Assembly: GCF_003172895.1 (NCBI RefSeq) | Contig: NZ_QGKL01000024.1 | Span: forward strand, 1 to 64,000 | Reading direction: 5' to 3' | Length of the DNA stretch: 64,000 nt | Origin: Leucothrix arctica | GTDB lineage: Bacteria; Pseudomonadota; Gammaproteobacteria; Thiotrichales; Thiotrichaceae | Shown: in pieces, positions 1 to 64,000 of the stretch | Numbering within the stretch: position 1 is the stretch's first letter | Layout: each line of letters begins with the position of its first letter | Position numbers and translations under genes: made by a program | The notes under the pieces: model-generated | What the model was told of the DNA's origin: nothing | Database searches by the model: none | Seen by the model: the letters and a program-made list of their open reading frames with translations, nothing else

Positions 1-550
1 TGCTTAATCGGCAGTTTCAGCCGAGCAAGCCAAATCAAGTTTGGGCGGGTGATGTCACTTATATTTGGTCGGGTTCAACTTGGTTGTATCTTGCAGTGGT
101 CATTGATTTATATGCAAGGCGTATCGTTGGCTTTGCTACCAGTAAAAGCCCAGATAGCGAACTGACAAAAAAGGCATTAAGAATGGCCTATGAAAGCAGA
201 AGGAAACCTAAACGTATTCTATTTCATAGTGACCAAGGCTGCCACTACACCAGTAAGGCGTACCGTCAATGCCTGTGGCATTTTGGCATGAGGCAAAGCC
301 TTAGCCGACGAGGAAACTGTTGGGATAATTCACCCGTAGAACGGTTCTTTAGAAGCTTTAAAACCGAGTGGATGCCAAAATCAGGTTACGTTTCATTTAA
401 CGAAGGTGCTCAGGCGATTACTCAATACATTAATCAGTATTATAATCGTTACCGCCCACATGCTAACAATGGCGGGCTATCGCCAATAATGGCAGAAGAA
501 AAATTTGGATTAACCTCTAAAGAGGTGGCCAGTTTTAGTTGACCACAACA
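1..550 (+). mobile_element. IS3-family insertion sequence, right end only
   Basis: The stretch carries the 3' part of an IS3-type DDE transposase and ends at about position 550. Read inward on the minus strand the terminus begins TGTTGTGGTCAACT, giving the expected TG...CA type end; the end overlaps the transposase stop codon, which is common in this family. The boundary is supported by the neighbouring minus-strand ietS frame: recognisable IetS sequence runs up to 551 and IS-derived residues follow. The left end lies outside the window, so target duplication and completeness cannot be judged. Confidence 0.85.
3..542 (+). CDS. IS3-family transposase OrfB, integrase core (5' end outside window)
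   Basis: This is the catalytic rve integrase core of an IS3-family transposase. The frame is open from the left edge, so the start lies outside the window. The DDE triad is visible: the first Asp in GDVTYIW just inside the window, the second in HSDQGCHYTS, and the Glu in DNSPVERFFRSFKTEW. The C-terminal tail YYNRYRPHANNGGLSP is typical of the family. The protein would cut and join the element ends with its OrfA partner. Nothing in the visible part suggests inactivation. It has interrupted the ietS gene on its right. Confidence 0.93.
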   Translation, partial: LNRQFQPSKPNQVWAGDVTYIWSGSTWLYLAVVIDLYARRIVGFATSKSPDSELTKKALRMAYESRRKPKRILFHSDQGCHYTSKAYRQCLWHFGMRQSLSRRGNCWDNSPVERFFRSFKTEWMPKSGYVSFNEGAQAITQYINQYYNRYRPHANNGGLSPIMAEEKFGLTSKEVASFS

Positions 551-1390
551 AGATGGTGATTCATCACCTAAGTTACTTTTCAGTGAAGTGCTCTGAGGCC
601 TAATATGCTGGATAGGGTCAAGCGAAGAAATACCTTCGTGGTTTAATATTTGAGTAGCGGTTTGTACTGATACTTCTGCTAAAACTGCATGATAAGCAAT
701 TTCATCAATCCTCGCCGCAGAAAGTACATTGCCACCTTGATTAGTAATTTCCTCTTCTACTCGGGCTTGATAATTCCTGCTGAGACTTGTGTCAGGTCTG
801 TATATTAGTTCGATTTCGAGCTTGATTGTATCATGAGCTTCTAACCCATCGATTTCACGAGTTAAGATGCCTTGATCTATCTTTGATATGCGGTCTTGAG
901 GACCCCAAGGTCTTAGATCTCTCAATGTTTTAAATACATCTCTCCAAGGTGTAAATCCAGTCTGCATTGGGCTACCCGACAACCAATGCTCCCATAAACG
1001 GTGTATTTGTCCCAATGCCTGATCATCAGGTATTAATAAATATGCTCTAGGATGATCAGCTAGGTCATCAGGAACTAACTCTTCTTCATCAACAAGCTGT
1101 AATCCCTCTACTTGACGAATTGCATTGGCAAAATTTTGAACTTCACCATTGAGCTCAAAAACTAGCAATCGCTCAGGGGCTATTGACGATGGGTCTGCAT
1201 GTAGCTCTATCCCGCCACTATCTCGTTGAAGTATTTCAGTAAGGCGGGTAAATTTCGGGCCAAATTTTTCTGCTTGTTCTGGGATAGAGAATGATACAGG
1301 TGGAGGCGGGTTTCTAGGAGAGCCTACCGTTCTTGCCGCTTGTCTACTTGGATGAACTCGAAGAAGTGGTTTGTTCAGATCGCTTGTCAT
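449..1390 (-). pseudogene. ietS: IetS subtilisin-like serine protease, truncated by IS insertion before its catalytic domain
   Basis: The first 280 residues (to position 551) resemble the N-terminal region of IetS-type S8 proteases that pair with a AAA+ ATPase: a proline-rich start (residues 1-30), then the conserved block with FGPKFTRL, DPSSIAPERLLVFEL and VEGLQLVDEEEL. The last 33 residues are read from the IS element and are foreign. The S8 Asp/His/Ser catalytic domain, normally just downstream, is absent, so this gene is broken. The remainder may lie on the far side of the IS, left of the window. The start overlaps the end of ietA by 47 nt; a possible SD (AAGGG) precedes the ATG. Family assignment rests on remembered similarity, not a search. 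Confidence 0.72.
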
Positions 1391-2366
1391 TAATGGCCCT
1401 TGGTGTCACTCGAGTTGTCCAAAGGTCTAATTCCGTTTTGAGGGCACTGTCTACTGTAACCTCACCCAATCCCAAAATTTGCCTTCTTCTAACATTTTGA
1501 CAAAAGTCAATAACTTCAGAAAAGCTCACATTGCCAAGCTTTTTAGAAATAGTATTTAGAGAAGTATTGGGCTTGTCTGGCCATTTTTCAACTACATTGG
1601 CGAAAAACTCTTTCCTTTGAGTTGCGGATGGCATCGGTAAGCCAACGCGTACCTGAAATCGTCGCCATACAGCCTTGTCTAAAAGCTCTGCATGATTGGT
1701 TGCTGCGATTACAACTACATAACTAGGTAATTGGTCTAATTGCATTAGTAAGAATGAAACCACACGTTTAATTTCGCCAGTTTCATGAGAGTCACCTCGT
1801 TCTTTACCAATAGCATCGAACTCATCAAAGAATAAAACACAGGGTCTAGTACGGACGTAGTCAAATAACTTTCTCAATCGAGTGTTAGTTTCACCCAAAT
1901 AACTGCCAATTAGGGCATCGTATCGTACGACAAAGAAAGGCAAGCCTAGTGCTTCAGCGACACCTTCGGCAAATGATGTTTTTCCGTTACCAGGAGGTCC
2001 AGATAATAATACGCGGTGACGCGGCTCATATCCATGAGCTCTTAGAACGTCAGCTCTAATATGCTCTTCAACTAGTTGCCGCCCGTTTTCTCTGACTGGC
2101 AAAGGCAATACAAGGCTATTGAGGCTAATTCTAGCTTCCACTTCTAATATGGCTTCTTTGTTATCGCCAGAAACATTTTTTGATGTAGTTAAAGCAGGAG
2201 GAGAGACGGGAACCGTAGCTAGTGCTTTTTCAAGTCTTTTAACAACGTGGCTGTGATTCTTCGCCCTTTCTTCGGCGATCAGAGCTTCGGTTGCCGAGCG
2301 CACTTTAGCCTGGTTACCTGAAACCCCTGCGCTAACAAGTGAAATTAATAAATCGCTGCGTGCCAT
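1344..2366 (-). CDS. ietA: AAA+ ATPase IetA of an IetAS defence/toxin-antitoxin pair
   Basis: A 340-residue AAA+ ATPase. Walker A is GPPGNGKT at residues 123-130, Walker B VLFFDEFD at 177-184, and a sensor/arginine-finger region follows (IAATNHAELLDKAVWRRF). The N-terminal 90 residues form a helical family-specific domain. In IetAS systems, described first as a plasmid-stability pair and later as an anti-phage system, this ATPase works with a subtilisin-like protease encoded directly downstream. Here ietS follows with a 47-nt overlap but is interrupted by an IS. An SD (AGAGGAT) lies at normal distance from the ATG. The ORF is intact, so the ATPase may be made without its partner. Confidence 0.82.
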   Translation of the reverse strand: MARSDLLISLVSAGVSGNQAKVRSATEALIAEERAKNHSHVVKRLEKALATVPVSPPALTTSKNVSGDNKEAILEVEARISLNSLVLPLPVRENGRQLVEEHIRADVLRAHGYEPRHRVLLSGPPGNGKTSFAEGVAEALGLPFFVVRYDALIGSYLGETNTRLRKLFDYVRTRPCVLFFDEFDAIGKERGDSHETGEIKRVVSFLLMQLDQLPSYVVVIAATNHAELLDKAVWRRFQVRVGLPMPSATQRKEFFANVVEKWPDKPNTSLNTISKKLGNVSFSEVIDFCQNVRRRQILGLGEVTVDSALKTELDLWTTRVTPRAINDKRSEQTTSSSSSK

Positions 2367-2558
2367 AGTTCTTATCCTCTTAATGTTATTTTTAACATTT
2401 TTTAGAACTAATCGCCAGAATTGAGACGTGTATATTCGCTTTTTGTATTCTTTTTTAAAGACTTAATTTTAAAAAAACGTTTAATGTGGGATTAGTATGT
2501 TGCCTAAACTATAAAAGATGCTAGCTGTAAAATAATATTTTTGCTATTGTTTTCACCA

Positions 2559-5705
<3,147 letters not shown>

Positions 5706-5712
<7 letters not shown>

Positions 5713-5912
5713 ATATTAGCGTAAATGGCGAGCGTAAAACCTTGCCGCAGCCACTTGTGTTAGAGCAAGCGATGCAAGAATGGGGCTTTAGTCCTGACGA
5801 CTTATTGGTGATTGCAGTCAACCAAACCTTTGTCCCGCGTGATCGCTGGGCAGACACTGACGTGCAAGCGGATGATGAAATAGATATTCTCCAACCGATA
5901 GTAGGAGGTTGA
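5706..5912 (+). CDS. thiS: Sulfur carrier protein ThiS
   Basis: A 68-residue ubiquitin-like sulfur carrier ending in the diagnostic Gly-Gly (PIVGG), which is adenylated and thiocarboxylated before donating sulfur to thiazole. The fold signature [14 protein letters not shown] and the VAVN-like strand ([11 protein letters not shown]) are present. The GTG start lies inside the last codons of thiO, and thiG follows one base after the stop. No thiF or thiI is in this window, so the activating enzyme must be elsewhere. Confidence 0.95.
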
Positions 5913-5913
5913 T

Positions 5914-6717
5914 ATGAGTGACTCAAGCACCACTGATACTTGGACGGTTTACGGTAAAACATTGAGCAGTCGTTTCTTCATTGGAACGGCACTTTACCCG
6001 TCGCCAGAAATCATGCAGCAGTCGATAAAAGCCTCCGCTGCGGACGTTGTGACGGTGTCATTACGTCGCCAGTCGCCTGGTCAACAAGGTGGAAACCAGT
6101 ACTGGGATTTGATCAAAAGTAGTGGCTGCGAATTGCTACCTAACACCGCAGGCTGTCATACCGCTAAAGAAGCGGTGACGCTATCGCAGATGTCACGCGA
6201 GCTGTTCCAAACGGATTGGATAAAGCTGGAAGTGATTGGTGATGATTACAACTTGCAACCTGACCCATTTGCGACACTAGAAGCAGCTGAAACGTTGGTG
6301 AAAGATGGGTTTAAAGTATTCCCATACTGTACTGACGACTTGGTGCTTTGCCAGAAGCTACGTGATGTCGGTTGTGAAGTGTTGATGCCTTGGGGTTCTC
6401 CGATTGGTACAGGTTTAGGCTTGTTAAACCCTCATGCTTTGACGACTATTCGTGAGCGTTTGCCTGAAATGACGTTGTTGGTTGATGCGGGTTTGGGTAA
6501 GCCGTCGGATGCGTGTCAGGCGATGGAGTTAGGCTATGACGCGGTACTGCTAAATACAGCAGTGGCGCAAGCGCATAATCCTGTGGAAATGGCAGAAGCA
6601 TTTGCGAATGCGATTAAGGCGGGAAGAAGTGCGTGGCGCAGTGGCATGATTGAGGCCAGGGAGGCGGCTTCGGCGAGTACACCGACGATTGGGACGCCGT
6701 TTTGGCATCAGAAGTGA
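5914..6717 (+). CDS. thiG: Thiazole synthase ThiG
   Basis: ThiG condenses deoxyxylulose phosphate, dehydroglycine and the ThiS thiocarboxylate into the thiazole phosphate. The 267-residue TIM barrel shows the Schiff-base Lys in [11 protein letters not shown] (K104), the opening block [14 protein letters not shown], and the phosphate-binding segments [13 protein letters not shown] and [12 protein letters not shown]. It is last in the riboswitch-controlled operon. The stop of thiS and the ThiG ATG are nearly contiguous, with the GGAGG SD inside the thiS end. Confidence 0.97.
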
Positions 6718-6755
6718 GTGCTTAAACTTGTGGTTTGAAGTGTAATCTCGTTAAG

Positions 6756-6829
6756 AAAACGTAAATTTAAAAAAATTAAGTTTTAGTTCTGATTTTTAAT
6801 GTAAACTTAAAATCAGTTTTTTACGTTTT
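6756..6829. promoter_or_regulatory. Nested inverted repeats in the promoter region of the Fic gene
   Basis: Two nested perfect inverted repeats lie just before the Fic gene: AAAACGTAAA (6756-6765) with TTTACGTTTT (6820-6829), and CTGATTTT (6789-6796) with AAAATCAG (6809-6816). A third pair, TAAGTTT (6777-6783) with AAACTTA (6803-6809), overlaps them. The stretch is very AT-rich. Such symmetry suggests binding sites for a dimeric regulator; the Fic protein itself has a C-terminal winged helix, so autoregulation is plausible but inferred. Confidence 0.5.
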
Positions 6830-6844
6830 GTTGGGTGGCGATTC

Positions 6845-8209
6845 ATGGCTAGAATAAGAAAACCAAAGAATATGAATGCCTTAACTGAGGCGTTAGGTAC
6901 TGAGTTTCTTACGAAACTACCTAAGCTAATGGTTGATTATAGGGCTACAAACTCAGACGGTGCATACCTACATTGGGACCAATTTATTTGGCGTATTCCT
7001 AAAGGTGCTAATGCCGAAGAGGCATGGCTTGCGACTAAGTATTCTAGGATGGCTACTCGAAAAAACCTTGTTGAGTTAAAAGCGAAAGATGATGCTAGCT
7101 TTTTTAGTTACTGCATTCCTGACTCTTTACTCGCTAAATTACATTACATTGATAAAAAAACAGGTGGTGGTCACTCTCTTAGTGAGTCCTCCTTTATGTC
7201 TTCCGGAGAAAAAGGACGCTACCTTGTCAAAAGCTTGATGATGGAAGAGGCGATTACGTCCTCTCAGTTAGAAGGCGCGTCAACGACTCGAAAAGTGGCT
7301 AAGGAAATGCTGGTAACACAGCGTCAGCCTTCAGACAAGTCGGAGCAAATGATTTTTAACAATTACCTTTTGATGAAAAAGGCGGTTGAGCGTAAAGACG
7401 AACCGTTATCTATTGAGCTTATTTTAGAGTTGCATGAAGTAGCCACGTATAAAGCAATTGATAATGATGCCGTCTCTGGTGAGTTAAGGCAGGACAATAA
7501 TATAACGGTAACGGATTTGTACAATGAAGTTGCTCATGCACCCCCTTGTCATACATCGATTCAAGAAAGGCTAACTGCGTCATGTGCTTTCGCTAATGAA
7601 GAGTCTGATGGGCTAAGAGATAATCAATTCATTCACCCTTTAGTAAAAGCCATCATTTTGCATTTTATGATTGGTTATATTCATCCATTCGGCGATGGAA
7701 ACGGTCGAACAGCTAGAGCGCTGTTTTACTGGTTTATGCTGCGCTCAGGTTATTGGCTCTTCGAGTATGTTTCGATTAGTAAACTCATCCAAGAAAAGCG
7801 AAGTGACTACGATAAGGCTTACGTTTATACAGAAACGGATGATTTTGATCTGACGTACTTTCTCTATAACCAAGTGGATGTGGTGATCAAAGCGGTTGAT
7901 TCGTTACATGATCACATTGAGTCAAAAAAGCGCGACTACTACGAGTTTATGGAGTGGATCGAAAGCAGCCCAGTTTCCAAGATATTAAAGCCAAGACAGT
8001 TAGAAATACTGAAAGACGCTGTGAAACACCCTGGTAAAATTTTTACTGCCAAGCAAGTCAGTCTCGATTTTGATATTAATGGAAATACCGCAAGGTCTCA
8101 CTTGAACAAGTTGGTTGATGAAGACCTGCTGATTGCAACCAAAAGCAAGAAGGGCAAAGGAGTGTTATACCTTGCGCCTGCTGATTTACGTGAACGTTTG
8201 AAATTGTAA
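6845..8209 (+). CDS. Fic-family AMP transferase with C-terminal winged helix
   Basis: Fic proteins transfer AMP (sometimes another nucleotide moiety) from ATP to hydroxyl side chains of target proteins. The catalytic motif HPFGDGNGRTAR is intact at residues 280-291. An N-terminal inhibitory helix of the S-x3-E-G type (S139...E143-G144) is present in cis, as in class II Fic proteins, so activity is probably self-restrained. Residues about 400-454 look like a winged helix (FTAKQVSLDFDINGNTARSHLNKLVDEDLL), suggesting DNA binding. At 454 residues it is full length. It stands alone, separated from thiG by an inverted-repeat-rich promoter region. No separate antitoxin gene is adjacent. Targets are unknown. 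Confidence 0.9.
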   Translation: MARIRKPKNMNALTEALGTEFLTKLPKLMVDYRATNSDGAYLHWDQFIWRIPKGANAEEAWLATKYSRMATRKNLVELKAKDDASFFSYCIPDSLLAKLHYIDKKTGGGHSLSESSFMSSGEKGRYLVKSLMMEEAITSSQLEGASTTRKVAKEMLVTQRQPSDKSEQMIFNNYLLMKKAVERKDEPLSIELILELHEVATYKAIDNDAVSGELRQDNNITVTDLYNEVAHAPPCHTSIQERLTASCAFANEESDGLRDNQFIHPLVKAIILHFMIGYIHPFGDGNGRTARALFYWFMLRSGYWLFEYVSISKLIQEKRSDYDKAYVYTETDDFDLTYFLYNQVDVVIKAVDSLHDHIESKKRDYYEFMEWIESSPVSKILKPRQLEILKDAVKHPGKIFTAKQVSLDFDINGNTARSHLNKLVDEDLLIATKSKKGKGVLYLAPADLRERLKL

Positions 8210-8234
8210 TAATTCTGGGTTGAGTGTTTGCTAT

Positions 8235-9392
8235 TTAAGCCGTTGACCATCCTGTCGCCATTGCCTTTGCAAGGCTATCAAAGTCTGTGGATTTACTCGT
8301 TTCATCACGAATACGGCAAAACTCAGGGTCATCATTAAAGACGGTTTGTGCAAACTGACGTCCTGACAAGGTTATGTTTGCGGTTTTTTCTTGTCTGGCC
8401 TCAGTAAACCTTTTGAAAGTAGTTTGCAGGTCACTAGAATCACCACTAAGTGCTTCTGCGATATGCCAAGCGTCCTCAATGGCCTGACACGCTCCCTGAC
8501 CTGATGTTGGAAGTGGCGCGTGTGCAGCATCCCCAACGAGTATCACATTATCTTTGTGCCAGGTTTTTATCGGATCATGATCATGCACGTAAATCTTATT
8601 GATTTTATGAAGTGGTGTGGCATTTATGAGAGGTAAGATTGGGTGTGGCCAATGCTTGAATACGGACTCTATTTCATCGTGATAGTGCTTTGGTTGTTTT
8701 TTACTGATGGTCTCGACCGTTATACCCGCAGCCCAATAAGCACTGCTAGGTGACAAAGGTACGACACCAAAGCGAGCGCCGACACCCCAGTAATCCAAAA
8801 CAACATTTTCATCCATGTCGAATGAATGGTTCTCAAGTATGCCAACCCAGTTGATGAATTTTTGAAAAACGGGTTTGTTGTTACCTAACACATAGTGTCG
8901 TGAAGGTGAGTTCATACGGCCTTCAGCACCGATAATGACTTCTGGTGTGATAAGTAACCCTGATTTGAATCTGATACTTGCTTTAGGCATATCCGGGTTA
9001 GACAAAATGTCGATAACGGGGTGATTACAGTGAAAGTGCCCGCCAGCTTTTTTGAATGCGCCAAGCAACACGTTAATCAATGCACTTCGTGATATAGATA
9101 AGCTAGGGCTCCCTATTTGTTTATCAATGATTCCAATATCGAGGCTTCCAAGTACGTCGCCAGAAGACGAGACTCTCCTCATCTCTTTTGGTGAGCCAGC
9201 GTGTCCTTTGATACTTTGTAATAATCCAAGCTGACTTAATATGAGTGTTGCATTTGGCCAAAGAACAACCCCTGCACCGATCGTTTTTGGTGATGCCGCA
9301 CGTTCAAAAATGTCCACATCGATGCCGCGTTGCCGAAGTGCTATTCCACAGCACAAACCCGCAACACCACCTCCAATGATAGCTACCTTCAT
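8235..9392 (-). CDS. FAD-dependent aromatic-ring-type monooxygenase
   Basis: A 385-residue flavoprotein monooxygenase of the p-hydroxybenzoate hydroxylase fold. Residues 1-32 give the FAD Rossmann motif (VAIIGGGVAGLCCGIALRQRG...E), and the second FAD motif GDAAHAPLPTSGQGACQAIEDAWHIA lies near residue 285. Such enzymes use NAD(P)H and O2 to hydroxylate small aromatic or polycyclic substrates; the substrate cannot be read from sequence. It overlaps the upstream SDR gene by 4 nt, so the two are co-transcribed and probably translationally coupled, and it is likely under the MarR regulator encoded upstream. Confidence 0.87.
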   Translation of the reverse strand: MKVAIIGGGVAGLCCGIALRQRGIDVDIFERAASPKTIGAGVVLWPNATLILSQLGLLQSIKGHAGSPKEMRRVSSSGDVLGSLDIGIIDKQIGSPSLSISRSALINVLLGAFKKAGGHFHCNHPVIDILSNPDMPKASIRFKSGLLITPEVIIGAEGRMNSPSRHYVLGNNKPVFQKFINWVGILENHSFDMDENVVLDYWGVGARFGVVPLSPSSAYWAAGITVETISKKQPKHYHDEIESVFKHWPHPILPLINATPLHKINKIYVHDHDPIKTWHKDNVILVGDAAHAPLPTSGQGACQAIEDAWHIAEALSGDSSDLQTTFKRFTEARQEKTANITLSGRQFAQTVFNDDPEFCRIRDETSKSTDFDSLAKAMATGWSTA

Positions 9393-10258
9393 GGTGCTGC
9401 CTTGCTGGAAGCTTGCTCACACTCTTCAATTAATGTCATTAAAGCTGATTGAGTAGCTCGGTCGATTGCGGCAGAGGGTAACTTGGCTATTGCATCACGT
9501 TCGATGTAAATACCTGTTTCTGTTCCATACTTCTTTGACTGGCCTGCTGAAAATATTTTTTGTGCGCCTATGTGAGGTAAGGGAAACCAACGTCGAATGA
9601 GGCGTACAAACCATGGCATAGCATCACTTGCAGACATGGCTGTCTTACTAGGGCCGGGGTCAACGATACGTAATAGAATATTGTCTGCTTTATAAGACTC
9701 ACTCATTGCGACAAAGGCCGTTGTGATAGCTAACTTAGACTGTGCATAAGGGCCGCTCATTTTCCTGAATGTGCTTGGGTTTGCTAAGCTTGCAACGTTC
9801 AATACTTTCGTCATTTTCATAGCGCTTGAACCAACAGCGACAACAACCGCATTGCTACTGGCGGAAAGTACCGGACGGAGCGCTTTGGTCAATGCAATAG
9901 GGCCGAGAGTGTTGACCTCAAAATGCAGCTCATTTCCCCTATCTGAGAGTTGCTTTTGGGCGGTGGCTGCCCCAGCAACATGAAATAATAAATGAAGTTC
10001 ATCTATCATCTTCAATATTTTCTCTGAAGCTTGGGTTATTGATGTGGGAGATGCCATGTTTGTGATGACAGAACTGATAGCTGCCTGTGGGTATTCGGAT
10101 AATAGCTTTTGGCGTGTTTCGGCGCTTTTCACTTCGTTTCTATCTATACAAATAAGGTGATAACCGTTGGCAAGGAGAAGGCGTGAAAGCTCGAACCCTA
10201 AGCCTGAATATGAAGCAGTTATTGCCGCCGTTCTTGGTTTTTTGGTTGTGTTTTTCAT
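9389..10258 (-). CDS. Short-chain dehydrogenase/reductase family protein
   Basis: A 289-residue SDR. The cofactor motif is in the atypical form TASYSGLG near residue 14, with an acidic residue at the second strand end (CIDRNE) suggesting NAD(H). A catalytic Ser follows VVVAVGSS, and YAQSK supplies the Tyr and Lys. It would oxidise or reduce an alcohol or ketone. It lies first in a two-gene unit with the FAD monooxygenase. A 17-bp site shared with the marR promoter lies 23-39 nt upstream. The substrate is unknown; pairing with a flavin monooxygenase suggests modification or detoxification of a xenobiotic or quinone-like compound. Confidence 0.85.
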   Translation of the reverse strand: MKNTTKKPRTAAITASYSGLGFELSRLLLANGYHLICIDRNEVKSAETRQKLLSEYPQAAISSVITNMASPTSITQASEKILKMIDELHLLFHVAGAATAQKQLSDRGNELHFEVNTLGPIALTKALRPVLSASSNAVVVAVGSSAMKMTKVLNVASLANPSTFRKMSGPYAQSKLAITTAFVAMSESYKADNILLRIVDPGPSKTAMSASDAMPWFVRLIRRWFPLPHIGAQKIFSAGQSKKYGTETGIYIERDAIAKLPSAAIDRATQSALMTLIEECEQASSKAAP

Positions 10259-10280
10259 TAGTGTTTCCTTTTGTGTGTTG

Positions 10281-10297
10281 TGACTTTATATGTCATG
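10281..10297 (-). promoter_or_regulatory. Putative MarR operator, SDR/monooxygenase promoter
   Basis: TGACTTTATATGTCATG on the plus strand. Its exact reverse complement occurs once more at 10829-10845, upstream of the marR gene. The site is part of a partial palindrome centred on CATG. A 17-bp exact match in both promoters of a regulator and its neighbouring operon is strong evidence of a shared operator. Confidence 0.7.
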
Positions 10298-10388
10298 ACT
10301 TATATTGAGGTATAAGAAATTTCTGTCAGCGTTTTAATGAAGCTGGAAGCCTCCTGTTAGTCAGGTGTGAAAGATTTAGGGCGTATTG

Positions 10389-10811
10389 TTATTCTTTGAT
10401 TTTTGACAATAAGGAGCTGAGTGAACTGAGTTCGTCACTGCTTAGATGGCATAAGACATCGAGGCCTTCATCGATAGCCTGTCGACTGTTACTCATCACC
10501 TCAACCCCAGCGGGTAAAATATGAATATGGACAACGCGTTGGTCGTCAGTGCCATGTTCTTTGCTCACTAAGCCTTTTTCCACCAGTTTGTTCAGCAAGC
10601 GAGAAACATTAGACATGGGATCCTGCATTTTTTCGCGGATAGTGCCGACAGTTGCGAACTGGCCTGTTTGCTCAAAGATAATAGCTAAGACTTTGACTTG
10701 CTGTAGGCTCACATTATGAGGCGCAAGAATGTCTGCAATCCTGCCTTGCAGCCAGTTAGCTACATGCAAGATATCAATAATCGTACTTTTAGGGGATGGG
10801 CTTTGTGTCAT
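10389..10811 (-). CDS. MarR-family transcriptional regulator
   Basis: A 140-residue winged-helix regulator. The recognition region GTIREKMQDPMSNVSRLLNKLVEKGLVSKEHGTDDQRVVHIHI matches the MarR fold, including the Asp-Arg pair of the wing (DDQR). MarR proteins are dimers that usually repress their own gene and an adjacent detoxification operon until a phenolic or other ligand binds. Here the SDR-monooxygenase pair lies immediately downstream on the same strand, and identical 17-bp sites precede both transcription units. Confidence 0.92.
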   Translation of the reverse strand: MTQSPSPKSTIIDILHVANWLQGRIADILAPHNVSLQQVKVLAIIFEQTGQFATVGTIREKMQDPMSNVSRLLNKLVEKGLVSKEHGTDDQRVVHIHILPAGVEVMSNSRQAIDEGLDVLCHLSSDELSSLSSLLSKIKE

Positions 10812-10828
10812 GCATATAACTTATGTTC

Positions 10829-10845
10829 CATGACATATAAAGTCA
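10829..10845 (-). promoter_or_regulatory. Putative MarR operator, marR promoter
   Basis: CATGACATATAAAGTCA on the plus strand, the exact reverse complement of the site at 10281-10297. It lies 18 nt upstream of the marR start, consistent with autoregulation. It belongs to a partial palindrome TTATGT-TCCATG-ACATAT. Confidence 0.7.
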
Positions 10846-10948
10846 AGGCTGTTATTTACATTCGTCTTGTTCAGTGATTAAAGTGCTGCAACCAAAATTT
10901 AAAGTGCCCTACAATGTGTAAGTCTTACTTTCAGTCGTGCTAATAGTT

Positions 10949-12508
10949 ATGAATAACGTTATATCAGTGTCAAAAATTCAAACCACAGAGTCTATTTTGC
11001 TTATTGGTGGCACTGACCCAAGCGGTGCAGGCCTGCAATCAGACTTACGTGTCGTCCATGCGCTGGGGCTTCATGCCTACAGTGTGACGTCAGCTGTGAC
11101 CGCGCAGCACAATACGGGCGTCAGTGACTTGGGTGTACTAAACGCAGCACACGTCAAAGCCCAGTTAGTTAGCGTCCAAAAAGCATTAAGCAATGTTGAT
11201 GCACGGCCACTTGCGGCAATAAAAATCGGCATGCTGGGTGATGAGTACGTGATCAATGCTGTGCGTGAAGGTATTGAACTGCTTCGCAAAGAAGGTCATG
11301 CACCTCGCATCATTATTGACCCTGTCATTGTTGCTAGCTCTGGTGAACGACTGTTAACAGCAGACAGTGAAATAGCATTAATGTCTAAGCTTTTCCCATT
11401 AGCTGACGTCATTACTCCGAACCTCGACGAGCTTGCGCAGCTAACGCAAATGTCAGTCGATACGACACGAGATATTGAACGTGCAACGCATTGCTTGCTA
11501 GCGTCGGGTGCAAGATCAATCTTACTTAAAGGTGGGCACTTTGACGTTGAAAGTGAGCAATCGAGCGACTACTTTAGCAGTGAAAAACTTAACTTTTGGT
11601 TGATTGGAAAGCGCTGGCCAGACCGTGAAAATGTGCGCGGTACGGGCTGCTTGTTTGCGACGGCAATTACCTGTGCAAGTGCGCAAGGTTACGCAATCGC
11701 AGACGCTATCGTATTGGCGAAAACAGCTGTGAGCCGAGGTATTCGCCAAGCTGAATCAATCGGTGGCGCGTATCAAGCACGTTTAGGGGATATGAGCCCA
11801 CATGACTGGAGCGTTGATTACCAAGACTTTCCGCTCATGACACCTGAAGCACCGGATGCAAAACGTCCAGTATTAGCGCGCTGTGATACGTTACGTTTGG
11901 GGATTTATCCGGTTGTGGACTCCGTTGAGTGGGTCGAGAAGTTGATAAATGAAGGTATTCAAACCATTCAACTACGCTTAAAAACAGATACTGATACACC
12001 GCCAACGTTTGAAGAGTTAGACACGCAAATCGAAGCTGCAGTTGAGGTGTGCCGAGGTCGAGATATTCGTTTATTCATTAATGACCACTGGGAATTGGCG
12101 ATAAAGCATGGCGCGTACGGTATTCATCTTGGGCAGGAAGATTTGTATGACGCAGATATTCATGCGATTGCTGAGGCGGGCTGTCGTTTAGGCGTGTCTA
12201 CGCACAGTTATACCGAGGTTGCGCGCGCGAGTTGGATTAACCCAAGTTACATTGCGTTGGGGCCAATTTATGCGACGACGAGTAAAGATATGCCGTGGGT
12301 GCCGCAGGGTGTGGCCGCGGTTAAGCGCTGGGTGGATTTGTTGAAAGGTGAGTATCCGTTAGTCGCGATTGGCGGGATTAATCTTGAGAGAGCTAAAGCG
12401 TTGAAGTCGTCTGGTATTGGTTCGGTGGCTATGATTACGGCGATTACTAAGGCTGAGGACTACCGTGCTGCGACTAAGAAATTGATCGAGGTGTGGGAAA
12501 AAGAGTGA
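10949..12508 (+). CDS. thiDE: ThiD-ThiE fusion: HMP(-P) kinase / thiamine-phosphate synthase
   Basis: A bifunctional thiamine enzyme of about 519 residues. The N-terminal half (about 10-270) is a ribokinase-fold ThiD: GGTDPSGAGLQSDLR at the start and the anion-hole GTGCLFATAIT near 235. It phosphorylates HMP and HMP-P. The C-terminal half (about 305-519) is a ThiE TIM barrel: INDHWELAIKHGAYGIHLGQEDL, GVSTHSY, and the phosphate loop VAIGGINLERA. It joins HMP-PP to thiazole phosphate. A GTG 12 nt upstream is an alternative start. The two activities complement thiC/thiOSG 4 kb upstream, but no TPP riboswitch precedes this gene. Confidence 0.95.
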   Translation: MNNVISVSKIQTTESILLIGGTDPSGAGLQSDLRVVHALGLHAYSVTSAVTAQHNTGVSDLGVLNAAHVKAQLVSVQKALSNVDARPLAAIKIGMLGDEYVINAVREGIELLRKEGHAPRIIIDPVIVASSGERLLTADSEIALMSKLFPLADVITPNLDELAQLTQMSVDTTRDIERATHCLLASGARSILLKGGHFDVESEQSSDYFSSEKLNFWLIGKRWPDRENVRGTGCLFATAITCASAQGYAIADAIVLAKTAVSRGIRQAESIGGAYQARLGDMSPHDWSVDYQDFPLMTPEAPDAKRPVLARCDTLRLGIYPVVDSVEWVEKLINEGIQTIQLRLKTDTDTPPTFEELDTQIEAAVEVCRGRDIRLFINDHWELAIKHGAYGIHLGQEDLYDADIHAIAEAGCRLGVSTHSYTEVARASWINPSYIALGPIYATTSKDMPWVPQGVAAVKRWVDLLKGEYPLVAIGGINLERAKALKSSGIGSVAMITAITKAEDYRAATKKLIEVWEKE

Positions 12509-12604
12509 CTCGTACCTCATAGTACTCGCCATTTTTACATTTAAATGCGGTGCTAAGTCTGTGGTATATTAATCGTTATAAAATTAACCACTTTAGGATT
12601 AACA

Positions 12605-13150
12605 ATGACTGATAATCTATACGCGCCACCCGAAGCCAATTTGCATAAACCCAGCGATAAGGGTGAGCCTTATGTTCGTGGTTTTGACAAACCTATGGTG
12701 ATTGCGATCATTTTATTAGCGGCTTTCTCGGTGCTGACGTTAGTTATAATGTATGTCACCAGTCCTGAAGACTTCATTTTTCTGAATGAGGCAGTGGGCA
12801 CCGTTATAAATGTGATTGGGGCGATCATTGTTGTCTCCTTTATCAAGCGACTACGGGTTCAAGGTTTGGGAACCCCCGTCGAAAGTGCCGGAAAAGCGCT
12901 GGGCATTTGGGGCTACTTCTGGCGTACTTTAATCGCCCAGTTTGTGGCCGTTTTTCTATTAATGATCCCGCTCGTGGTTATTCTTATACTACTAGACCAT
13001 GACCTAGACTCCGCACTGTCTTCGTTAACCGCCAGTATCCTGCTCGGTATTGCAATGGTCCCAGCTTCGATTTTTTGCGTTTGGGCTTTTTATTCAAAAG
13101 ACCGCTCAGGTCAATTGAGCAGCTTCTTTTCTCTGTTTCGTGGCTACTGA
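12605..13150 (+). CDS. Small integral membrane protein, unknown function
   Basis: A 181-residue protein I cannot assign to a function. The N-terminus MTDNLYAPPEANL contains the YAPPxA motif found at the start of many small proteobacterial membrane proteins. Three strongly hydrophobic segments follow at about residues 32-50, 64-82 and 105-130, with a fourth at about 140-160. The cytosolic N-terminus is polar. It is separated from thiDE by a normal promoter-sized gap and appears monocistronic. Confidence 0.75.
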   Translation: MTDNLYAPPEANLHKPSDKGEPYVRGFDKPMVIAIILLAAFSVLTLVIMYVTSPEDFIFLNEAVGTVINVIGAIIVVSFIKRLRVQGLGTPVESAGKALGIWGYFWRTLIAQFVAVFLLMIPLVVILILLDHDLDSALSSLTASILLGIAMVPASIFCVWAFYSKDRSGQLSSFFSLFRGY

Positions 13151-13246
13151 TTCTGCCTTAGATAAGTTGGGGATTAAACTGACAACTCTGGTCGTCACAT
13201 AGGTGTTTAATATTAATACTAAACCTTTCAAGATAAAGTGACACTA

Positions 13247-13262
13247 GGGGGGGGTAGGGGGG
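13247..13262 (+). repeat. Guanine tracts (G8-TA-G6)
   Basis: Eight Gs, TA, then six Gs, inside the 261-nt gap between the membrane protein and the Cache-HAMP gene. Such long G runs are rare here. They could be length-variable or form a G-rich structure about 150 nt upstream of the sensor gene. No gene is seen in the gap. Confidence 0.6.
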
Positions 13263-13411
13263 TAATAGTCAGCTAAAAAGCTTGTTAAAGCATATTGATA
13301 GGCTTGGTCTTAGTTGTGCTTTCGTTGACCAAAATCAAAGCTAAACGCAGGTGATTGCCTTAACTTGTTCATTCAGATAACATCCTCTGGTTACTGCCGT
13401 TAGGAGGCTAA

Positions 13412-14512
13412 TTGTCTGATATGAAAGGATTCGTTCTCAATATATTTCATAAGATATTGCTGGGTAATTTGTTGATCGCGCTAGTGCCACTAGCGGGTTT
13501 GTTTTTCCTCATAGATAACGCTCAAAGCGATCGTTTAGCGAGTGTCGAGAACGAACTACGACTAGAAGCAACATCCATCGCCGGCGATATTACTCGTTGG
13601 GCTGAAATGAATCGTCGCCTACTGTCACAGAACAGTTTGAATGTCGATATTCAATCGATGCAAGAGTCTCGTCAAAAACCAATTCTTCAAAATATGCAGC
13701 AAAGTTATGATTGGGCATTTCTTATATATGCCTTATCGGGTGACGGTTTCATGACTGCTCGCAGTGATGACAAAAGTATTTTAAATCCAGATGGTAGCAA
13801 AGCTCACTTTCGTGGTGATCGTGGCTACTTTAAGTCACTTGCCGCTGGTGACCCAATCGGCCAATCGGTGGTGATGAGTCGTACTATTAACTTGCCTGTT
13901 TATGTACTGTGCGTACCGATTGAAAGTGCTGGCGACAAGCAAGAAAACTCATTATGTATGGCGAGTAAGCTGGAAGATATTTCTCAGACCGTGGCCAATA
14001 CTAAGTTAGGGAAGACGGGTTTTGCCTTCTTAACGTCAGATGAAGACAAGCTAATCGCATCTGGTGAGTTTTCAGTTGATCAGAGAAGTGGCTTACAAGA
14101 CATGTCCGACTATCCGATACTTGCTAAATCCAGCCCCAAGCAATTGTATACCTTTGACCAGAGTGGCAAAAAAATTGTATCTTATTCTGTGGAGGCTGGT
14201 TTCGGTTGGCGTCTAGTGATTCAGCAGGATTACGATGAAGTTTTCCAATCTGTAACCGATGCCAGGCGCAGCGCGTGGTTGGTCATTGCGTTAACCATTC
14301 TTGCTATAGCGCTACTTGCCATGTTTTTTAGCCGAGAGCTATCGTCGGCTATTAGAAAGCTAACAGTATTGGCAGATGACTACAGTAAAGGCCTTTTCGA
14401 CAAAGTTAACTTGGGCCTAACACGTAGTGATGAAGTGGGGGACTTGGCTCGTGCGATTGACCGTATGGGGAAAAGTATCCGCATAGCGATTAGTAAACTA
14501 AATGATAAATAA
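13412..14512 (+). CDS. Cache-HAMP membrane sensor protein without output domain
   Basis: A 366-residue protein: TM1 at about residues 13-31, a periplasmic dCache-like domain at about 35-285 (including RGDRGYFKSLAAGDPIGQSVVMSR), TM2 at about 287-306 (WLVIALTILAIALLAMFFS) and a HAMP domain at about 308-360 (LTRSDEVGDLARAIDRMGKSI). It stops just after HAMP; there is no methyl-accepting, kinase or GGDEF domain. The TTG at 13412 lies 4 nt after a strong AGGAGG; an ATG at 13421 is the alternative start. A PATAN-like protein follows 17 nt later and may be the partner. Confidence 0.85.
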   Translation: MSDMKGFVLNIFHKILLGNLLIALVPLAGLFFLIDNAQSDRLASVENELRLEATSIAGDITRWAEMNRRLLSQNSLNVDIQSMQESRQKPILQNMQQSYDWAFLIYALSGDGFMTARSDDKSILNPDGSKAHFRGDRGYFKSLAAGDPIGQSVVMSRTINLPVYVLCVPIESAGDKQENSLCMASKLEDISQTVANTKLGKTGFAFLTSDEDKLIASGEFSVDQRSGLQDMSDYPILAKSSPKQLYTFDQSGKKIVSYSVEAGFGWRLVIQQDYDEVFQSVTDARRSAWLVIALTILAIALLAMFFSRELSSAIRKLTVLADDYSKGLFDKVNLGLTRSDEVGDLARAIDRMGKSIRIAISKLNDK

Positions 14513-14529
14513 TTATTGAGGAGTATTGA

Positions 14530-15054
14530 ATGCTTGATTTCTCTGAAACTGTCGCAGAAATAGACAAACTCGTGAAAACTAAACAGTCAGGTGCTCTGTT
14601 TATTGTTAGTAACAATCGCTTGGCACGTATGTACGTCAGAAGTGGAGAGATAAGCTCTCTAGCTTACAACCGCAAGACGGGCATTGAAGCGCTGACAGAG
14701 TTAAAACAAGTCATACAGGCAAAAGTGGGTTACCACAACGGACAAAATGCGCCTATCGATGAGTCGCTACCCGACACCGACAGCATCATGACATTCTTGA
14801 GAGAAGGAATGGGTGATCTGTTTTTGAAGCGTTCGTACTTTAAAGTCGACGCACCACAAGAGTTGCTCGATAAAATTAAGGGTGCTTATGTTGCAGTGAT
14901 TGGTCCAATTGGCGAAGTACTGTTTGAAGACTCTCTGAAAGAAAGTAAAGATCTACCTTTCCTTGTGACCAGCCTGCGTCGTCAGATGGAAACAGATGCG
15001 GATGTGAGTGAGTTTAACCGTAACCTTGAACTTGCCGATATCTGGCCAGAATAA
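14530..15054 (+). CDS. PATAN/DUF4388-like signalling protein
   Basis: A 174-residue soluble protein. Residues 10-60 (SGALFIVSNNRLARMYVRSGEISSLAYNRKTGIEALTEL) resemble the PATAN/DUF4388 module of two-component signalling proteins: a hydrophobic strand, a charged turn, then the -RSGEI- motif. The C-terminal half (AYVAVIGPIGEVLFEDSL) could be a small alpha/beta module I do not recognise. It follows the Cache-HAMP sensor after 17 nt with its own SD (GAGGAG), so both are probably one operon. I infer that it acts with the sensor; the biochemical role is unknown. Confidence 0.65.
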   Translation: MLDFSETVAEIDKLVKTKQSGALFIVSNNRLARMYVRSGEISSLAYNRKTGIEALTELKQVIQAKVGYHNGQNAPIDESLPDTDSIMTFLREGMGDLFLKRSYFKVDAPQELLDKIKGAYVAVIGPIGEVLFEDSLKESKDLPFLVTSLRRQMETDADVSEFNRNLELADIWPE

Positions 15055-15104
15055 GTCTGCCCCTTTGATTGTTTGCTAATCAAAATAAAAAATGTTTATA
15101 TTCT

Positions 15105-15121
15105 TCGTTAATAATTAACGA
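15105..15121. promoter_or_regulatory. 17-bp perfect palindrome upstream of glsA
   Basis: TCGTTAATAATTAACGA is a perfect palindrome around a central A, ending 11 nt before the glsA start and abutting its SD (GAGG). It may be an operator or an RNA hairpin limiting ribosome access. Confidence 0.45.
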
Positions 15122-15132
15122 GGAATAGGGCG

Positions 15133-16071
15133 ATGCATACCGGCTTGGACATGCAACAAATTGTAGATGATATTGCAGCTGAAATGTTGTCACGACCCGA
15201 TCGTGGCAAAGTTGCGACCTACATTCCTCAACTCGCTTGTGTAGACCCTGCTCATTTTGGCATCTCGGTCGTCATGGAAGATGGCACGAGCTATAACGCA
15301 GGTGACGCAACAACGCCGTTCTCTATTCAAAGTATCTCCAAAATGTTTACGCTCACTATGGCGCTTGGCAAAATGGGCGATGCGGTTTGGAAACGTGTTG
15401 GTCGTGAGCCATCCGGCGATCCGTTTAACTCCATCGTACAACTTGAAGTTGAGCATGGCCGCCCCCGTAATCCTTTTATAAATGCGGGTGCAATTGCGAT
15501 TGCCGACGCTATTATGATGGGCCACGAGCCAAAAGAAACCTTGGCAGAAATCCTTCAATTCATGCGTTTTCTTTCGGATGATGACAGCGTATATATCGAT
15601 GAAAAAGTAGCTCGATCAGAGCAGCTTACCGGCGATAGGAATGCGTCGCTCGCTCACTTCATGGCCTCATTTGGGCACTTTAAAAACCCGGTTGATAAGG
15701 TGCTGGGCGTTTATTTTCATCACTGCTCACTAGCCATGACGTGTCACCAGTTAGCTAAGGCAGGTGCATTCTTAGTATCCGATGGTACAAGCCAATTAAT
15801 CAACTCAAAAGTGGTTGGCCCACAGCGTGCCCGACGGATTAACTCACTCATGTTGTTATGCGGGCACTACGACGGTTCGGGAGAGTTTGCCTTTCGTGTA
15901 GGGCTTCCCGGAAAGAGTGGTGTTGGTGGTGGAATCTTGGCAGTTGCTCCAGGAAAGGCGTCCATAGCTGTTTGGTCTCCCGGTTTAGATGTGGTGGGTA
16001 ACAGCCATCTAGGCACACTCGCCTTAGAACAGTTGGCTGAGAAAACTGGTTGGTCAGTATTCGCTAAGTAG
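15133..16071 (+). CDS. glsA: Glutaminase A
   Basis: Hydrolyses L-glutamine to glutamate and ammonia. The 312-residue length and blocks match the serine-dependent, beta-lactamase-fold glutaminase family: S67-x-x-K70 in the SIQSISKMF motif, [20 protein letters not shown], and the C-terminal [18 protein letters not shown]. It is cytosolic, with no signal peptide. A near-symmetric palindrome covers the 5' untranslated region. Its neighbours, a sensor pair upstream and a candidate structured RNA downstream, do not form an obvious pathway with it. Confidence 0.96.
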
Positions 16072-16211
16072 TGTTGTTTTAACAAATGTATGTTAATTAT
16101 TCACGGTAATCCGGACATTTACATGGACAATATGCCGAGACTGAATCACACCTTGCTAGTCTCGTACCATTAATCCAAATAAAGATAAATAAAAGGGCTG
16201 GTTAAGAAATG

Positions 16212-16360
16212 GTTCAGTAGATAACCGTAGAATAGGACCTGCCTACTAGGGGCTTCAACGGCAATAATAAGAAGTAAAATAATAATAAGAAGAAAAAAGT
16301 CGTTGTATTGCTGTAAAAATCTGGGGTCTGTACATTCATTTGTGCAGCCCCTTTTTTATT
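16212..16360 (+). ncRNA. Candidate structured RNA, copy A (matches 63648-63810)
   Basis: This non-coding stretch matches a second one at 63648-63810. Shared blocks in order: GTTCAG, CCGTAGAAT-GGAC, AGGGGCT-CAAC, a purine-rich AATAATAAGAAG tract, GTTGT, then TGCTGTAAAAAT-TGGG. The CAAC block can pair with the GTTG block in both copies, with one base pair changed in compensation (G-C here, A-T there). It ends in a terminator-like hairpin, GGGG...CTGTAC with GTGCAG...CCCC, followed by T6. No ORF with an SD is seen. It may be a small RNA or a terminator-associated leader. Confidence 0.55.
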
Positions 16361-16430
16361 GGTTGGATTGTTGTTCTCGCATTTCTTAACAGGCTACACT
16401 GTTAGGTAATCTTAGAGGAGACATATCCCC

Positions 16431-16871
16431 ATGCGTTACCTACACACTATGATCCGCGTTTCTGATCTTGAAGCGTCATTAGACTTTTTTTGTAACAAGC
16501 TAGGTATGATCGAAACGCGTCGAGTTGATGATGAACAAGACCGTTATAGCCTAATCTATCTTGCTGCACCTGCAGATGTTGAAGCGGCAAAAACAGACAA
16601 ATCCAAAGAGTTAGAGCTGACCTACAACTGGGATACAGAAGATTACGGCTTTGCGCGTAACTTTGGTCACCTTGCTTATGAAGTTGATAACATCTATGAG
16701 ACTTGCCAGAAGCTAGTCGATGCGGGCGTTACTATCAACTATCCACCACGCGGTGGTCACATGGCCTTCCTAAAATCACCTGATAATATTTCAATAGAGC
16801 TACTGCAAGTCGGTGATGCACTGCCACCTGCTGAGCCTTGGATTTCGATGGAAAATATTGGTTCTTGGTGA
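16431..16871 (+). CDS. gloA: Lactoylglutathione lyase (glyoxalase I)
   Basis: Isomerises the hemithioacetal of methylglyoxal and glutathione to S-lactoylglutathione. The 146-residue VOC protein keeps all four metal ligands of the family: H5 ([10 protein letters not shown]), E62 (LELTYNWD), H80 ([11 protein letters not shown]) and E123 (ISIELLQ). The ATG follows an AGAGGAG SD. The glyoxalase II gene begins 11 nt after its stop, so both steps of methylglyoxal detoxification are one operon. The candidate RNA element lies directly upstream and ends in a terminator, so gloA probably has its own promoter. Confidence 0.96.
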
Positions 16872-16881
16872 GGTATTGGAA

Positions 16882-17655
16882 ATGAGCCAGCTAGAAATCT
16901 ATCAGTTCCCTTACGAGTGGGACGACAACTATGGTGTACTACTTCACAGCCCTGAGACCGGTGAAACAGCCTGTATTGATGCGGGTGTAGCGAAGACCTA
17001 CCAAGCGACACTGGATGAAAAAGGTTGGAACCTGACGCATATCCTTGTCACTCATCACCACCGTGACCATGTCACTGGTTTGGTTGAGCTAAAAGAAAAT
17101 AACAACGCCACTGTCATTGGCCCTGACTATATTGGGAAAGGGCATATTCCTGCGATAGATCAGCGTGTCAGAGATGGTGATACATTTACTTTTGCAGGAC
17201 AAAAAGTACGTGTCATCTATGTGCCGGGTCATACCATGGACTTGGTGTCGTATTACTTTGAAGAACAAGGCGCTGTCTTTGTCGGAGATACCTTGTTTGC
17301 GATGGGTTGCGGAAAAGCCTTTGAAGGCACTGCTGAAATGGTGTGGCAGAGCCTGCAAAAGTTGATGGCGTTGCCAGAAGATACCGTCATTTATTGCAGT
17401 CATGAGTACACGCAAGAAAATGCACAGTTTGCCATTACAGTAGACCCAACAAATGCAGCACTGCAAGCGCGTATGGTTGAGGTTGACCGTTTACGTGCAG
17501 CCGATATTCCGACTGTGCCATTTACCTTAGCAACCGAGTTAGCCACCAACCCTTTCTTGCGTCCAAACAGCAAAGCAATGCGTAAACATCTTGAGATGGA
17601 AAGCGCGACGGATGAAGAGGTGTTTGTTGAAGTGCGCCGATTACGAGACGTGTAA
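16882..17655 (+). CDS. gloB: Hydroxyacylglutathione hydrolase (glyoxalase II)
   Basis: Hydrolyses S-lactoylglutathione to lactate and glutathione. The metallo-beta-lactamase motif THHHRDHVTG binds the dinuclear metal site, and later ligands are in YVPGHTMDL, FVGDTLFAMGCG and YCSHEYT. The C-terminal helical domain with TNPFLRP is the substrate-binding part of this family. I chose the ATG at 16882 (257 residues) because upstream in-frame codons overlap gloA and would add a non-homologous leader. Two tandem terminators follow. Confidence 0.96.
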   Translation: MSQLEIYQFPYEWDDNYGVLLHSPETGETACIDAGVAKTYQATLDEKGWNLTHILVTHHHRDHVTGLVELKENNNATVIGPDYIGKGHIPAIDQRVRDGDTFTFAGQKVRVIYVPGHTMDLVSYYFEEQGAVFVGDTLFAMGCGKAFEGTAEMVWQSLQKLMALPEDTVIYCSHEYTQENAQFAITVDPTNAALQARMVEVDRLRAADIPTVPFTLATELATNPFLRPNSKAMRKHLEMESATDEEVFVEVRRLRDV

Positions 17656-17664
17656 AGAGTACCC

Positions 17665-17727
17665 AGCTCTCCATAAAAGACGACTTAGATTTCATACCCA
17701 ATGAGTGTCTTTAGGAGAGCTTTTTTT
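17665..17727 (+). terminator. Rho-independent terminator after gloAB
   Basis: Stem AGCTCTCC (17665-17672) with GGAGAGCT (17714-17721), extended by AAAGAC/GTCTTT inside, followed by seven Ts. Confidence 0.85.
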
Positions 17728-17752
17728 ACCGTCAAATAATGGCGGTTTTTTT
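17728..17752 (+). terminator. Second tandem terminator
   Basis: ACCG...CGGT hairpin (17728-17745 region) with a T7 tail, immediately after the first terminator; together they insulate gloAB from the redox genes. Confidence 0.65.
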
Positions 17753-17826
17753 GTTTAAAATTTGACTGCATCTAGATTATTTACCCCAGCGTATAGATTC
17801 TAATAAGAAAATTATAGGCGCGTATT

Positions 17827-18540
17827 ATGGAACTCTTTTTTGGCTACTTGGCAGGGGTGTTAACACTGATTAATCCGTGTGTACTGCCAGTATTGCCGAT
17901 TGTTTTAGCATCAGCGATGCAAGCAGGGCGTCATGGTCCACTCGCTATTGCCGTAGGTATGAGTCTCTCATTTGTTATCTTAGGTATGACCGTCGCAACC
18001 GTTGGTCACAGCATTGGTTTAACCGAAGATAGACTCTCGCAAATTGGTGCAGTGCTGATGATGGTGTTTGGCCTAGTGCTACTCATTCCACAACTCAACG
18101 AACGATTTGCAACCGCTACCGCGAGCTTTAGTGGCTCAGCAGATCAGCAAATGAATCAACTTAAAGTGTCGAGTATGAGAAGCCAGTTTTTTGGCGGTAT
18201 ACTACTAGGCGCGGTGTGGTCTCCATGTGTTGGCCCAACCTTAGGCGGTGCCATTTCCCTTGCCAGCCAAGGTGAAAGTTTGTTGTGGGTGTTTGCAATC
18301 ATGACCAGTTTTGCACTAGGTGTTTCTAGCATTATTTTGCTACTGGGCTACGGCACAGGAGAAGCGATTCGCCGTCGTCAGCAACAGTTGCGCGGTCTTG
18401 CGGAGCGAGCTAAACCGATTATGGGTATCACCTTCCTAGTCGTGGGAATTATGATTTTCTTTAAATTTCATCATCTGATTGAAGCATGTTTAGTCGACGT
18501 GCTACCAGACTGGTTTCAAGATCTTTCGACTACGTATTAA
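17827..18540 (+). CDS. CcdA/DsbD-like thiol transporter membrane protein
   Basis: A 237-residue membrane protein of the CcdA/DsbD-transmembrane family, which passes electrons from cytosolic thioredoxin to periplasmic thiol proteins. The two reactive cysteines are in their expected helices: C18 in INPCVLPVLPI and C134 in WSPCVGPTLGG. About six hydrophobic segments are visible. A periplasmic thioredoxin-like protein is encoded 13 nt downstream and is the natural partner. It could serve cytochrome c maturation or general periplasmic disulfide reduction; no ccm genes are nearby, so I infer the latter. Confidence 0.9.
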   Translation: MELFFGYLAGVLTLINPCVLPVLPIVLASAMQAGRHGPLAIAVGMSLSFVILGMTVATVGHSIGLTEDRLSQIGAVLMMVFGLVLLIPQLNERFATATASFSGSADQQMNQLKVSSMRSQFFGGILLGAVWSPCVGPTLGGAISLASQGESLLWVFAIMTSFALGVSSIILLLGYGTGEAIRRRQQQLRGLAERAKPIMGITFLVVGIMIFFKFHHLIEACLVDVLPDWFQDLSTTY

Positions 18541-18553
18541 TTGAGGAATAGTT

Positions 18554-18964
18554 ATGAAACGTCGTACATTTATTGGTTTAGTGGCAGGACTTACGTTAGC
18601 GCCAAGCCTATTATTTGCAGGAACAGAGCTGATTTACACGCCGGGTTTGATCAAGGAAAAGTTGGCAGAAGGTAAGACAGTCTTTGTTGATTATGCAGCT
18701 TCTTGGTGTAGCACCTGTAAGCGTCAAGAGCGTGTAAGAGATCAGCTGCGTGAAAGTAACCCAGAGTATGATAAGAACTTAGTATTTATTCGTGTGGAAT
18801 GGGATGTTTATAATTCGCACGCGGTTACTACAGATCGCAATATTCCACGTCGCTCAACGTTACTCGTGTTGCGTGGTGACAAAGAGTTAGGGCGCATTGT
18901 ATCGGGCACTAGTGTCAATGAAATAAAAGCGTTAATGGATAAAGGCATCGCTAAAGAGTCGTAG
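18554..18964 (+). CDS. Periplasmic thioredoxin-like protein
   Basis: A 136-residue thioredoxin-fold protein. The N-terminus MKRRTFIGLVAGLTLAPSLLFAG is an export signal with a twin-Arg start, cleaved near residue 22. The redox motif WCSTC (C52, C55) follows VDYAASW. The family resembles the C-terminal domain of DsbD and related reductants. It is translated directly after the CcdA-like gene, and together they look like a split DsbD: membrane shuttle plus periplasmic reductase. A strong bidirectional terminator follows. Confidence 0.9.
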   Translation: MKRRTFIGLVAGLTLAPSLLFAGTELIYTPGLIKEKLAEGKTVFVDYAASWCSTCKRQERVRDQLRESNPEYDKNLVFIRVEWDVYNSHAVTTDRNIPRRSTLLVLRGDKELGRIVSGTSVNEIKALMDKGIAKES

Positions 18965-18985
18965 TTAGCCCGTTATTTCAGACGT

Positions 18986-19027
18986 AAAAAAGCGCGCTAC
19001 CAGTGACTGGTCAGCGCGCTTTTTTTA
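18986..19027. terminator. Bidirectional terminator between thioredoxin and lectin genes
   Basis: Stem AGCGCGCT (18991-18998) with AGCGCGCT (19013-19020) flanked by an A-tract on one side and T7 on the other, so it can stop transcripts from both strands. Confidence 0.9.
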
Positions 19028-19050
19028 TTGCGTAAAACTAACTTAATTGT

Positions 19051-20373
19051 TTAAAAACGGACTTCACACACAGCACGGTTATCGGTGCTGACCTTGCGCC
19101 ATTTACCCGTCCAAGTACCGTTGTTTTGTGCTGCATACAATGGGCACTTAGTGTTTGCTTGATTAGCATCCCAAATATAACCAGAGTCTACTTCACGTGT
19201 GTTACGCGTAGGTACTGGAGCAGGAGCTGTAAAGTTGACATAAGTCGTTGGCGCCGCTGTCACAACGGGAAGTTGCTGTGCTGTACCAAACTCAACTTCA
19301 CATACTGCACGGTTGTTGGTGCTGACCTTGCGCCATTTACCCGTCCAAGTACCGTTGTTTTGTGCTGCATATAACGGGCACTTACTGTTCGCCTGATTAG
19401 CATCCCAGATATAACCAGAGTCAACTTCACGCGTGCTTTTACTCGGTACGTGATGAACTGGCGCTGGTGCTGCCTGAGCAGCTTGCACTTTGCGAAGCGG
19501 TTGGTATCTAACTTCACAAACTGCTGCATTGTTAGCACCTACTTTACGCCATTTACCTGTCCATGTTCCATTAGTCTGCTGGGCAATTAAAGGGCACTTA
19601 CGGTTTGCTTGAGTAGCATCCCAAATACCACCTGCTGACACTTCACGAACAGTATTGCGATCTTGACGTGACGGTTTTACGACAGGTTTAATCGCGACGA
19701 CTCTTGGTGGTATTGGCTTTACTACAGGCTTAACGAGTACTTTGATCTCACAGGTAGATCTTTCACCCACTGACGACCAACGCTTAGTCCAAGTCCCTTT
19801 GTTTTGTTGTGCTAACTGAAGGCAACGCTTATTCGCATGTGGTTGATTCCAGATCTTTCCAGCTTGAACCTTAATTGTTTTATAGGTCGGTCTGACAGGT
19901 TGAACTGCCTTACGTGGTTTAATTTCGATTTGACAGAAAGACGGAACTTGAGCGGTTTTAGCGCTCCACTTACCCGTCCAGCGGCCGCCTTTTTCTTTAG
20001 CGATTTGTGGGCAACGTTGGTTAGCGTGTTGCTGATTCCATAGTTGCTGCGCATTTACCTTGATCAGTTGGCCCTGTCTAGGTGCTGGCTTTGGTGGCGC
20101 AATGATTTTTACAACTGGGTCTGGCACAACGATTTGGCAATGACCATCTAATGAGCCCGGCTTTAGTGTGTAGCGACCAGTCCATTGTCCTCTGACTTTT
20201 TGAGCGGCCCTTTTACAGCGAATGTCTGCAAAGAACTTACTAAAAAGTGGTCCAGCTTCAACGTTAATTGTTTTTGCTTGAACCGTACTAGCGGTAGATA
20301 CACCTGCAATCACGAGTGATGCAAATAATGCTGATTTTCCCATGCTGCTAGCACGAGTGTTTGTTTTTTTCAT
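19051..20373 (-). CDS. Secreted six-repeat MVL-like (mannan-binding) lectin-type protein
   Basis: A 440-residue exported protein. A signal peptide of about 33 residues (ending STVQA) precedes six repeats of about 48 residues. Each repeat begins with a strand of the form I-x-V-x-A-G-x-(L/I)-W and contains G-x-W-T-G-(K/R)-(W/Y), the hallmark of the Microcystis viridis lectin (MVL) family. Unlike classical MVL, each repeat also has two Cys (in R/K-C-P and C-E/Q-(I/V)), suggesting one disulfide per repeat after export. Basic proline-rich linkers separate repeats. Repeats 5 and 6 are almost identical in protein and DNA, pointing to recent duplication. A glycan target is inferred from the family; no experiment supports it here. 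Confidence 0.75.
   Translation of the reverse strand: MKKTNTRASSMGKSALFASLVIAGVSTASTVQAKTINVEAGPLFSKFFADIRCKRAAQKVRGQWTGRYTLKPGSLDGHCQIVVPDPVVKIIAPPKPAPRQGQLIKVNAQQLWNQQHANQRCPQIAKEKGGRWTGKWSAKTAQVPSFCQIEIKPRKAVQPVRPTYKTIKVQAGKIWNQPHANKRCLQLAQQNKGTWTKRWSSVGERSTCEIKVLVKPVVKPIPPRVVAIKPVVKPSRQDRNTVREVSAGGIWDATQANRKCPLIAQQTNGTWTGKWRKVGANNAAVCEVRYQPLRKVQAAQAAPAPVHHVPSKSTREVDSGYIWDANQANSKCPLYAAQNNGTWTGKWRKVSTNNRAVCEVEFGTAQQLPVVTAAPTTYVNFTAPAPVPTRNTREVDSGYIWDANQANTKCPLYAAQNNGTWTGKWRKVSTDNRAVCEVRF
19061..19434 (-). repeat. Recently duplicated 143-bp lectin repeat units
   Basis: The DNA at about 19061-19203 and 19292-19434 is nearly identical, differing at scattered, mostly silent positions. These encode MVL-like repeats 6 and 5. 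The similarity suggests recent duplication or gene conversion and could allow repeat-number changes by recombination. Confidence 0.8.
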
Positions 20374-20461
20374 TATGAAATAGCCTCCTTAAAATCAAGT
20401 ATTTAGAAATTATCACACTATGACTGCCTAATGTTGGCAAATATAGGTAAGTGGCGATTGA

Positions 20462-21466
20462 GTGATACAATCTCCTTTCTCAAAACACATTCGATCCCTT
20501 TTTAAATTGAATATTAGCCTACAAAACGACGTGAAAACGAAGCTACAAAAGGTAAGCCCTTATCTGCTTGAGCGTTTATCGCGTCTTCAGTTACTAGACC
20601 CTCAACAAACTGTTTTGTTCACTCGTTTATGTGGCGGCATGACTAATCAGGTGTATTTGCTCACGCAGGGTGAGGTGCGTGTCACTGTTAAAATGTATGA
20701 CACATCGACACAAGCGACAAACCCGTTATACCCCAACTTACCCGCAATAGAAGTGCGTGCCTTGGATTACTTGTCTCAGTCAGAGTTAGCGCCGCAGTTG
20801 CTAGATAGTTGGGAAAAGCAAACGGTTAATAGATGTGAAACCAGCGCAACATTGGTTTATGAGTACTTAGCAGGGAGCGTTTGGCAGAGCGATACGATTG
20901 CGGTTGCCCAGCTGTTATCACGACTTCACAACTCGACTGTCACGCCACCACCGGATTGGTTACGACCATTGCCATTGAGTGCATATGAGGCCTGTTTGCA
21001 TGGCGACGCGATACTACTGCAGGTTAATGCTCCTGAGATTAGTCGTTTGAAACAGTTACGACCTAACTCACCAAGTAGAGAGCAGGTCGTGGAGAAAAGC
21101 TTTGTCCACGGTGATTGTTGGGGTGGGAATTTCATTCAGAGTGAAATGGGCTTGCGACTCATTGATTGGCAGTGTCCCGGTGTGGGTGATGCGGTAGAAG
21201 ATATTACCAACTTTCTATCGCCAGGAATGATGTCGTTTTGTCGTGATGAGCCATTGAGTGACGATGAGAGGCAGGATTTCTTTAAGTCGTATGACAATGC
21301 AGCGGTTATCGAGCGTTATAAAAGGGATACAGCAAGTTGGCACTGGCGTTTAGCGTGTTATTACCTTTATCGTCAGGCGCATTTAAACGATGTAAATCCC
21401 GAGTTGTCAGACGGTTATGGCGAGGCGTTAGCAAAAGAAGTGGCTTATCTTCAAGCGCTGCACTGA
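20462..21466 (+). CDS. APH/choline-kinase-family phosphotransferase
   Basis: A 334-residue kinase of the aminoglycoside phosphotransferase/choline kinase fold. The catalytic loop FVHGDCWGGNFI and the metal-binding LIDWQCPGVGDAVEDI are intact, and an N-lobe with RLCGGMTNQVYLL resembles the nucleotide-binding loop of choline, ethanolamine and thiamine kinases. The substrate is uncertain; thiamine kinase (ThiK-like) is one option in a window rich in thiamine genes, but nothing links it directly. The GTG start is poorly supported. It is likely monocistronic, with a terminator overlapping its stop. Confidence 0.8.
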   Translation: MIQSPFSKHIRSLFKLNISLQNDVKTKLQKVSPYLLERLSRLQLLDPQQTVLFTRLCGGMTNQVYLLTQGEVRVTVKMYDTSTQATNPLYPNLPAIEVRALDYLSQSELAPQLLDSWEKQTVNRCETSATLVYEYLAGSVWQSDTIAVAQLLSRLHNSTVTPPPDWLRPLPLSAYEACLHGDAILLQVNAPEISRLKQLRPNSPSREQVVEKSFVHGDCWGGNFIQSEMGLRLIDWQCPGVGDAVEDITNFLSPGMMSFCRDEPLSDDERQDFFKSYDNAAVIERYKRDTASWHWRLACYYLYRQAHLNDVNPELSDGYGEALAKEVAYLQALH

Positions 21467-21488
21467 ATCTATCTGTGCAGCGCTTTTC
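21455..21488 (+). terminator. Terminator overlapping the kinase stop codon
   Basis: Nine-bp perfect stem GCGCTGCAC (21455-21463) with GTGCAGCGC (21475-21483), then TTTT. The stem begins inside the last codons of the kinase gene. Confidence 0.8.
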
Positions 21489-21503
21489 GCATTTGTTAAA
21501 TAG

Positions 21504-22264
21504 TTAAAGCATGCCGCTCGTTGTGACCATATCTTCTACCCAAACAGATTTTTGTGTTTTAGGGTCTTTGTATTCATACAAACGCACGATGTAATTCATA
21601 CCCACCTTTGGTGTGAAACCTTCAATACCCGGAAAGTTTGACTGCCGCGTGCGTTATCTTTAATGCGAATCCAGTTGGAATCATACTTCGCTTCACGCCA
21701 TTCAATGCCTTTTGCTGTGCTGTTTAACTCAATAAATTTACGGACACCTTCACCGCCATGCTTCGTTTCAGCGGTTTCCATGCCTTTGAAATTTAACTTG
21801 TCGCCGCTGGCCGTGCTTAGCGTCAAGGTTTGACCGTTCAGTGAGTATTGAGTGACGCGACTTAGCAAGCGACTAACTTCCGCATCTGACTGCATCAAAG
21901 TACCCGCGCAAGCACGTTTTGTCGCCATCATAGGGCCAATAGAGAATGTATTTGGCACACCTACCGTCAACAAGCCTGACATCGCGTTACAACCGCCTGT
22001 AATGCTGATGCGATTAGCTTTGATAGATGCTTGGTATCGGTTAGCAGCATCACCCGTTTGAAGCAGGTTTGATGCGGCTTGACCAGATGTTTGATGGCTA
22101 ACTAACTGCCAAGTCATAGCCGTTAGTGAGGCTGTATTGGTAATTGGTTTAGCGATAGGCGTCGCACTGTTATTAGGTTTTGTGTCCATGTTTGTTCCCG
22201 CGCAAGCTGTTACAAACATACCAGAGAGTAGCAGTGGCAGGAGTCGCTTATGTGTAGTCATCAT
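21504..22264 (-). pseudogene. META-domain lipoprotein with C-terminal domain, single frameshift
   Basis: An exported lipoprotein (lipobox VTACAG, Cys near residue 20) with an HslJ/META domain at about residues 45-155 (MTWQLVSHQ, ITGGCNAMSG, FSIGPMMATKRAC). A DUF4377-like domain follows but is split by a frameshift. After DNARGSQ the frame runs out in 16 foreign codons, whereas the next frame continues with NFPGIEGFTPKVGMNYIVRL and ends at a natural stop at 21504. Adding one A to the AAA run (plus-strand TTT at 21637-21639) restores one ORF of about 254 codons. It may be a real mutation or a base-calling error. I chose the ATG at 22264, 8 nt after GGAG. Confidence 0.75.
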
Positions 22265-22326
22265 TATTTTCACTCCAGTGTAGTCATTAAGTCTAACGAT
22301 TATGGACTGTTATTTTTTGTATAAGT

Positions 22327-22704
22327 TTACGACTGTTTACTCTTTTTTGCATATCGCCGCTCTAGTGTGTAGATAAGCCAGCAACCCAAGGTATACATCA
22401 ATAAGTCATTCCAACTAAAGCTGTTTCCAATCGCAATTCGCAGTACTTTGTTTTCGATGCCTAGTAGATCAATTACATGAAAATACTGCGCGAACTCAAT
22501 GGTAAAAGAAAATATCAGCACTGCGATCACAAGCTTTGTCGGTGCAATATCGACGATACCTTTTGCAAAACAGTAAATCAGAAGCACCACTAAAAAATCT
22601 CCAAAAGCATGTCGAATAAACGAGGTGCTTGGAACATAGATGGCGATAATTACTTCTGTAATGAACAGTGCCAATGCGCACCAAAGATAAAATGATTTAG
22701 TCAT
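22327..22704 (-). CDS. DUF2809-type small membrane protein
   Basis: A 125-residue membrane protein with four hydrophobic helices and the conserved pattern YVPSTSFIRHAFGDFLVVLLIYCFAKG and TIEFAQYFHVIDLLGI...GNSFSWNDLLMYTLGCW of the DUF2809 (VanZ-related) family. Its function is unknown. I prefer the ATG at 22704; an upstream TTG would add 15 residues without membrane character. It precedes and is divergent from the cysteine-cluster gene. Confidence 0.75.
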   Translation of the reverse strand: MTKSFYLWCALALFITEVIIAIYVPSTSFIRHAFGDFLVVLLIYCFAKGIVDIAPTKLVIAVLIFSFTIEFAQYFHVIDLLGIENKVLRIAIGNSFSWNDLLMYTLGCWLIYTLERRYAKKSKQS

Positions 22705-22848
22705 GTTAAGAGTATGACGGACAGATGTGCAGATTCTGTGGTTATTCAATGTTTGAATTTTGCAGTGAATACGGTGTTAGAATTGCGCCTGATAGATACT
22801 GACCATCAAAGGTCCGTTTGAAATTTTATGAATGATGAGGTGCTTAAA

Positions 22849-23202
22849 ATGTACGAAAACAGAGACACCATCGCACGACTGCGCGAAGACATTCCATCAT
22901 TCAAATGCACGCCAGGTTGTCACGATTGCTGCGGTCCAGTGACGACTTCTTCGGAAGAAATGTCGCGTCTACCAGTGAAAACAGATGCTGAGCATGATGC
23001 AGCATTTGAAGAACTTAACTGCGTACATTTAGGCCCAAATGGCTGTACAGTTTATGGAGAGCGCCCGCTAATCTGTCGATTATTTGGGACAACGCCAACA
23101 CTGCCTTGCCCAAATGGTTGTCGCCCAGACTCCATGATCGATCCTGATATTGAGAAACAAGTCCATTTTTACATTGCCAATACTCGACAAGTGCTCGTTT
23201 AA
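22849..23202 (+). CDS. YkgJ-family cysteine cluster protein
   Basis: A 117-residue protein with the metal-binding cysteine pattern of the YkgJ family: CTPGCHDCC near the N-terminus, then CVHLGPNGCTVYGERPLICRLFG, and a further Cys pair (LPCPNGC). These proteins bind zinc or an iron-sulfur centre; the cellular role is unknown. The ATG at 22849 has a GAGG 8 nt upstream; an ATG at 22828 is possible. It converges with the next minus-strand gene. Confidence 0.87.
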   Translation: MYENRDTIARLREDIPSFKCTPGCHDCCGPVTTSSEEMSRLPVKTDAEHDAAFEELNCVHLGPNGCTVYGERPLICRLFGTTPTLPCPNGCRPDSMIDPDIEKQVHFYIANTRQVLV

Positions 23203-23212
23203 ATTATTGATC

Positions 23213-24085
23213 TTATGGCGTCGGTGCTGACAACTTAGGTTCTTTCCAGGTACTGACAGCACCTGATTGGTCAGTTAACGTGATATGACGCCAGCCCTTT
23301 GTAGACGTATTCGAAATAATAATAGGTGTCACAATGTTTTGCCAGTGATCAATAAGGGTCGCTTCAGTACTCATTGCAACGCCATCTGCGGCTTTATTTT
23401 CTATGTAAGCATCGTTATATCGAGTAATTTCCGCCTGTCTCGTTTGAATCAACCAAACTCGGCAAGTCGTCTCCATGCAGCTCTCTGCTTCCAAGTCCCC
23501 AATAAATAACTCGACAGTTAACGGCTTATTATCTAGCTCAACACGCTTAGTGGTGCTAATCGCTCCTGAGCAGCTGTCACTGAGACCTTGCTGTTTAAGG
23601 AAAGCACAGGCAAATAACGAGTCGTTAAGCGCATTCAATGTCTTCGTCAGTGCCCCATTTACCGCACCTTTTTCAATCGAATGTTTATAGGTTTCATATC
23701 TAGTTACATCTCGATTACTCTCGCTTTTACGAGGCGTTTTAGCCTCATAAAGGTGATCAATGGTGTCGTAAACTAATGGCTTAGAGGTTTCATAAAGCAC
23801 TAACTGAGGCGAGCTAGGGTTTAGAGCCATATAAATCCCAATAGTGCCAATAATGCCCCATAAAATTAAGTTGAATAACCCAGTATCAGCACTCTTTAGT
23901 TTGCCATACTTATTTAAGTATTTACGCCAAAAGAAACATGAAAAAAAGTAAGCAAAAATTAGAAAAAGTAATACAACAGGGGATAAGGAATCAGGCAAAA
24001 GTAGCGTGATAAAAGCAAGTAGACCACAGACTAAAAGTGGTACGTGCAGGATTAGTCTACGCTTTATCCATTGTGTTGGTTTCAT
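23213..24085 (-). CDS. Membrane-anchored protein of unknown function
   Basis: A 290-residue protein I do not recognise. The first 90 residues contain three hydrophobic segments (about 12-30, 33-51 and 68-86). The rest is a soluble domain of about 200 residues that could face the periplasm, with two Cys in the segment ESCMETTCRVW and earlier Cys at FACAFLKQQGLSDSC, compatible with disulfides. The final 30 residues contain a GWRHITLTDQSGAVSTW strand pair. No signal peptide beyond TM1. It stands alone. Confidence 0.65.
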   Translation of the reverse strand: MKPTQWIKRRLILHVPLLVCGLLAFITLLLPDSLSPVVLLFLIFAYFFSCFFWRKYLNKYGKLKSADTGLFNLILWGIIGTIGIYMALNPSSPQLVLYETSKPLVYDTIDHLYEAKTPRKSESNRDVTRYETYKHSIEKGAVNGALTKTLNALNDSLFACAFLKQQGLSDSCSGAISTTKRVELDNKPLTVELFIGDLEAESCMETTCRVWLIQTRQAEITRYNDAYIENKAADGVAMSTEATLIDHWQNIVTPIIISNTSTKGWRHITLTDQSGAVSTWKEPKLSAPTP

Positions 24086-24283
24086 TGGCTTCTCTGGTTT
24101 TTGGCGACAAAAGACTTAGTAATGATGTTGCGCCTTGTATATCTCAAGGTACTTACTTTACGCAATTATTGACACCTTTGGATGCAGCTTCAGTGTGAGT
24201 GGCTCAACTCCCCCATAAATGTTCATCGCAACAATCAGTTAGTCAGTATAACCATCAACGATTAATGCCAGATTAAAAAACGA

Positions 24284-25468
24284 TCAAAGCCAGCCAGATC
24301 GTAATACCTCATAACACGCACCCATTGTATGGTAGTCAGTCTTGGCAATAGGCGATTTTTTGTCGTTAATTTTCTGATTATCTTGCGTCAATGATTGATA
24401 CCAAGCGCCATACTTATGGTCGACTAAATGCTCCCAGCTGTACTCCCAGATTTTCTGATACCAGTCTTTGTAAATAGTTTCTTTAGTCGTTTTAGCAAGG
24501 AGTGCCGCTGCGGCAATACCTTCTGCCTGTACCCAGCAATATTTATCACCATCACAGATGTTACCGTCGAGATCAAAGCCATAACATAAGCCGCCATTGT
24601 CATCATCCCAAGCAATATCCACAGCAGAATCAAAGAGTGTTTTAGCGGTCAGTACCGACCAATCATTTTTTCGATGGCGATGCAAAATCAATAACAACTT
24701 TGCCCACTCAGCTTGGTGGCCTGTTTGAAATCCCCAAGGACGAAATAGATTTTTTGGGTCATTTTTATTGTATTCCCAGTCTATTTCCCAGTTTTCGTTG
24801 TAGTGTTCCCACACTAAGTTGCCCCATTTATCAGCGAGCGTATAGGTTAGATTAGTGGCTATTACCTCGGCGCGGTCTAAGAAGCGAACTTCGCCTGTGG
24901 CTTCGTACGCCCACAACATCGCTTCACAACTATGCAGATTGGAGTTTTGACCACGATAGGGGTCTATGACGCTAAAATCAGCATTGGCTTCATCACGGTA
25001 GAGTCCTGCCTCTTCGTCCCAGCAGTGCTTTTCCATAATAGCCCATGCAGAATCGATTGTTTTTCGTCCTTCTGCAACACCGGCTAATAATGCAGTCGCG
25101 CCAGCGGTCATAACGAAGGCTAAGCCATAGCAATGATTAGAGTCATCTTCCACACCATCTTTGCCTAGCACCCAGGCGTAACCTGACTCACTCGTTTGTC
25201 GATGTGCTGTTTCTAGGTGGGCTAAGCCATGCCTAATCCAAGTCTGATAACTGCTATCTTTGAAGTGTCTTGCGGCCATTGAGAAGTTAAATACAAAGCG
25301 CGCGCTACCGACTAAATGACGCGTATGAGGGTCATAAATGGAGCCATTATCACGGAAGTTCTGAAAGAAGCCGCCATTTTCATCAAAAACATTAGGCTTA
25401 TAAAACGCCAATGTTTTTTGTATGTGTTGCTCTAAAGTGTTGACTGATTGGAAGTCGGGGAACTTCAT
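24284..25468 (-). CDS. AGE-family sugar isomerase/epimerase, paralogue 1
   Basis: A 394-residue (alpha/alpha)6-barrel protein of the N-acylglucosamine 2-epimerase superfamily, which contains mannose isomerases, cellobiose epimerases and YihS-type aldose-ketose isomerases. The three catalytic-type histidines are visible in SNLHSCEAMLWAYEA, GHQAEWAKLL and DYHTMGACYEVLR. It lies at the end of an alpha-glucoside import locus, so interconversion of glucose/mannose/fructose is the likely role. The ATG at 25468 follows an AGGT SD. It is a close paralogue of the gene immediately upstream, and its promoter gap holds a LacI-type operator-like site. Confidence 0.85.
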   Translation of the reverse strand: MKFPDFQSVNTLEQHIQKTLAFYKPNVFDENGGFFQNFRDNGSIYDPHTRHLVGSARFVFNFSMAARHFKDSSYQTWIRHGLAHLETAHRQTSESGYAWVLGKDGVEDDSNHCYGLAFVMTAGATALLAGVAEGRKTIDSAWAIMEKHCWDEEAGLYRDEANADFSVIDPYRGQNSNLHSCEAMLWAYEATGEVRFLDRAEVIATNLTYTLADKWGNLVWEHYNENWEIDWEYNKNDPKNLFRPWGFQTGHQAEWAKLLLILHRHRKNDWSVLTAKTLFDSAVDIAWDDDNGGLCYGFDLDGNICDGDKYCWVQAEGIAAAALLAKTTKETIYKDWYQKIWEYSWEHLVDHKYGAWYQSLTQDNQKINDKKSPIAKTDYHTMGACYEVLRSGWL

Positions 25469-25549
25469 ATTACCTGCCTTACCGATTAAAGTTTTAAGTG
25501 CTGGCACGTTTGTTTAGCAGCGATAATTGACCGCTTACTTGGCACAAAA

Positions 25550-25561
25550 ACAAACGATTTC
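25550..25561. promoter_or_regulatory. LacI-type operator-like site upstream of AGE paralogue 1
   Basis: ACAAACGATTTC shares AAACGATTTC with the operator-like site before the GH13 phosphorylase gene (44975-44986) and fits most of GAAAnCGnTTTC. It lies about 80 nt upstream of the isomerase start. The 178-nt gap otherwise shows no gene. Confidence 0.4.
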
Positions 25562-25685
25562 TGTAGAGCCTTCTAATATTTATTGCTCGTACCTTTTGCG
25601 CATCACTAATAATGATTATTTAATAACCTGCTATTTAACAGATATATTACTTAGTATTAAATACTCACGATTAATTTAAAAGGGT

Positions 25686-26873
25686 TTAAAGGAAATTAGA
25701 TCTTAATACTTCATAACACGCACCCATTGTATGATAATCCGTCTTCCCAACAGGTGACTTGAGATTGTCCATTTTTTGGTTGCTTCGTGTCAGTATTCGA
25801 TACCAAGCACCGTACTCATGATCAATCATATGGTTCCAACTGTACTGCCAAATTTTCTGATACCAGTCGCTGTAAACACTCTTTCCCGTTGCATGTGCTA
25901 ATAGTGCCGCTGCGGCGAAACTCTCCGCTTGCACCCAGAAGTACTTGTCACCATCACAGACATTACCCTCTAGGTCAAAGCCATAACAAATACCGCCATT
26001 CTCAATATCCCATGAGATATCTAGCGCACGATCAAACAATTTCTTAGCGGTCGGAATAGACCAGTCATTGGGGCGGTGACGGTGCAATATTAATAATAAC
26101 TTTGCCCACTCTGTTTGGTGGCCGGGTTGGAAACCCCAAGGGCGGAATAGATTTTTTGGATCTTCCTTGTTGTAGTCCCAATCAATGTCCCAATTTTCAT
26201 CATAGTGCTCCCAAACTAAGCCGCCACTTTTAGCAGCTTGGACTTGGGTGATGTTGTTTGCTAATAACTCGGCACGGTCTAAATAGCGCACATCACCAGT
26301 CGCTTCATACGCCCATAACATTGCTTCGCAGCTATGCATATTGGCGTTTTGCCCACGGTAAGGGTCAATAACACTAAAGTCAGCATTGGCTTCGTCACAG
26401 TAAAGGCCTGCTTCTGCATCCCAGAAGTGCTTTTCCATGAGCGTCCATGCCGCTTCCAAAGACTGACGGCCTGCTTCCACACCAGCAAGCAAAGCGGTTG
26501 AGCCAGCAACCATAACAAAGGCCAAACCATAACAATGGTTAGTAGCATCGACCACGCCAGTCTCATCTAACACCCATGAGTAACCGCGCTCGCCATTGGG
26601 TTGGCGATGCGCAGTTTCAAGGTAATCTAAACCATGTTCGACCCAAGGCAAGTAACTATCATCAGCAGAGTAACGTGCGGCCATTGCATAGTTAAATACA
26701 AAGCGACTGCTACTGACTAAATGACGGGTTTCCGCATCATAAACACTGCCATCATCACGAAAATTTTGGAAGAAACCACCCGCAGCATCAAATACATTGG
26801 GCTTATAAAAAGCCAATGTTCGCTGGATATGTTGTTCCAAGGTATAGGCTGACTTGAAGTCTATCTGTGCCAT
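25686..26873 (-). CDS. AGE-family sugar isomerase/epimerase, paralogue 2
   Basis: A 395-residue paralogue of the next gene downstream, with the same catalytic-type histidine segments (ANMHSCEAMLWAYEA, GHQTEWAKLL, DYHTMGACYEVLR). The proteins match along their whole length, including the first line LEQHIQ-TLAFYKPNVFD. I chose the ATG at 26873 (MAQIDFKSAYTLEQH), which follows an AAGG SD; the longer open frame overlaps the transporter ATPase gene and has no family similarity. It is the last gene of the LacI-controlled ABC transporter operon and probably processes the imported or released sugar. Confidence 0.87.
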   Translation of the reverse strand: MAQIDFKSAYTLEQHIQRTLAFYKPNVFDAAGGFFQNFRDDGSVYDAETRHLVSSSRFVFNYAMAARYSADDSYLPWVEHGLDYLETAHRQPNGERGYSWVLDETGVVDATNHCYGLAFVMVAGSTALLAGVEAGRQSLEAAWTLMEKHFWDAEAGLYCDEANADFSVIDPYRGQNANMHSCEAMLWAYEATGDVRYLDRAELLANNITQVQAAKSGGLVWEHYDENWDIDWDYNKEDPKNLFRPWGFQPGHQTEWAKLLLILHRHRPNDWSIPTAKKLFDRALDISWDIENGGICYGFDLEGNVCDGDKYFWVQAESFAAAALLAHATGKSVYSDWYQKIWQYSWNHMIDHEYGAWYRILTRSNQKMDNLKSPVGKTDYHTMGACYEVLRSNFL

Positions 26874-26901
26874 GGTGCGTACCTTGCAAGTTAAAGTGGG
26901 T

Positions 26902-27969
26902 TTAAGCGGTGTCGGTAATGGTATTGCCCGCTTCATCAAACCAGTAAACCATGCTCTCACGGCACTGGAGCTGCACGTTTTCACCGGTCTTGTATTCACG
27001 TTCTGGGTCTGCACGAACGACTAATGTACCCACGTTTTCAACATCAACGTGTACAAAGCTATCACTACCGAGCAATTCTGCAATACCGATCACGCCCGAT
27101 ATGTGTCCATTTTCAACAATGTCGATATGCTCAGGGCGAACCCCTAGTTGCGTTGCTGTTTCTGGTTTGCTGCAACCGCGAGTTGTACGAATAACTGACT
27201 TGTCACCTAGCTCAACACTATCATCGGAAGAGGGCTTACAGCTCACGATATTCATCCGTGGTGAGCCGATAAATGTCGCCACAAACAGGTTGGATGGGTT
27301 GCGGTAGAGTTCGAGTGGTTTGCCCACTTGCTCAATGGTTCCCGAAGAAAATACCACGATGCGATCGGCCAATGTCATTGCTTCCACTTGGTCATGCGTC
27401 ACATAGATCATGGTTGCTTGCAGCTTGTGTTGTAGGCGCGCTATTTGCACACGCATATCAACACGTAATGCGGCATCTAGGTTTGACAGTGGCTCATCAA
27501 ATAAAAATGCTTTTGGGTTACGCACGATGCAGCGACCGATGGCGACACGCTGGCGTTGACCACCTGATAGGTCTTTCGGTTTGCGATCTAGCAGACTATC
27601 TAGCTTTAGTACGTCAGATGCTTCAGCGACACGCTCCTTGATCTCTGCACGGCTTTTCCCTGCAACTTTCAGTGGGAAGCCCATGTTTTCGCCAACGGTT
27701 TTGTGCGGGTAAAGTGCATAAGACTGAAACACCATCGACAAGCCACGCTCAGAGGCAGACAGTGCAGTCACATCTTCACCGTCGATAAACACTTGCCCAT
27801 CACTGGTTTCTTCAAGACCTGCAATCAGCCGTAGCATGGTTGACTTGCCGCAACCAGATGGCCCGACAAACACAACGAATTCTTTGTCATTAATTACGAA
27901 GTCCACACCTTTGATAACGTTGACGTCACCGAAGCTTTTGTGGATATTTTTAAGTTCAATCTGTGCCAT
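26902..27969 (-). CDS. ABC transporter ATPase, UgpC/MalK type
   Basis: A 355-residue sugar-importer ATPase. Walker A GPSGCGKST, the signature LSGGQRQRVAIGR, Walker B FLFDEPLSNLD and a C-terminal OB-type regulatory domain (after about residue 235, IGSPRMNIV...LGVRPEHIDIV) mark the MalK/UgpC class. It powers uptake of an alpha-glucoside with the two permeases and the binding protein encoded upstream. It overlaps the GH63 gene by 14 nt and precedes AGE paralogue 2 by 28 nt, so all are one operon. Confidence 0.95.
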   Translation of the reverse strand: MAQIELKNIHKSFGDVNVIKGVDFVINDKEFVVFVGPSGCGKSTMLRLIAGLEETSDGQVFIDGEDVTALSASERGLSMVFQSYALYPHKTVGENMGFPLKVAGKSRAEIKERVAEASDVLKLDSLLDRKPKDLSGGQRQRVAIGRCIVRNPKAFLFDEPLSNLDAALRVDMRVQIARLQHKLQATMIYVTHDQVEAMTLADRIVVFSSGTIEQVGKPLELYRNPSNLFVATFIGSPRMNIVSCKPSSDDSVELGDKSVIRTTRGCSKPETATQLGVRPEHIDIVENGHISGVIGIAELLGSDSFVHVDVENVGTLVVRADPEREYKTGENVQLQCRESMVYWFDEAGNTITDTA

Positions 27970-29242
27970 GGTCGGCTCCTTGCATTACCCAATCGAGATA
28001 GACAGACGCTGTCCATGTGAAGTCTTTACCGCCGAGGCCTTCGCCAGTAATAGGGTCGAAATATTCGAAAAATTTACTCTGTGTGATGAGTGCTTCCGAG
28101 TCAGCCCGGATGCGCTCCGCTCGCTCAGTTTCACCGTGCTCAGCAAAACCTCTACCGATGCTGTCATTGATCACGTGCCAGACTGGGCCGCGCCAATATC
28201 GCTTTGCATCAAAGTCTGCATGGTCAGGGTCAAAGCTTGGCACCATGAACTTGACCTTGTTTGATATGCGATCAAATTCACCCATCAATTTCTCATGTCG
28301 GCCTTCTTCATAAACACCTGCAAAACATGATAAGAAGCTTGCTGATGATACGCTGTTAATGTGTTTTTGCTCGACGGGGTCGTAGCAGGTGTAAGCGTTA
28401 ACCTTGTCATTCCACAAGTTTTTCCAGCCGCGATCTAAGCTTTCTATGTGCTGTTGCACGGTGCTTAGTGCTGCTTGGTTATCGGGTTGGTGCTTTTGAA
28501 GTAATGCCAAAAGGTCACGGCTGGAGCGTAATAAAAACGCCGTCATGCCGGGGTCCACCATCCGAAACGGTGAGTGCTGACCGAGGTGGTCTTGTCGCCA
28601 TTGATGATCGCGACCATATTTTATAATAGTTAGGTAGCGGTCGTACTGTTCTTTCGTTGGGCGTTGGCTTGCATCAACATGGTCTAAGTCACGACGTGTG
28701 TAAGGTGGTAAGTCGGCTATCTCGACACGTGCCATGCCACTGTCCCAGTCAGACATGTTGTCACGGCCAGATTCCCACGGGTGAATGATGGCAATCGCTT
28801 CCGTTTGTGGCTCTTGGCGCGCCACTATAAACCACTCGTGCCAGCGAACTAAACGACGCAACATATCATGCATTTCTATGCTGTCATCGAGCGGGTGAGT
28901 GTCATCTAAACGTCGGATTACTGATGCTAAAACAGGCGGTTGGGTAATGCCCGAAGTCGGCGTGAATTGACCGGTTTTCCAAATGCTAGGACCAGGAAAA
29001 TAACCATCGTGATGGCCTCTAAACATAATGTGAGGAATCATGCCGTCAGGCCACTGCGAAGAAGCCAGTTGTTGAACTTCTTGCCACGCACGCACAGGGT
29101 TTATAAAGCGATAACCGAGTGCCGCAAAGGCTGAGTCCCAGTTAAATTGCACCGGGTACAAACCCTGTGTTGGTAAGGAATAAGTCCCACGGTCATTGGT
29201 CTTTAAAATATCAATGGCGTCTTGGTAGAGTGAATGAGTCAT
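27956..29242 (-). CDS. GH63-type glycoside hydrolase, probable glucosylglycerate/mannosylglycerate hydrolase
   Basis: A 428-residue (alpha/alpha)6-barrel hydrolase. The pattern FNWDSAFAALGY, SQWPDGMIPHIMF, WESGRDNMSDWDSGM and RYWRGPVWHVIND resembles the GH63 group that includes bacterial glucosylglycerate and mannosylglycerate hydrolases. It has no signal peptide, so it acts on substrate taken up by the ABC transporter. Embedded in the operon and opposite gpgP-gpgS, hydrolysis of glucosylglycerate to glucose and glycerate is the most economical assignment. Trehalase or a generic GH15/GH37-like activity is less likely. Substrate is inferred from context. Confidence 0.78.
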   Translation of the reverse strand: MTHSLYQDAIDILKTNDRGTYSLPTQGLYPVQFNWDSAFAALGYRFINPVRAWQEVQQLASSQWPDGMIPHIMFRGHHDGYFPGPSIWKTGQFTPTSGITQPPVLASVIRRLDDTHPLDDSIEMHDMLRRLVRWHEWFIVARQEPQTEAIAIIHPWESGRDNMSDWDSGMARVEIADLPPYTRRDLDHVDASQRPTKEQYDRYLTIIKYGRDHQWRQDHLGQHSPFRMVDPGMTAFLLRSSRDLLALLQKHQPDNQAALSTVQQHIESLDRGWKNLWNDKVNAYTCYDPVEQKHINSVSSASFLSCFAGVYEEGRHEKLMGEFDRISNKVKFMVPSFDPDHADFDAKRYWRGPVWHVINDSIGRGFAEHGETERAERIRADSEALITQSKFFEYFDPITGEGLGGKDFTWTASVYLDWVMQGADHGTD

Positions 29243-29250
29243 AAGTGTTG

Positions 29251-30480
29251 TTATCCTTTCACACTGCCGGCCGTAAGACCCTGCACAAGGAAGCGTTCAG
29301 CCCATAAGAAGATCACTAGAATAGGGGCGGTCGCAATCACTGCACCAGCCATTAAATGCTGCCTAGGTACTTCTGAAGAGTTGAGCGATACCACGCCTCG
29401 CGACAAGGTAAACATATCCGGATCGTCCAAGAACATGAAGGCAAAGAGGAACTCATTCCAAGCAATCATGAAGACATAGAGGGAGACCGAGGCGAGAGCG
29501 GGTAAGCTCAGCGGAAGGGTAATGGTTAAGATCACACGAATACGGGAACAGCCATCCATCATGCCTGCTTCTTCTAGCTCACGGGGTAAACCACGGAAGT
29601 AACCTTGTAGCATATAGAGTGCGACAGGCAGTGTGGTTGCAGGATAAACTAGCAACAGCCCCGTCAAACTATTGCGCAAACCAAGCTGTGAAAAAACAGC
29701 ATAGAGCGGAATAACTAAAACGATCGCAGGTACAAGGTAGATCATTAGAATGGAGCGTGATAACAGCACACGACCGGGGAAGTTTAAACGCGACACGGCA
29801 TAAGCACCCGGCACTGCAAATAGCAGCGTAATAATGACTGTTGTGACCGATACGATAGTGGCATTTAACAGGTAAGTGTCGAAGTTAAACTTGGTGAAAA
29901 GCTCAATGTAAGAGCGGAACAAGTCTGGCAGTGACTGACCAAAGTCAGGCATCAAATTCAGCGGATTCATTAGCAACTCTTGCTGGCTCTTCAAGCTCGA
30001 CATAATCAATACGTAGAGCGGTAGCAAGATCATGACACCAAAGAACAGAAAGCCGAAGTGACGCATTGAACTGATGAAGGAGAGCTCAAGGTTTCGTCGG
30101 TTAATACTGTCTTTGTCTAACGTCGCTAAAATGTTGTACATGACGGTACTTTGTATCCATGAAAACCCTGCAATACCGAGTAATTGCCACAATATTCCAT
30201 CACTTAACGGTGCATTAAAGGGTTGGAATAGCGACAGCAGTAATAGTGTTACTGCATGAATCACAAAACTGATTTGCTTATGTCGTGTATCACGTCCAGT
30301 GCGTGAGGCAATCGCTATCCAGATCGCACCAATGATGCCAGTGATAAAGAACACAGACAGTGTCGGGCGAATCGGTAAACCACTTAACAGCGCGATGATA
30401 ACGGTGATGGAAATACCGCTGAGTACAGCCCAAATGCCGCCTGTTAGCATCACATAAAAGGGTGTTAGGTACTTAATCAT
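29251..30480 (-). CDS. Sugar ABC permease (MalG type) with N-terminal membrane extension
   Basis: A 409-residue permease. From about residue 140 it follows MalG: TM1 in HFGFLFFGVMILLPLYVLI, and the EAA loop ELEEAGMMDGCSRIRVILTITLPLSLPAL that docks on the ATPase. The first 135 residues are extra, with about four hydrophobic segments (8-30, 38-58, 68-87 and 98-115). The extension could help assembly or sensing. It overlaps the MalF-type gene by 4 nt. Usual MalG proteins are about 270-300 residues, so the length is clearly atypical. Confidence 0.9.
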   Translation of the reverse strand: MIKYLTPFYVMLTGGIWAVLSGISITVIIALLSGLPIRPTLSVFFITGIIGAIWIAIASRTGRDTRHKQISFVIHAVTLLLLSLFQPFNAPLSDGILWQLLGIAGFSWIQSTVMYNILATLDKDSINRRNLELSFISSMRHFGFLFFGVMILLPLYVLIMSSLKSQQELLMNPLNLMPDFGQSLPDLFRSYIELFTKFNFDTYLLNATIVSVTTVIITLLFAVPGAYAVSRLNFPGRVLLSRSILMIYLVPAIVLVIPLYAVFSQLGLRNSLTGLLLVYPATTLPVALYMLQGYFRGLPRELEEAGMMDGCSRIRVILTITLPLSLPALASVSLYVFMIAWNEFLFAFMFLDDPDMFTLSRGVVSLNSSEVPRQHLMAGAVIATAPILVIFLWAERFLVQGLTAGSVKG

Positions 30481-31745
30481 AATCCTTCCTCCTTCGGGAT
30501 ACTGCGGAAGTAAAGCAGTGACATGATGAGTAGCAGTACAAAAATAACCACAGCAACGGCTGAGCCTGCACCTAAGTTACTGAGCGCAAAAGCTTGCTCG
30601 TAAACGTCTACGGTGAGGGTACGTGTGCCTGCGTTTCCGCCGGTGAGGAGAAAGATGTCGTCGAACTTGTTAAACGTCCAAATGAAACGCAATAAGAACA
30701 ATACCGCCAAAATGCCTGCAAGCTGCGGCAGTGACAGACTCCAGAATTGTTGCAGCGGTGATGCGCCATCCATTTCCGCGGCTTCGTACATATCAGTGGG
30801 GATGGATTGCATCCTCGCCATAATGAACATAAACGCGAGCGGAAAGTAACGCCAAATCTCAAAGGCGATAACCATCGACAGTGCCACGGGAAATTGGAAC
30901 TCCATACCAAACAAGTCAATCGGTGTATCACGTATGCCGAAGAAGTTTATCGACTCACTGACCACGCCCATTTGTTTGAGCAGTGCGTTGACCACGCCTG
31001 AGTAGGGGTCAAATAGTACTAACCATGTAAACGCCATGGCGATAACAGGCGCAACGTAAGGGAAGAGAAATAAGCCTCGAACGACGGTTCGGCCTTTAAA
31101 CTCCCGTTGCAGTAGCTGTGCGGCAAATAAACCCATGATGAGTGCGCCGATAGTCCCTGCAAAGGTATAAACCATCGTGACCCAAAGCACATGCCAAAAG
31201 CTTTCGGAATCAAATATTTTGGTGAAGTTTGACGTGGTGAAACTAAAGTTAGTTAACACGTTATCAGATGTGCCACTCATTAACGGTGTAATGCTTTTGA
31301 GGGGCACGGGATTTTTAATATACGAAGCATCTGCGGTGACCGGTATTTTTAATCGCTCACTAAACTTAGCGGGAAAGTCGTCAAAGTCACAACTTAGATC
31401 AGGCGCAGCGTACTGACAGCGAGGATCAACTTCTGTGATGGTGATGCCCGTCGGCATGGTTGCTTTGAAGGTGATGTCGCTAACCGGTTTTTGTTGCGAG
31501 GTGTTACGCAAACGAAACTCTAAAATAGCACTATCGCCCGCTGCTTCTAAGCTACCACGGAGCCGTGCTTTGGCCGTTGCTTCTGGTGCACGTAAGTCGT
31601 TTAAAGTGACGGGTTTAACACTAATCCAGAAGGTTGCGGCGAGTGGTAATAATACAATTGCTAATACCACAAATATAGTTGGCAACAGCATACTGTAGGC
31701 GAGTTTGGCCTCGCGCCGCGCCATTGGTCCGGCTGTAGTACTCAT
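30477..31745 (-). CDS. Sugar ABC permease (MalF type) with periplasmic insert
   Basis: A 422-residue permease from the ATG at 31745. TM1 lies at about residues 18-41; then comes a periplasmic stretch of about 140 residues (45-185) containing a beta-rich, Ig/DUF11-like segment (FRLRNTSQQKPVSDITFKAT, PTGITITEVDP) with two Cys (C110, C119) that may pair. The usual permease core with EAA loop MYEAAEMDGASPLQQFWSLSLPQL follows. E. coli MalF has a large periplasmic P2 loop at a comparable place, which contacts the binding protein; I infer a similar role. Confidence 0.9.
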   Translation of the reverse strand: MSTTAGPMARREAKLAYSMLLPTIFVVLAIVLLPLAATFWISVKPVTLNDLRAPEATAKARLRGSLEAAGDSAILEFRLRNTSQQKPVSDITFKATMPTGITITEVDPRCQYAAPDLSCDFDDFPAKFSERLKIPVTADASYIKNPVPLKSITPLMSGTSDNVLTNFSFTTSNFTKIFDSESFWHVLWVTMVYTFAGTIGALIMGLFAAQLLQREFKGRTVVRGLFLFPYVAPVIAMAFTWLVLFDPYSGVVNALLKQMGVVSESINFFGIRDTPIDLFGMEFQFPVALSMVIAFEIWRYFPLAFMFIMARMQSIPTDMYEAAEMDGASPLQQFWSLSLPQLAGILAVLFLLRFIWTFNKFDDIFLLTGGNAGTRTLTVDVYEQAFALSNLGAGSAVAVVIFVLLLIMSLLYFRSIPKEEGL

Positions 31746-31856
31746 GCTTTTTGCTCGAAGTAAGGGTTTAAAGGGATTAATACTCCACAAAGCACAGTCA
31801 AAAAGGGGAGGCTTTGTGAAGTATTAAATAGTCAGATGACTCGTCGAAAAACGCGA

Positions 31857-33206
31857 TTAGTCGATCTTACTTAACTCATCATTCATTGCTTTAACGGTTG
31901 CAGCAGCGTCACGCGCACCATCAACATACTCACGTACCAAACGATTGATGATTTGTGAGTTAACAATCTTAGAAGAAACCGAGAGTTGGCCTTCTTTTAC
32001 ACCCCAGCGATCAGCCGTTTCTAGACCGACCGTGATCGACGCAATAGTCTCTTTGTCATATAACTCAGACAAAGGCTTTTTACGGTCAACACCCACAGGC
32101 AGTTTTGCCCAAGCTTCTAGGAACTTAGTTGGCGCTTCTGTCGTTCCACGACGCACTGGGAACTTACCTTCAGGCGCGATAGACAAGGTGTTTGTGTAAC
32201 CTTCATTCATCGAGAACTCAACGAATTTGATAGCGGCTTCAGTATCTGCATCGTTAGTAATACCGAAGTAACGAATGTCAGCCCATGCTGCGCCGTCAGG
32301 GTTACTTGGACCTTGGAAACGCGTCACAACACCAGTCTTACTTGCTAGGTCTGTAGACTGTGGATCATCATTAATCGTTGGTGGCGCTGAGTCACGTAGA
32401 CCTGCTAGCTCATCAAGGATGAACGGAGACCAGATGATCATTGCCGCTTTACCCGCGAAGTACATTTCACGAGACTGCTTCCAGTACAAGTCACCTGGAG
32501 GTGACGCTTTTACCAGTGTTTTATAGAAATCTAATACTTCAGTCGTTGTTTTCACATCTAACGGTGAGAAGCCTTTATCGTTAACAGGCGTAACACCATT
32601 CGCAAGGAATACGTGCTCCAGTACCTGACTCATGAAACCTTCATCAATCTTAGTCGGTGCAACAAAACCGTAAAGAGAAGGTGGGTTGTGCAATGCTGCA
32701 ATCGCTTTAGTGATCGCGTCATAACTGGTTGGCGCAGCGAGGCCTTTTGCTTTAAATAAGTCTTTGCGGTAAAGCACTAACTGAGTCCAACCATCAACAG
32801 GGACAGCAGCATAGCCTTCTGGCAATTTAGCCATATTCAATGCGCCCGGCGCAAAGGTATCAATACCTAATGACTCGATAACTTCACTGTTTGTTTCTGC
32901 GTCTAAAATACCGGCTTCAACCCATGGTAGTGCGTACTGAAGCGGGTGATAAATGATATCCGGAAGGTCATTGGCAGCCAACGCAGCGGTTGCACGTGTG
33001 CCAAGATCTTTCTCAGTGACAGGGATGATTTTTACTTCGATGCCACTCTTTGCTTTAAAATCATCAACCATAGCTTGTTGCTTGGCTAAACGTTCCGGTT
33101 GCTCTTCTGTCGTCCAGAATCGCAGCGTGTCTGCAGATGCAGCACCGCTCAGTAACAGCGATGTCGCTAATGCCAAGGTAATTTTCTTTAACGGGAATGT
33201 CTTCAT
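31857..33206 (-). CDS. Extracellular solute-binding protein of the sugar ABC importer
   Basis: A 449-residue family-1 binding protein. The Sec signal MKTFPLKKITLALATSLLLSGAASA is cleaved before DTLRFWTTEEQPER. It captures the sugar in the periplasm and delivers it to the MalF/MalG-type permeases. It starts 3 nt after lacI ends, with a strong GGAGGAAA SD located in the 3' end of lacI, which should allow higher expression of the binding protein. A 111-nt gap separates it from the permease genes. Confidence 0.93.
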   Translation of the reverse strand: MKTFPLKKITLALATSLLLSGAASADTLRFWTTEEQPERLAKQQAMVDDFKAKSGIEVKIIPVTEKDLGTRATAALAANDLPDIIYHPLQYALPWVEAGILDAETNSEVIESLGIDTFAPGALNMAKLPEGYAAVPVDGWTQLVLYRKDLFKAKGLAAPTSYDAITKAIAALHNPPSLYGFVAPTKIDEGFMSQVLEHVFLANGVTPVNDKGFSPLDVKTTTEVLDFYKTLVKASPPGDLYWKQSREMYFAGKAAMIIWSPFILDELAGLRDSAPPTINDDPQSTDLASKTGVVTRFQGPSNPDGAAWADIRYFGITNDADTEAAIKFVEFSMNEGYTNTLSIAPEGKFPVRRGTTEAPTKFLEAWAKLPVGVDRKKPLSELYDKETIASITVGLETADRWGVKEGQLSVSSKIVNSQIINRLVREYVDGARDAAATVKAMNDELSKID

Positions 33207-33209
33207 CTC

Positions 33210-34265
33210 TTATTTCCTCCTCAGTTCCAAGAGATTATTGCGGTCGACTCTACGATCAGAGTCGCGTTCGATAAGTTGTAACGGTTGTAAAATGTGCTCT
33301 GGTGCTTTGTCGGGGTCAGCTAAGTTACGCAGTAACATGCGAGTGACTTGTTCTCCCGCACTGCTAATAGGCTGGCGTAAGGTCGTAATAGCAGGGGTGA
33401 CGAAAGACGCGAGAGGGAAATCACCATAACCAATAATGGCTATATCTGTTCCCACTAGAAGCCCATGTTGTTGAATGGCCTGCATTGCGCCAACAGCCAT
33501 CGCGTCGCTGCCACAAAAAATAGCGTCGGGGTTAGCTTCTGCCGCGTTTAGCCAGTTGTACGTGATGTCGAATCCGCTCGATTCGCTCATGGTGCCTTCT
33601 GCACATTGCATCGTAATTTCATCGCCCGCTTTGTTTATTGTCTGGCGAAAGCCTTGTTCCAATAAGCGAGAGAAGTTAAACATGGTTGGTGGTGTGATCA
33701 ACGCAAGACGCTTGTGGCCTTGCTCAATAAAGCGGTTAGCCACTAACTTCGCCCCACTCAACATATCCACGTCATACCAGCTGAAATCTTTAGAGCGCGT
33801 AGTGCGACCGTGACAAACAAAAGGGATGTTTTTTTCTTTTAAGAATTTGATGCGTTCATCTTGAGGGCGAGTACGTGTCACGATAAAAGCGTTTGCTTTG
33901 TTTTCACGCACTAAACGTCGATACACTTCGAGTTCAGATATTTGACAAGGAGGGGTCGTAATCAATAAGTCGCGCTCAGCCGTTGCTAGTGTGTCGCCAA
34001 CGCCCGCAATAAAGGCGGCAAAGAATGGGTCAGAAAAACGATGTATGCCAGGTGGTACAACATAGGCAATAGTATCGACACGAATTTGTCCGCGAGCCAG
34101 TTGTTGCGCTATACGAGAAGGTCGGTAGTTCAGCTCTTTCGCCGCTTCTTGTACACGACGGCGAGTGTCAGCACTAATGTCGCTGTAATTGTTTAAAGCG
34201 CGAGACACTGTGCTAGGTGTTAAGCCCAAGTGCAAAGCCAACTGTTTTAAGTTAATAGCTGTCAT
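33210..34265 (-). CDS. LacI-family transcriptional regulator of the sugar operon
   Basis: A 351-residue regulator: N-terminal HTH and hinge helix (INLKQLALHLGLTPSTVSRALNNYSDISADTRRRVQEAAKELNYRPSRIAQQLARGQ) and a periplasmic-binding-protein-like sensor domain from about residue 60. It is the first gene of the operon and contiguous with the binding-protein gene. Two LacI-type half-palindromes lie immediately upstream, and the same motif lies before the GH13 phosphorylase gene, suggesting that one regulator controls both. The effector is probably the imported glucoside or its product. Confidence 0.93.
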   Translation of the reverse strand: MTAINLKQLALHLGLTPSTVSRALNNYSDISADTRRRVQEAAKELNYRPSRIAQQLARGQIRVDTIAYVVPPGIHRFSDPFFAAFIAGVGDTLATAERDLLITTPPCQISELEVYRRLVRENKANAFIVTRTRPQDERIKFLKEKNIPFVCHGRTTRSKDFSWYDVDMLSGAKLVANRFIEQGHKRLALITPPTMFNFSRLLEQGFRQTINKAGDEITMQCAEGTMSESSGFDITYNWLNAAEANPDAIFCGSDAMAVGAMQAIQQHGLLVGTDIAIIGYGDFPLASFVTPAITTLRQPISSAGEQVTRMLLRNLADPDKAPEHILQPLQLIERDSDRRVDRNNLLELRRK

Positions 34266-34296
34266 GATGAGTCGTTTATCCTCCTTTTAGTCTTGC

Positions 34297-34341
34297 GAAA
34301 CCGCTTTTCTGGCTCATTTAAAACGCTCAGAAAGCGGTTTC
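34297..34341. promoter_or_regulatory. Paired LacI-type operators upstream of lacI
   Basis: GAAACCGCTTTT (34297-34308) and GAAAGCGGTTTC (34330-34341) are inverted copies of one site, each fitting GAAAnCGnTTT(C/T), the CG-centred form of LacI/GalR operators. Centres are 33 bp apart, three helical turns, suiting cooperative binding or looping. They lie 32-76 nt from the lacI start, between the divergent sugar operon and gpgP. Confidence 0.75.
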
Positions 34342-34667
34342 AGTAAATCATAAACATTTTACCAAAGCAATTGTTTGGTTATTGGTTTTAAGTATTTTAT
34401 TGGGTTTTATTACGCATTATCTATTTTATGTGGCTAATAAAAGAACGTATCATGCATGTAGGGCATCAGCCGTAAACCTATTTAGGGCTACGATTTATAA
34501 ACTAGTCGTTGATTTTTCGTAAGGTAAACTTTAGTTTTAATGTGCTATCTTGATTGATGATTGCGTCATTAGTGACTACTTATTCACGGTAGTTAAACGA
34601 CTGATTTGCAATGATAGAAGGGCTTAATAATGAATAAATTATTAATCATAACTGGAGAACTTAACCC
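34342..34667. other. Intergenic region between lacI operators and gpgP
   Basis: 326 nt without a gene. The AT-rich stretch must contain the gpgP promoter and probably the outward promoter of the sugar operon. I see no convincing consensus -35/-10 pair that I would commit to. An SD-like GGAG lies before the gpgP ATG. Confidence 0.5.
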
Positions 34668-35444
34668 ATGCGGAAAAACTATATAGTTTTTACCGATTTA
34701 GATGGTACGTTATTAGATCATCATAGTTACAGCCATGCACCTGCACAACCCGCCCTTAATTTACTTGAGTCGCTTGACGTACCCGTCATTTTGAACTCAA
34801 GCAAAACTCTTCAAGAAATTGAGCATATAGCCTCAGGACTCCATCAGAGTTACCCTCGAATTGCTGAAAACGGCAGCCTAATAGCAAACCCCGATACCGA
34901 CACGGTTCACACTTTTGGTGGCGACTATGAGCGGATTTGTGAGGTGCTAGAAGGGTTGCGAACTCAGTACGGGTATCAATTTAAAGGCTTTCATGACTGG
35001 ACACCCGAGCAGCTTGCTAAAGATACGGGTCTACCATTAGACGCCGCTATTCGTGCCGGTGCACGAGAAGGTAGCGAGCCGATTAGATGGCTAGACACTG
35101 ACGATCGCTTAGAGCGCTTTCGTGAAAACCTAGCAGCGGAAGGTTTAACGCTTAACCGAGGTGGTCGTTATTGGCACGTCATGTGGCAAGCGGATAAAGC
35201 GCAAGCCATGGAGTACCTCGTGAAAACCTACACGGTCGACAACCAGCGCCCTATCGTTATAGCGCTGGGTGATGGGCCCAATGATAAAAACATGTTGGCA
35301 GCAGCGGATATCGCCGTAATTGTTTACAACCCAGATGGTGTTGTTATTGACCTCCCTCATCGAGAAGGTCAGCAGGTTATCCGCACAACGTTAGCCGGCC
35401 CAAGCGGCTGGAACGAAGCGATACAACAAATTATAAATACGTAA
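34668..35444 (+). CDS. gpgP: Glucosyl-3-phosphoglycerate phosphatase (HAD-IIB, MpgP/GpgP type)
   Basis: A 258-residue HAD phosphatase of the mannosyl-3-phosphoglycerate phosphatase family. Motif I is FTDLDGTLLD near residue 9, motif III Lys is in the QADKAQAMEYL segment, and motif IV is ALGDGPNDKNML. It would remove the phosphate from glucosyl-3-phosphoglycerate to give glucosylglycerate, a compatible solute. Assignment to GpgP rather than MpgP follows from the adjacent GpgS-type transferase, 25 nt downstream. In bacteria these two genes are commonly paired. Confidence 0.88.
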   Translation: MRKNYIVFTDLDGTLLDHHSYSHAPAQPALNLLESLDVPVILNSSKTLQEIEHIASGLHQSYPRIAENGSLIANPDTDTVHTFGGDYERICEVLEGLRTQYGYQFKGFHDWTPEQLAKDTGLPLDAAIRAGAREGSEPIRWLDTDDRLERFRENLAAEGLTLNRGGRYWHVMWQADKAQAMEYLVKTYTVDNQRPIVIALGDGPNDKNMLAAADIAVIVYNPDGVVIDLPHREGQQVIRTTLAGPSGWNEAIQQIINT

Positions 35445-35469
35445 GTATTACACTAAGAGGAAGAGATTT

Positions 35470-36684
35470 ATGTCTGATTTTAAACAGACGGGTTCAATTA
35501 CAACATTACATAAACTACCCGGCTATTCTTTAGAAAATATCGAAGATCAACTGCGTAAACACTCTAAGCGTAACCCGATGACACTGATTTTACCGTCACT
35601 GTTTTCGGAGCTAGAAGGCCCTGCATTACAGGGTATTTTGGACGAATTAAAGCATGCCGACTATATCAATGAGATTGTTATTGGACTGGATCAGGCAACG
35701 GAAGAGCAATTCCACTATGCGAAAGAATTTTTCTCATGCTTGCCGCAAAAAACAAAAATCCTTTGGAATGACGGGCCTAACCTTCGAGCGATTGCCGATG
35801 ATTTGGAAGCGCGTGGTTTAGGGCCAAAAGAAGCAGGAAAGGGCCGTAACGTTTGGTATTGCTTGGGTTATATTTTGGCTGCCAATAACAGTAAAGCGGT
35901 TGCGTTGCATGACTGCGATATTCTGACGTATACCCGTGATATTCCTGCGCGTTTGTTCTACCCCATTGTTAACCCTGCGTTGGACTTTGAGTTTTGTAAG
36001 GGCTACTACACACGTGTAAATGATAAAGGCCAGTTGAGTGGTCGAGTGACTCGTTTGTTCGTACAGCCTTTGATTACCTCGCTAAAGAAGGTGTTGGGTA
36101 ATACTGACTATCTTGATTATATGGACGCATTTCGTTATCCGTTGTCAGGTGAGTTTTCGTTTAGCACTGACTTGTTAAACATGATTCGTATACCAAGTGA
36201 CTGGGGTCTGGAAGTCGGTATCTTGTCTGAGGCTTACCGTAACACCACGACACGCCGCATTTGTCAGGTAGATATTGCGGATAACTACGACCATAAGCAC
36301 CAAGAAATGGGTGAAGCTGACCGTCAAGATGGCTTGTCTCGAATGAGTTACGAGATCGCTAAAGCGGTGTTCCGTAAGTTAGGTACGGAAGGCACGATTA
36401 TGGATGGCGCGTTTTTCCGTGCACTGAAAGCGGTTTACCTGCGTGAAGCGTTGGATATGCTGGAGCGTTACGACGCAGATGCACACATGAACTGTTTGAA
36501 TGTGGATATTCATGCGGAAGAAAATATCATTGAATTCTTCTCAGGCAGTATTTTGGATGCCGGTGAAAAGTACTTGGAAAGCCCACGTGAAACACCGTTT
36601 ATACCTAACTGGATGCGTGTGATTAGTGCTGAGCCTGATGTGCCAGAGCGTATTTTGGCTGCGGTTGAGTTGGATAATGCGTAG
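35470..36684 (+). CDS. gpgS: Glucosyl-3-phosphoglycerate synthase
   Basis: A 404-residue GT-A glycosyltransferase (GT81 type). It joins glucose from a nucleotide sugar to 3-phosphoglycerate, the first step to glucosylglycerate. The metal-binding Asp motif is in AVALHDCDILTYTRD, and conserved family blocks include TLILPSLFSELEGPAL, GKGRNVWYCLGY, YPLSGEFSFS and WGLEVGILSEAY. It follows gpgP with an AGAGGAAGAG SD and is closed by a strong terminator. Accumulation of such solutes is typically linked to salt or nitrogen stress; nothing in the sequence shows the trigger here. Confidence 0.92.
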   Translation: MSDFKQTGSITTLHKLPGYSLENIEDQLRKHSKRNPMTLILPSLFSELEGPALQGILDELKHADYINEIVIGLDQATEEQFHYAKEFFSCLPQKTKILWNDGPNLRAIADDLEARGLGPKEAGKGRNVWYCLGYILAANNSKAVALHDCDILTYTRDIPARLFYPIVNPALDFEFCKGYYTRVNDKGQLSGRVTRLFVQPLITSLKKVLGNTDYLDYMDAFRYPLSGEFSFSTDLLNMIRIPSDWGLEVGILSEAYRNTTTRRICQVDIADNYDHKHQEMGEADRQDGLSRMSYEIAKAVFRKLGTEGTIMDGAFFRALKAVYLREALDMLERYDADAHMNCLNVDIHAEENIIEFFSGSILDAGEKYLESPRETPFIPNWMRVISAEPDVPERILAAVELDNA

Positions 36685-36710
36685 TTAGATAAGCGTTTGG
36701 GTTTAATGGA

Positions 36711-36736
36711 AGAGCCGCTTTTTAGCGGCTCTTTTG
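36711..36736 (+). terminator. Rho-independent terminator after gpgS
   Basis: Nine-bp stem AGAGCCGCT (36711-36719) with AGCGGCTCT (36724-36732) followed by a T-rich tail. Confidence 0.92.
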
Positions 36737-37080
36737 TGTTTGGGGTGCTTTTGTTATCTAAAAGAGCCGTCTAAGTCTCACAAGGCGGAGCAACACTGGA
36801 GTATCCAACCGGGAGAAGCGCAGTAAGTGAAAAGCGGAACGACAAACCTCCACCGCCGACGTTTAACAGGCGCTGGCGGTCTGTGACTGTGGAACGCGAA
36901 AGTATCGGAACGTCAGGGCCGAAGTGCAGGATCTAAACTCGATATAACAACTTCGCATAATCGGTGTTATGTAACGCTTACCCAGACCACCTCATTACAG
37001 AATCCAAACTCGGTACAAGTTTCTTCTGATCACCATATTTAGCGGGACGACATCCCCACTCAACCACCCAGTACAAGTAA
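36737..37080. other. Gene-free stretch at the left edge of the accessory island
   Basis: 344 nt with no convincing ORF. It contains small GC-rich inverted repeats (ACCGCC with GGCGGT at about 36860-36890) and a Xer-like site at 36950-36977. Its higher GC contrasts with the AT-rich hicAB region that follows, suggesting a junction. Confidence 0.5.
36950..36977. promoter_or_regulatory. Xer (dif/pdif)-like recombination site
   Basis: ACTTCGCATAA, a 6-nt centre TCGGTG, then TTATGTAACGC. The left arm equals the XerC half-site seen in many pdif sites, and TTATGT matches the inner part of XerD half-sites; the outer XerD arm diverges. The arms show the dif-type symmetry CATAA...TTATG. It lies about 240 nt before a HicAB module, a common partner of pdif sites. 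No second copy was found in the island, so activity is unproven. Confidence 0.35.
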
Positions 37081-37107
37081 ATCTAATGAGTTTGGAGAAA
37101 ATAAAAC

Positions 37108-37157
37108 ATAACCCCAGGGTTATTTTTGTTGACATTATATAACCCTAGGGTTATTAT
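37108..37157 (+). promoter_or_regulatory. hicAB promoter with two palindromic operators
   Basis: TTGACA (37129-37134), 17 nt, TATTAT (37152-37157) is a near-consensus sigma-70 promoter. The 16-bp palindrome ATAACCCTAGGGTTAT (37139-37154) fills the spacer and overlaps the -10. A near-copy ATAACCCCAGGGTTAT (37108-37123) lies just upstream of the -35, centres 31 bp apart. HicB, whose C-terminal half looks DNA-binding, is the likely repressor. Confidence 0.85.
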
Positions 37158-37220
37158 AGACCCCATTATTAATATATATAGAGGTTCGTAATTGGCGAAG
37201 CAATAAAAGAGGGGAAGTAG

Positions 37221-37400
37221 TTGAAAAGCAAAGACGTTATAAAAAGTATAGAAACAGAAGGGTGGGTGCTGGTAAGAACTAAAGGAAGCCATCATCAATT
37301 TAAACATCCAGATAGACCAGGATTAGTGACCGTTCCTCATCCCAAGACAGATTTACCGAGAGGAACGGTTAAAAGCATAATGAGACAAGCGGGACTATAA
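37221..37400 (+). CDS. hicA: HicA mRNA interferase toxin
   Basis: A 59-residue HicA toxin. It starts with TTG (MKSKDVIKSIETEGWVLVRT) after an AGGGGAAG SD. The dsRNA-binding-like fold motif KGSHHQFKHP carries the catalytic His (H24), followed by the typical VTVPHPKTDLPRGTVKSIMRQAGL end. HicA cleaves mRNA and halts growth when free. The toxin precedes its antitoxin gene, the usual hicAB order, with a 77-nt gap holding a hairpin. It is short but intact. Confidence 0.93.
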   Translation: MKSKDVIKSIETEGWVLVRTKGSHHQFKHPDRPGLVTVPHPKTDLPRGTVKSIMRQAGL

Positions 37401-37428
37401 TAGTCCTGTAGATACTATAGAAATGAGC

Positions 37429-37450
37429 TGGAGGGGAGGCATCCCCTCCA
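37429..37450 (+). promoter_or_regulatory. Intercistronic hairpin between hicA and hicB
   Basis: A perfect 9-bp stem TGGAGGGGA (37429-37437) with TCCCCTCCA (37442-37450) around loop GGCA. There is no T-tract, so it is not a simple terminator. It may be an mRNA stability or translation element setting the toxin:antitoxin ratio. Confidence 0.6.
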
Positions 37451-37477
37451 AGGACTTGTTTAAAATAAAGGATTAAG

Positions 37478-37879
37478 ATGCGATACCCAGTAGTTTTACA
37501 TAAAGATATAGATAGCGATTTTGGTATAGCTGCACCTGATATACCTGGTTGCTTTTCTGCAGGTTCAACAGTAGATGAGGCTATAAATAATTTGCGTGAG
37601 GCTATTGATTGCCACTTAGAATTATTAGCTGAAGATGGCAATTTGGCACCACCGGCCTCCACCGTTGATCTACATATATCAGACCCTGACTATGACAATG
37701 GTATTTGGGCTTATGTTGATATTGATGTAACTCCTTACCTCGGAAAATCTGAAAAAGTAAACGTTTCTTTGCCAGCGTTGCTAATCAAGCAAATTGATGG
37801 TTTAGTCAGTGACGGTAAGGCTAAGAGCAGGTCTGCTTATCTAGCTGAATCTGCGGTGATCAATATATCAACCGGTTAA
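37478..37879 (+). CDS. hicB: HicB antitoxin
   Basis: A 133-residue HicB. The N-terminal partial-RNase-H-like domain (PVVLHKDIDSDFGIAAPDIPGCFSAGSTVDEAINNLREAI) neutralises HicA. The C-terminal part (VNVSLPALLIKQIDGLVSDGKAKSRSAYLAESAV) looks like a ribbon-helix-helix DNA-binding domain, fitting autorepression at the two palindromes over the promoter. A terminator follows. Confidence 0.95.
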   Translation: MRYPVVLHKDIDSDFGIAAPDIPGCFSAGSTVDEAINNLREAIDCHLELLAEDGNLAPPASTVDLHISDPDYDNGIWAYVDIDVTPYLGKSEKVNVSLPALLIKQIDGLVSDGKAKSRSAYLAESAVINISTG

Positions 37880-37903
37880 ACTACAACTTCTTCCTTTAGT
37901 AAC

Positions 37904-37932
37904 AAAAAAACCAGCATATTGCTGGTTTTTTC
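37904..37932 (+). terminator. Terminator after hicAB
   Basis: ACCAGC (37910-37915) pairs with GCTGGT (37921-37926), preceded by A7 and followed by T6; it may act in both directions. The remaining gap to the XRE gene shows no gene. Confidence 0.85.
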
Positions 37933-38192
37933 TGTGTGTGGTTTTTAAATAACTCTATTTAGACTTGATTCGGGGTCTAAAAAAGACTCCAAATACATTG
38001 TTGTTTCAGTATTCAACGCATCAATCAATAGGGTTATTGTAGACGTTTCAAAAAACGTATTGGCCCTGAAAAACACCTACTAGGATCAGATTAAGTAGTC
38101 AAAGAAACGATACCGAGGAATGCTGCGCAGCGTTACTTTTGATCAGCCTCTATATTTATGAACCTAAAGTTCTGATCATGTAATAAGAAGCT

Positions 38193-38954
38193 TTAGCTAA
38201 ATAGAGATTTAATGTGTTCCTTCGGGGGTTCTTTCGACATTATGGAAATGTACTCTTTATGAGACAAGTCTAAGTAGTAATAGGAGTGTTTACCTCCCAG
38301 CTTGATGCTTCCCCATCCAGAGTCGAACACATGTAAACACTTGAAGGTTACTCTATTTCTTTTAAGCCAGCTTTCTTCGCCTAGGTATATATCCGCCTTT
38401 TGGGCAATGATATAAGACTTTGGAGGAGTCCCTTCTAAGTAGAATAATACGTTATCGTATACTCTCCCAGTAACTCCTTCTTTTGAATAGTTATCTAAGT
38501 AGATTGGAGATGCTAGCAATGGTCTTATTTTGCCACCTTGCCCAAGCCAATTTTTTGATTTTTGAATTAGTGGAAGTGTTATCGATGAAGATTTTGTGCT
38601 GTAAATGTAGTCTAGAGTTCTAGCAAAGCTATCAAGAGTAAGGATGATGTTTTTTTCTTCGGGATCTAATTTTACGACTCGTATATCTTCTCTTAAGTTG
38701 GAGAAATCCTCATCACTCATGAAGGCTTCATGGTTCTGATCACCATTTAGAACCCATTTGGGATTAAGTCCAAATTTTTCTTTTAGTAGTTTTAATGTCT
38801 TTTCTGAAGGGGCTTTAGTTCTACCATTGGTGAGCTGTGTTAGAGCAGAAGGTGTTATTTCAAGTTCTTCAGCTATTTGCTTTTTGCTTTTTTTGGTTCG
38901 ACTATTGATCACAAGGACTGCATAAGCCATTCTTTCGCAGATTAATTCAAACAT
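38193..38954 (-). CDS. XRE-family helix-turn-helix regulator
   Basis: A 253-residue DNA-binding protein. The N-terminal HTH reads SKKQIAEELEITPSALTQLTNGRTKAPSEKTLKLLKEKFGLNPKWVLNG, a typical Cro/CI-type fold at about residues 20-75. The remaining 180 residues include a C-terminal beta-rich part (SYIIAQKADIYLGEESW) that resembles the S24/LexA-like domain of phage repressors only weakly; I see no clear Ser-Lys dyad. It may be a resident regulator of a degraded phage or island. The ATG at 38954 is chosen; a GTG 9 nt upstream is possible. The gene is AT-rich relative to the flanking housekeeping genes. Confidence 0.75.
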   Translation of the reverse strand: MFELICERMAYAVLVINSRTKKSKKQIAEELEITPSALTQLTNGRTKAPSEKTLKLLKEKFGLNPKWVLNGDQNHEAFMSDEDFSNLREDIRVVKLDPEEKNIILTLDSFARTLDYIYSTKSSSITLPLIQKSKNWLGQGGKIRPLLASPIYLDNYSKEGVTGRVYDNVLFYLEGTPPKSYIIAQKADIYLGEESWLKRNRVTFKCLHVFDSGWGSIKLGGKHSYYYLDLSHKEYISIMSKEPPKEHIKSLFS

Positions 38955-38963
38955 GTCACTCAC

Positions 38964-39394
38964 CAGTTAATTATCACTTAATAAATTAAGTATAAAATAA
39001 GTAGATATTTTACGCAACTGTTGAGAGTATTGGATAGATAGCACGACCCCCAATAGAGTCCTATTTAGGGTACAGCCTAATTAGAGGAATTGTTGTTGCC
39101 TGAAACAAGTCTAACTAAGGTCGTATCGCTGGATTTTAGAGGGTATTCTAAAAACACTTAGAGGCTATTTATAGACTGTATTCTATTCCATGACATAGAG
39201 TACAGTGGTGTGTTTCAAGTCCATTAAATCGTGACATATTAATTAATATACGCCTAGCTATCTACGAATCGGCTTAGTAGAAAAACCGCAATAAGACTGA
39301 TGTGAGTAAAGTTCCAATATTTTTCTCTTTATCCGCTTTATAATAGAGATAAATGGCATTTAAAATGCTTGCATTAAAACAGATTTTTCTCAAT
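38964..39394. other. Divergent intergenic region between the XRE and winged-helix/NTase genes
   Basis: About 430 nt without a convincing gene. It must contain promoters in both directions. A TATAAT box is present at 39339-39344 without a good -35. Several short repeats of AGAGTCCTATTTAGGG-like sequence occur but do not resolve into a clear element. Confidence 0.4.
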
Positions 39395-39426
39395 ACTTGT
39401 CCTAAGTCCCGGGACTCGGGACAAGT
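39395..39426. promoter_or_regulatory. 32-bp dyad immediately upstream of the winged-helix/NTase operon
   Basis: Outer arms ACTTGTCC (39395-39402) and GGACAAGT (39419-39426) enclose a perfect palindrome GTCCCGGGAC (39406-39415). It lies 14 nt before the ATG of the winged-helix gene. It looks like an autoregulatory operator, and as RNA it would fold next to the SD. GC-rich symmetry in an AT-rich setting makes chance unlikely. Confidence 0.7.
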
Positions 39427-39440
39427 GTTGAGGTGAAAAT

Positions 39441-40094
39441 ATGAAATGTCAAGACATCGGGGTACTCCTGAAGCTGGTTTCCTTGCACGAACAAGAGAAC
39501 AGTATCGATCAATACCGAGAAAGAAGAAATTGGCCTCATGATTGGGGCGATTGGGATGACTCTAATAACCCGCTGAACCTGCCCGAAATGAATCTATATA
39601 GAGATAGGGGATATATTACGACACGTTACACTGCTCGAGCTTTGGAGGAGGAAACTCACATAAGCAAATCTCAGATTAACTTGTCAATAAATCGGTGTTA
39701 TGACGTTGGATTACTAAGAAGAGACCGACATTCTGACATTCCACGCGTAAACATACGGGCGTTATTTGATTTTATCGTCTATGGCCTAAAATATGTTTTT
39801 CCAGCAAAACCCGGGGAAATAACGCGTGGCATTGCAACTGCATTTGCTGCCCCTGTGTTAAGGGAGAAACTCATGAGTGCTGGTGAGTTTTCACTAGTTT
39901 GGCCGGATGCACGGGGAAATACTAAAGGCCAAGCAATTCAGCCATTATTCAAATCTGCAACATTTGCTGTTCGGCAAGACCCAAAAATGTATGCCCTGCT
40001 AGCATTAGTTGATGCCATACGTGTTGGTCATCCTCGGGAAGCTAATTTGGCTATTGAAATACTCAGTAAAGAATTAGGTGTAGAACAACGATGA
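39441..40094 (+). CDS. Winged-helix protein paired with a nucleotidyltransferase (putative antitoxin/regulator)
   Basis: A 217-residue protein. Residues about 55-105 (RYTARALEEETHISKSQINLSINRCYDVGLLRRD) look like a winged helix. The second half includes FPAKPGEITRGIATAFAAPVLREKL and a segment ending GHPREANLAIEILSKELG that I cannot assign. It overlaps the downstream nucleotidyltransferase gene by 4 nt (ATGA), so expression is tightly coupled. The dyad just upstream suggests autorepression. The layout, DNA-binding protein first and NTase second, resembles AbiE-type type IV toxin-antitoxin and phage-defence modules, but the first protein does not look like AbiEi. Role inferred from context. Confidence 0.6.
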   Translation: MKCQDIGVLLKLVSLHEQENSIDQYRERRNWPHDWGDWDDSNNPLNLPEMNLYRDRGYITTRYTARALEEETHISKSQINLSINRCYDVGLLRRDRHSDIPRVNIRALFDFIVYGLKYVFPAKPGEITRGIATAFAAPVLREKLMSAGEFSLVWPDARGNTKGQAIQPLFKSATFAVRQDPKMYALLALVDAIRVGHPREANLAIEILSKELGVEQR

Positions 40095-40795
40095 CTATTT
40101 TATCCGAATTGCAAGGAATGCTGGAAGCGGTCGCGGGCGCATTGGGTCCTGAACTATGTCAGCAGATGACTTTTGTCGGCGGTTGTACCACAGGTCTTCT
40201 ACTGACTGATGATTTCACCAAAGAAGGTGTACGCTACACCGATGATGTTGATCTCATTGTTAATACTATCGGCTATGCTGGATTTCATAAACTGCAGCAA
40301 GACCTCATGGAAAAGGGATTCACGATACCAGAGCCAGGGTTTACTGAGGCAACACCGATCTGCGCTATGATGTTGGGAGATTTACGTGTTGATTTCATGC
40401 CAGATGATGAAAATGTACTAGGCTTTACTAACCGTTGGTATACAGCTGCTACACAAACAGCCACCCTATATCATCTGACAAAAGAGATGAAAATCAGGCT
40501 AGTGACTCCTGTCTACTTCTTAGCAACTAAGTTAGAAGCGTATCACGGTAGAGGAAATGGTGATGCGCTGTCTAGCCGCGATATTGAAGATATTCTTACA
40601 TTAGTTGATGGTAGTGAAGATCTTTTAGAGGAAGTAGAACAGGCAGAAAGTGAAGTACGAGCCTATATTGCCAGTAACCTTGAAACCTTGCTAAAAGACA
40701 GCAATTTTGAAAATGCTGTCTATAGTCAGTCTAGAGGAGACCGTGATCGTGCAGACCTTATATTTGAACGTCTAGAAGCGTTATCCTCCTGCTAG
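40091..40795 (+). CDS. Nucleotidyltransferase-fold protein (putative toxin/defence effector)
   Basis: A 234-residue protein with the minimal nucleotidyltransferase core: the GG motif (FVGGCTTGLL, G30-G31), the metal-binding D-x-D in YTDDVDLIV (D52, D54) and a third acidic residue in LRVDFMP (D101). A helical part follows with YFLATKLEAYHGRG and SRDIEDILTLVDG, found in AbiEii and related proteins. Such enzymes can transfer nucleotides to tRNA or proteins. It is encoded after a winged-helix partner with a 4-nt overlap. A resident toxin or phage-defence effector is the likeliest role; target and nucleotide are unknown. Confidence 0.75.
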   Translation: MTILSELQGMLEAVAGALGPELCQQMTFVGGCTTGLLLTDDFTKEGVRYTDDVDLIVNTIGYAGFHKLQQDLMEKGFTIPEPGFTEATPICAMMLGDLRVDFMPDDENVLGFTNRWYTAATQTATLYHLTKEMKIRLVTPVYFLATKLEAYHGRGNGDALSSRDIEDILTLVDGSEDLLEEVEQAESEVRAYIASNLETLLKDSNFENAVYSQSRGDRDRADLIFERLEALSSC

Positions 40796-41142
40796 GCTTT
40801 TAAATTTATGGGTCTATCTGCATAAAGGTACGTAACCCACCACAGTATTTTGCTACATCGCCGCTATAGCTAGCTCCTGACCGTTTTAGGAATACAGGAT
40901 TCTATCCCTTATGTGCTTCAGTAACGTAAGGGATATCCCTTTAACCACACAAGCCTCTGGCAATACTCCTACAGAAAGCTGTTCCAAACGCATAAAAACA
41001 CGACCTAAATCATGATTAAGGTCGAACCAGCAACATATTCCGTTAATTATAGCTCCTGAAGAAGCGAGACCCTGAGGTCGGTACATTAGTAAAAGAGTAC
41101 TACAGTCAGCGTCGTAATCCCCGAGTTTATCTAGCTAAAATA
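40796..41142. other. Gene-free stretch at the right edge of the accessory island
   Basis: 347 nt without a convincing ORF. It holds a hairpin ATCCCTTA (40904-40911) with TAAGGGAT (40927-40934) and a direct repeat TAGCTCCTGA at 40871-40880 and 41050-41059. A short minus-strand frame at 40886-41086 has no clear homology or SD. It may be the eroded end of an insertion. Confidence 0.45.
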
Positions 41143-42255
41143 ATGGATATGAAAATGAGTAATACGCCCGTAAAAAAGTCCCGCTTTCGTGTGCTTCGCT
41201 GGTTGCTAATGGGTGGTCTAACCCTTGTTGCATCGGTAGGCGTCTTTGCCTATTTGATAGTAGATACCTTCACAGCACCATTCGTAGATGAAGTAGGTAA
41301 GCCTGTTGAAAACTCAATTGCTGAGGAACGACGAATGGTTATCGGTGGCGTTGAGCAGTATGTATTGTTACGCGGACGAGATAGAACTGCGCCGTTACTG
41401 GTCTTTGTCCACGGTGGTCCCGGTGCCTCAGAAACGCCGTTCTTACGTCGTTACAATGCAGACTTAGAAAATGACTTTGTAGTGGTCTATTGGGATCAAC
41501 GTGGTGCAGTGCATAGTTATAGCCCTGACCTTGATCCTGCGACATTCACGATTGAGCGAATGACAGAAGATCTTCGGGAGTTGGTTGATACCTTGCTCGT
41601 AGAGTTTGATCAGGAAAAAGTGTTATTAGTGGGGCACTCGTGGGGGACTATTCCCGCATTAGAATACACCGCACAGCATCCTGATAAAGTAGCCACTTAC
41701 ATATCCATTAGCCAAACCACCAACCAGCAAGAAAGTGATGCAGAGGGTTTTGAGTGGGCATTATCTCAAGCGAAGAAGGCAGGGGATGAAGAGGCGATAG
41801 CGACCCTTGAAGCACTTGGTCGTCCACCATATACCCTGCAACAATTTATTACTCAACGGCAGCATGTTGGGCGTTATGGCGGATCATTTAAAGATGGCTC
41901 AAGTGACTTTAAGCTTGCGTCACAAATGATAATGACGGATGAGTTTTCATGGCTCGACTTGGGTGCATTTGTGAAAGGCGTAAGACTGTCAGGTAATGCC
42001 TTGTGGGAAGAGCAAAAGCACTACGATGCTGAATCACGTTATACGACACTAGACGCGCCTATCGTGATGATGTTTGGACGAGGTGATCGAGTGATTTCAC
42101 CTAGACTTGGTTTGGCGTATTTCGAGATGCTTGACGCGCCCTCTAAGGAATTCATCTGGTTTGAAAACTCTGCTCATGCCCCTCTGTTTGAAGAGCCTGA
42201 AAAGTTTAATGATACCGTGCGGCAGGTGGCGAGGGGAGTGGGGTTGTTAAGGTGA
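41143..42255 (+). CDS. Membrane-anchored alpha/beta hydrolase, proline-iminopeptidase-like
   Basis: A 370-residue hydrolase. A hydrophobic segment at about residues 18-40 (VLRWLLMGGLTLVASVGVFAYLIV) anchors it to the membrane or acts as an uncleaved signal. The catalytic domain has the oxyanion motif VHGGPGASE, the nucleophile elbow GHSWGT, an acid in MFGRGDRVISP and the His in ENSAHAPLFEEP. HGGPG links it to prolyl aminopeptidase-like hydrolases, but the substrate is unknown. It lies just right of the accessory island. Confidence 0.85.
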   Translation: MDMKMSNTPVKKSRFRVLRWLLMGGLTLVASVGVFAYLIVDTFTAPFVDEVGKPVENSIAEERRMVIGGVEQYVLLRGRDRTAPLLVFVHGGPGASETPFLRRYNADLENDFVVVYWDQRGAVHSYSPDLDPATFTIERMTEDLRELVDTLLVEFDQEKVLLVGHSWGTIPALEYTAQHPDKVATYISISQTTNQQESDAEGFEWALSQAKKAGDEEAIATLEALGRPPYTLQQFITQRQHVGRYGGSFKDGSSDFKLASQMIMTDEFSWLDLGAFVKGVRLSGNALWEEQKHYDAESRYTTLDAPIVMMFGRGDRVISPRLGLAYFEMLDAPSKEFIWFENSAHAPLFEEPEKFNDTVRQVARGVGLLR

Positions 42256-42277
42256 GTATGTATAGATGTTTGGTTTA

Positions 42278-42934
42278 TTATTTTAACCATTTATTTAAGT
42301 AGGACGTTCTTTCGGCGCTGCACTGACTTTTAGCAAGCTTTCTTAATCCGAAATTGCAGCTGGCTGGCATATCATTCGAGCAGGTTCTTTTAAGGCTATT
42401 GGATGCTCTGTGGGCATTTTTAATAGAAGAGCTTCTTCTTTCAAAACATGCTTTATAATATTTCGTAGCTTTACTTCTTACCCTTGCATTGTAGTTAGAG
42501 TCAATAGCATCCAACTTGTTTTGGAGCTTCTCAGCGCTGTCTTGAGCTGCGATATTTGAAGCATTTCCATTGTACATTTTAGCTAATAAGTTAACATTTT
42601 TGATATGCAGTTGTATTGTTTCAGTAGATTTGTTCTCTGATTTAGCAACACATAAATTTAAACGAGCTGCACAGTAATCTTTACCTTCTTTATAGAGAGA
42701 GGGTGATACCCCCGTTAAACATTTGTTGAATGCATTCTCACAATTCTTAACAGCTTGAGTTTTAGAGGGTAGATTAGAGATAATGCTCATTGTCTTGCTG
42801 GAACTTGGAGTGTCACAAGCAACTGATTGGTATGATGTTACTCCAGATATATTGCACTTATAGACCGCAGATAATGCACTAGAGCTAATCGATAATAAAA
42901 TCAGAGTAAGAGATGTGTTTTTGATAAAATTCAA
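42278..42934 (-). CDS. Exported DUF4124-like Cys-rich protein
   Basis: A 218-residue secreted protein. A Sec signal (MNFIKNTSLTLILLSISSSALSA) is followed by a DUF4124-like segment VYKCNISGVTSYQSVACDTP. About ten further Cys are spread through the mature part (for example FNKCLTG, DYCAARLNLC and KRTCSNDMPASC), compatible with several disulfides. Its function is unknown. It converges with the hydrolase gene. Confidence 0.7.
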   Translation of the reverse strand: MNFIKNTSLTLILLSISSSALSAVYKCNISGVTSYQSVACDTPSSSKTMSIISNLPSKTQAVKNCENAFNKCLTGVSPSLYKEGKDYCAARLNLCVAKSENKSTETIQLHIKNVNLLAKMYNGNASNIAAQDSAEKLQNKLDAIDSNYNARVRSKATKYYKACFERRSSSIKNAHRASNSLKRTCSNDMPASCNFGLRKLAKSQCSAERTSYLNKWLK

Positions 42935-43116
42935 TGTATAAGCCTTAGATTTATTTATTAGTTTTTATTAAAGACACTGCTAATCGAGGATGATGTATAT
43001 CAAAAGTATTCACTATCAGCTATTTTTTTCAGATTATCGGAGTTTTCAGTATTTTTTAGTCGCAGTTTATATTACATATTGATTAAATTGTTTTTAATAC
43101 TACAAACAACAGGCAT

Positions 43117-43149
43117 AAAAAAGGCCAAGTAAACACTCGGCCTTTTTTA
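43117..43149. terminator. Bidirectional terminator after the GH13 phosphorylase gene
   Basis: AAAAAAGGCC...GGCCTTTTTT around an AGT/ACT inner stem; it ends the minus-strand phosphorylase transcript and can act on the other strand. Confidence 0.9.
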
Positions 43150-43164
43150 TCGATAGGTATCGGA

Positions 43165-44907
43165 TTATTTAACCGTCAACCAATGACACGCATAAGGTTT
43201 CAACTTCAGTACGCCATTCTCTTGCGCAATCGGCTGATCACTCAGCAAGTCAATCCAGTCATTCATTTCACTACCTAACAACGCACGTAGCACAACGTTG
43301 TTTACTAAGCGGAAAGTCTTAGTGAAGTTGTATAGCGCCACGATCTTTTGGCCGCTCTCAGAGACACGCATGATGCCAAGTAACTGATCATCCAAATCCA
43401 ATACCATCTGCTCAGCATCAGGGTGGAATGCAGGTTGTTCACGACGAACTTTGATGCGTCGAGTGTACTCATTTAACAGAATAGACGTGCTACTTTCATT
43501 CACTTCTAGCAGTGCTGACAACTCGTCAATATCCCACTGATGACGGTTAATCGCACGAGTCATCCCAGTGACTTCAACACGCTTATGATCGTTAGGTGTT
43601 CCTAATAATGAGTGTAAGTACACACCTGGAATACCACGTAATGACAATGCAACAGTCTGCGATAGTAAGAAGCGAGATACCTGCCAAGGCGCAGATTGAT
43701 GACCAGGGTTTCTAAAGGCATCGTAGTACGTTACGTTAATCTCGTAAGGGACATCGACCCCATCTGTGTTACGACGTGTAGAGACATAAGCCCCACCTGC
43801 ACGCATGTCATCTAGTAGCTGTTTTAGCTCTTCATCAGGCAGTAAACCTTCTAACGGACGAACACCAATACCGTCATGAGAAGCGGTAAAGTTGAAGTAA
43901 GTACAGCCTGCTGGTGGTGGTGACAAGTTCTTTAGCCAGTCATATAGGTACTCGGTCGTGCCGCTATGAATCGCGTGAAGTAGCAGCGGTGGCAAGCTGA
44001 ACTGGTAAACCATTTGAGCTTCGTCACCGTCACCAAAGTAACTGATGTTTTCTTCGTGCGGTACGTTGGTTTCTGTCAGCAAAATCGCGCCCGGACAAGC
44101 ATGCTCAACAAGGTCACGCATCAGTTTAACGACTTCATGTGTCTGCGGTAAATGCAGGCAATTTGTACCCACTTCTTTCCATAAGAAGGCAATTGCATCT
44201 AAACGTGTGATGCGTGAGCCTTGTGTTAGGTAGAAGAACAAGATGTCGATCATCTCAAGTAATACGTTAGGGTTACGGTAGTTCAGATCAACTTGGTCAG
44301 CACTAAACGTCGTCCAAACATGACGTAAGCCATCGTGTGTCGGGATTTCAGTGAGTAGTGGACTACTTCGAGGACGAACAACTTTAGACCAGTCTGCTTT
44401 AGGGTCTTCGTAAATAAAGAAGTCACGGTATGGGTCACGGTCACTACGGAAGTCAGCAAAGTAGAGGCTGACACGCGAGCAATGGTTTAGTACGAAATCG
44501 AACATCAGTTCGAAGTTATTACCCAGTGCGTTGACATCTTTCCAGTCACCCAAGTCTGAGCGAATAGTGCGGTAGTCAGCGACCGAAAAGCCATCATCTG
44601 ATGTGTAAGGGAAAATAGGCAGTAGATGAATAATGTTAAATGCATCTTTAAGCCAAGAGTCAGCGAAGTCTTTTAGGCAACGCAGTGAGGCGTCTTCCTC
44701 TTTACTCGTGATGGTGTCACCGTAACTGATGAGTACCACGTCTTGCTCGTCCCACTTTGGCTTGAAGTTGGTTTTAGCCAGTGCTTCTTGGTAGTGGTTG
44801 AGGCGTTCTTGAAGCTTTTCGACCAACTCTTTGGACTGCTCTTTGGTGTAAAGCATGTTAAGACGTTTATTGATCTTCTTTTTTAGTGCCGGTGTTAGAT
44901 CTGCCAC
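43165..44907 (-). CDS. GH13_18 sugar phosphorylase, probable glucosylglycerate (or sucrose/glucosylglycerol) phosphorylase
   Basis: A 580-residue GH13 enzyme of the sucrose-phosphorylase subfamily. The catalytic Asp is in ITRLDAIAFLWKE, the acid/base Glu in ILLTETNVP, and the third carboxylate in SHDGIGVRPLEGLLP. It would phosphorolyse an alpha-glucoside to glucose 1-phosphate. Subfamily members act on sucrose, sucrose 6-phosphate, glucosylglycerol or glucosylglycerate; with gpgP-gpgS nearby and a matching LacI operator upstream, glucosylglycerate is favoured. The protein is cytosolic. Substrate is an inference. Confidence 0.88.
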   Translation of the reverse strand: MADLTPALKKKINKRLNMLYTKEQSKELVEKLQERLNHYQEALAKTNFKPKWDEQDVVLISYGDTITSKEEDASLRCLKDFADSWLKDAFNIIHLLPIFPYTSDDGFSVADYRTIRSDLGDWKDVNALGNNFELMFDFVLNHCSRVSLYFADFRSDRDPYRDFFIYEDPKADWSKVVRPRSSPLLTEIPTHDGLRHVWTTFSADQVDLNYRNPNVLLEMIDILFFYLTQGSRITRLDAIAFLWKEVGTNCLHLPQTHEVVKLMRDLVEHACPGAILLTETNVPHEENISYFGDGDEAQMVYQFSLPPLLLHAIHSGTTEYLYDWLKNLSPPPAGCTYFNFTASHDGIGVRPLEGLLPDEELKQLLDDMRAGGAYVSTRRNTDGVDVPYEINVTYYDAFRNPGHQSAPWQVSRFLLSQTVALSLRGIPGVYLHSLLGTPNDHKRVEVTGMTRAINRHQWDIDELSALLEVNESSTSILLNEYTRRIKVRREQPAFHPDAEQMVLDLDDQLLGIMRVSESGQKIVALYNFTKTFRLVNNVVLRALLGSEMNDWIDLLSDQPIAQENGVLKLKPYACHWLTVK

Positions 44908-44974
44908 TTAAGTACCCCTGCATTTTCATGTTAAAACCATTTATAAGGGGATATTAACTGCTTTTAAGGCTTAC

Positions 44975-44986
44975 GAAAACGATTTC
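44975..44986. promoter_or_regulatory. LacI-type operator upstream of the GH13 phosphorylase
   Basis: GAAAACGATTTC, flanked as CGAAAACGATTTCG, fits GAAAnCGnTTTC shared with the two sites at 34297-34341. It lies 68 nt before the phosphorylase start. It suggests control by the LacI protein encoded at 33210-34265. Confidence 0.65.
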
Positions 44987-45076
44987 GGAATGTTTTGTAC
45001 GATATTTATTGTACAAGATGTTGTGGTTTTCTATTCTTTTCTTCTATAGCTAGTGTTTCAGCGTGAGGAAGACAAG

Positions 45077-47575
45077 TTATTGGTCCTTCATCGCCAAACT
45101 TTTGCTGCGTGCATAGTCACTTTGCAGTGTGGCGACTTCTGCAACAGTGCTATGAGCAACCTCTTGTAAGAATGTCGCATCTTTTAGGTCTAAGCCCATG
45201 GTGTATTTAAGACCGACAGGAGACTCTTTATAAAGCATCGCATAAAACACGCTAGCAGCTAAATAAGTCCCCGCTCGGCTAGGGTGAATACCGTCTTTCG
45301 CATGTAGCGTTAAGTCAGGACGACGTTCAAGTGCACGCGCAAATGCGCTCCCGACGGGGACCAGTGTTGTCTCTAGTTCATGAGCGAGTTCAATATACCG
45401 TGGCTCTAGTTGTTTAATCATTTCAGGGCGGTGTTTGTAAGCCCAAGTCATGAATAACATAGGTTTAATCCCGCGTTCATGCAGTAACTCCAACGACTCA
45501 GACAAGGCCGACTTAAACGTCAGCTGTTTACTCTCATCAATCGCCTCGCGACTGTGTCCCTGCATGACGACGACACTCCAACCTTTTTTATGGGTCAGGC
45601 TGTCTAAACTAGCTTGCTGCTCAAACCAGTAGCCGCCAGCGATGGTCGCTGCACGAAAGTTGTAGTCCGCGAAGGCTTTAGTGCTCATGGTATTACGACG
45701 GAGCTGTTCGACGTGGTAGTGCAGGCTATTGTTGTAGTAGGTAAAACTATTGCCAATAAATAACACTTTTTTTGCTACGTCATTATTGGCGGTATCGACT
45801 GTTGAGTAGTTACCAATTTCATCAGACTCATCAATTTGCTGCTGATAGATGGCGAGCACTTCAAGTAAGCCTATCAATGCCGAGTTGTAATCAATCGCAT
45901 ATTCATTGACTGAGTAAGCACGTTCATTGTCGACGTAGCTCATCATGCCTTTGTTTTTAGGTGCGATGTTATCTTGCGCGGCATTATTTGGCCCGCCGAC
46001 CATGAGTCCCGGCAGGGTGCGTTTTATGGCACGGCCAAACAAGTGAACTGGGTTTTTGACAGCGTTCTCACCAACTCCCGTGACAAAGGATAAGTTGAAC
46101 GGGTTGCGCCCCATGATGAAATCCAATTGATCGATAGCAGCATTTAGGTACTTTTTATCACCACTCAAACGCCAAGCATGGGCAAGGGTAATCCCTTCTT
46201 CAGCGGTCATTTTGTTAGAGCCCCAGATAAATTTATCATTCGCCAAATTGAGCGAGGAGGCGGTTACTTTTTCGAGGAGCATGTCGGCACGAGCGATGAG
46301 TTTCTTTTGAATGTCCTCACGAATATCTTTTAACTCAGGCGTTGTATCCTGTTCCATCAAGTGCAGCAGCGATAAGGAGGATGCATCCTTCCACTCATAT
46401 AATGAGAATGTTTGTTCCGGCTCAAACGTTTTAATATATTCCAAATACGTTTGTTGATTTGTGGTTAAGAATAACTCTATTACAGCGGTTAGACGGTCAT
46501 CGTGATCGGTGTCCAGTTGCACTTCTTGATCGGTATCCGAACTGAGGTACGAGCCTGAACCCGAGTCATCTTCCTTTTTCCAGTCCACCGTTTGCTCTGA
46601 TTGGAACTTTAACCAACTCCAGCTTTTCTCAGCAGCAGTTAAGTAGCGTTTAGCGCGTGCTGCGTCACTACTTTTAAACACACGAGCGGCCATGGCCATG
46701 CTTGAAATAAACTTGCCTGTTTCGGGGGATGAAATACCGTAAACATAACGTGTTTGCGAGTCATCTTCGGGTGCAATTGCACTCGTCCATTTAGTCCCTG
46801 AAACTTTGCGATAAACCGCACCGTCGGAGCGCTGCATCTTGAGCATCCAGTCCAGTTCAACCGTTAATTCATCCAGCAAATCTGACTGCCCATTGCCTGA
46901 CTCAGGAATGGACAGAGCACCATCTGGGTATCGCTCAGGTGCCATTAAATAAAGGCTCATGAGTCGGTTGACCGTTACCGCAGCGGGTGCGATGTACTTG
47001 CCGTAGTCGCCCGCATCATGCCAACCGCCTGTTGCATCTCGGTGTTGGCCGTCTTTATTGGCCTCATCGTCACGAGGATAAACGCCGTCATCTAAGTGAC
47101 ACGCAAGATGGGATAAACCTGTCTCAGCATCTCGCAACTCATGACCACAGCGCTGTAAATAAAAACTCCGTAGCAGTAGGCGAGTGGCTTCTTTATAGGT
47201 GTTTTTGTCAATACTGAAGGTTGCAGAGCGAAGGTCATCGCCTTCCAAATAAAAGCGGCCGGTATCTTTAACGGCAGAGAGGTCTAGGACTTGCACGGTG
47301 CTGTCTTCTGGCCCGGTCACTGAGTCTTGTGCCGATAGCATTTGCACCAGTTCGCCATTTTCTGCATTGATCAATGCGATGGGTTCTCTGCCTGCTTTAT
47401 TCATGATCATTGCACGCTTTGGCCAGTCAGGATGGTAGCCCGCTTGGTTGACCACAATGACTGGTTTTATGCCTTCTGCATGCGCTTTAAAAGGCAGTAG
47501 CACTACCATAGAAAGCGTAACAAACAGCGCAGACAAGCGCACGCGTGAGGAAAGTTGCGTAGTAAGGTAACTCAT
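45077..47575 (-). CDS. Exported GH9 glycosidase fused to an SGNH-hydrolase domain
   Basis: An 832-residue exported protein from the ATG at 47575. After a signal peptide (ending KAHAEG) comes an N-terminal Ig-like domain (VNQAGYHPDWPKRAMI, about 35-130). A GH9 (alpha/alpha)6 catalytic domain (about 135-590) follows, with GGWHDAGDYGKYI for the nucleophile Asp, FIMGRNPFNLSFVTG, and VNEYAIDYNSALIGLL for the acid Glu. The last 231 residues are an SGNH-type domain: block I KVLFIGNSFTYYNN and the DGIHPS Asp-His. The GH9 part probably cuts beta-glucans; the second may remove esters. The TTG upstream (47632) is less likely as start. Confidence 0.87.
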   Translation of the reverse strand: MSYLTTQLSSRVRLSALFVTLSMVVLLPFKAHAEGIKPVIVVNQAGYHPDWPKRAMIMNKAGREPIALINAENGELVQMLSAQDSVTGPEDSTVQVLDLSAVKDTGRFYLEGDDLRSATFSIDKNTYKEATRLLLRSFYLQRCGHELRDAETGLSHLACHLDDGVYPRDDEANKDGQHRDATGGWHDAGDYGKYIAPAAVTVNRLMSLYLMAPERYPDGALSIPESGNGQSDLLDELTVELDWMLKMQRSDGAVYRKVSGTKWTSAIAPEDDSQTRYVYGISSPETGKFISSMAMAARVFKSSDAARAKRYLTAAEKSWSWLKFQSEQTVDWKKEDDSGSGSYLSSDTDQEVQLDTDHDDRLTAVIELFLTTNQQTYLEYIKTFEPEQTFSLYEWKDASSLSLLHLMEQDTTPELKDIREDIQKKLIARADMLLEKVTASSLNLANDKFIWGSNKMTAEEGITLAHAWRLSGDKKYLNAAIDQLDFIMGRNPFNLSFVTGVGENAVKNPVHLFGRAIKRTLPGLMVGGPNNAAQDNIAPKNKGMMSYVDNERAYSVNEYAIDYNSALIGLLEVLAIYQQQIDESDEIGNYSTVDTANNDVAKKVLFIGNSFTYYNNSLHYHVEQLRRNTMSTKAFADYNFRAATIAGGYWFEQQASLDSLTHKKGWSVVVMQGHSREAIDESKQLTFKSALSESLELLHERGIKPMLFMTWAYKHRPEMIKQLEPRYIELAHELETTLVPVGSAFARALERRPDLTLHAKDGIHPSRAGTYLAASVFYAMLYKESPVGLKYTMGLDLKDATFLQEVAHSTVAEVATLQSDYARSKSLAMKDQ

Positions 47576-47688
47576 GAATATATGACCGCTTAGTTCTTTA
47601 TTTTTAACTAGATTGCTAATTTTTAAAGCCAAGGTATCACGGTCAAAGTTGAAGCTAGATGAATAGGTTTTGGTTTTCTAATCAACCA

Positions 47689-48207
47689 TTAACTATTGAA
47701 GTGACTATTCAAAATGTCATTAATATTGTTTTCTGAGCCAACGTGTATCTCGATATAAAACATTTTAGCTATTTCAGTGGCTTCACGTTTGATGGCATCG
47801 CGCTCTTCTGAGGTGCTGTTGGTGTGACCTGAGCCTTGGTATTCAACCACGGCAACGGGCATGAGGTTGCTATTCGTTATGCAAAAATCGACACGTTTAG
47901 AGTTTATGTAGCGGTAGTTTTCCGAGTCTGCACTGAGTATTTCGCCAAGGCTGACCTGAGCAAATACCTTCATATTTCGCTCTTTGCAGTAATTGACTAA
48001 CTTCCAATAAACGTCTTCTTCTGACCTATTTAACAGTCGCTTCTTTTTAAAACTGCCGCGTTTCACCACCGCAAGTTCTTGTTGGTAGCGCTCGGGTGTT
48101 GGTGGTTGCAAAGGCGTCAGCAGGTTTGTTTGGCTGGTGCTGTTTTGAGATGGAGAGCAGCCAGTTAGAAAAAGAATAATTAGAATGGGTAGGAATTTAG
48201 TCATCAT
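47689..48207 (-). CDS. DUF2726 lipoprotein
   Basis: A 172-residue protein from the ATG at 48207. A lipoprotein signal (FLPILIILFLTGCSPSQ) is followed by a DUF2726 domain (RSEEDVYWKLVNYCKE, VFAQVSLGEIL, RVDFCITNSNLMPVAVVEYQGSGH), a fold related to the restriction-endonuclease superfamily. Catalytic-like residues (the D in RVDF and E-x-Q in EYQG) are present. DUF2726 is usually cytosolic, so the lipobox is odd. Function is unknown. Confidence 0.75.
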   Translation of the reverse strand: MMTKFLPILIILFLTGCSPSQNSTSQTNLLTPLQPPTPERYQQELAVVKRGSFKKKRLLNRSEEDVYWKLVNYCKERNMKVFAQVSLGEILSADSENYRYINSKRVDFCITNSNLMPVAVVEYQGSGHTNSTSEERDAIKREATEIAKMFYIEIHVGSENNINDILNSHFNS

Positions 48208-48462
48208 TTTCACAAAGGCTGAGTGGTCGTCGGGGAGGGGATTATTGATGTTTTGACTGAGGAAAACTATCACTGATATTCAGTCGTTTGTTGATACTTT
48301 ATCTTCGGGCTGATTATTGGTGATTTTATCTCTGAGTAAGCAGCTCGTCAGTGATATTTTGAGTATAGGATTATCAGTGTTGTTGGCTTAAATGATAGCT
48401 GTACAGTTCTAGTCGCTGTAATCAATACCTGCCGAGAATGCGATAAGTAGGTCTTTAATGCT

Positions 48463-48503
48463 AAAGAACCATGCTTAGGTACTACCCCAAGCATGGTTCT
48501 TTT
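48463..48503. terminator. Terminator after the NCS1 permease operon
   Basis: AAAGAACCATGCTT (48463-48476) pairs with AAGCATGGTTCTTT (48489-48502), a 14-bp perfect stem with A- and T-tracts at the ends. It closes the minus-strand pyrimidine operon and could act on both strands. Confidence 0.92.
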
Positions 48504-48536
48504 ATCTATCTAATCATCTAACTAGCGACGCTGGTC

Positions 48537-49988
48537 TTATGACTTTATTTTACCCGCGATGAAGTAAATGATGCCGCCCAATATTGAGCCTGTGAACCAA
48601 CCATAACTATAGAACCAGCTTAACTGGCCGCTCACTTGCGCAAAGATAGTCAGTGCAACAGGAATCAAAAATGCGGCAAAGCCAGCCCAGTTCCAAGCCG
48701 TGTAAACGCCTTTGCCGTGGTATAGCGCAGGTAGGTCTAAGGTCTGCTTACGAATAATAAAGTAATCAACAATCATGATACCAGCGATAGGCCCCAACAG
48801 ACTTGAGTAACCTAGTAGCCAGTTTGAGTACATGCTCTCAACACTCACGTCTGATGCGATAACGCCCAGCTTTCGTAGCAACTCCCAAGACATCATCACA
48901 ATACCGACTAAACCTGTCAGTAACACAGCCTTCGTATGGTTGATTTTCTTAGGTGCAATATTTTGAAAGTCATTCGTTGGTGAAACAATATTCGCTGCCG
49001 TATTAGTGGATAGCGTAGCGATGATAATTAATACCATTGCTGTGATAACCCAAAACGGACTCTCAATTTTACCGATCAGTGAAATCGGATCAGAGATCGT
49101 CTCGCCGACTAGTTGCTGTGAAGCAGCGGTCAAAATGACACCTAGCGCAGCAAACAAAAACATGGTCAATGGTAAGCCAACAATCTGACCCCAAATCTGA
49201 CTTTTTTGTGATTTAGCATAACGACTAAAGTCAGGGATATTCAACGATAACGTTGCCCAGAAGCCAACCATTGCCGTCAAACCACTAAGGAAGAAACCCA
49301 TAAATGGTGCGTCAGCAGGGCGGTTAGCAGGTTCAGCTAAAAGCTCAGTCAGTGATGCTTGAGGGTAAGCCCAAACAACCAAACCAACCGTAACAGCTAG
49401 AAGTAGTGGTGCAGACAGTGTTTCTAACCATTTAATAGACTCAGCACCACGCAGTACCACAAGAATATTCATCGACCAAAAGATAAAGAAACCGAGTACT
49501 TCACCGGTGCCACCGAGACTCGCCCAAGCGGGGAAAATAGCGGAGAGTAATAGGTGAATCGCGAGACCACCAAACAGTGTCTGAATACCAAACCAACCAC
49601 AGGCGACCACGGCTCGAATCAAACAGGGCACGTTGGAACCAACGATACCAAACGATGAGCGTAGGACAACAGGGAAAGGGATGCCGTACTTAGTACCCAC
49701 AAAAGCGTTTAAAATTAGCGGGATTAAAACAATGACGTTGGCAAGAAAAATAGTCCATAACGCTTCTGAAACAGATAGACCAAAATAGGCGGTCAGTACG
49801 CCACCTAAGGTATATGTTGGCACGCAAATAGACATACCCACCCAAAGTGCGGCGATGTTCCATTTTCCCCATGTGCGTTGGGCGATCTTAGTTGGAGCAA
49901 TATCCTCGTTATACCATTTGCTTGCAGTGACGTCTGCGCCAGCTTCGAGTTCAACGAACTCTCCCTGCATGACAGTTTTGCTTTCCAT
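48537..49988 (-). CDS. NCS1-family nucleobase:cation symporter
   Basis: A 483-residue, roughly 12-helix membrane transporter of the NCS1 family. Blocks such as WNIAALWVGMSICVPTYTLGG, GIPFPVVLRSSFGIVGSNVPCLIRAVVACGWFGIQ and SLNIPDFSRYAKSQ match uracil, allantoin and hydantoin permeases. It is the last gene of the reductive pyrimidine operon, so uracil and/or thymine import is the likely job. A terminator follows its stop. Confidence 0.93.
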   Translation of the reverse strand: MESKTVMQGEFVELEAGADVTASKWYNEDIAPTKIAQRTWGKWNIAALWVGMSICVPTYTLGGVLTAYFGLSVSEALWTIFLANVIVLIPLILNAFVGTKYGIPFPVVLRSSFGIVGSNVPCLIRAVVACGWFGIQTLFGGLAIHLLLSAIFPAWASLGGTGEVLGFFIFWSMNILVVLRGAESIKWLETLSAPLLLAVTVGLVVWAYPQASLTELLAEPANRPADAPFMGFFLSGLTAMVGFWATLSLNIPDFSRYAKSQKSQIWGQIVGLPLTMFLFAALGVILTAASQQLVGETISDPISLIGKIESPFWVITAMVLIIIATLSTNTAANIVSPTNDFQNIAPKKINHTKAVLLTGLVGIVMMSWELLRKLGVIASDVSVESMYSNWLLGYSSLLGPIAGIMIVDYFIIRKQTLDLPALYHGKGVYTAWNWAGFAAFLIPVALTIFAQVSGQLSWFYSYGWFTGSILGGIIYFIAGKIKS

Positions 49989-50090
49989 TTGCTACTTCTC
50001 CAGTGTTTAGGTGGTCTCAAGTTGGACGTATTTTTATCGTTTATAAGTACTGACTTCTTCTCCATTCCTGCACGAGCGTTGTTGCATGTA

Positions 50091-51335
50091 TTACGTTTGG
50101 TTGGCTTTTTCTAACATTGCATTGATGAGTACATTACAACCTGCAGTAATCCACTCAGGTTTAGCATCTTCAACTTCGTTATGGCTGATACCGTCAATGC
50201 ACGGCACAAAAACCATTGATGCAGGCGCGACTTGTGACATGTAGCATGCGTCATGACCTGCGCCAGCAACGATGTCGCGATTAGGGTAACCACATAAATT
50301 AGCGGCGCTACGCACAGCGTTAATACAGCCCTCGTCAAAAGGAACGGGCGCATAATAAAAAATCTGTTCAAGTGACTGTGTTAAGCCGATTTCTTCGGTA
50401 ATGGCGTCGATACTGGCGCGTAGCTCAGCGTCCATTTTACTTAGCATGTCATCTTCAGGGTGGCGCATATCGATAGTCAGAAATACTTCACCAGGAATCA
50501 CGTTGCGTGAATTTGGGTATGAGTTGATCATGCCAACGGTAGAGCAAGCCAGTGGCGCGTTATTTATCCCGACTTTGTTTACCGCATTAATAATACGGGC
50601 AGCACCTAACAAGGCATCTTTACGACGATCCATTGGGGTTGGGCCAGCATGAGACTCGACACCTTTGAGCGTTAGTTCGTACCAACGCTGACCTTGTCCG
50701 TGTGTAACGACACCAATGGGTAACTCTTCTTCTTCAAGAATAGGGCCTTGTTCGATATGAACTTCAAAGAATGCATGAATGTCTCGACCACCGACTGGCT
50801 CGTCACCTGCATAGCCAATACGTTCAAGCTCTTCGCCCATTGTTTTGCCGTCTTCATCAGCGCGGCTGAGGCCATACTCTAAATCAAACACACCGGCAAA
50901 CACGCCAGAGGCAACCATCGCAGGGGCAAACCGTGAGCCTTCTTCGTTGGTCCAAATAGCTGCTTCAATCGGGTGTTCTGTTTCAATATTTTGATCATTG
51001 AGGGAGCGGATAACTTCTAAACCAGACAGTACGCCGTAAACACCATCGAAGCGTCCACCCGTTGGTTGGGTGTCGATGTGGCTTCCTGTCATAACAGGTG
51101 GCAAGTCGTTATTTTTACCTGCACGTCGAGCAAAAACATTACCCATTTTATCTATCTTAATAGTACAGCCAGCTTCTTTGCACCAACTAACAAATAGGTC
51201 GCGAGCTTCTTTGTCCAAGTCAGTGAGTGCGAGTCTGCAACAACCTCCTTTTTCAGTAGCTCCGATTTTGGCTACTTCCATTAGGCTATTCCAGAGCCTG
51301 TCACCATTGATAGTTACTGCGGTTAGGTCGGTCAT
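50091..51335 (-). CDS. Beta-ureidopropionase / N-carbamoyl-amino-acid hydrolase (M20-type)
   Basis: A 414-residue Zn hydrolase that cleaves N-carbamoyl-beta-alanine (or the beta-aminoisobutyrate analogue) to the amino acid, CO2 and ammonia. The metal-ligand blocks are TGSHIDTQPTGGRFDGVYG and WTNEEGSRFAPAM, and HVEQGPILEEEE and AGAGHDACYMS are also typical of the HyuC/AmaB family. I chose the ATG at 51335, preceded by GGGAGCAG. It is the third enzyme of reductive pyrimidine breakdown. Confidence 0.92.
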   Translation of the reverse strand: MTDLTAVTINGDRLWNSLMEVAKIGATEKGGCCRLALTDLDKEARDLFVSWCKEAGCTIKIDKMGNVFARRAGKNNDLPPVMTGSHIDTQPTGGRFDGVYGVLSGLEVIRSLNDQNIETEHPIEAAIWTNEEGSRFAPAMVASGVFAGVFDLEYGLSRADEDGKTMGEELERIGYAGDEPVGGRDIHAFFEVHIEQGPILEEEELPIGVVTHGQGQRWYELTLKGVESHAGPTPMDRRKDALLGAARIINAVNKVGINNAPLACSTVGMINSYPNSRNVIPGEVFLTIDMRHPEDDMLSKMDAELRASIDAITEEIGLTQSLEQIFYYAPVPFDEGCINAVRSAANLCGYPNRDIVAGAGHDACYMSQVAPASMVFVPCIDGISHNEVEDAKPEWITAGCNVLINAMLEKANQT

Positions 51336-51364
51336 AAAACTGCTCCCTGTCATTATGTTATTTG

Positions 51365-52021
51365 CTAAGGCGGTGTACTCGTCAACCCCGCACTACTCAA
51401 AATCATCTGGTTTAACGCTTGTGTTTTTGCTTCAAACTCAGCGTCTGTAAATTCTTTGTTATTATTCAAAATCATCAGCTGAGACTTAAAATCCGCATAA
51501 TGCTGCGTGCTCGCCCAGATCAAATACAAAAATGCATTGGGGTCGCTGATGGTTATTTTTCCGTCTCTTTTCCACTTTTCTAAAACGGCAACACGTTCAA
51601 ACGTCCACTGGTTAAAGCTTTCAGAGAGTGATGGCTCCAACAAGGGCGCACCACTCATGATTTCTTTTGCCCAGACAGTCGAGCCATAAGGTCTATCTCG
51701 TGCGAACTGCATCTTTGCACGAACATAAGCGCTAATAGCCTGCTTAGGGTCATCACTACTTTCAAACTCGTCAGCGGCTTTTAGCCACGCATTCAACATA
51801 TTTTCGAGTATCAATTGGTACAGGTTCTTCTTCGATTTGAAGTAGTACATGATGTTTGATTTAGGCAACTCAGCAATATCAGCAATTAGCTGCATGCTGG
51901 CGCCCCCATAACCGTATTCAGAAAACATCCGCTCAGCGGCATCTAAAATCTTCGCTTCATTTTCCGTACGGATTTCAGCATTGGTTTTTTTAGTGGTAAT
52001 AGTTCTATCCTTTGGCAACAC
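51365..52021 (-). CDS. TetR-family regulator, RutR-like
   Basis: A 218-residue TetR regulator with N-terminal HTH (KILDAAERMFSEYGYGGASMQLIADIAELPKSNIMYYFKSKKNLYQ). The C-terminal ligand domain, including FLYLIWASTQHYADFKSQLMI, resembles RutR, which binds uracil or thymine. The GTG start overlaps preA by 17 nt, so it is inside the operon it likely controls. A near-perfect RutR operator lies before hydA, and derepression by pyrimidine base is inferred. Confidence 0.88.
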   Translation of the reverse strand: MLPKDRTITTKKTNAEIRTENEAKILDAAERMFSEYGYGGASMQLIADIAELPKSNIMYYFKSKKNLYQLILENMLNAWLKAADEFESSDDPKQAISAYVRAKMQFARDRPYGSTVWAKEIMSGAPLLEPSLSESFNQWTFERVAVLEKWKRDGKITISDPNAFLYLIWASTQHYADFKSQLMILNNNKEFTDAEFEAKTQALNQMILSSAGLTSTPP

Positions 52022-53312
52022 TCATTGGATTATTAGGGTGCGTTGTCCAATCAGCATGTTCACTACTAATAACTTTATTAGTTCGTAAGTCGACCTCGCC
52101 AGGTGCTTGAGACACCATCGTAATACAATTTTCAACGGGGCATAACGTTACACACAAATTACAACCGACACACTCTTCCTCTATCACTTCAAATTTACGG
52201 AAACCATCCACCATGTTTGTGATGGCTTGGTGCGAGGTGTCTTCGCAAGCGATGTGACACCGACCACATTGAATACACGCATCTTGATCGATGACGGCTT
52301 TATCCACGTGGTTTAAGTTTAGGTTTTGCCAATCAGTGACTGACGGAACGGCAACGCCGACTAACTCATCAACCGACGTCATGCCTTTCTCATCGAGGAA
52401 GCGGCTAAGGCCATCAATTAAGTCATCTACGATGTGGAAACCGTACAGCATGGCTGCGGTACAGACTTGAACGTTTGACGCACCCAATGCTAAGAAATCA
52501 ACCGCATCTTTCCAGTCAGTGACGCCACCAATACCGGAGATAGGCATTTGGCTTGTGCCTGGTGTACGTGCTATTTCTGCAACCATGTTTAGCGCAACCG
52601 GCTTAACCGCTTCACCACAATATCCGCCGTGACTACCTTGTGCGCCTGTCGTTGGAAACATTGTTAGGTTGTCGTAATCAACTCGCATAATAGAGTTGAT
52701 AGTATTGATCAAAGACACAGCATCAGCGCCACCGTCAACCGCTGCTTGAGCAGGGTGAAGTACGTTTGTGATGTTGGGTGTAAGCTTTACAATGACCGGT
52801 TTGGTTGCGTACTTTTTGCACCACTCAGTAGCTTGTTGAACGTACTCTGGGACTTGGCCCATTGCTGCGCCCATGCCACGTTCTGACATGCCGTGAGGGC
52901 AACCAAAGTTGATCTCGAAACCGTCAATGCCGGTCGCTTCAATCATGGGGATGTGCTTTGCCCAAGTTTCTTCGTTAAGCGGAAACATAACCGATGCGAT
53001 GATGGCGCGATCTGGCCAATCGAGTTTGCATTGACGCATTTCATCTAAGTTAACTTGTAACGGGCGGTCACTGATTAGCTCGATATTATTAAAACCAACC
53101 ACACGACCGTCGTTGCTTCGCATACCGGCATAACGTGGGCCGTTGACGTTGATTACGTTTGGATCTTCGCCAACTGTTTTCCAAACAACGCCACCCCAGC
53201 CTGCTTCAAAGGCGCGGTTTACGTTGTAGAGTTTGTCCGTTGGTGGCGCAGAAGCCAGCCAAAATGGGTTTGGTGAAGAGATACCTAGAAAGTTTGATTG
53301 TAGATTAGCCAT
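52005..53312 (-). CDS. preA: NAD-dependent dihydropyrimidine dehydrogenase, subunit PreA
   Basis: A 435-residue subunit. A dihydroorotate-dehydrogenase-like FMN barrel carries the active-site Cys in INFGCPHGMSERGMG. The C-terminal part has two [4Fe-4S] motifs, CIQCGRCHIACED and CVGCNLCVTLCPVENC. With PreT it reduces uracil or thymine to the dihydro form using NAD(P)H. It follows preT by 12 nt and precedes the TetR gene. Confidence 0.96.
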   Translation of the reverse strand: MANLQSNFLGISSPNPFWLASAPPTDKLYNVNRAFEAGWGGVVWKTVGEDPNVINVNGPRYAGMRSNDGRVVGFNNIELISDRPLQVNLDEMRQCKLDWPDRAIIASVMFPLNEETWAKHIPMIEATGIDGFEINFGCPHGMSERGMGAAMGQVPEYVQQATEWCKKYATKPVIVKLTPNITNVLHPAQAAVDGGADAVSLINTINSIMRVDYDNLTMFPTTGAQGSHGGYCGEAVKPVALNMVAEIARTPGTSQMPISGIGGVTDWKDAVDFLALGASNVQVCTAAMLYGFHIVDDLIDGLSRFLDEKGMTSVDELVGVAVPSVTDWQNLNLNHVDKAVIDQDACIQCGRCHIACEDTSHQAITNMVDGFRKFEVIEEECVGCNLCVTLCPVENCITMVSQAPGEVDLRTNKVISSEHADWTTHPNNPMSVAKG

Positions 53313-53324
53313 AGCGATGTCCTG

Positions 53325-54689
53325 TTAAGATTGAAAGTAAGCGTTGATTGATTGCGCAGCGACCTTGCCGTCTTGCACTGCGGAGACGGTCAAGTCGTTT
53401 CCACCTGCAACACAGTCACCACCTGCCCAGATTGTTGCAGCAGAGGTTTTGCCTTTTTCATCAACCAAAATTCGCCCCTTTTTCATGGCGATTTCACTTC
53501 CATCTAAATCATTAATCAGTAGCTTCTGACCAATCGCTTTGAACACGATACTTGCGGGTAATTCTTTGTAAGTATCCAGCTGTGTCAGTACACCATCACT
53601 ATTCGTTTGTGTTTCTCTGAAGCGCATTCCGCTCACATTGCCGTCTTCAACAAGTAAAGACTCTGGGCTTAGCGAGTAAAGGATTTTCACGCCATTAATT
53701 TGTGCATATTCTTGCTCATGTAGACTGGCGCCCATTTGAGATTGGTCACGACGGTAAACAATCGTCACATCAGCAGCGCCAAGTTTCTTCGATTGCACCG
53801 CGATATCTACCGCAGTCATACCACCACCAATAACGATGACACTATCTGCAACGGGCATTTCAGACGCATCGTCAAGCTGTCGTAGTGTTTCGATATAACG
53901 TACCGCGTCACTCACGCCTTTTACTGACTCGTTTTCAAGTCGTAGTGGGTTTACATCACCCAAACCAACACCCATAAATACTGCGTCATAATCAGACTCT
54001 AAAGACGCTAACGTAAAGTCATCCCCCATCGACTGACCGTACTTAATCTCTATGTTTCCAATCTCTAAAATGTAGTCGACTTCTTTTTGAGCGATGTCGC
54101 CCAGTGCTTTATAAGTCGCGATACCGTACTCATTCAAACCACCCGCTTTTGCGCGTTTTTCAAAAATAGTGACGCGATGACCTTGTCTAGCCAAGCCATG
54201 TGCACAAGATAATCCGGCAGGGCCTGCGCCGACAATAGCGACTTGTTTGCCTGAGTTTTTCTCAGGAACGAAGTATTGAATGTTTTCATTAATCGTTTTT
54301 TCGGTGGCGAAGCGCTGTAACAAACCAATCTTTACTGGCATCTCTTCGTGGTCATTTCGCACGCAGACTTGTTCGCATAATTCTTCAGTCGGACAAACGC
54401 GTGAACACATTGCGCCCATGATGTTTTCTTCTAATATTTTCTCAGCAGCACCGTTCGTGTTGCCTGAGCCGATACGTCTAATAAATTCTGGGATGTTGAT
54501 GCCGGTTGGACAGGCTGTCATACAAGGTGCGTCGTAACAAAAATAGCAGCGGTCAGCTTCTATAATTGCTTGGTTTTGGTTGAGTGGTTCTGCCATCTCT
54601 GTAAAGTTGTCGCGAATTTTTTTAGCGTCTAACTTTCCAGTGGTTGTCTCGGCTAAATTTAAAAACGCGTTGGCTGAAGACTGTGTCAT
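53325..54689 (-). CDS. preT: NAD-dependent dihydropyrimidine dehydrogenase, subunit PreT
   Basis: A 454-residue electron-input subunit, similar to the small subunit of glutamate synthase. N-terminal cysteines for Fe-S centres occur in YFCYDAPCMTACPTGINIP and MCSRVCPTEELCEQVC. FAD is bound by VAIVGAGPAGLSCAHGL and NAD(P)H by VIVIGGGMTAVDIAV. It takes hydride from NAD(P)H and passes electrons to PreA. It lies 54 nt downstream of hydA. Confidence 0.96.
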   Translation of the reverse strand: MTQSSANAFLNLAETTTGKLDAKKIRDNFTEMAEPLNQNQAIIEADRCYFCYDAPCMTACPTGINIPEFIRRIGSGNTNGAAEKILEENIMGAMCSRVCPTEELCEQVCVRNDHEEMPVKIGLLQRFATEKTINENIQYFVPEKNSGKQVAIVGAGPAGLSCAHGLARQGHRVTIFEKRAKAGGLNEYGIATYKALGDIAQKEVDYILEIGNIEIKYGQSMGDDFTLASLESDYDAVFMGVGLGDVNPLRLENESVKGVSDAVRYIETLRQLDDASEMPVADSVIVIGGGMTAVDIAVQSKKLGAADVTIVYRRDQSQMGASLHEQEYAQINGVKILYSLSPESLLVEDGNVSGMRFRETQTNSDGVLTQLDTYKELPASIVFKAIGQKLLINDLDGSEIAMKKGRILVDEKGKTSAATIWAGGDCVAGGNDLTVSAVQDGKVAAQSINAYFQS

Positions 54690-54743
54690 TGTTTACCTCA
54701 TGAATAACTTAATTTGAAAAACGTTTCGTCGATATCGATTAAG

Positions 54744-56195
<1,452 letters not shown>

Positions 56196-56222
56196 CTATG
56201 TAGAAACATTATTAAAAACTTC

Positions 56223-56238
56223 CTGACCACTTGGTCAG
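56223..56238. promoter_or_regulatory. RutR operator upstream of hydA
   Basis: CTGACCACTTGGTCAG is a perfect palindrome around CT/TT and matches the known RutR consensus TTGACCAnnTGGTCAA in its 14 central positions. Its placement before hydA, in an operon encoding a RutR-like protein, makes regulation by pyrimidine very likely. Confidence 0.9.
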
Positions 56239-56288
56239 TTGGTAATTAAAATAGCGCCCGATATTAATGTTTGTCAAGGAATTATTAT

Positions 56289-57230
56289 CTATTGGCTACG
56301 ACTTAGCTCCTCCAAAAAGGTGTCTAAAATGTAGTTGGTGCGAGTGCCTTTGCGGGTTACAGCCGAATAATGAGTGATGAAATTTAATTTTTTTGGCTGT
56401 ATTGCGATGAGTACACCTTGATTCACCCATTGTTCGGCATAGTGGGTAGGTAAGAAGCCCAAATAGCGGCCACTCAGGATTAAAAAAGCGATGCCTTCTC
56501 TGTCAGTTGACGTGGCGGCGGGCTTTAGTTTTCGCTGCTGCTGCTTAATTTCACTCGTTTGTGGATAGGCCGGTAAAACAGCATCGAATTCTGCCAATTG
56601 GGCTTGGCTAAGTTTGGCGTGATCAGCCTTGGCTAATGGGTGATCATGGCTGCAATACAATAACGATGTTTCTTTGTAGAGCGGTACATAATTCAAACCA
56701 GAAAGGGTTCGCAAGTCAGGAACAGCACCGATATGTAATTGGCCATCTAGTACTGCTGATTCGATATCTTTCGGTGTCATCATACGGATATTGATAACGA
56801 CGTCTGGGCCGCGGTCTTTTAGCGCGGCTAAGGTTCTAGTAATCCGCATTTCAGGCATGGTTGCCAAATTATCAGTAATACCAATATTCAATTCACCTTT
56901 GAGCTCTCTGTTGATGGCATTGATCTGTGACTTGAAGGTTTCTAAGCTATTAAGCAGTTGTAGTGATGACTGATAAACCGCCTCTCCTTCGTCGGTCACA
57001 GAAAACCCTGAGCGTCCACGATGACACAGTCGCATATTGAGCAGGCTTTCTAATTCACTGATCGCAATACTAATCGCAGGTCGGCTAATGTTTAACTCAA
57101 CTTCCGCTGATGCAAACCCGCCTGATTCGATGACGGCTTTGTAAATTCTTAGCAAACGTATATGTGCGTCCCCAATTTTTTGAGGTAACAGGTTCGTCGA
57201 AGAATGTTTGTTTGCCATAGCTGAAACCAA
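56289..57230 (-). CDS. LysR-family regulator of the pyrimidine catabolic genes
   Basis: A 313-residue LysR regulator: HTH ISRPAISIAISELESLLNMRLCHRGRSGFSVTDEGEAVYQ at about residues 45-85, and a C-terminal co-inducer-binding domain. It is divergent from the aminotransferase gene and shares a 114-nt promoter region holding a 22-bp inverted repeat. It probably activates the aminotransferase/dehydrogenase pair in response to beta-alanine or a related intermediate (inference). Confidence 0.9.
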   Translation of the reverse strand: MVSAMANKHSSTNLLPQKIGDAHIRLLRIYKAVIESGGFASAEVELNISRPAISIAISELESLLNMRLCHRGRSGFSVTDEGEAVYQSSLQLLNSLETFKSQINAINRELKGELNIGITDNLATMPEMRITRTLAALKDRGPDVVINIRMMTPKDIESAVLDGQLHIGAVPDLRTLSGLNYVPLYKETSLLYCSHDHPLAKADHAKLSQAQLAEFDAVLPAYPQTSEIKQQQRKLKPAATSTDREGIAFLILSGRYLGFLPTHYAEQWVNQGVLIAIQPKKLNFITHYSAVTRKGTRTNYILDTFLEELSRSQ

Positions 57231-57254
57231 TAGTTAATTAAATACTTACATTAA

Positions 57255-57276
57255 GTTTAATACGTTCGTATTTAAC
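57255..57276. promoter_or_regulatory. 22-bp LysR-type inverted repeat between lysR and the aminotransferase gene
   Basis: GTTTAATACG-TT-CGTATTTAAC: nine of ten positions per arm match. It sits in the centre of the divergent promoter region, the usual place for a LysR recognition site. Confidence 0.7.
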
Positions 57277-57344
57277 AATCTAAATTATTACGCATAATGA
57301 CACTCAATCTTTATGGCCCCCCAGCTGATCAATCCGAGGTGAAC

Positions 57345-58691
57345 ATGCAAAGTAAAAGTGAAGTTTTAGCGAGTTGTAATCTTTCGCAGGAGCAGTTAGA
57401 TAGCTACTGGATGCCTTATACAAGTAATCGTGAGTTCAAAAAGAACCCGCGTATGATTGTGTCGGCAGAGGGCAAATATTTCACCGACGCTGGTGGCAGA
57501 AAAGTGTTTGATGGTTTGTCAGGGTTATGGACGTGTGGCGCAGGGCATTCTCGTCCTGAAATCGCAGAGGCAGTTGCTAAACAGTTAACAAGTTTGGATT
57601 ACGCCCCTTCTTTTCAGTTTGGTCACCCTCAAGCATTTGAGCTGGCGCATCGTATTACCGAGTTTATGCCAGAAGGTTTGAACCGTGTGTTTTTCACCAA
57701 CTCGGGTTCTGAGTCGGTAGAAACCGCGCTAAAAGTAGCGCGTGCGTATTGGCGTAAAAAAGGACAGGCAAGCAAGACACGTTTTATTGGTCGAGTAAAA
57801 GGCTATCACGGGACTAACTGGGGTGGGATCAGTGTGGGTGGAATTGCCCCGAATAAAACACCGTTTGGTCCTGGGCTTGAAACGTCGCATATTGAACACA
57901 CGATGCTGCCAGAAAATAAGTTTACTAAAGGCATGCCAGATGAAGGCGCACACCTAATTAGTGGGCTTGAAGATATGATTGCGCTCTATGATGCGACAAA
58001 TATTGCAGCAGTCATTGTTGAGCCAATGTCAGGTTCTGGAGGCGTATTGCCGCCACCGGTAGGCTACCTAAAACGTCTTCGTGAAGTCTGCACAAAACAT
58101 AACATCTTATTGATTTTTGATGAGGTCATTACTGGCTTTGGCCGTATGGGCTCAAATACAGGCGCTGAAGAGTTCGGTGTTGTGCCAGACATGCTGACGA
58201 TTGCCAAGCAAGTCACCAATGGCGCAGTGCCAATGGGCGCTATGATTTCTAGACAAGATATTTATGATACCTTTATGGAGCATGGTGGTGCGGAGTACTT
58301 ACTAGAGCTAGCACACGGTTACACTTATTCTGGTCATCCGGTTGCGTGTGCGGCGGGCTTAGCATCGCTAGATATTTTAGAAAAAGAGCAGCTTATTCCA
58401 CGAGTTAAATCGTTATCGCCTTACTTTGAAGAAAGTCTGCATAGTTTGAAAGGTACACAATATATCTCTGATATTCGAAACTACGGTTTTGCTGGAGGTA
58501 TAACGATCGAACCTGCGCCTGGCGAGCCCTTATTGCGCCCCTACCAAATTGCAATGAAGTGCTGGGAGAAAGGTTTTTATGTGAGGTACGGTGGCGATAC
58601 GATCCAACTTGGACTGCCGTTCACCATAGAAAAAGAAGAGATTGATAACGTAATTAATGCAATCGGTGAGTCGATTAACGAATTATCGTAA
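57345..58691 (+). CDS. Omega-amino acid:pyruvate aminotransferase (beta-alanine transaminase)
   Basis: A 448-residue class-III PLP aminotransferase. The PLP Lys lies in LTIAKQVTNGAVPMGAM, and FDEVITGFGRMG holds the pyridine-binding Asp. It converts beta-alanine or beta-aminoisobutyrate plus pyruvate to malonate semialdehyde or its methyl homologue plus alanine. The ATG at 57345 follows GAGGTGA; an upstream start would cross the LysR promoter region. Confidence 0.93.
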   Translation: MQSKSEVLASCNLSQEQLDSYWMPYTSNREFKKNPRMIVSAEGKYFTDAGGRKVFDGLSGLWTCGAGHSRPEIAEAVAKQLTSLDYAPSFQFGHPQAFELAHRITEFMPEGLNRVFFTNSGSESVETALKVARAYWRKKGQASKTRFIGRVKGYHGTNWGGISVGGIAPNKTPFGPGLETSHIEHTMLPENKFTKGMPDEGAHLISGLEDMIALYDATNIAAVIVEPMSGSGGVLPPPVGYLKRLREVCTKHNILLIFDEVITGFGRMGSNTGAEEFGVVPDMLTIAKQVTNGAVPMGAMISRQDIYDTFMEHGGAEYLLELAHGYTYSGHPVACAAGLASLDILEKEQLIPRVKSLSPYFEESLHSLKGTQYISDIRNYGFAGGITIEPAPGEPLLRPYQIAMKCWEKGFYVRYGGDTIQLGLPFTIEKEEIDNVINAIGESINELS

Positions 58692-58754
58692 ACAAAAAAT
58701 ATATCGATGCTTTGACCTTATAAGCGCTGATAACTACAGAAAGGAATGTGAAAA

Positions 58755-60245
58755 ATGACGATTGTTGGCCATTTTATAAACGGTGAAGCGCGTAGCGATA
58801 GTGAGCGTACACAAGATGTTTACAACCCTTCAACGGGTGAAGTCAGTAAGCAGGTTGCACTTGCGTCTAAAGAAACAGTTGAAGAAGCGATCGCAGCAGC
58901 GCAAGCCGCTTTCCCTGCATGGCGCAATACGCCTGTCGGAAAACGTGCCGCCGTTATGTTCCGTTTCAAAGCATTACTAGAGCAAAATGCAGATAAAATC
59001 TGTCAATTAATCGGTGATGAGCACGGTAAAATTTGCCACGATGCAGCGGGTGAGTTGCAGCGCGGTATCGAAAATGTTGAGTACGCATGTGGTGTTGGTG
59101 AGTTGTTAAAAGGTGAGCATAGCAAAAATGCTGGCCCACAAATTGACTCGTGGAGCGAGTTCCAACCTCTAGGCGTAGTGACGGGAATTACACCGTTTAA
59201 CTTCCCTGCGATGGTGCCGTTATGGATGTACCCAATGGCGATTGCTTGCGGGAATACATTTGTACTAAAGCCTTCTGAGCGTGACCCGAGTTCGACGTTA
59301 TTTATTGCCTCTTTGTTGAAAGAAGCAGGGCTGCCTGATGGTGTCATGAACGTGGTGAATGGGGATAAAGTGGCGGTTGATACCTTGCTGGAAGACAAGC
59401 GTGTGCAAGCGGTTAGCTTTGTGGGTTCAACTCATATCGCGGAATATATTTACACAACCGCAACGGCAAATGGCAAGCGTTGTCAGGCACTTGGTGGTGC
59501 TAAAAACCACGCTATTGTTATGCCAGATGCGGATTTGGATAACGCAGTTAATCAATTATTAGGTGCTGCTTTTGGCTCATCGGGTGAGCGTTGCATGGCG
59601 TTATCAGTGGCTGTTGCCGTTGGTGATGCAACCGCAGATGCGTTGATTACAAAAATGAGCGAAGGCATGAAGGCGCTTAAAGCCGGTGAAGCGTCAGATA
59701 AGTCTAATGACTTTGGCCCTGTTATCACGCGTGCGCACCAACAAAAAGTGGTTGGTTATATCGATAGTGCTGAAAAAGACGGTGCAACTATTGCCGTTGA
59801 TGGCCGTGAAGTGAGTGTGTCAGGTTATGAAGATGGTTTTTTCGTTGGCGCAACGCTGATCGATAATGTGACGACGGACATGGTCAGCTACAAAGAAGAG
59901 ATCTTTGGCCCTGTGTTACAAGTGATTCGTGTCGACACGATGGAAGAGGCGATGGCGCTTATCAATGAACATGAGTATGGCAACGGTACCTGTATATTCA
60001 CTCGTGATGGTGAAGCTGCGCGTTACTTCTCAGACAATATCCAAGTGGGTATGGTGGGCATAAACGTGCCGCTACCTGTGCCAGTGTCTTACCAGAGTTT
60101 TGGTGGTTGGAAGCGTTCGTTGTTCGGTGATTTGTATGCTTATGGCCCGGACGCGGTGAAGTTTTACACGCGTCGTAAGACCATTACTCAGCGTTGGCCT
60201 TCAAGTGGCGTTCGCGAAGGGGTGAACTTCTCGTTCCCTAGTTAA
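58755..60245 (+). CDS. mmsA: CoA-acylating methylmalonate/malonate-semialdehyde dehydrogenase
   Basis: A 496-residue aldehyde dehydrogenase of the MmsA/IolA type. The catalytic Cys is in FGSSGERCMALSVAV, and the NAD-binding and oxyanion blocks (ITPFNFPAMVPLWMYPMAIACGNTFVLKPSERDPS, GGAKNHAIVMPDADLD) match the family. It turns the semialdehyde into acetyl-CoA or propionyl-CoA, ending pyrimidine catabolism in central metabolism. It follows the transaminase with an AAGGAA SD. Confidence 0.96.
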   Translation: MTIVGHFINGEARSDSERTQDVYNPSTGEVSKQVALASKETVEEAIAAAQAAFPAWRNTPVGKRAAVMFRFKALLEQNADKICQLIGDEHGKICHDAAGELQRGIENVEYACGVGELLKGEHSKNAGPQIDSWSEFQPLGVVTGITPFNFPAMVPLWMYPMAIACGNTFVLKPSERDPSSTLFIASLLKEAGLPDGVMNVVNGDKVAVDTLLEDKRVQAVSFVGSTHIAEYIYTTATANGKRCQALGGAKNHAIVMPDADLDNAVNQLLGAAFGSSGERCMALSVAVAVGDATADALITKMSEGMKALKAGEASDKSNDFGPVITRAHQQKVVGYIDSAEKDGATIAVDGREVSVSGYEDGFFVGATLIDNVTTDMVSYKEEIFGPVLQVIRVDTMEEAMALINEHEYGNGTCIFTRDGEAARYFSDNIQVGMVGINVPLPVPVSYQSFGGWKRSLFGDLYAYGPDAVKFYTRRKTITQRWPSSGVREGVNFSFPS

Positions 60246-60307
60246 GTGTGGTGTGGCTATTTGATGTTAAACGGTATTGTAGTTTAACGGTTCGATGTTT
60301 AAGAGGC

Positions 60308-60991
60308 TTAACGCCTTAGTAGCATCATTAAATAGCCCAAACTTAAAATGCTAGACAGTGCCGCAGCAAAGTAAGTAAACGCTGCGGCCTTTAGTACTTT
60401 GCGCGCTGCAGGTACTTGCGCTTCAGTGATATAACCTTCCTCCAGTATTGGTAACGCTTTACCAAAACTCGCGTCCCACTCTTCTGGTAATACAATCAAA
60501 TACGTAAATGCAGATATTAGTTGTAACGCCACACTCACTAAAATAGGGAGTGCCATTACGATTGGCGAACGAAAAACAAGGGCCAATACAGGCGATGCCC
60601 ACAACACATACATCGCTAAACGCTTAAAGCTTTGTGCTTGCGGTAAGTACTTGGAGCGCAGTTTGAATATCTCTTCTTGGCGATGAAACTGGATAGCATG
60701 ACCCACTTCATGTGCCGCGACTGCGACTGCTTTTAATGAGCGACCCTCGAAGTTACTTGGACTCAGACGCACCATTTTATCGACGGGACTAAAGTGATCA
60801 GCGCCTTCATCGCAAGGCTCTACACCTATACCGTGCAGTTCGAAACGCTCGATTAAATGTTCAGCGAGTTCACCACCAGTGCCTTCGATATCGGGCAGGT
60901 CATGTGAGTGTTGCTTCATGACGTGACGAATCCATAGCTGCGGCACCATGCTTAGCGCAGCAATGAAAACGATGAGTATAATGATCAACAT
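60308..60991 (-). CDS. Membrane zinc metallopeptidase (YugP-like)
   Basis: A 227-residue membrane protein. An N-terminal helix (MLIIILIVFIAALSMVPQLWI) precedes a peptidase core with the zinc motif VAAHEVGHAIQFH, and there are two or three further helices toward the C-terminus (LFAMYVLWASPVLALVF-type and ILVSVALQLISAFTYLIVL). This matches the YugP/DUF2268-style neutral Zn peptidase family. Substrate unknown. It converges with mmsA. Confidence 0.87.
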   Translation of the reverse strand: MLIIILIVFIAALSMVPQLWIRHVMKQHSHDLPDIEGTGGELAEHLIERFELHGIGVEPCDEGADHFSPVDKMVRLSPSNFEGRSLKAVAVAAHEVGHAIQFHRQEEIFKLRSKYLPQAQSFKRLAMYVLWASPVLALVFRSPIVMALPILVSVALQLISAFTYLIVLPEEWDASFGKALPILEEGYITEAQVPAARKVLKAAAFTYFAAALSSILSLGYLMMLLRR

Positions 60992-61087
60992 AAAGAGGTT
61001 CCTGTTTGGCCCATATTGTTACACGGACACTTAAGGGGCTATTATAAACCTATCGACCGTTCACACATAGATTACATAGGAATCGCA

Positions 61088-61438
61088 ATGAATCAGCATG
61101 GGAAAGTCAATTACATCGAGTTTACCGCCAGTGACATGGCTGCGACGAAAGCATTTTTCGCAGAAGTTTTTGAGTGGGAATTTGAAGACTACGGCCCTGA
61201 GTACACAGCATTTTCAAATGCCGGTATTGATGGTGGTTTTTATAAGTCAGAGCTAACGTCAAACTCAGATAATGGCAGTATGTTGGTGATATTTTTTAGT
61301 GATGACTTGGAACAAACGCTAGTGAAAATTGAGAAGGCGGGTGGCGCAATTGTTAAACCAATTTTCTCGTTTCCCGGTGGACGTCGTTTTCACTTCAGTG
61401 ACCCCAGTGGCAATGAGTTTGCCGTCTGGGGTGAGTGA
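61088..61438 (+). CDS. VOC-family (glyoxalase/bleomycin-resistance-like) protein
   Basis: A 116-residue vicinal-oxygen-chelate protein: GKVNYIEFTASDMAATKAFFAEVFEWEFEDYGPEYTAFS and GGRRFHFSDPSGNEFAVWGE are the two beta-alpha-beta-beta-beta units. Substrate is unknown. I chose the ATG at 61088; the longer frame upstream lacks homology. It may act in small-molecule or antibiotic detoxification. Confidence 0.87.
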   Translation: MNQHGKVNYIEFTASDMAATKAFFAEVFEWEFEDYGPEYTAFSNAGIDGGFYKSELTSNSDNGSMLVIFFSDDLEQTLVKIEKAGGAIVKPIFSFPGGRRFHFSDPSGNEFAVWGE

Positions 61439-61461
61439 TTAGCAGCTGAGTAGCGCAGTAC

Positions 61462-62064
61462 TTAGTCCATCCAGATAAAAAATACGCATAAAGCCGTTAG
61501 GGTAGCCATCGTGATATTGAATACACGTAATATGGTTGGTTGCCCTAAGAAGCGGCGCATAAACTGACCAAAGCCTGCCCACAACATAATCGACGGTGTG
61601 CCGATGATTGCATACAGCGTCACAATCATCGCTACTGACCACCAGTACAAGTCCCCGGTCAATGAGAAGCTCGCATTTGCCGAGATCACCATGATCCATG
61701 CCTTCGGGTTGATTGCCTGAAACGCAGTTGCTTCAAGTAATGAAAAGGGCTTTGCGTTGTCTTCAACCTTTCCTAGTGATGAAAACGACAGCAACTTGTA
61801 AGCGAGATACAGTAGGTAAGCACTACCTGCCACACGAAGTACCTGTTGTACGACTGGGAACTGAGTGAACAGCGTCCCCAACCCAACACCTACCGAAATA
61901 TTCAATAACATCATGCCGCAAATAATACCCGCGACATGTGGCAAGGTACGTTTAAAACCAAAGTTTGCACCAGAGGCCGTCAACATAATGTTGTTTGGCC
62001 CAGGGGTGATGGAAGTGATCAGTGCAAATAGTGTGGTAGCGAGTATCAGTTCAATCGAGATCAT
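61462..62064 (-). CDS. LysE-family amino acid exporter
   Basis: A 200-residue, six-helix exporter with the LysE/RhtB opening SITPGPNNIMLTASGANFG and helix GVGLGTLFTQFPVVQQVLRVAGSAYLLYLAYKL. It is divergent from a MocR regulator, with five TTGTA boxes in the gap, so expression is probably controlled by that regulator. Exported substrate not known; amino acids or analogues likely. Confidence 0.92.
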   Translation of the reverse strand: MISIELILATTLFALITSITPGPNNIMLTASGANFGFKRTLPHVAGIICGMMLLNISVGVGLGTLFTQFPVVQQVLRVAGSAYLLYLAYKLLSFSSLGKVEDNAKPFSLLEATAFQAINPKAWIMVISANASFSLTGDLYWWSVAMIVTLYAIIGTPSIMLWAGFGQFMRRFLGQPTILRVFNITMATLTALCVFFIWMD

Positions 62065-62079
62065 GGTAGTTCCTAAATA

Positions 62080-62171
62080 TTGTATTCATTACAATTTTGT
62101 TGAATGTTTGGTTTTAGTCGGTACAATCAAGTCTCTAACTCTTTGTAATTCAAGTCAATAAAAGTATTGTA
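62080..62171. promoter_or_regulatory. Cluster of five TTGTA boxes between lysE and mocR
   Basis: TTGTA or its complement occurs at 62080-62084, 62090-62094, 62122-62126, 62143-62147 and 62167-62171. GGTACAAT (62120-62127) and ATTGTACC (62166-62173) are exact inverted repeats. They fill the divergent promoter region and look like binding sites of the MocR regulator. Confidence 0.75.
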
Positions 62172-62174
62172 CCC

Positions 62175-63563
62175 ATGACAATTTGGAATCCAGATCTATC
62201 TAGTTACAAACACGCGAAGTACCAAGCGCTTGCCGACGAAATCGAAAAAGGTGTTAATCAGCAGGTGTTGGTTGCGGGTGAGAAGCTGCCAACGCATCGT
62301 GCACTCGCTGAAACCTTGGGCGTGACAGTCGGCACGGTGACGCGTGGTTATGCGGAAGCGGAAAAGCGTGGTGTCGTGAATGCGCACGTTGGCAGCGGTA
62401 CATTTATCGCGTCAAACGATGAGCGTCAAGATAGCTTCTCGATGTTGGCGCGTAAGAATGACGAGCTAATAGATATGAGTATTAATCTGCCGATGTTGGT
62501 AGAGACTGATCGGCACTTACAAGCAAGTTTGCGGCAAGTGGCGGATGACGTGCCACTGCTGGATTTAGTCGGTTATCAACATGAGCAGGGCGCTTTGCAC
62601 CAACGTGAAACCGCTTGTACTTGGCTTGAGAAACGAGGCGTGAAGGTGACGCCTGAGCATGTCACTATTACTTGCGGAGGGCAGCATGGTATTAGCTTAG
62701 CGCTTTCGATCACTATGCGACCAGGTGAACACTTATTGTGTGAAGGACTGACATATCCGGGTATTACTGCGGTTGCAACGCAGTTAAGCATCAAAGTGAC
62801 AGGCGTTGCACAGGATGAGTTTGGGTTGATTCCTGAATCACTGGAAGAGCATTGTAAAGCAGGGCATTACCGTGCGTTGTATTGCATGCCACGCGGGCAA
62901 AACCCGACTAATTCCTTTATGACCAAAGAGCGGCAAGCGGCCATTTTGGCGATTGCTGAGCGTTATCATTTATGGATTATTGAAGATGGTGTGTCAGCTT
63001 ATTATTGTGAGAGTGACTTGCCGACTTTCCAGAATCTAAATCCTGAGCGCTGCTTGTATATTGATAGTCTGTCGAAGATGTTAGCGGGCGGCTTGCGTGT
63101 TGGCTATTTGGTAACGCCACCGCGTTTGAAAGCACTAGTGGGGGCCGCCATTCGTTCTAATTGTTGGTTTACCTCACCGATCACGGTTGAAGTGGCACAG
63201 CGTTGGATAAGCAGTGCATCATTTAAACAAACAGAGCAGACCATTCGTTCGGAGCTAAGGAAGCGCCGTGTATTGGCTGAAACAATTTTAGACGGCTATA
63301 ACATTGAAACTTTAGAAGGTGCTTTTCATGTTTGGTTGAAGTTACCCGAAGAATGGCGAGCGGCAGACTTTGTGGCAAGAGTACTAGAAAGAGGCGTCGC
63401 AGTGCTGTCTGCCGAGCCATTTGCGGTAGGTCGTTTTCCGACACCTCAAGCGATTCGTATTTGCCTAACTTCGCCGGCAACTTACGAGGAAGTAGAGAAA
63501 GGGTTGTTGATTGTGCGTGATGAATTAAACAGTGGTTTGAGTCACCATCTCACAATATTTTGA
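62175..63563 (+). CDS. MocR-family transcriptional regulator (GntR HTH + aminotransferase fold)
   Basis: A 462-residue regulator: a GntR winged helix at about residues 10-75 (KYQALADEIEKGVNQQVLVAGEKLPTHRALAETLGVTVGTVTRGYAEAEKRGVVNAHVGSGTFI) and a type-I aminotransferase-like domain with the PLP Lys in YIDSLSKMLAGGLRVGYL. MocR proteins sense an amino acid or amine via PLP. The divergent lysE gene is the likely target. Confidence 0.94.
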   Translation: MTIWNPDLSSYKHAKYQALADEIEKGVNQQVLVAGEKLPTHRALAETLGVTVGTVTRGYAEAEKRGVVNAHVGSGTFIASNDERQDSFSMLARKNDELIDMSINLPMLVETDRHLQASLRQVADDVPLLDLVGYQHEQGALHQRETACTWLEKRGVKVTPEHVTITCGGQHGISLALSITMRPGEHLLCEGLTYPGITAVATQLSIKVTGVAQDEFGLIPESLEEHCKAGHYRALYCMPRGQNPTNSFMTKERQAAILAIAERYHLWIIEDGVSAYYCESDLPTFQNLNPERCLYIDSLSKMLAGGLRVGYLVTPPRLKALVGAAIRSNCWFTSPITVEVAQRWISSASFKQTEQTIRSELRKRRVLAETILDGYNIETLEGAFHVWLKLPEEWRAADFVARVLERGVAVLSAEPFAVGRFPTPQAIRICLTSPATYEEVEKGLLIVRDELNSGLSHHLTIF

Positions 63564-63647
63564 TTTTCGTGGTGAATATTAACGCCAGCTTTCTAATTTA
63601 AAGTATAAATTGAATTAATTGCTAATATTAAATTGTGTTAACAACTC

Positions 63648-63810
63648 GTTCAGGTAGAAGCCGTAGAATGGGACACAGCTTTCAGGGGCTACAACAAGTT
63701 ACAAATAATAATAATAAGAAGATCATAAAAATAAAAATTTGTTGTTTTTTGCTGTAAAAATGTGGGTATTCGGGAGTTTATTACCTTTTCTCCCGGGTAC
63801 CTATCTTTTA
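63648..63810 (+). ncRNA. Candidate structured RNA, copy B (matches 16212-16360)
   Basis: The second copy of the element at 16212-16360: same order of conserved blocks, with CCGTAGAAT-GGAC, AGGGGCT-CAAC, an AATAATAATAAGAAG tract, TTGTTG and TGCTGTAAAAAT-TGGG. It ends in a different strong terminator hairpin, GGTATTCGGGAG with CTCCCGGGTACC (12 bp with two G-T). No SD-preceded ORF is seen. Its repetition with shared layout but different terminator sequence points to a transcribed, structured element. Confidence 0.55.
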
Positions 63811-64000
63811 TCTACTTCCTTTCGCTACACTCTGTCTCATTCTCCTCATCAGTAATTTTCCTAATAAATGTTGATTAATCGTCTGGTTGTTTAGACAAAT
63901 AATCTATTTTATCTGTAAGTGACTGTTTAATTTTGTATCGCATCTCTGCATCTGTTCTAATCGTACTTAGGCTATACACCGTTGCTATTTACTATTAGGG
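63811..64000. other. Right edge: no supported gene
   Basis: 190 nt without a clear gene. A 34-codon minus-strand frame (63875-63979, GTG start, reading TIRTDAEMRYKIKQSLTDKI) has protein-like composition, but no SD or homology that I can vouch for. A gene may begin beyond the window. Confidence 0.4.

Follow-up and report, generated by a model that had tools for sequence, protein, structure and literature searches.

The first 64,000 nucleotides of contig NZ_QGKL01000024.1 of Leucothrix arctica (hereafter the window) carry, on the minus strand at positions 19051 to 20373, a gene for a 440-residue protein that is a new, multi-domain variant of the known MVL lectin family. With moderate confidence, this protein can be viewed as an exported, disulfide-stabilised and multivalent lectin, predicted to bind glycans in attachment or aggregation. 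The open reading frame starts with an ATG at 20371-20373, 10 nt downstream of a Shine-Dalgarno-like AAGGAGG motif (20384..20390, minus strand), and finishes with a stop codon at 19051-19053. Its product matched the Pfam family MVL (PF12151) in six stretches (E=8.1e-28; 96.6 bits against a curated cut-off of 25), in agreement with the family membership proposed in an initial annotation of the sequence. The first 33 residues (20275..20373, minus strand), inspected by eye, have the features of a Sec-type signal peptide with cleavage between ...STVQA and KT, which fits the export signal proposed in the same annotation; similar N-termini, reading AQA followed by K or R, are found in the homologues from genomes G003, G004 and G006. 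A mobile or viral origin of the gene was considered and rejected, given that its GC content is close to that of the window and that no match appeared in phages, plasmids (searched with a two-domain relative, L049, as query) or viral contigs.

The six MVL domains of about 49 residues contain exactly two cysteines each, 12 in total, as initially described. All encoded on the minus strand, they comprise R1 (residues 35-83; 20125..20271; Cys 53/79), which is degenerate, R2 (residues 103-151; 19921..20067; Cys 121/147), R3 (residues 166-212; 19738..19878; Cys 184/208), R4 (residues 242-290; 19504..19650; Cys 260/286), R5 (residues 314-362; 19288..19434; Cys 332/358), homogenised with R6, and R6 itself (residues 392-440; 19054..19200; Cys 410/436). 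Tandem Repeats Finder did not report this array because unlike linkers separate the repeats, and a scan of the protein against NCBIfam returned no matches. The linkers span 14-29 residues, and the basic character first attributed to all of them holds for four of the five, which are also Pro-rich, the R5-R6 linker having a single basic residue in 29. The conserved Trp of the IWN motif and the TGxW motif are present in R2, R4, R5 and R6; R3 has TKRW, and R1 has F and Y (TGRY) at two conserved Trp positions. The loop that follows TGxW reads RKVSTNNRAV in R5 and departs from the classical TT(V/I)xxxMSV in the other repeats as well. Considering this differing loop and the loss of the Trp/Gly positions in R1, and partly in R3, the sugar site may be changed or lost in some domains.

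A sequence search of the PDB gave as sole relative of the lectin the Microcystis viridis lectin MVL (1zhq/1zhs; E=5.7e-7). The single-domain model of R6, built from 16 rows, reached a pLDDT of 95.6 and matched 1zhq with a TM of 0.87, an rmsd of 1.0 Å over 46 columns and a probability of 1.00, the E value being only 4.8e-3 for such a very short chain and that of the next match 1.5. In the two-domain R5-R6 model, the beta-alpha-beta-beta arrangement occurs twice, joined by a linker of low confidence, and 1zhq was again the only significant PDB match (E=1e-8, probability 1.00), with a TM of 0.36-0.41 and an rmsd of 10.4 Å. Such overall values are as expected if each modelled domain matches 1zhq and their relative placement does not. 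The structure prediction called for in the initial annotation thus recovered the MVL fold. Microcystis MVL (PDB 1ZHQ, 1ZHS; PF12151) shares with the window lectin the beta-alpha-beta-beta domain, the G-x-[IL]-W and TGxW motifs and the presence of tandem domains. It is, however, a homodimer of 113-residue chains, each with two domains and a 5-residue linker (PMC8004682, PMC3407925), and its matched sequence is devoid of cysteines, whereas the window lectin has six domains with a Cys pair in each, a signal peptide, linkers of 14-29 residues and, after TGxW, no loop of the TT(V/I)-xxx-MSV type. The glycan core Man(a1-6)Man(b1-4)GlcNAc(b1-4)GlcNAc is a ligand of Microcystis MVL, which also has one site that cleaves chitotriose (PMC8004682; PMC3407925). 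Since the loop after TGxW differs in the window lectin, this specificity should not be carried over to it.

Additional MVL domains were gathered, with a profile made here, from genomes that share the window's family, class or phylum and from named genomes. In the resulting alignment of 86 domains, which are not independent (many come from one bacterial family, and the cyanobacterial sampling is Microcystis MVL only), both cysteines are present in 84/84 proteobacterial domains and absent from the 2 Microcystis domains, none having just one. Judging from these sequences, the Cys pair appears to be a proteobacterial rule and no peculiarity of the window lectin; the initial annotation had taken it as a distinguishing feature and had seen two repeats as the family norm, but proteins with 1, 2, 3, 4, 6 and 7 repeats were all found. 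Degenerate first domains stripped of their Trp residues still have the pair, which is better conserved than W10 (kept in 59/86 domains). This pattern, the divergent loop after TGxW and the missing aromatics of R1 would fit MVL domains that no longer bind sugar and act instead as scaffolds, held by disulfides, with a structural or protein-binding role. We regard this as improbable, however, as R2 and R4-R6, most of the repeats, retain W10, G32 and W34, and so do many orthologous repeats.

Some members from other families form a subclass with four cysteines, the extra ones occupying columns 23 and 46-47, which places them a single helix turn and one or two strand positions from the standard pair, a spacing consistent with a second helix-strand disulfide. 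A carbon-nitrogen hydrolase (L056, 1483-2691, minus strand) carries one such four-Cys domain as a C-terminal fusion. The two-domain MVL proteins of Rhodobacteraceae (L018, L019 and L020) resemble the window lectin in having a signal-like N-terminal segment and the Cys pair at the same columns, but their domains lie about 3 residues apart and retain the classical WTTVxxxMSV loop. L049 (2-940, plus strand) has two classical-loop MVL domains at the C-terminal end of a 313-residue open frame that is cut by the contig end and has no Pfam match in its N-terminal part.

Leucothrix species are marine epiphytes. Within the Thiotrichaceae, an MVL match was obtained in 10/63 genomes, most of the family being without one, and homologues with 4 to 7 MVL domains occur in two of its genera, in line with the variable repeat number that had been anticipated. 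Counting degenerate first domains, six domains are found in G795 and G797 and seven in G796; the homologue of G003 has six, that of G004 four, that of G005 at least five (it lies at a contig edge) and that of G006 seven (across two overlapping contigs). The G005 contig comes from the window's own genus and has a sequence identical to that of CALHTA010000011.1, described as 'uncultured Thiotrichaceae bacterium'. All these multi-domain proteins share with the window lectin a high pI and Cys pairs, and differ from it in domain number and in showing no homogenisation of repeats as strong as that of R5 and R6. Separate three-domain MVL proteins are present in G004, G794, G796 and G797, the one in G004 (L045, 5834-6481, minus strand) consisting of classical-loop, Cys-paired domains almost free of linkers. 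The last MVL repeat of the G003 gene (L043, just below 6730, minus strand) has an in-frame TGA at a conserved Trp codon, which could be either a real truncation or a sequencing error.

The last two repeats of the window lectin are alike at the DNA level far beyond chance. R5 and R6 share 131/147 nucleotides (89%) and 94% of their residues; of the codons that differ, 10 are synonymous and 3 non-synonymous. The runner-up, R4/R5, has 68% nucleotide identity. The near identity reported initially was therefore real, but the recent duplication invoked to explain it fits less well than homogenisation. A tandem duplication that created R5 and R6 recently, a matter of repeat history independent of function, would readily give an identity so far above that of other pairs; it is nevertheless doubtful, because G003 shows the same six-domain order. 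Moreover, in G003, G005 and G006 the linker between the last two repeats resembles the window R5-R6 linker more closely than shuffled sequences do (p 0.001-0.006, with many pairs compared), and R5/R6 identity drops at the domain edges. A DNA tree of terminal repeats joins the window's R5 and R6 as sisters (99/97), and forcing R6 to group with the other last repeats carried a penalty of 25.6 log units (AU p=0.024, of modest strength given 147 columns). With a linker common to relatives, an identity confined to the domains and an R6 that groups with R5 and not with its counterparts in sister species, gene conversion between two old repeats is the simplest and more likely reading of these sequences.

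Downstream of the lectin gene, in convergent orientation, lie a gene for an exported thioredoxin-like protein with a CSTC motif (18554..18964, plus strand), whose position next to the lectin gene is conserved in four congeneric genomes, and a paired gene for a DsbD_TM/CcdA-like membrane protein (17827..18540, plus strand). The order lectin/thioredoxin/DsbD_TM is kept in G003, G005 and G006. Between the lectin and thioredoxin genes, a GC-rich hairpin flanked by an A-run and a T-run (18986..19026) is visible in the sequence and is likely a bidirectional terminator for both, although it was not among the reports of a terminator scan of the window. A close thioredoxin orthologue (E<1e-40; next best 2.5e-10) was found in 6/63 Thiotrichaceae genomes, all 6 falling within the 10 that have MVL genes, for which the chance value of about 3e-6 is not a fair probability, as the genomes concerned belong to only two genera. 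In G796 and G794 the thioredoxin and DsbD_TM genes stay together but apart from the lectin gene, and the near-complete genome G004 encodes a lectin of four domains but no close thioredoxin. Because the pair is oriented towards the lectin gene, it does not share a transcript with it. The lectin-thioredoxin link is thus suggestive only, and it seems unlikely that the DsbD_TM/CcdA-like protein and the thioredoxin form a dedicated thiol-disulfide relay for the Cys-rich lectins, making lectin and oxidoreductase an export-and-folding unit conserved in Thiotrichaceae.

Elsewhere in the window, a minus-strand cluster at 24284-34265 encodes a LacI regulator, a sugar ABC transporter, an MGH1-like/glucosylglycerate-hydrolase-like glycosidase and two tandem AGE-family (D-mannose-isomerase-like) proteins, and looks like a system for hexosylglycerate uptake and use. 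A connection with the lectin was rejected and the proximity taken as coincidence, the cluster being absent beside the lectin gene in those flanks of relatives that were examined.

In the favoured model, the lectin chain would leave the cytoplasm via Sec and, in the oxidising periplasm, acquire one putative disulfide per MVL domain, linking the middle of the helix to the last strand. Such bonds would allow lone 49-residue domains to stand on flexible, mostly basic and Pro-rich linkers, in contrast to Microcystis MVL, which is stabilised by its tight two-domain dimer. The six-domain string would then be released or kept at the cell surface. The genome encodes a type II secretin, and therefore a route past the outer membrane (OM) exists; Pfam found in the lectin neither a surface anchor nor a dedicated OM export domain. 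A signal peptide with no recognised surface-export signal could also be that of a periplasmic or envelope protein whose MVL domains hold GlcNAc-containing polymers of the cell itself (peptidoglycan, LPS or exopolysaccharide) instead of foreign glycans. Its marked positive charge (pI of 10.3 for the mature protein, and basic linkers) would favour binding to anionic polymers, and the GlcNAc-GlcNAc binding and chitotriose cleavage of Microcystis MVL (PMC8004682) point in the same direction. We consider this possible but rather unlikely, since neither Pfam nor NCBIfam revealed a peptidoglycan-binding or OM-anchoring domain; a Peptidase_M15_4 match was rejected, as it extends over 28 residues within R2 where MVL also matches and scores under the cut-off in the orthologues of G003 and G004. 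In the preferred model of an exported multivalent lectin, several weak sites would together bind a repeated glycan, most likely in bacterial attachment or aggregation, with the number of domains shifting between species and gene conversion homogenising adjacent ones.

Knowledge of MVL comes mostly from a single cyanobacterial lectin, which has been studied with antiviral use in mind. The proteobacterial family described here is Cys-paired, usually has a signal-like N-terminus and is often multi-domain, so that it is the type member that seems atypical. Its natural strings of six to seven domains, apparently stabilised by disulfides, are candidate high-avidity glycan reagents and, in filamentous bacteria, candidate attachment proteins.
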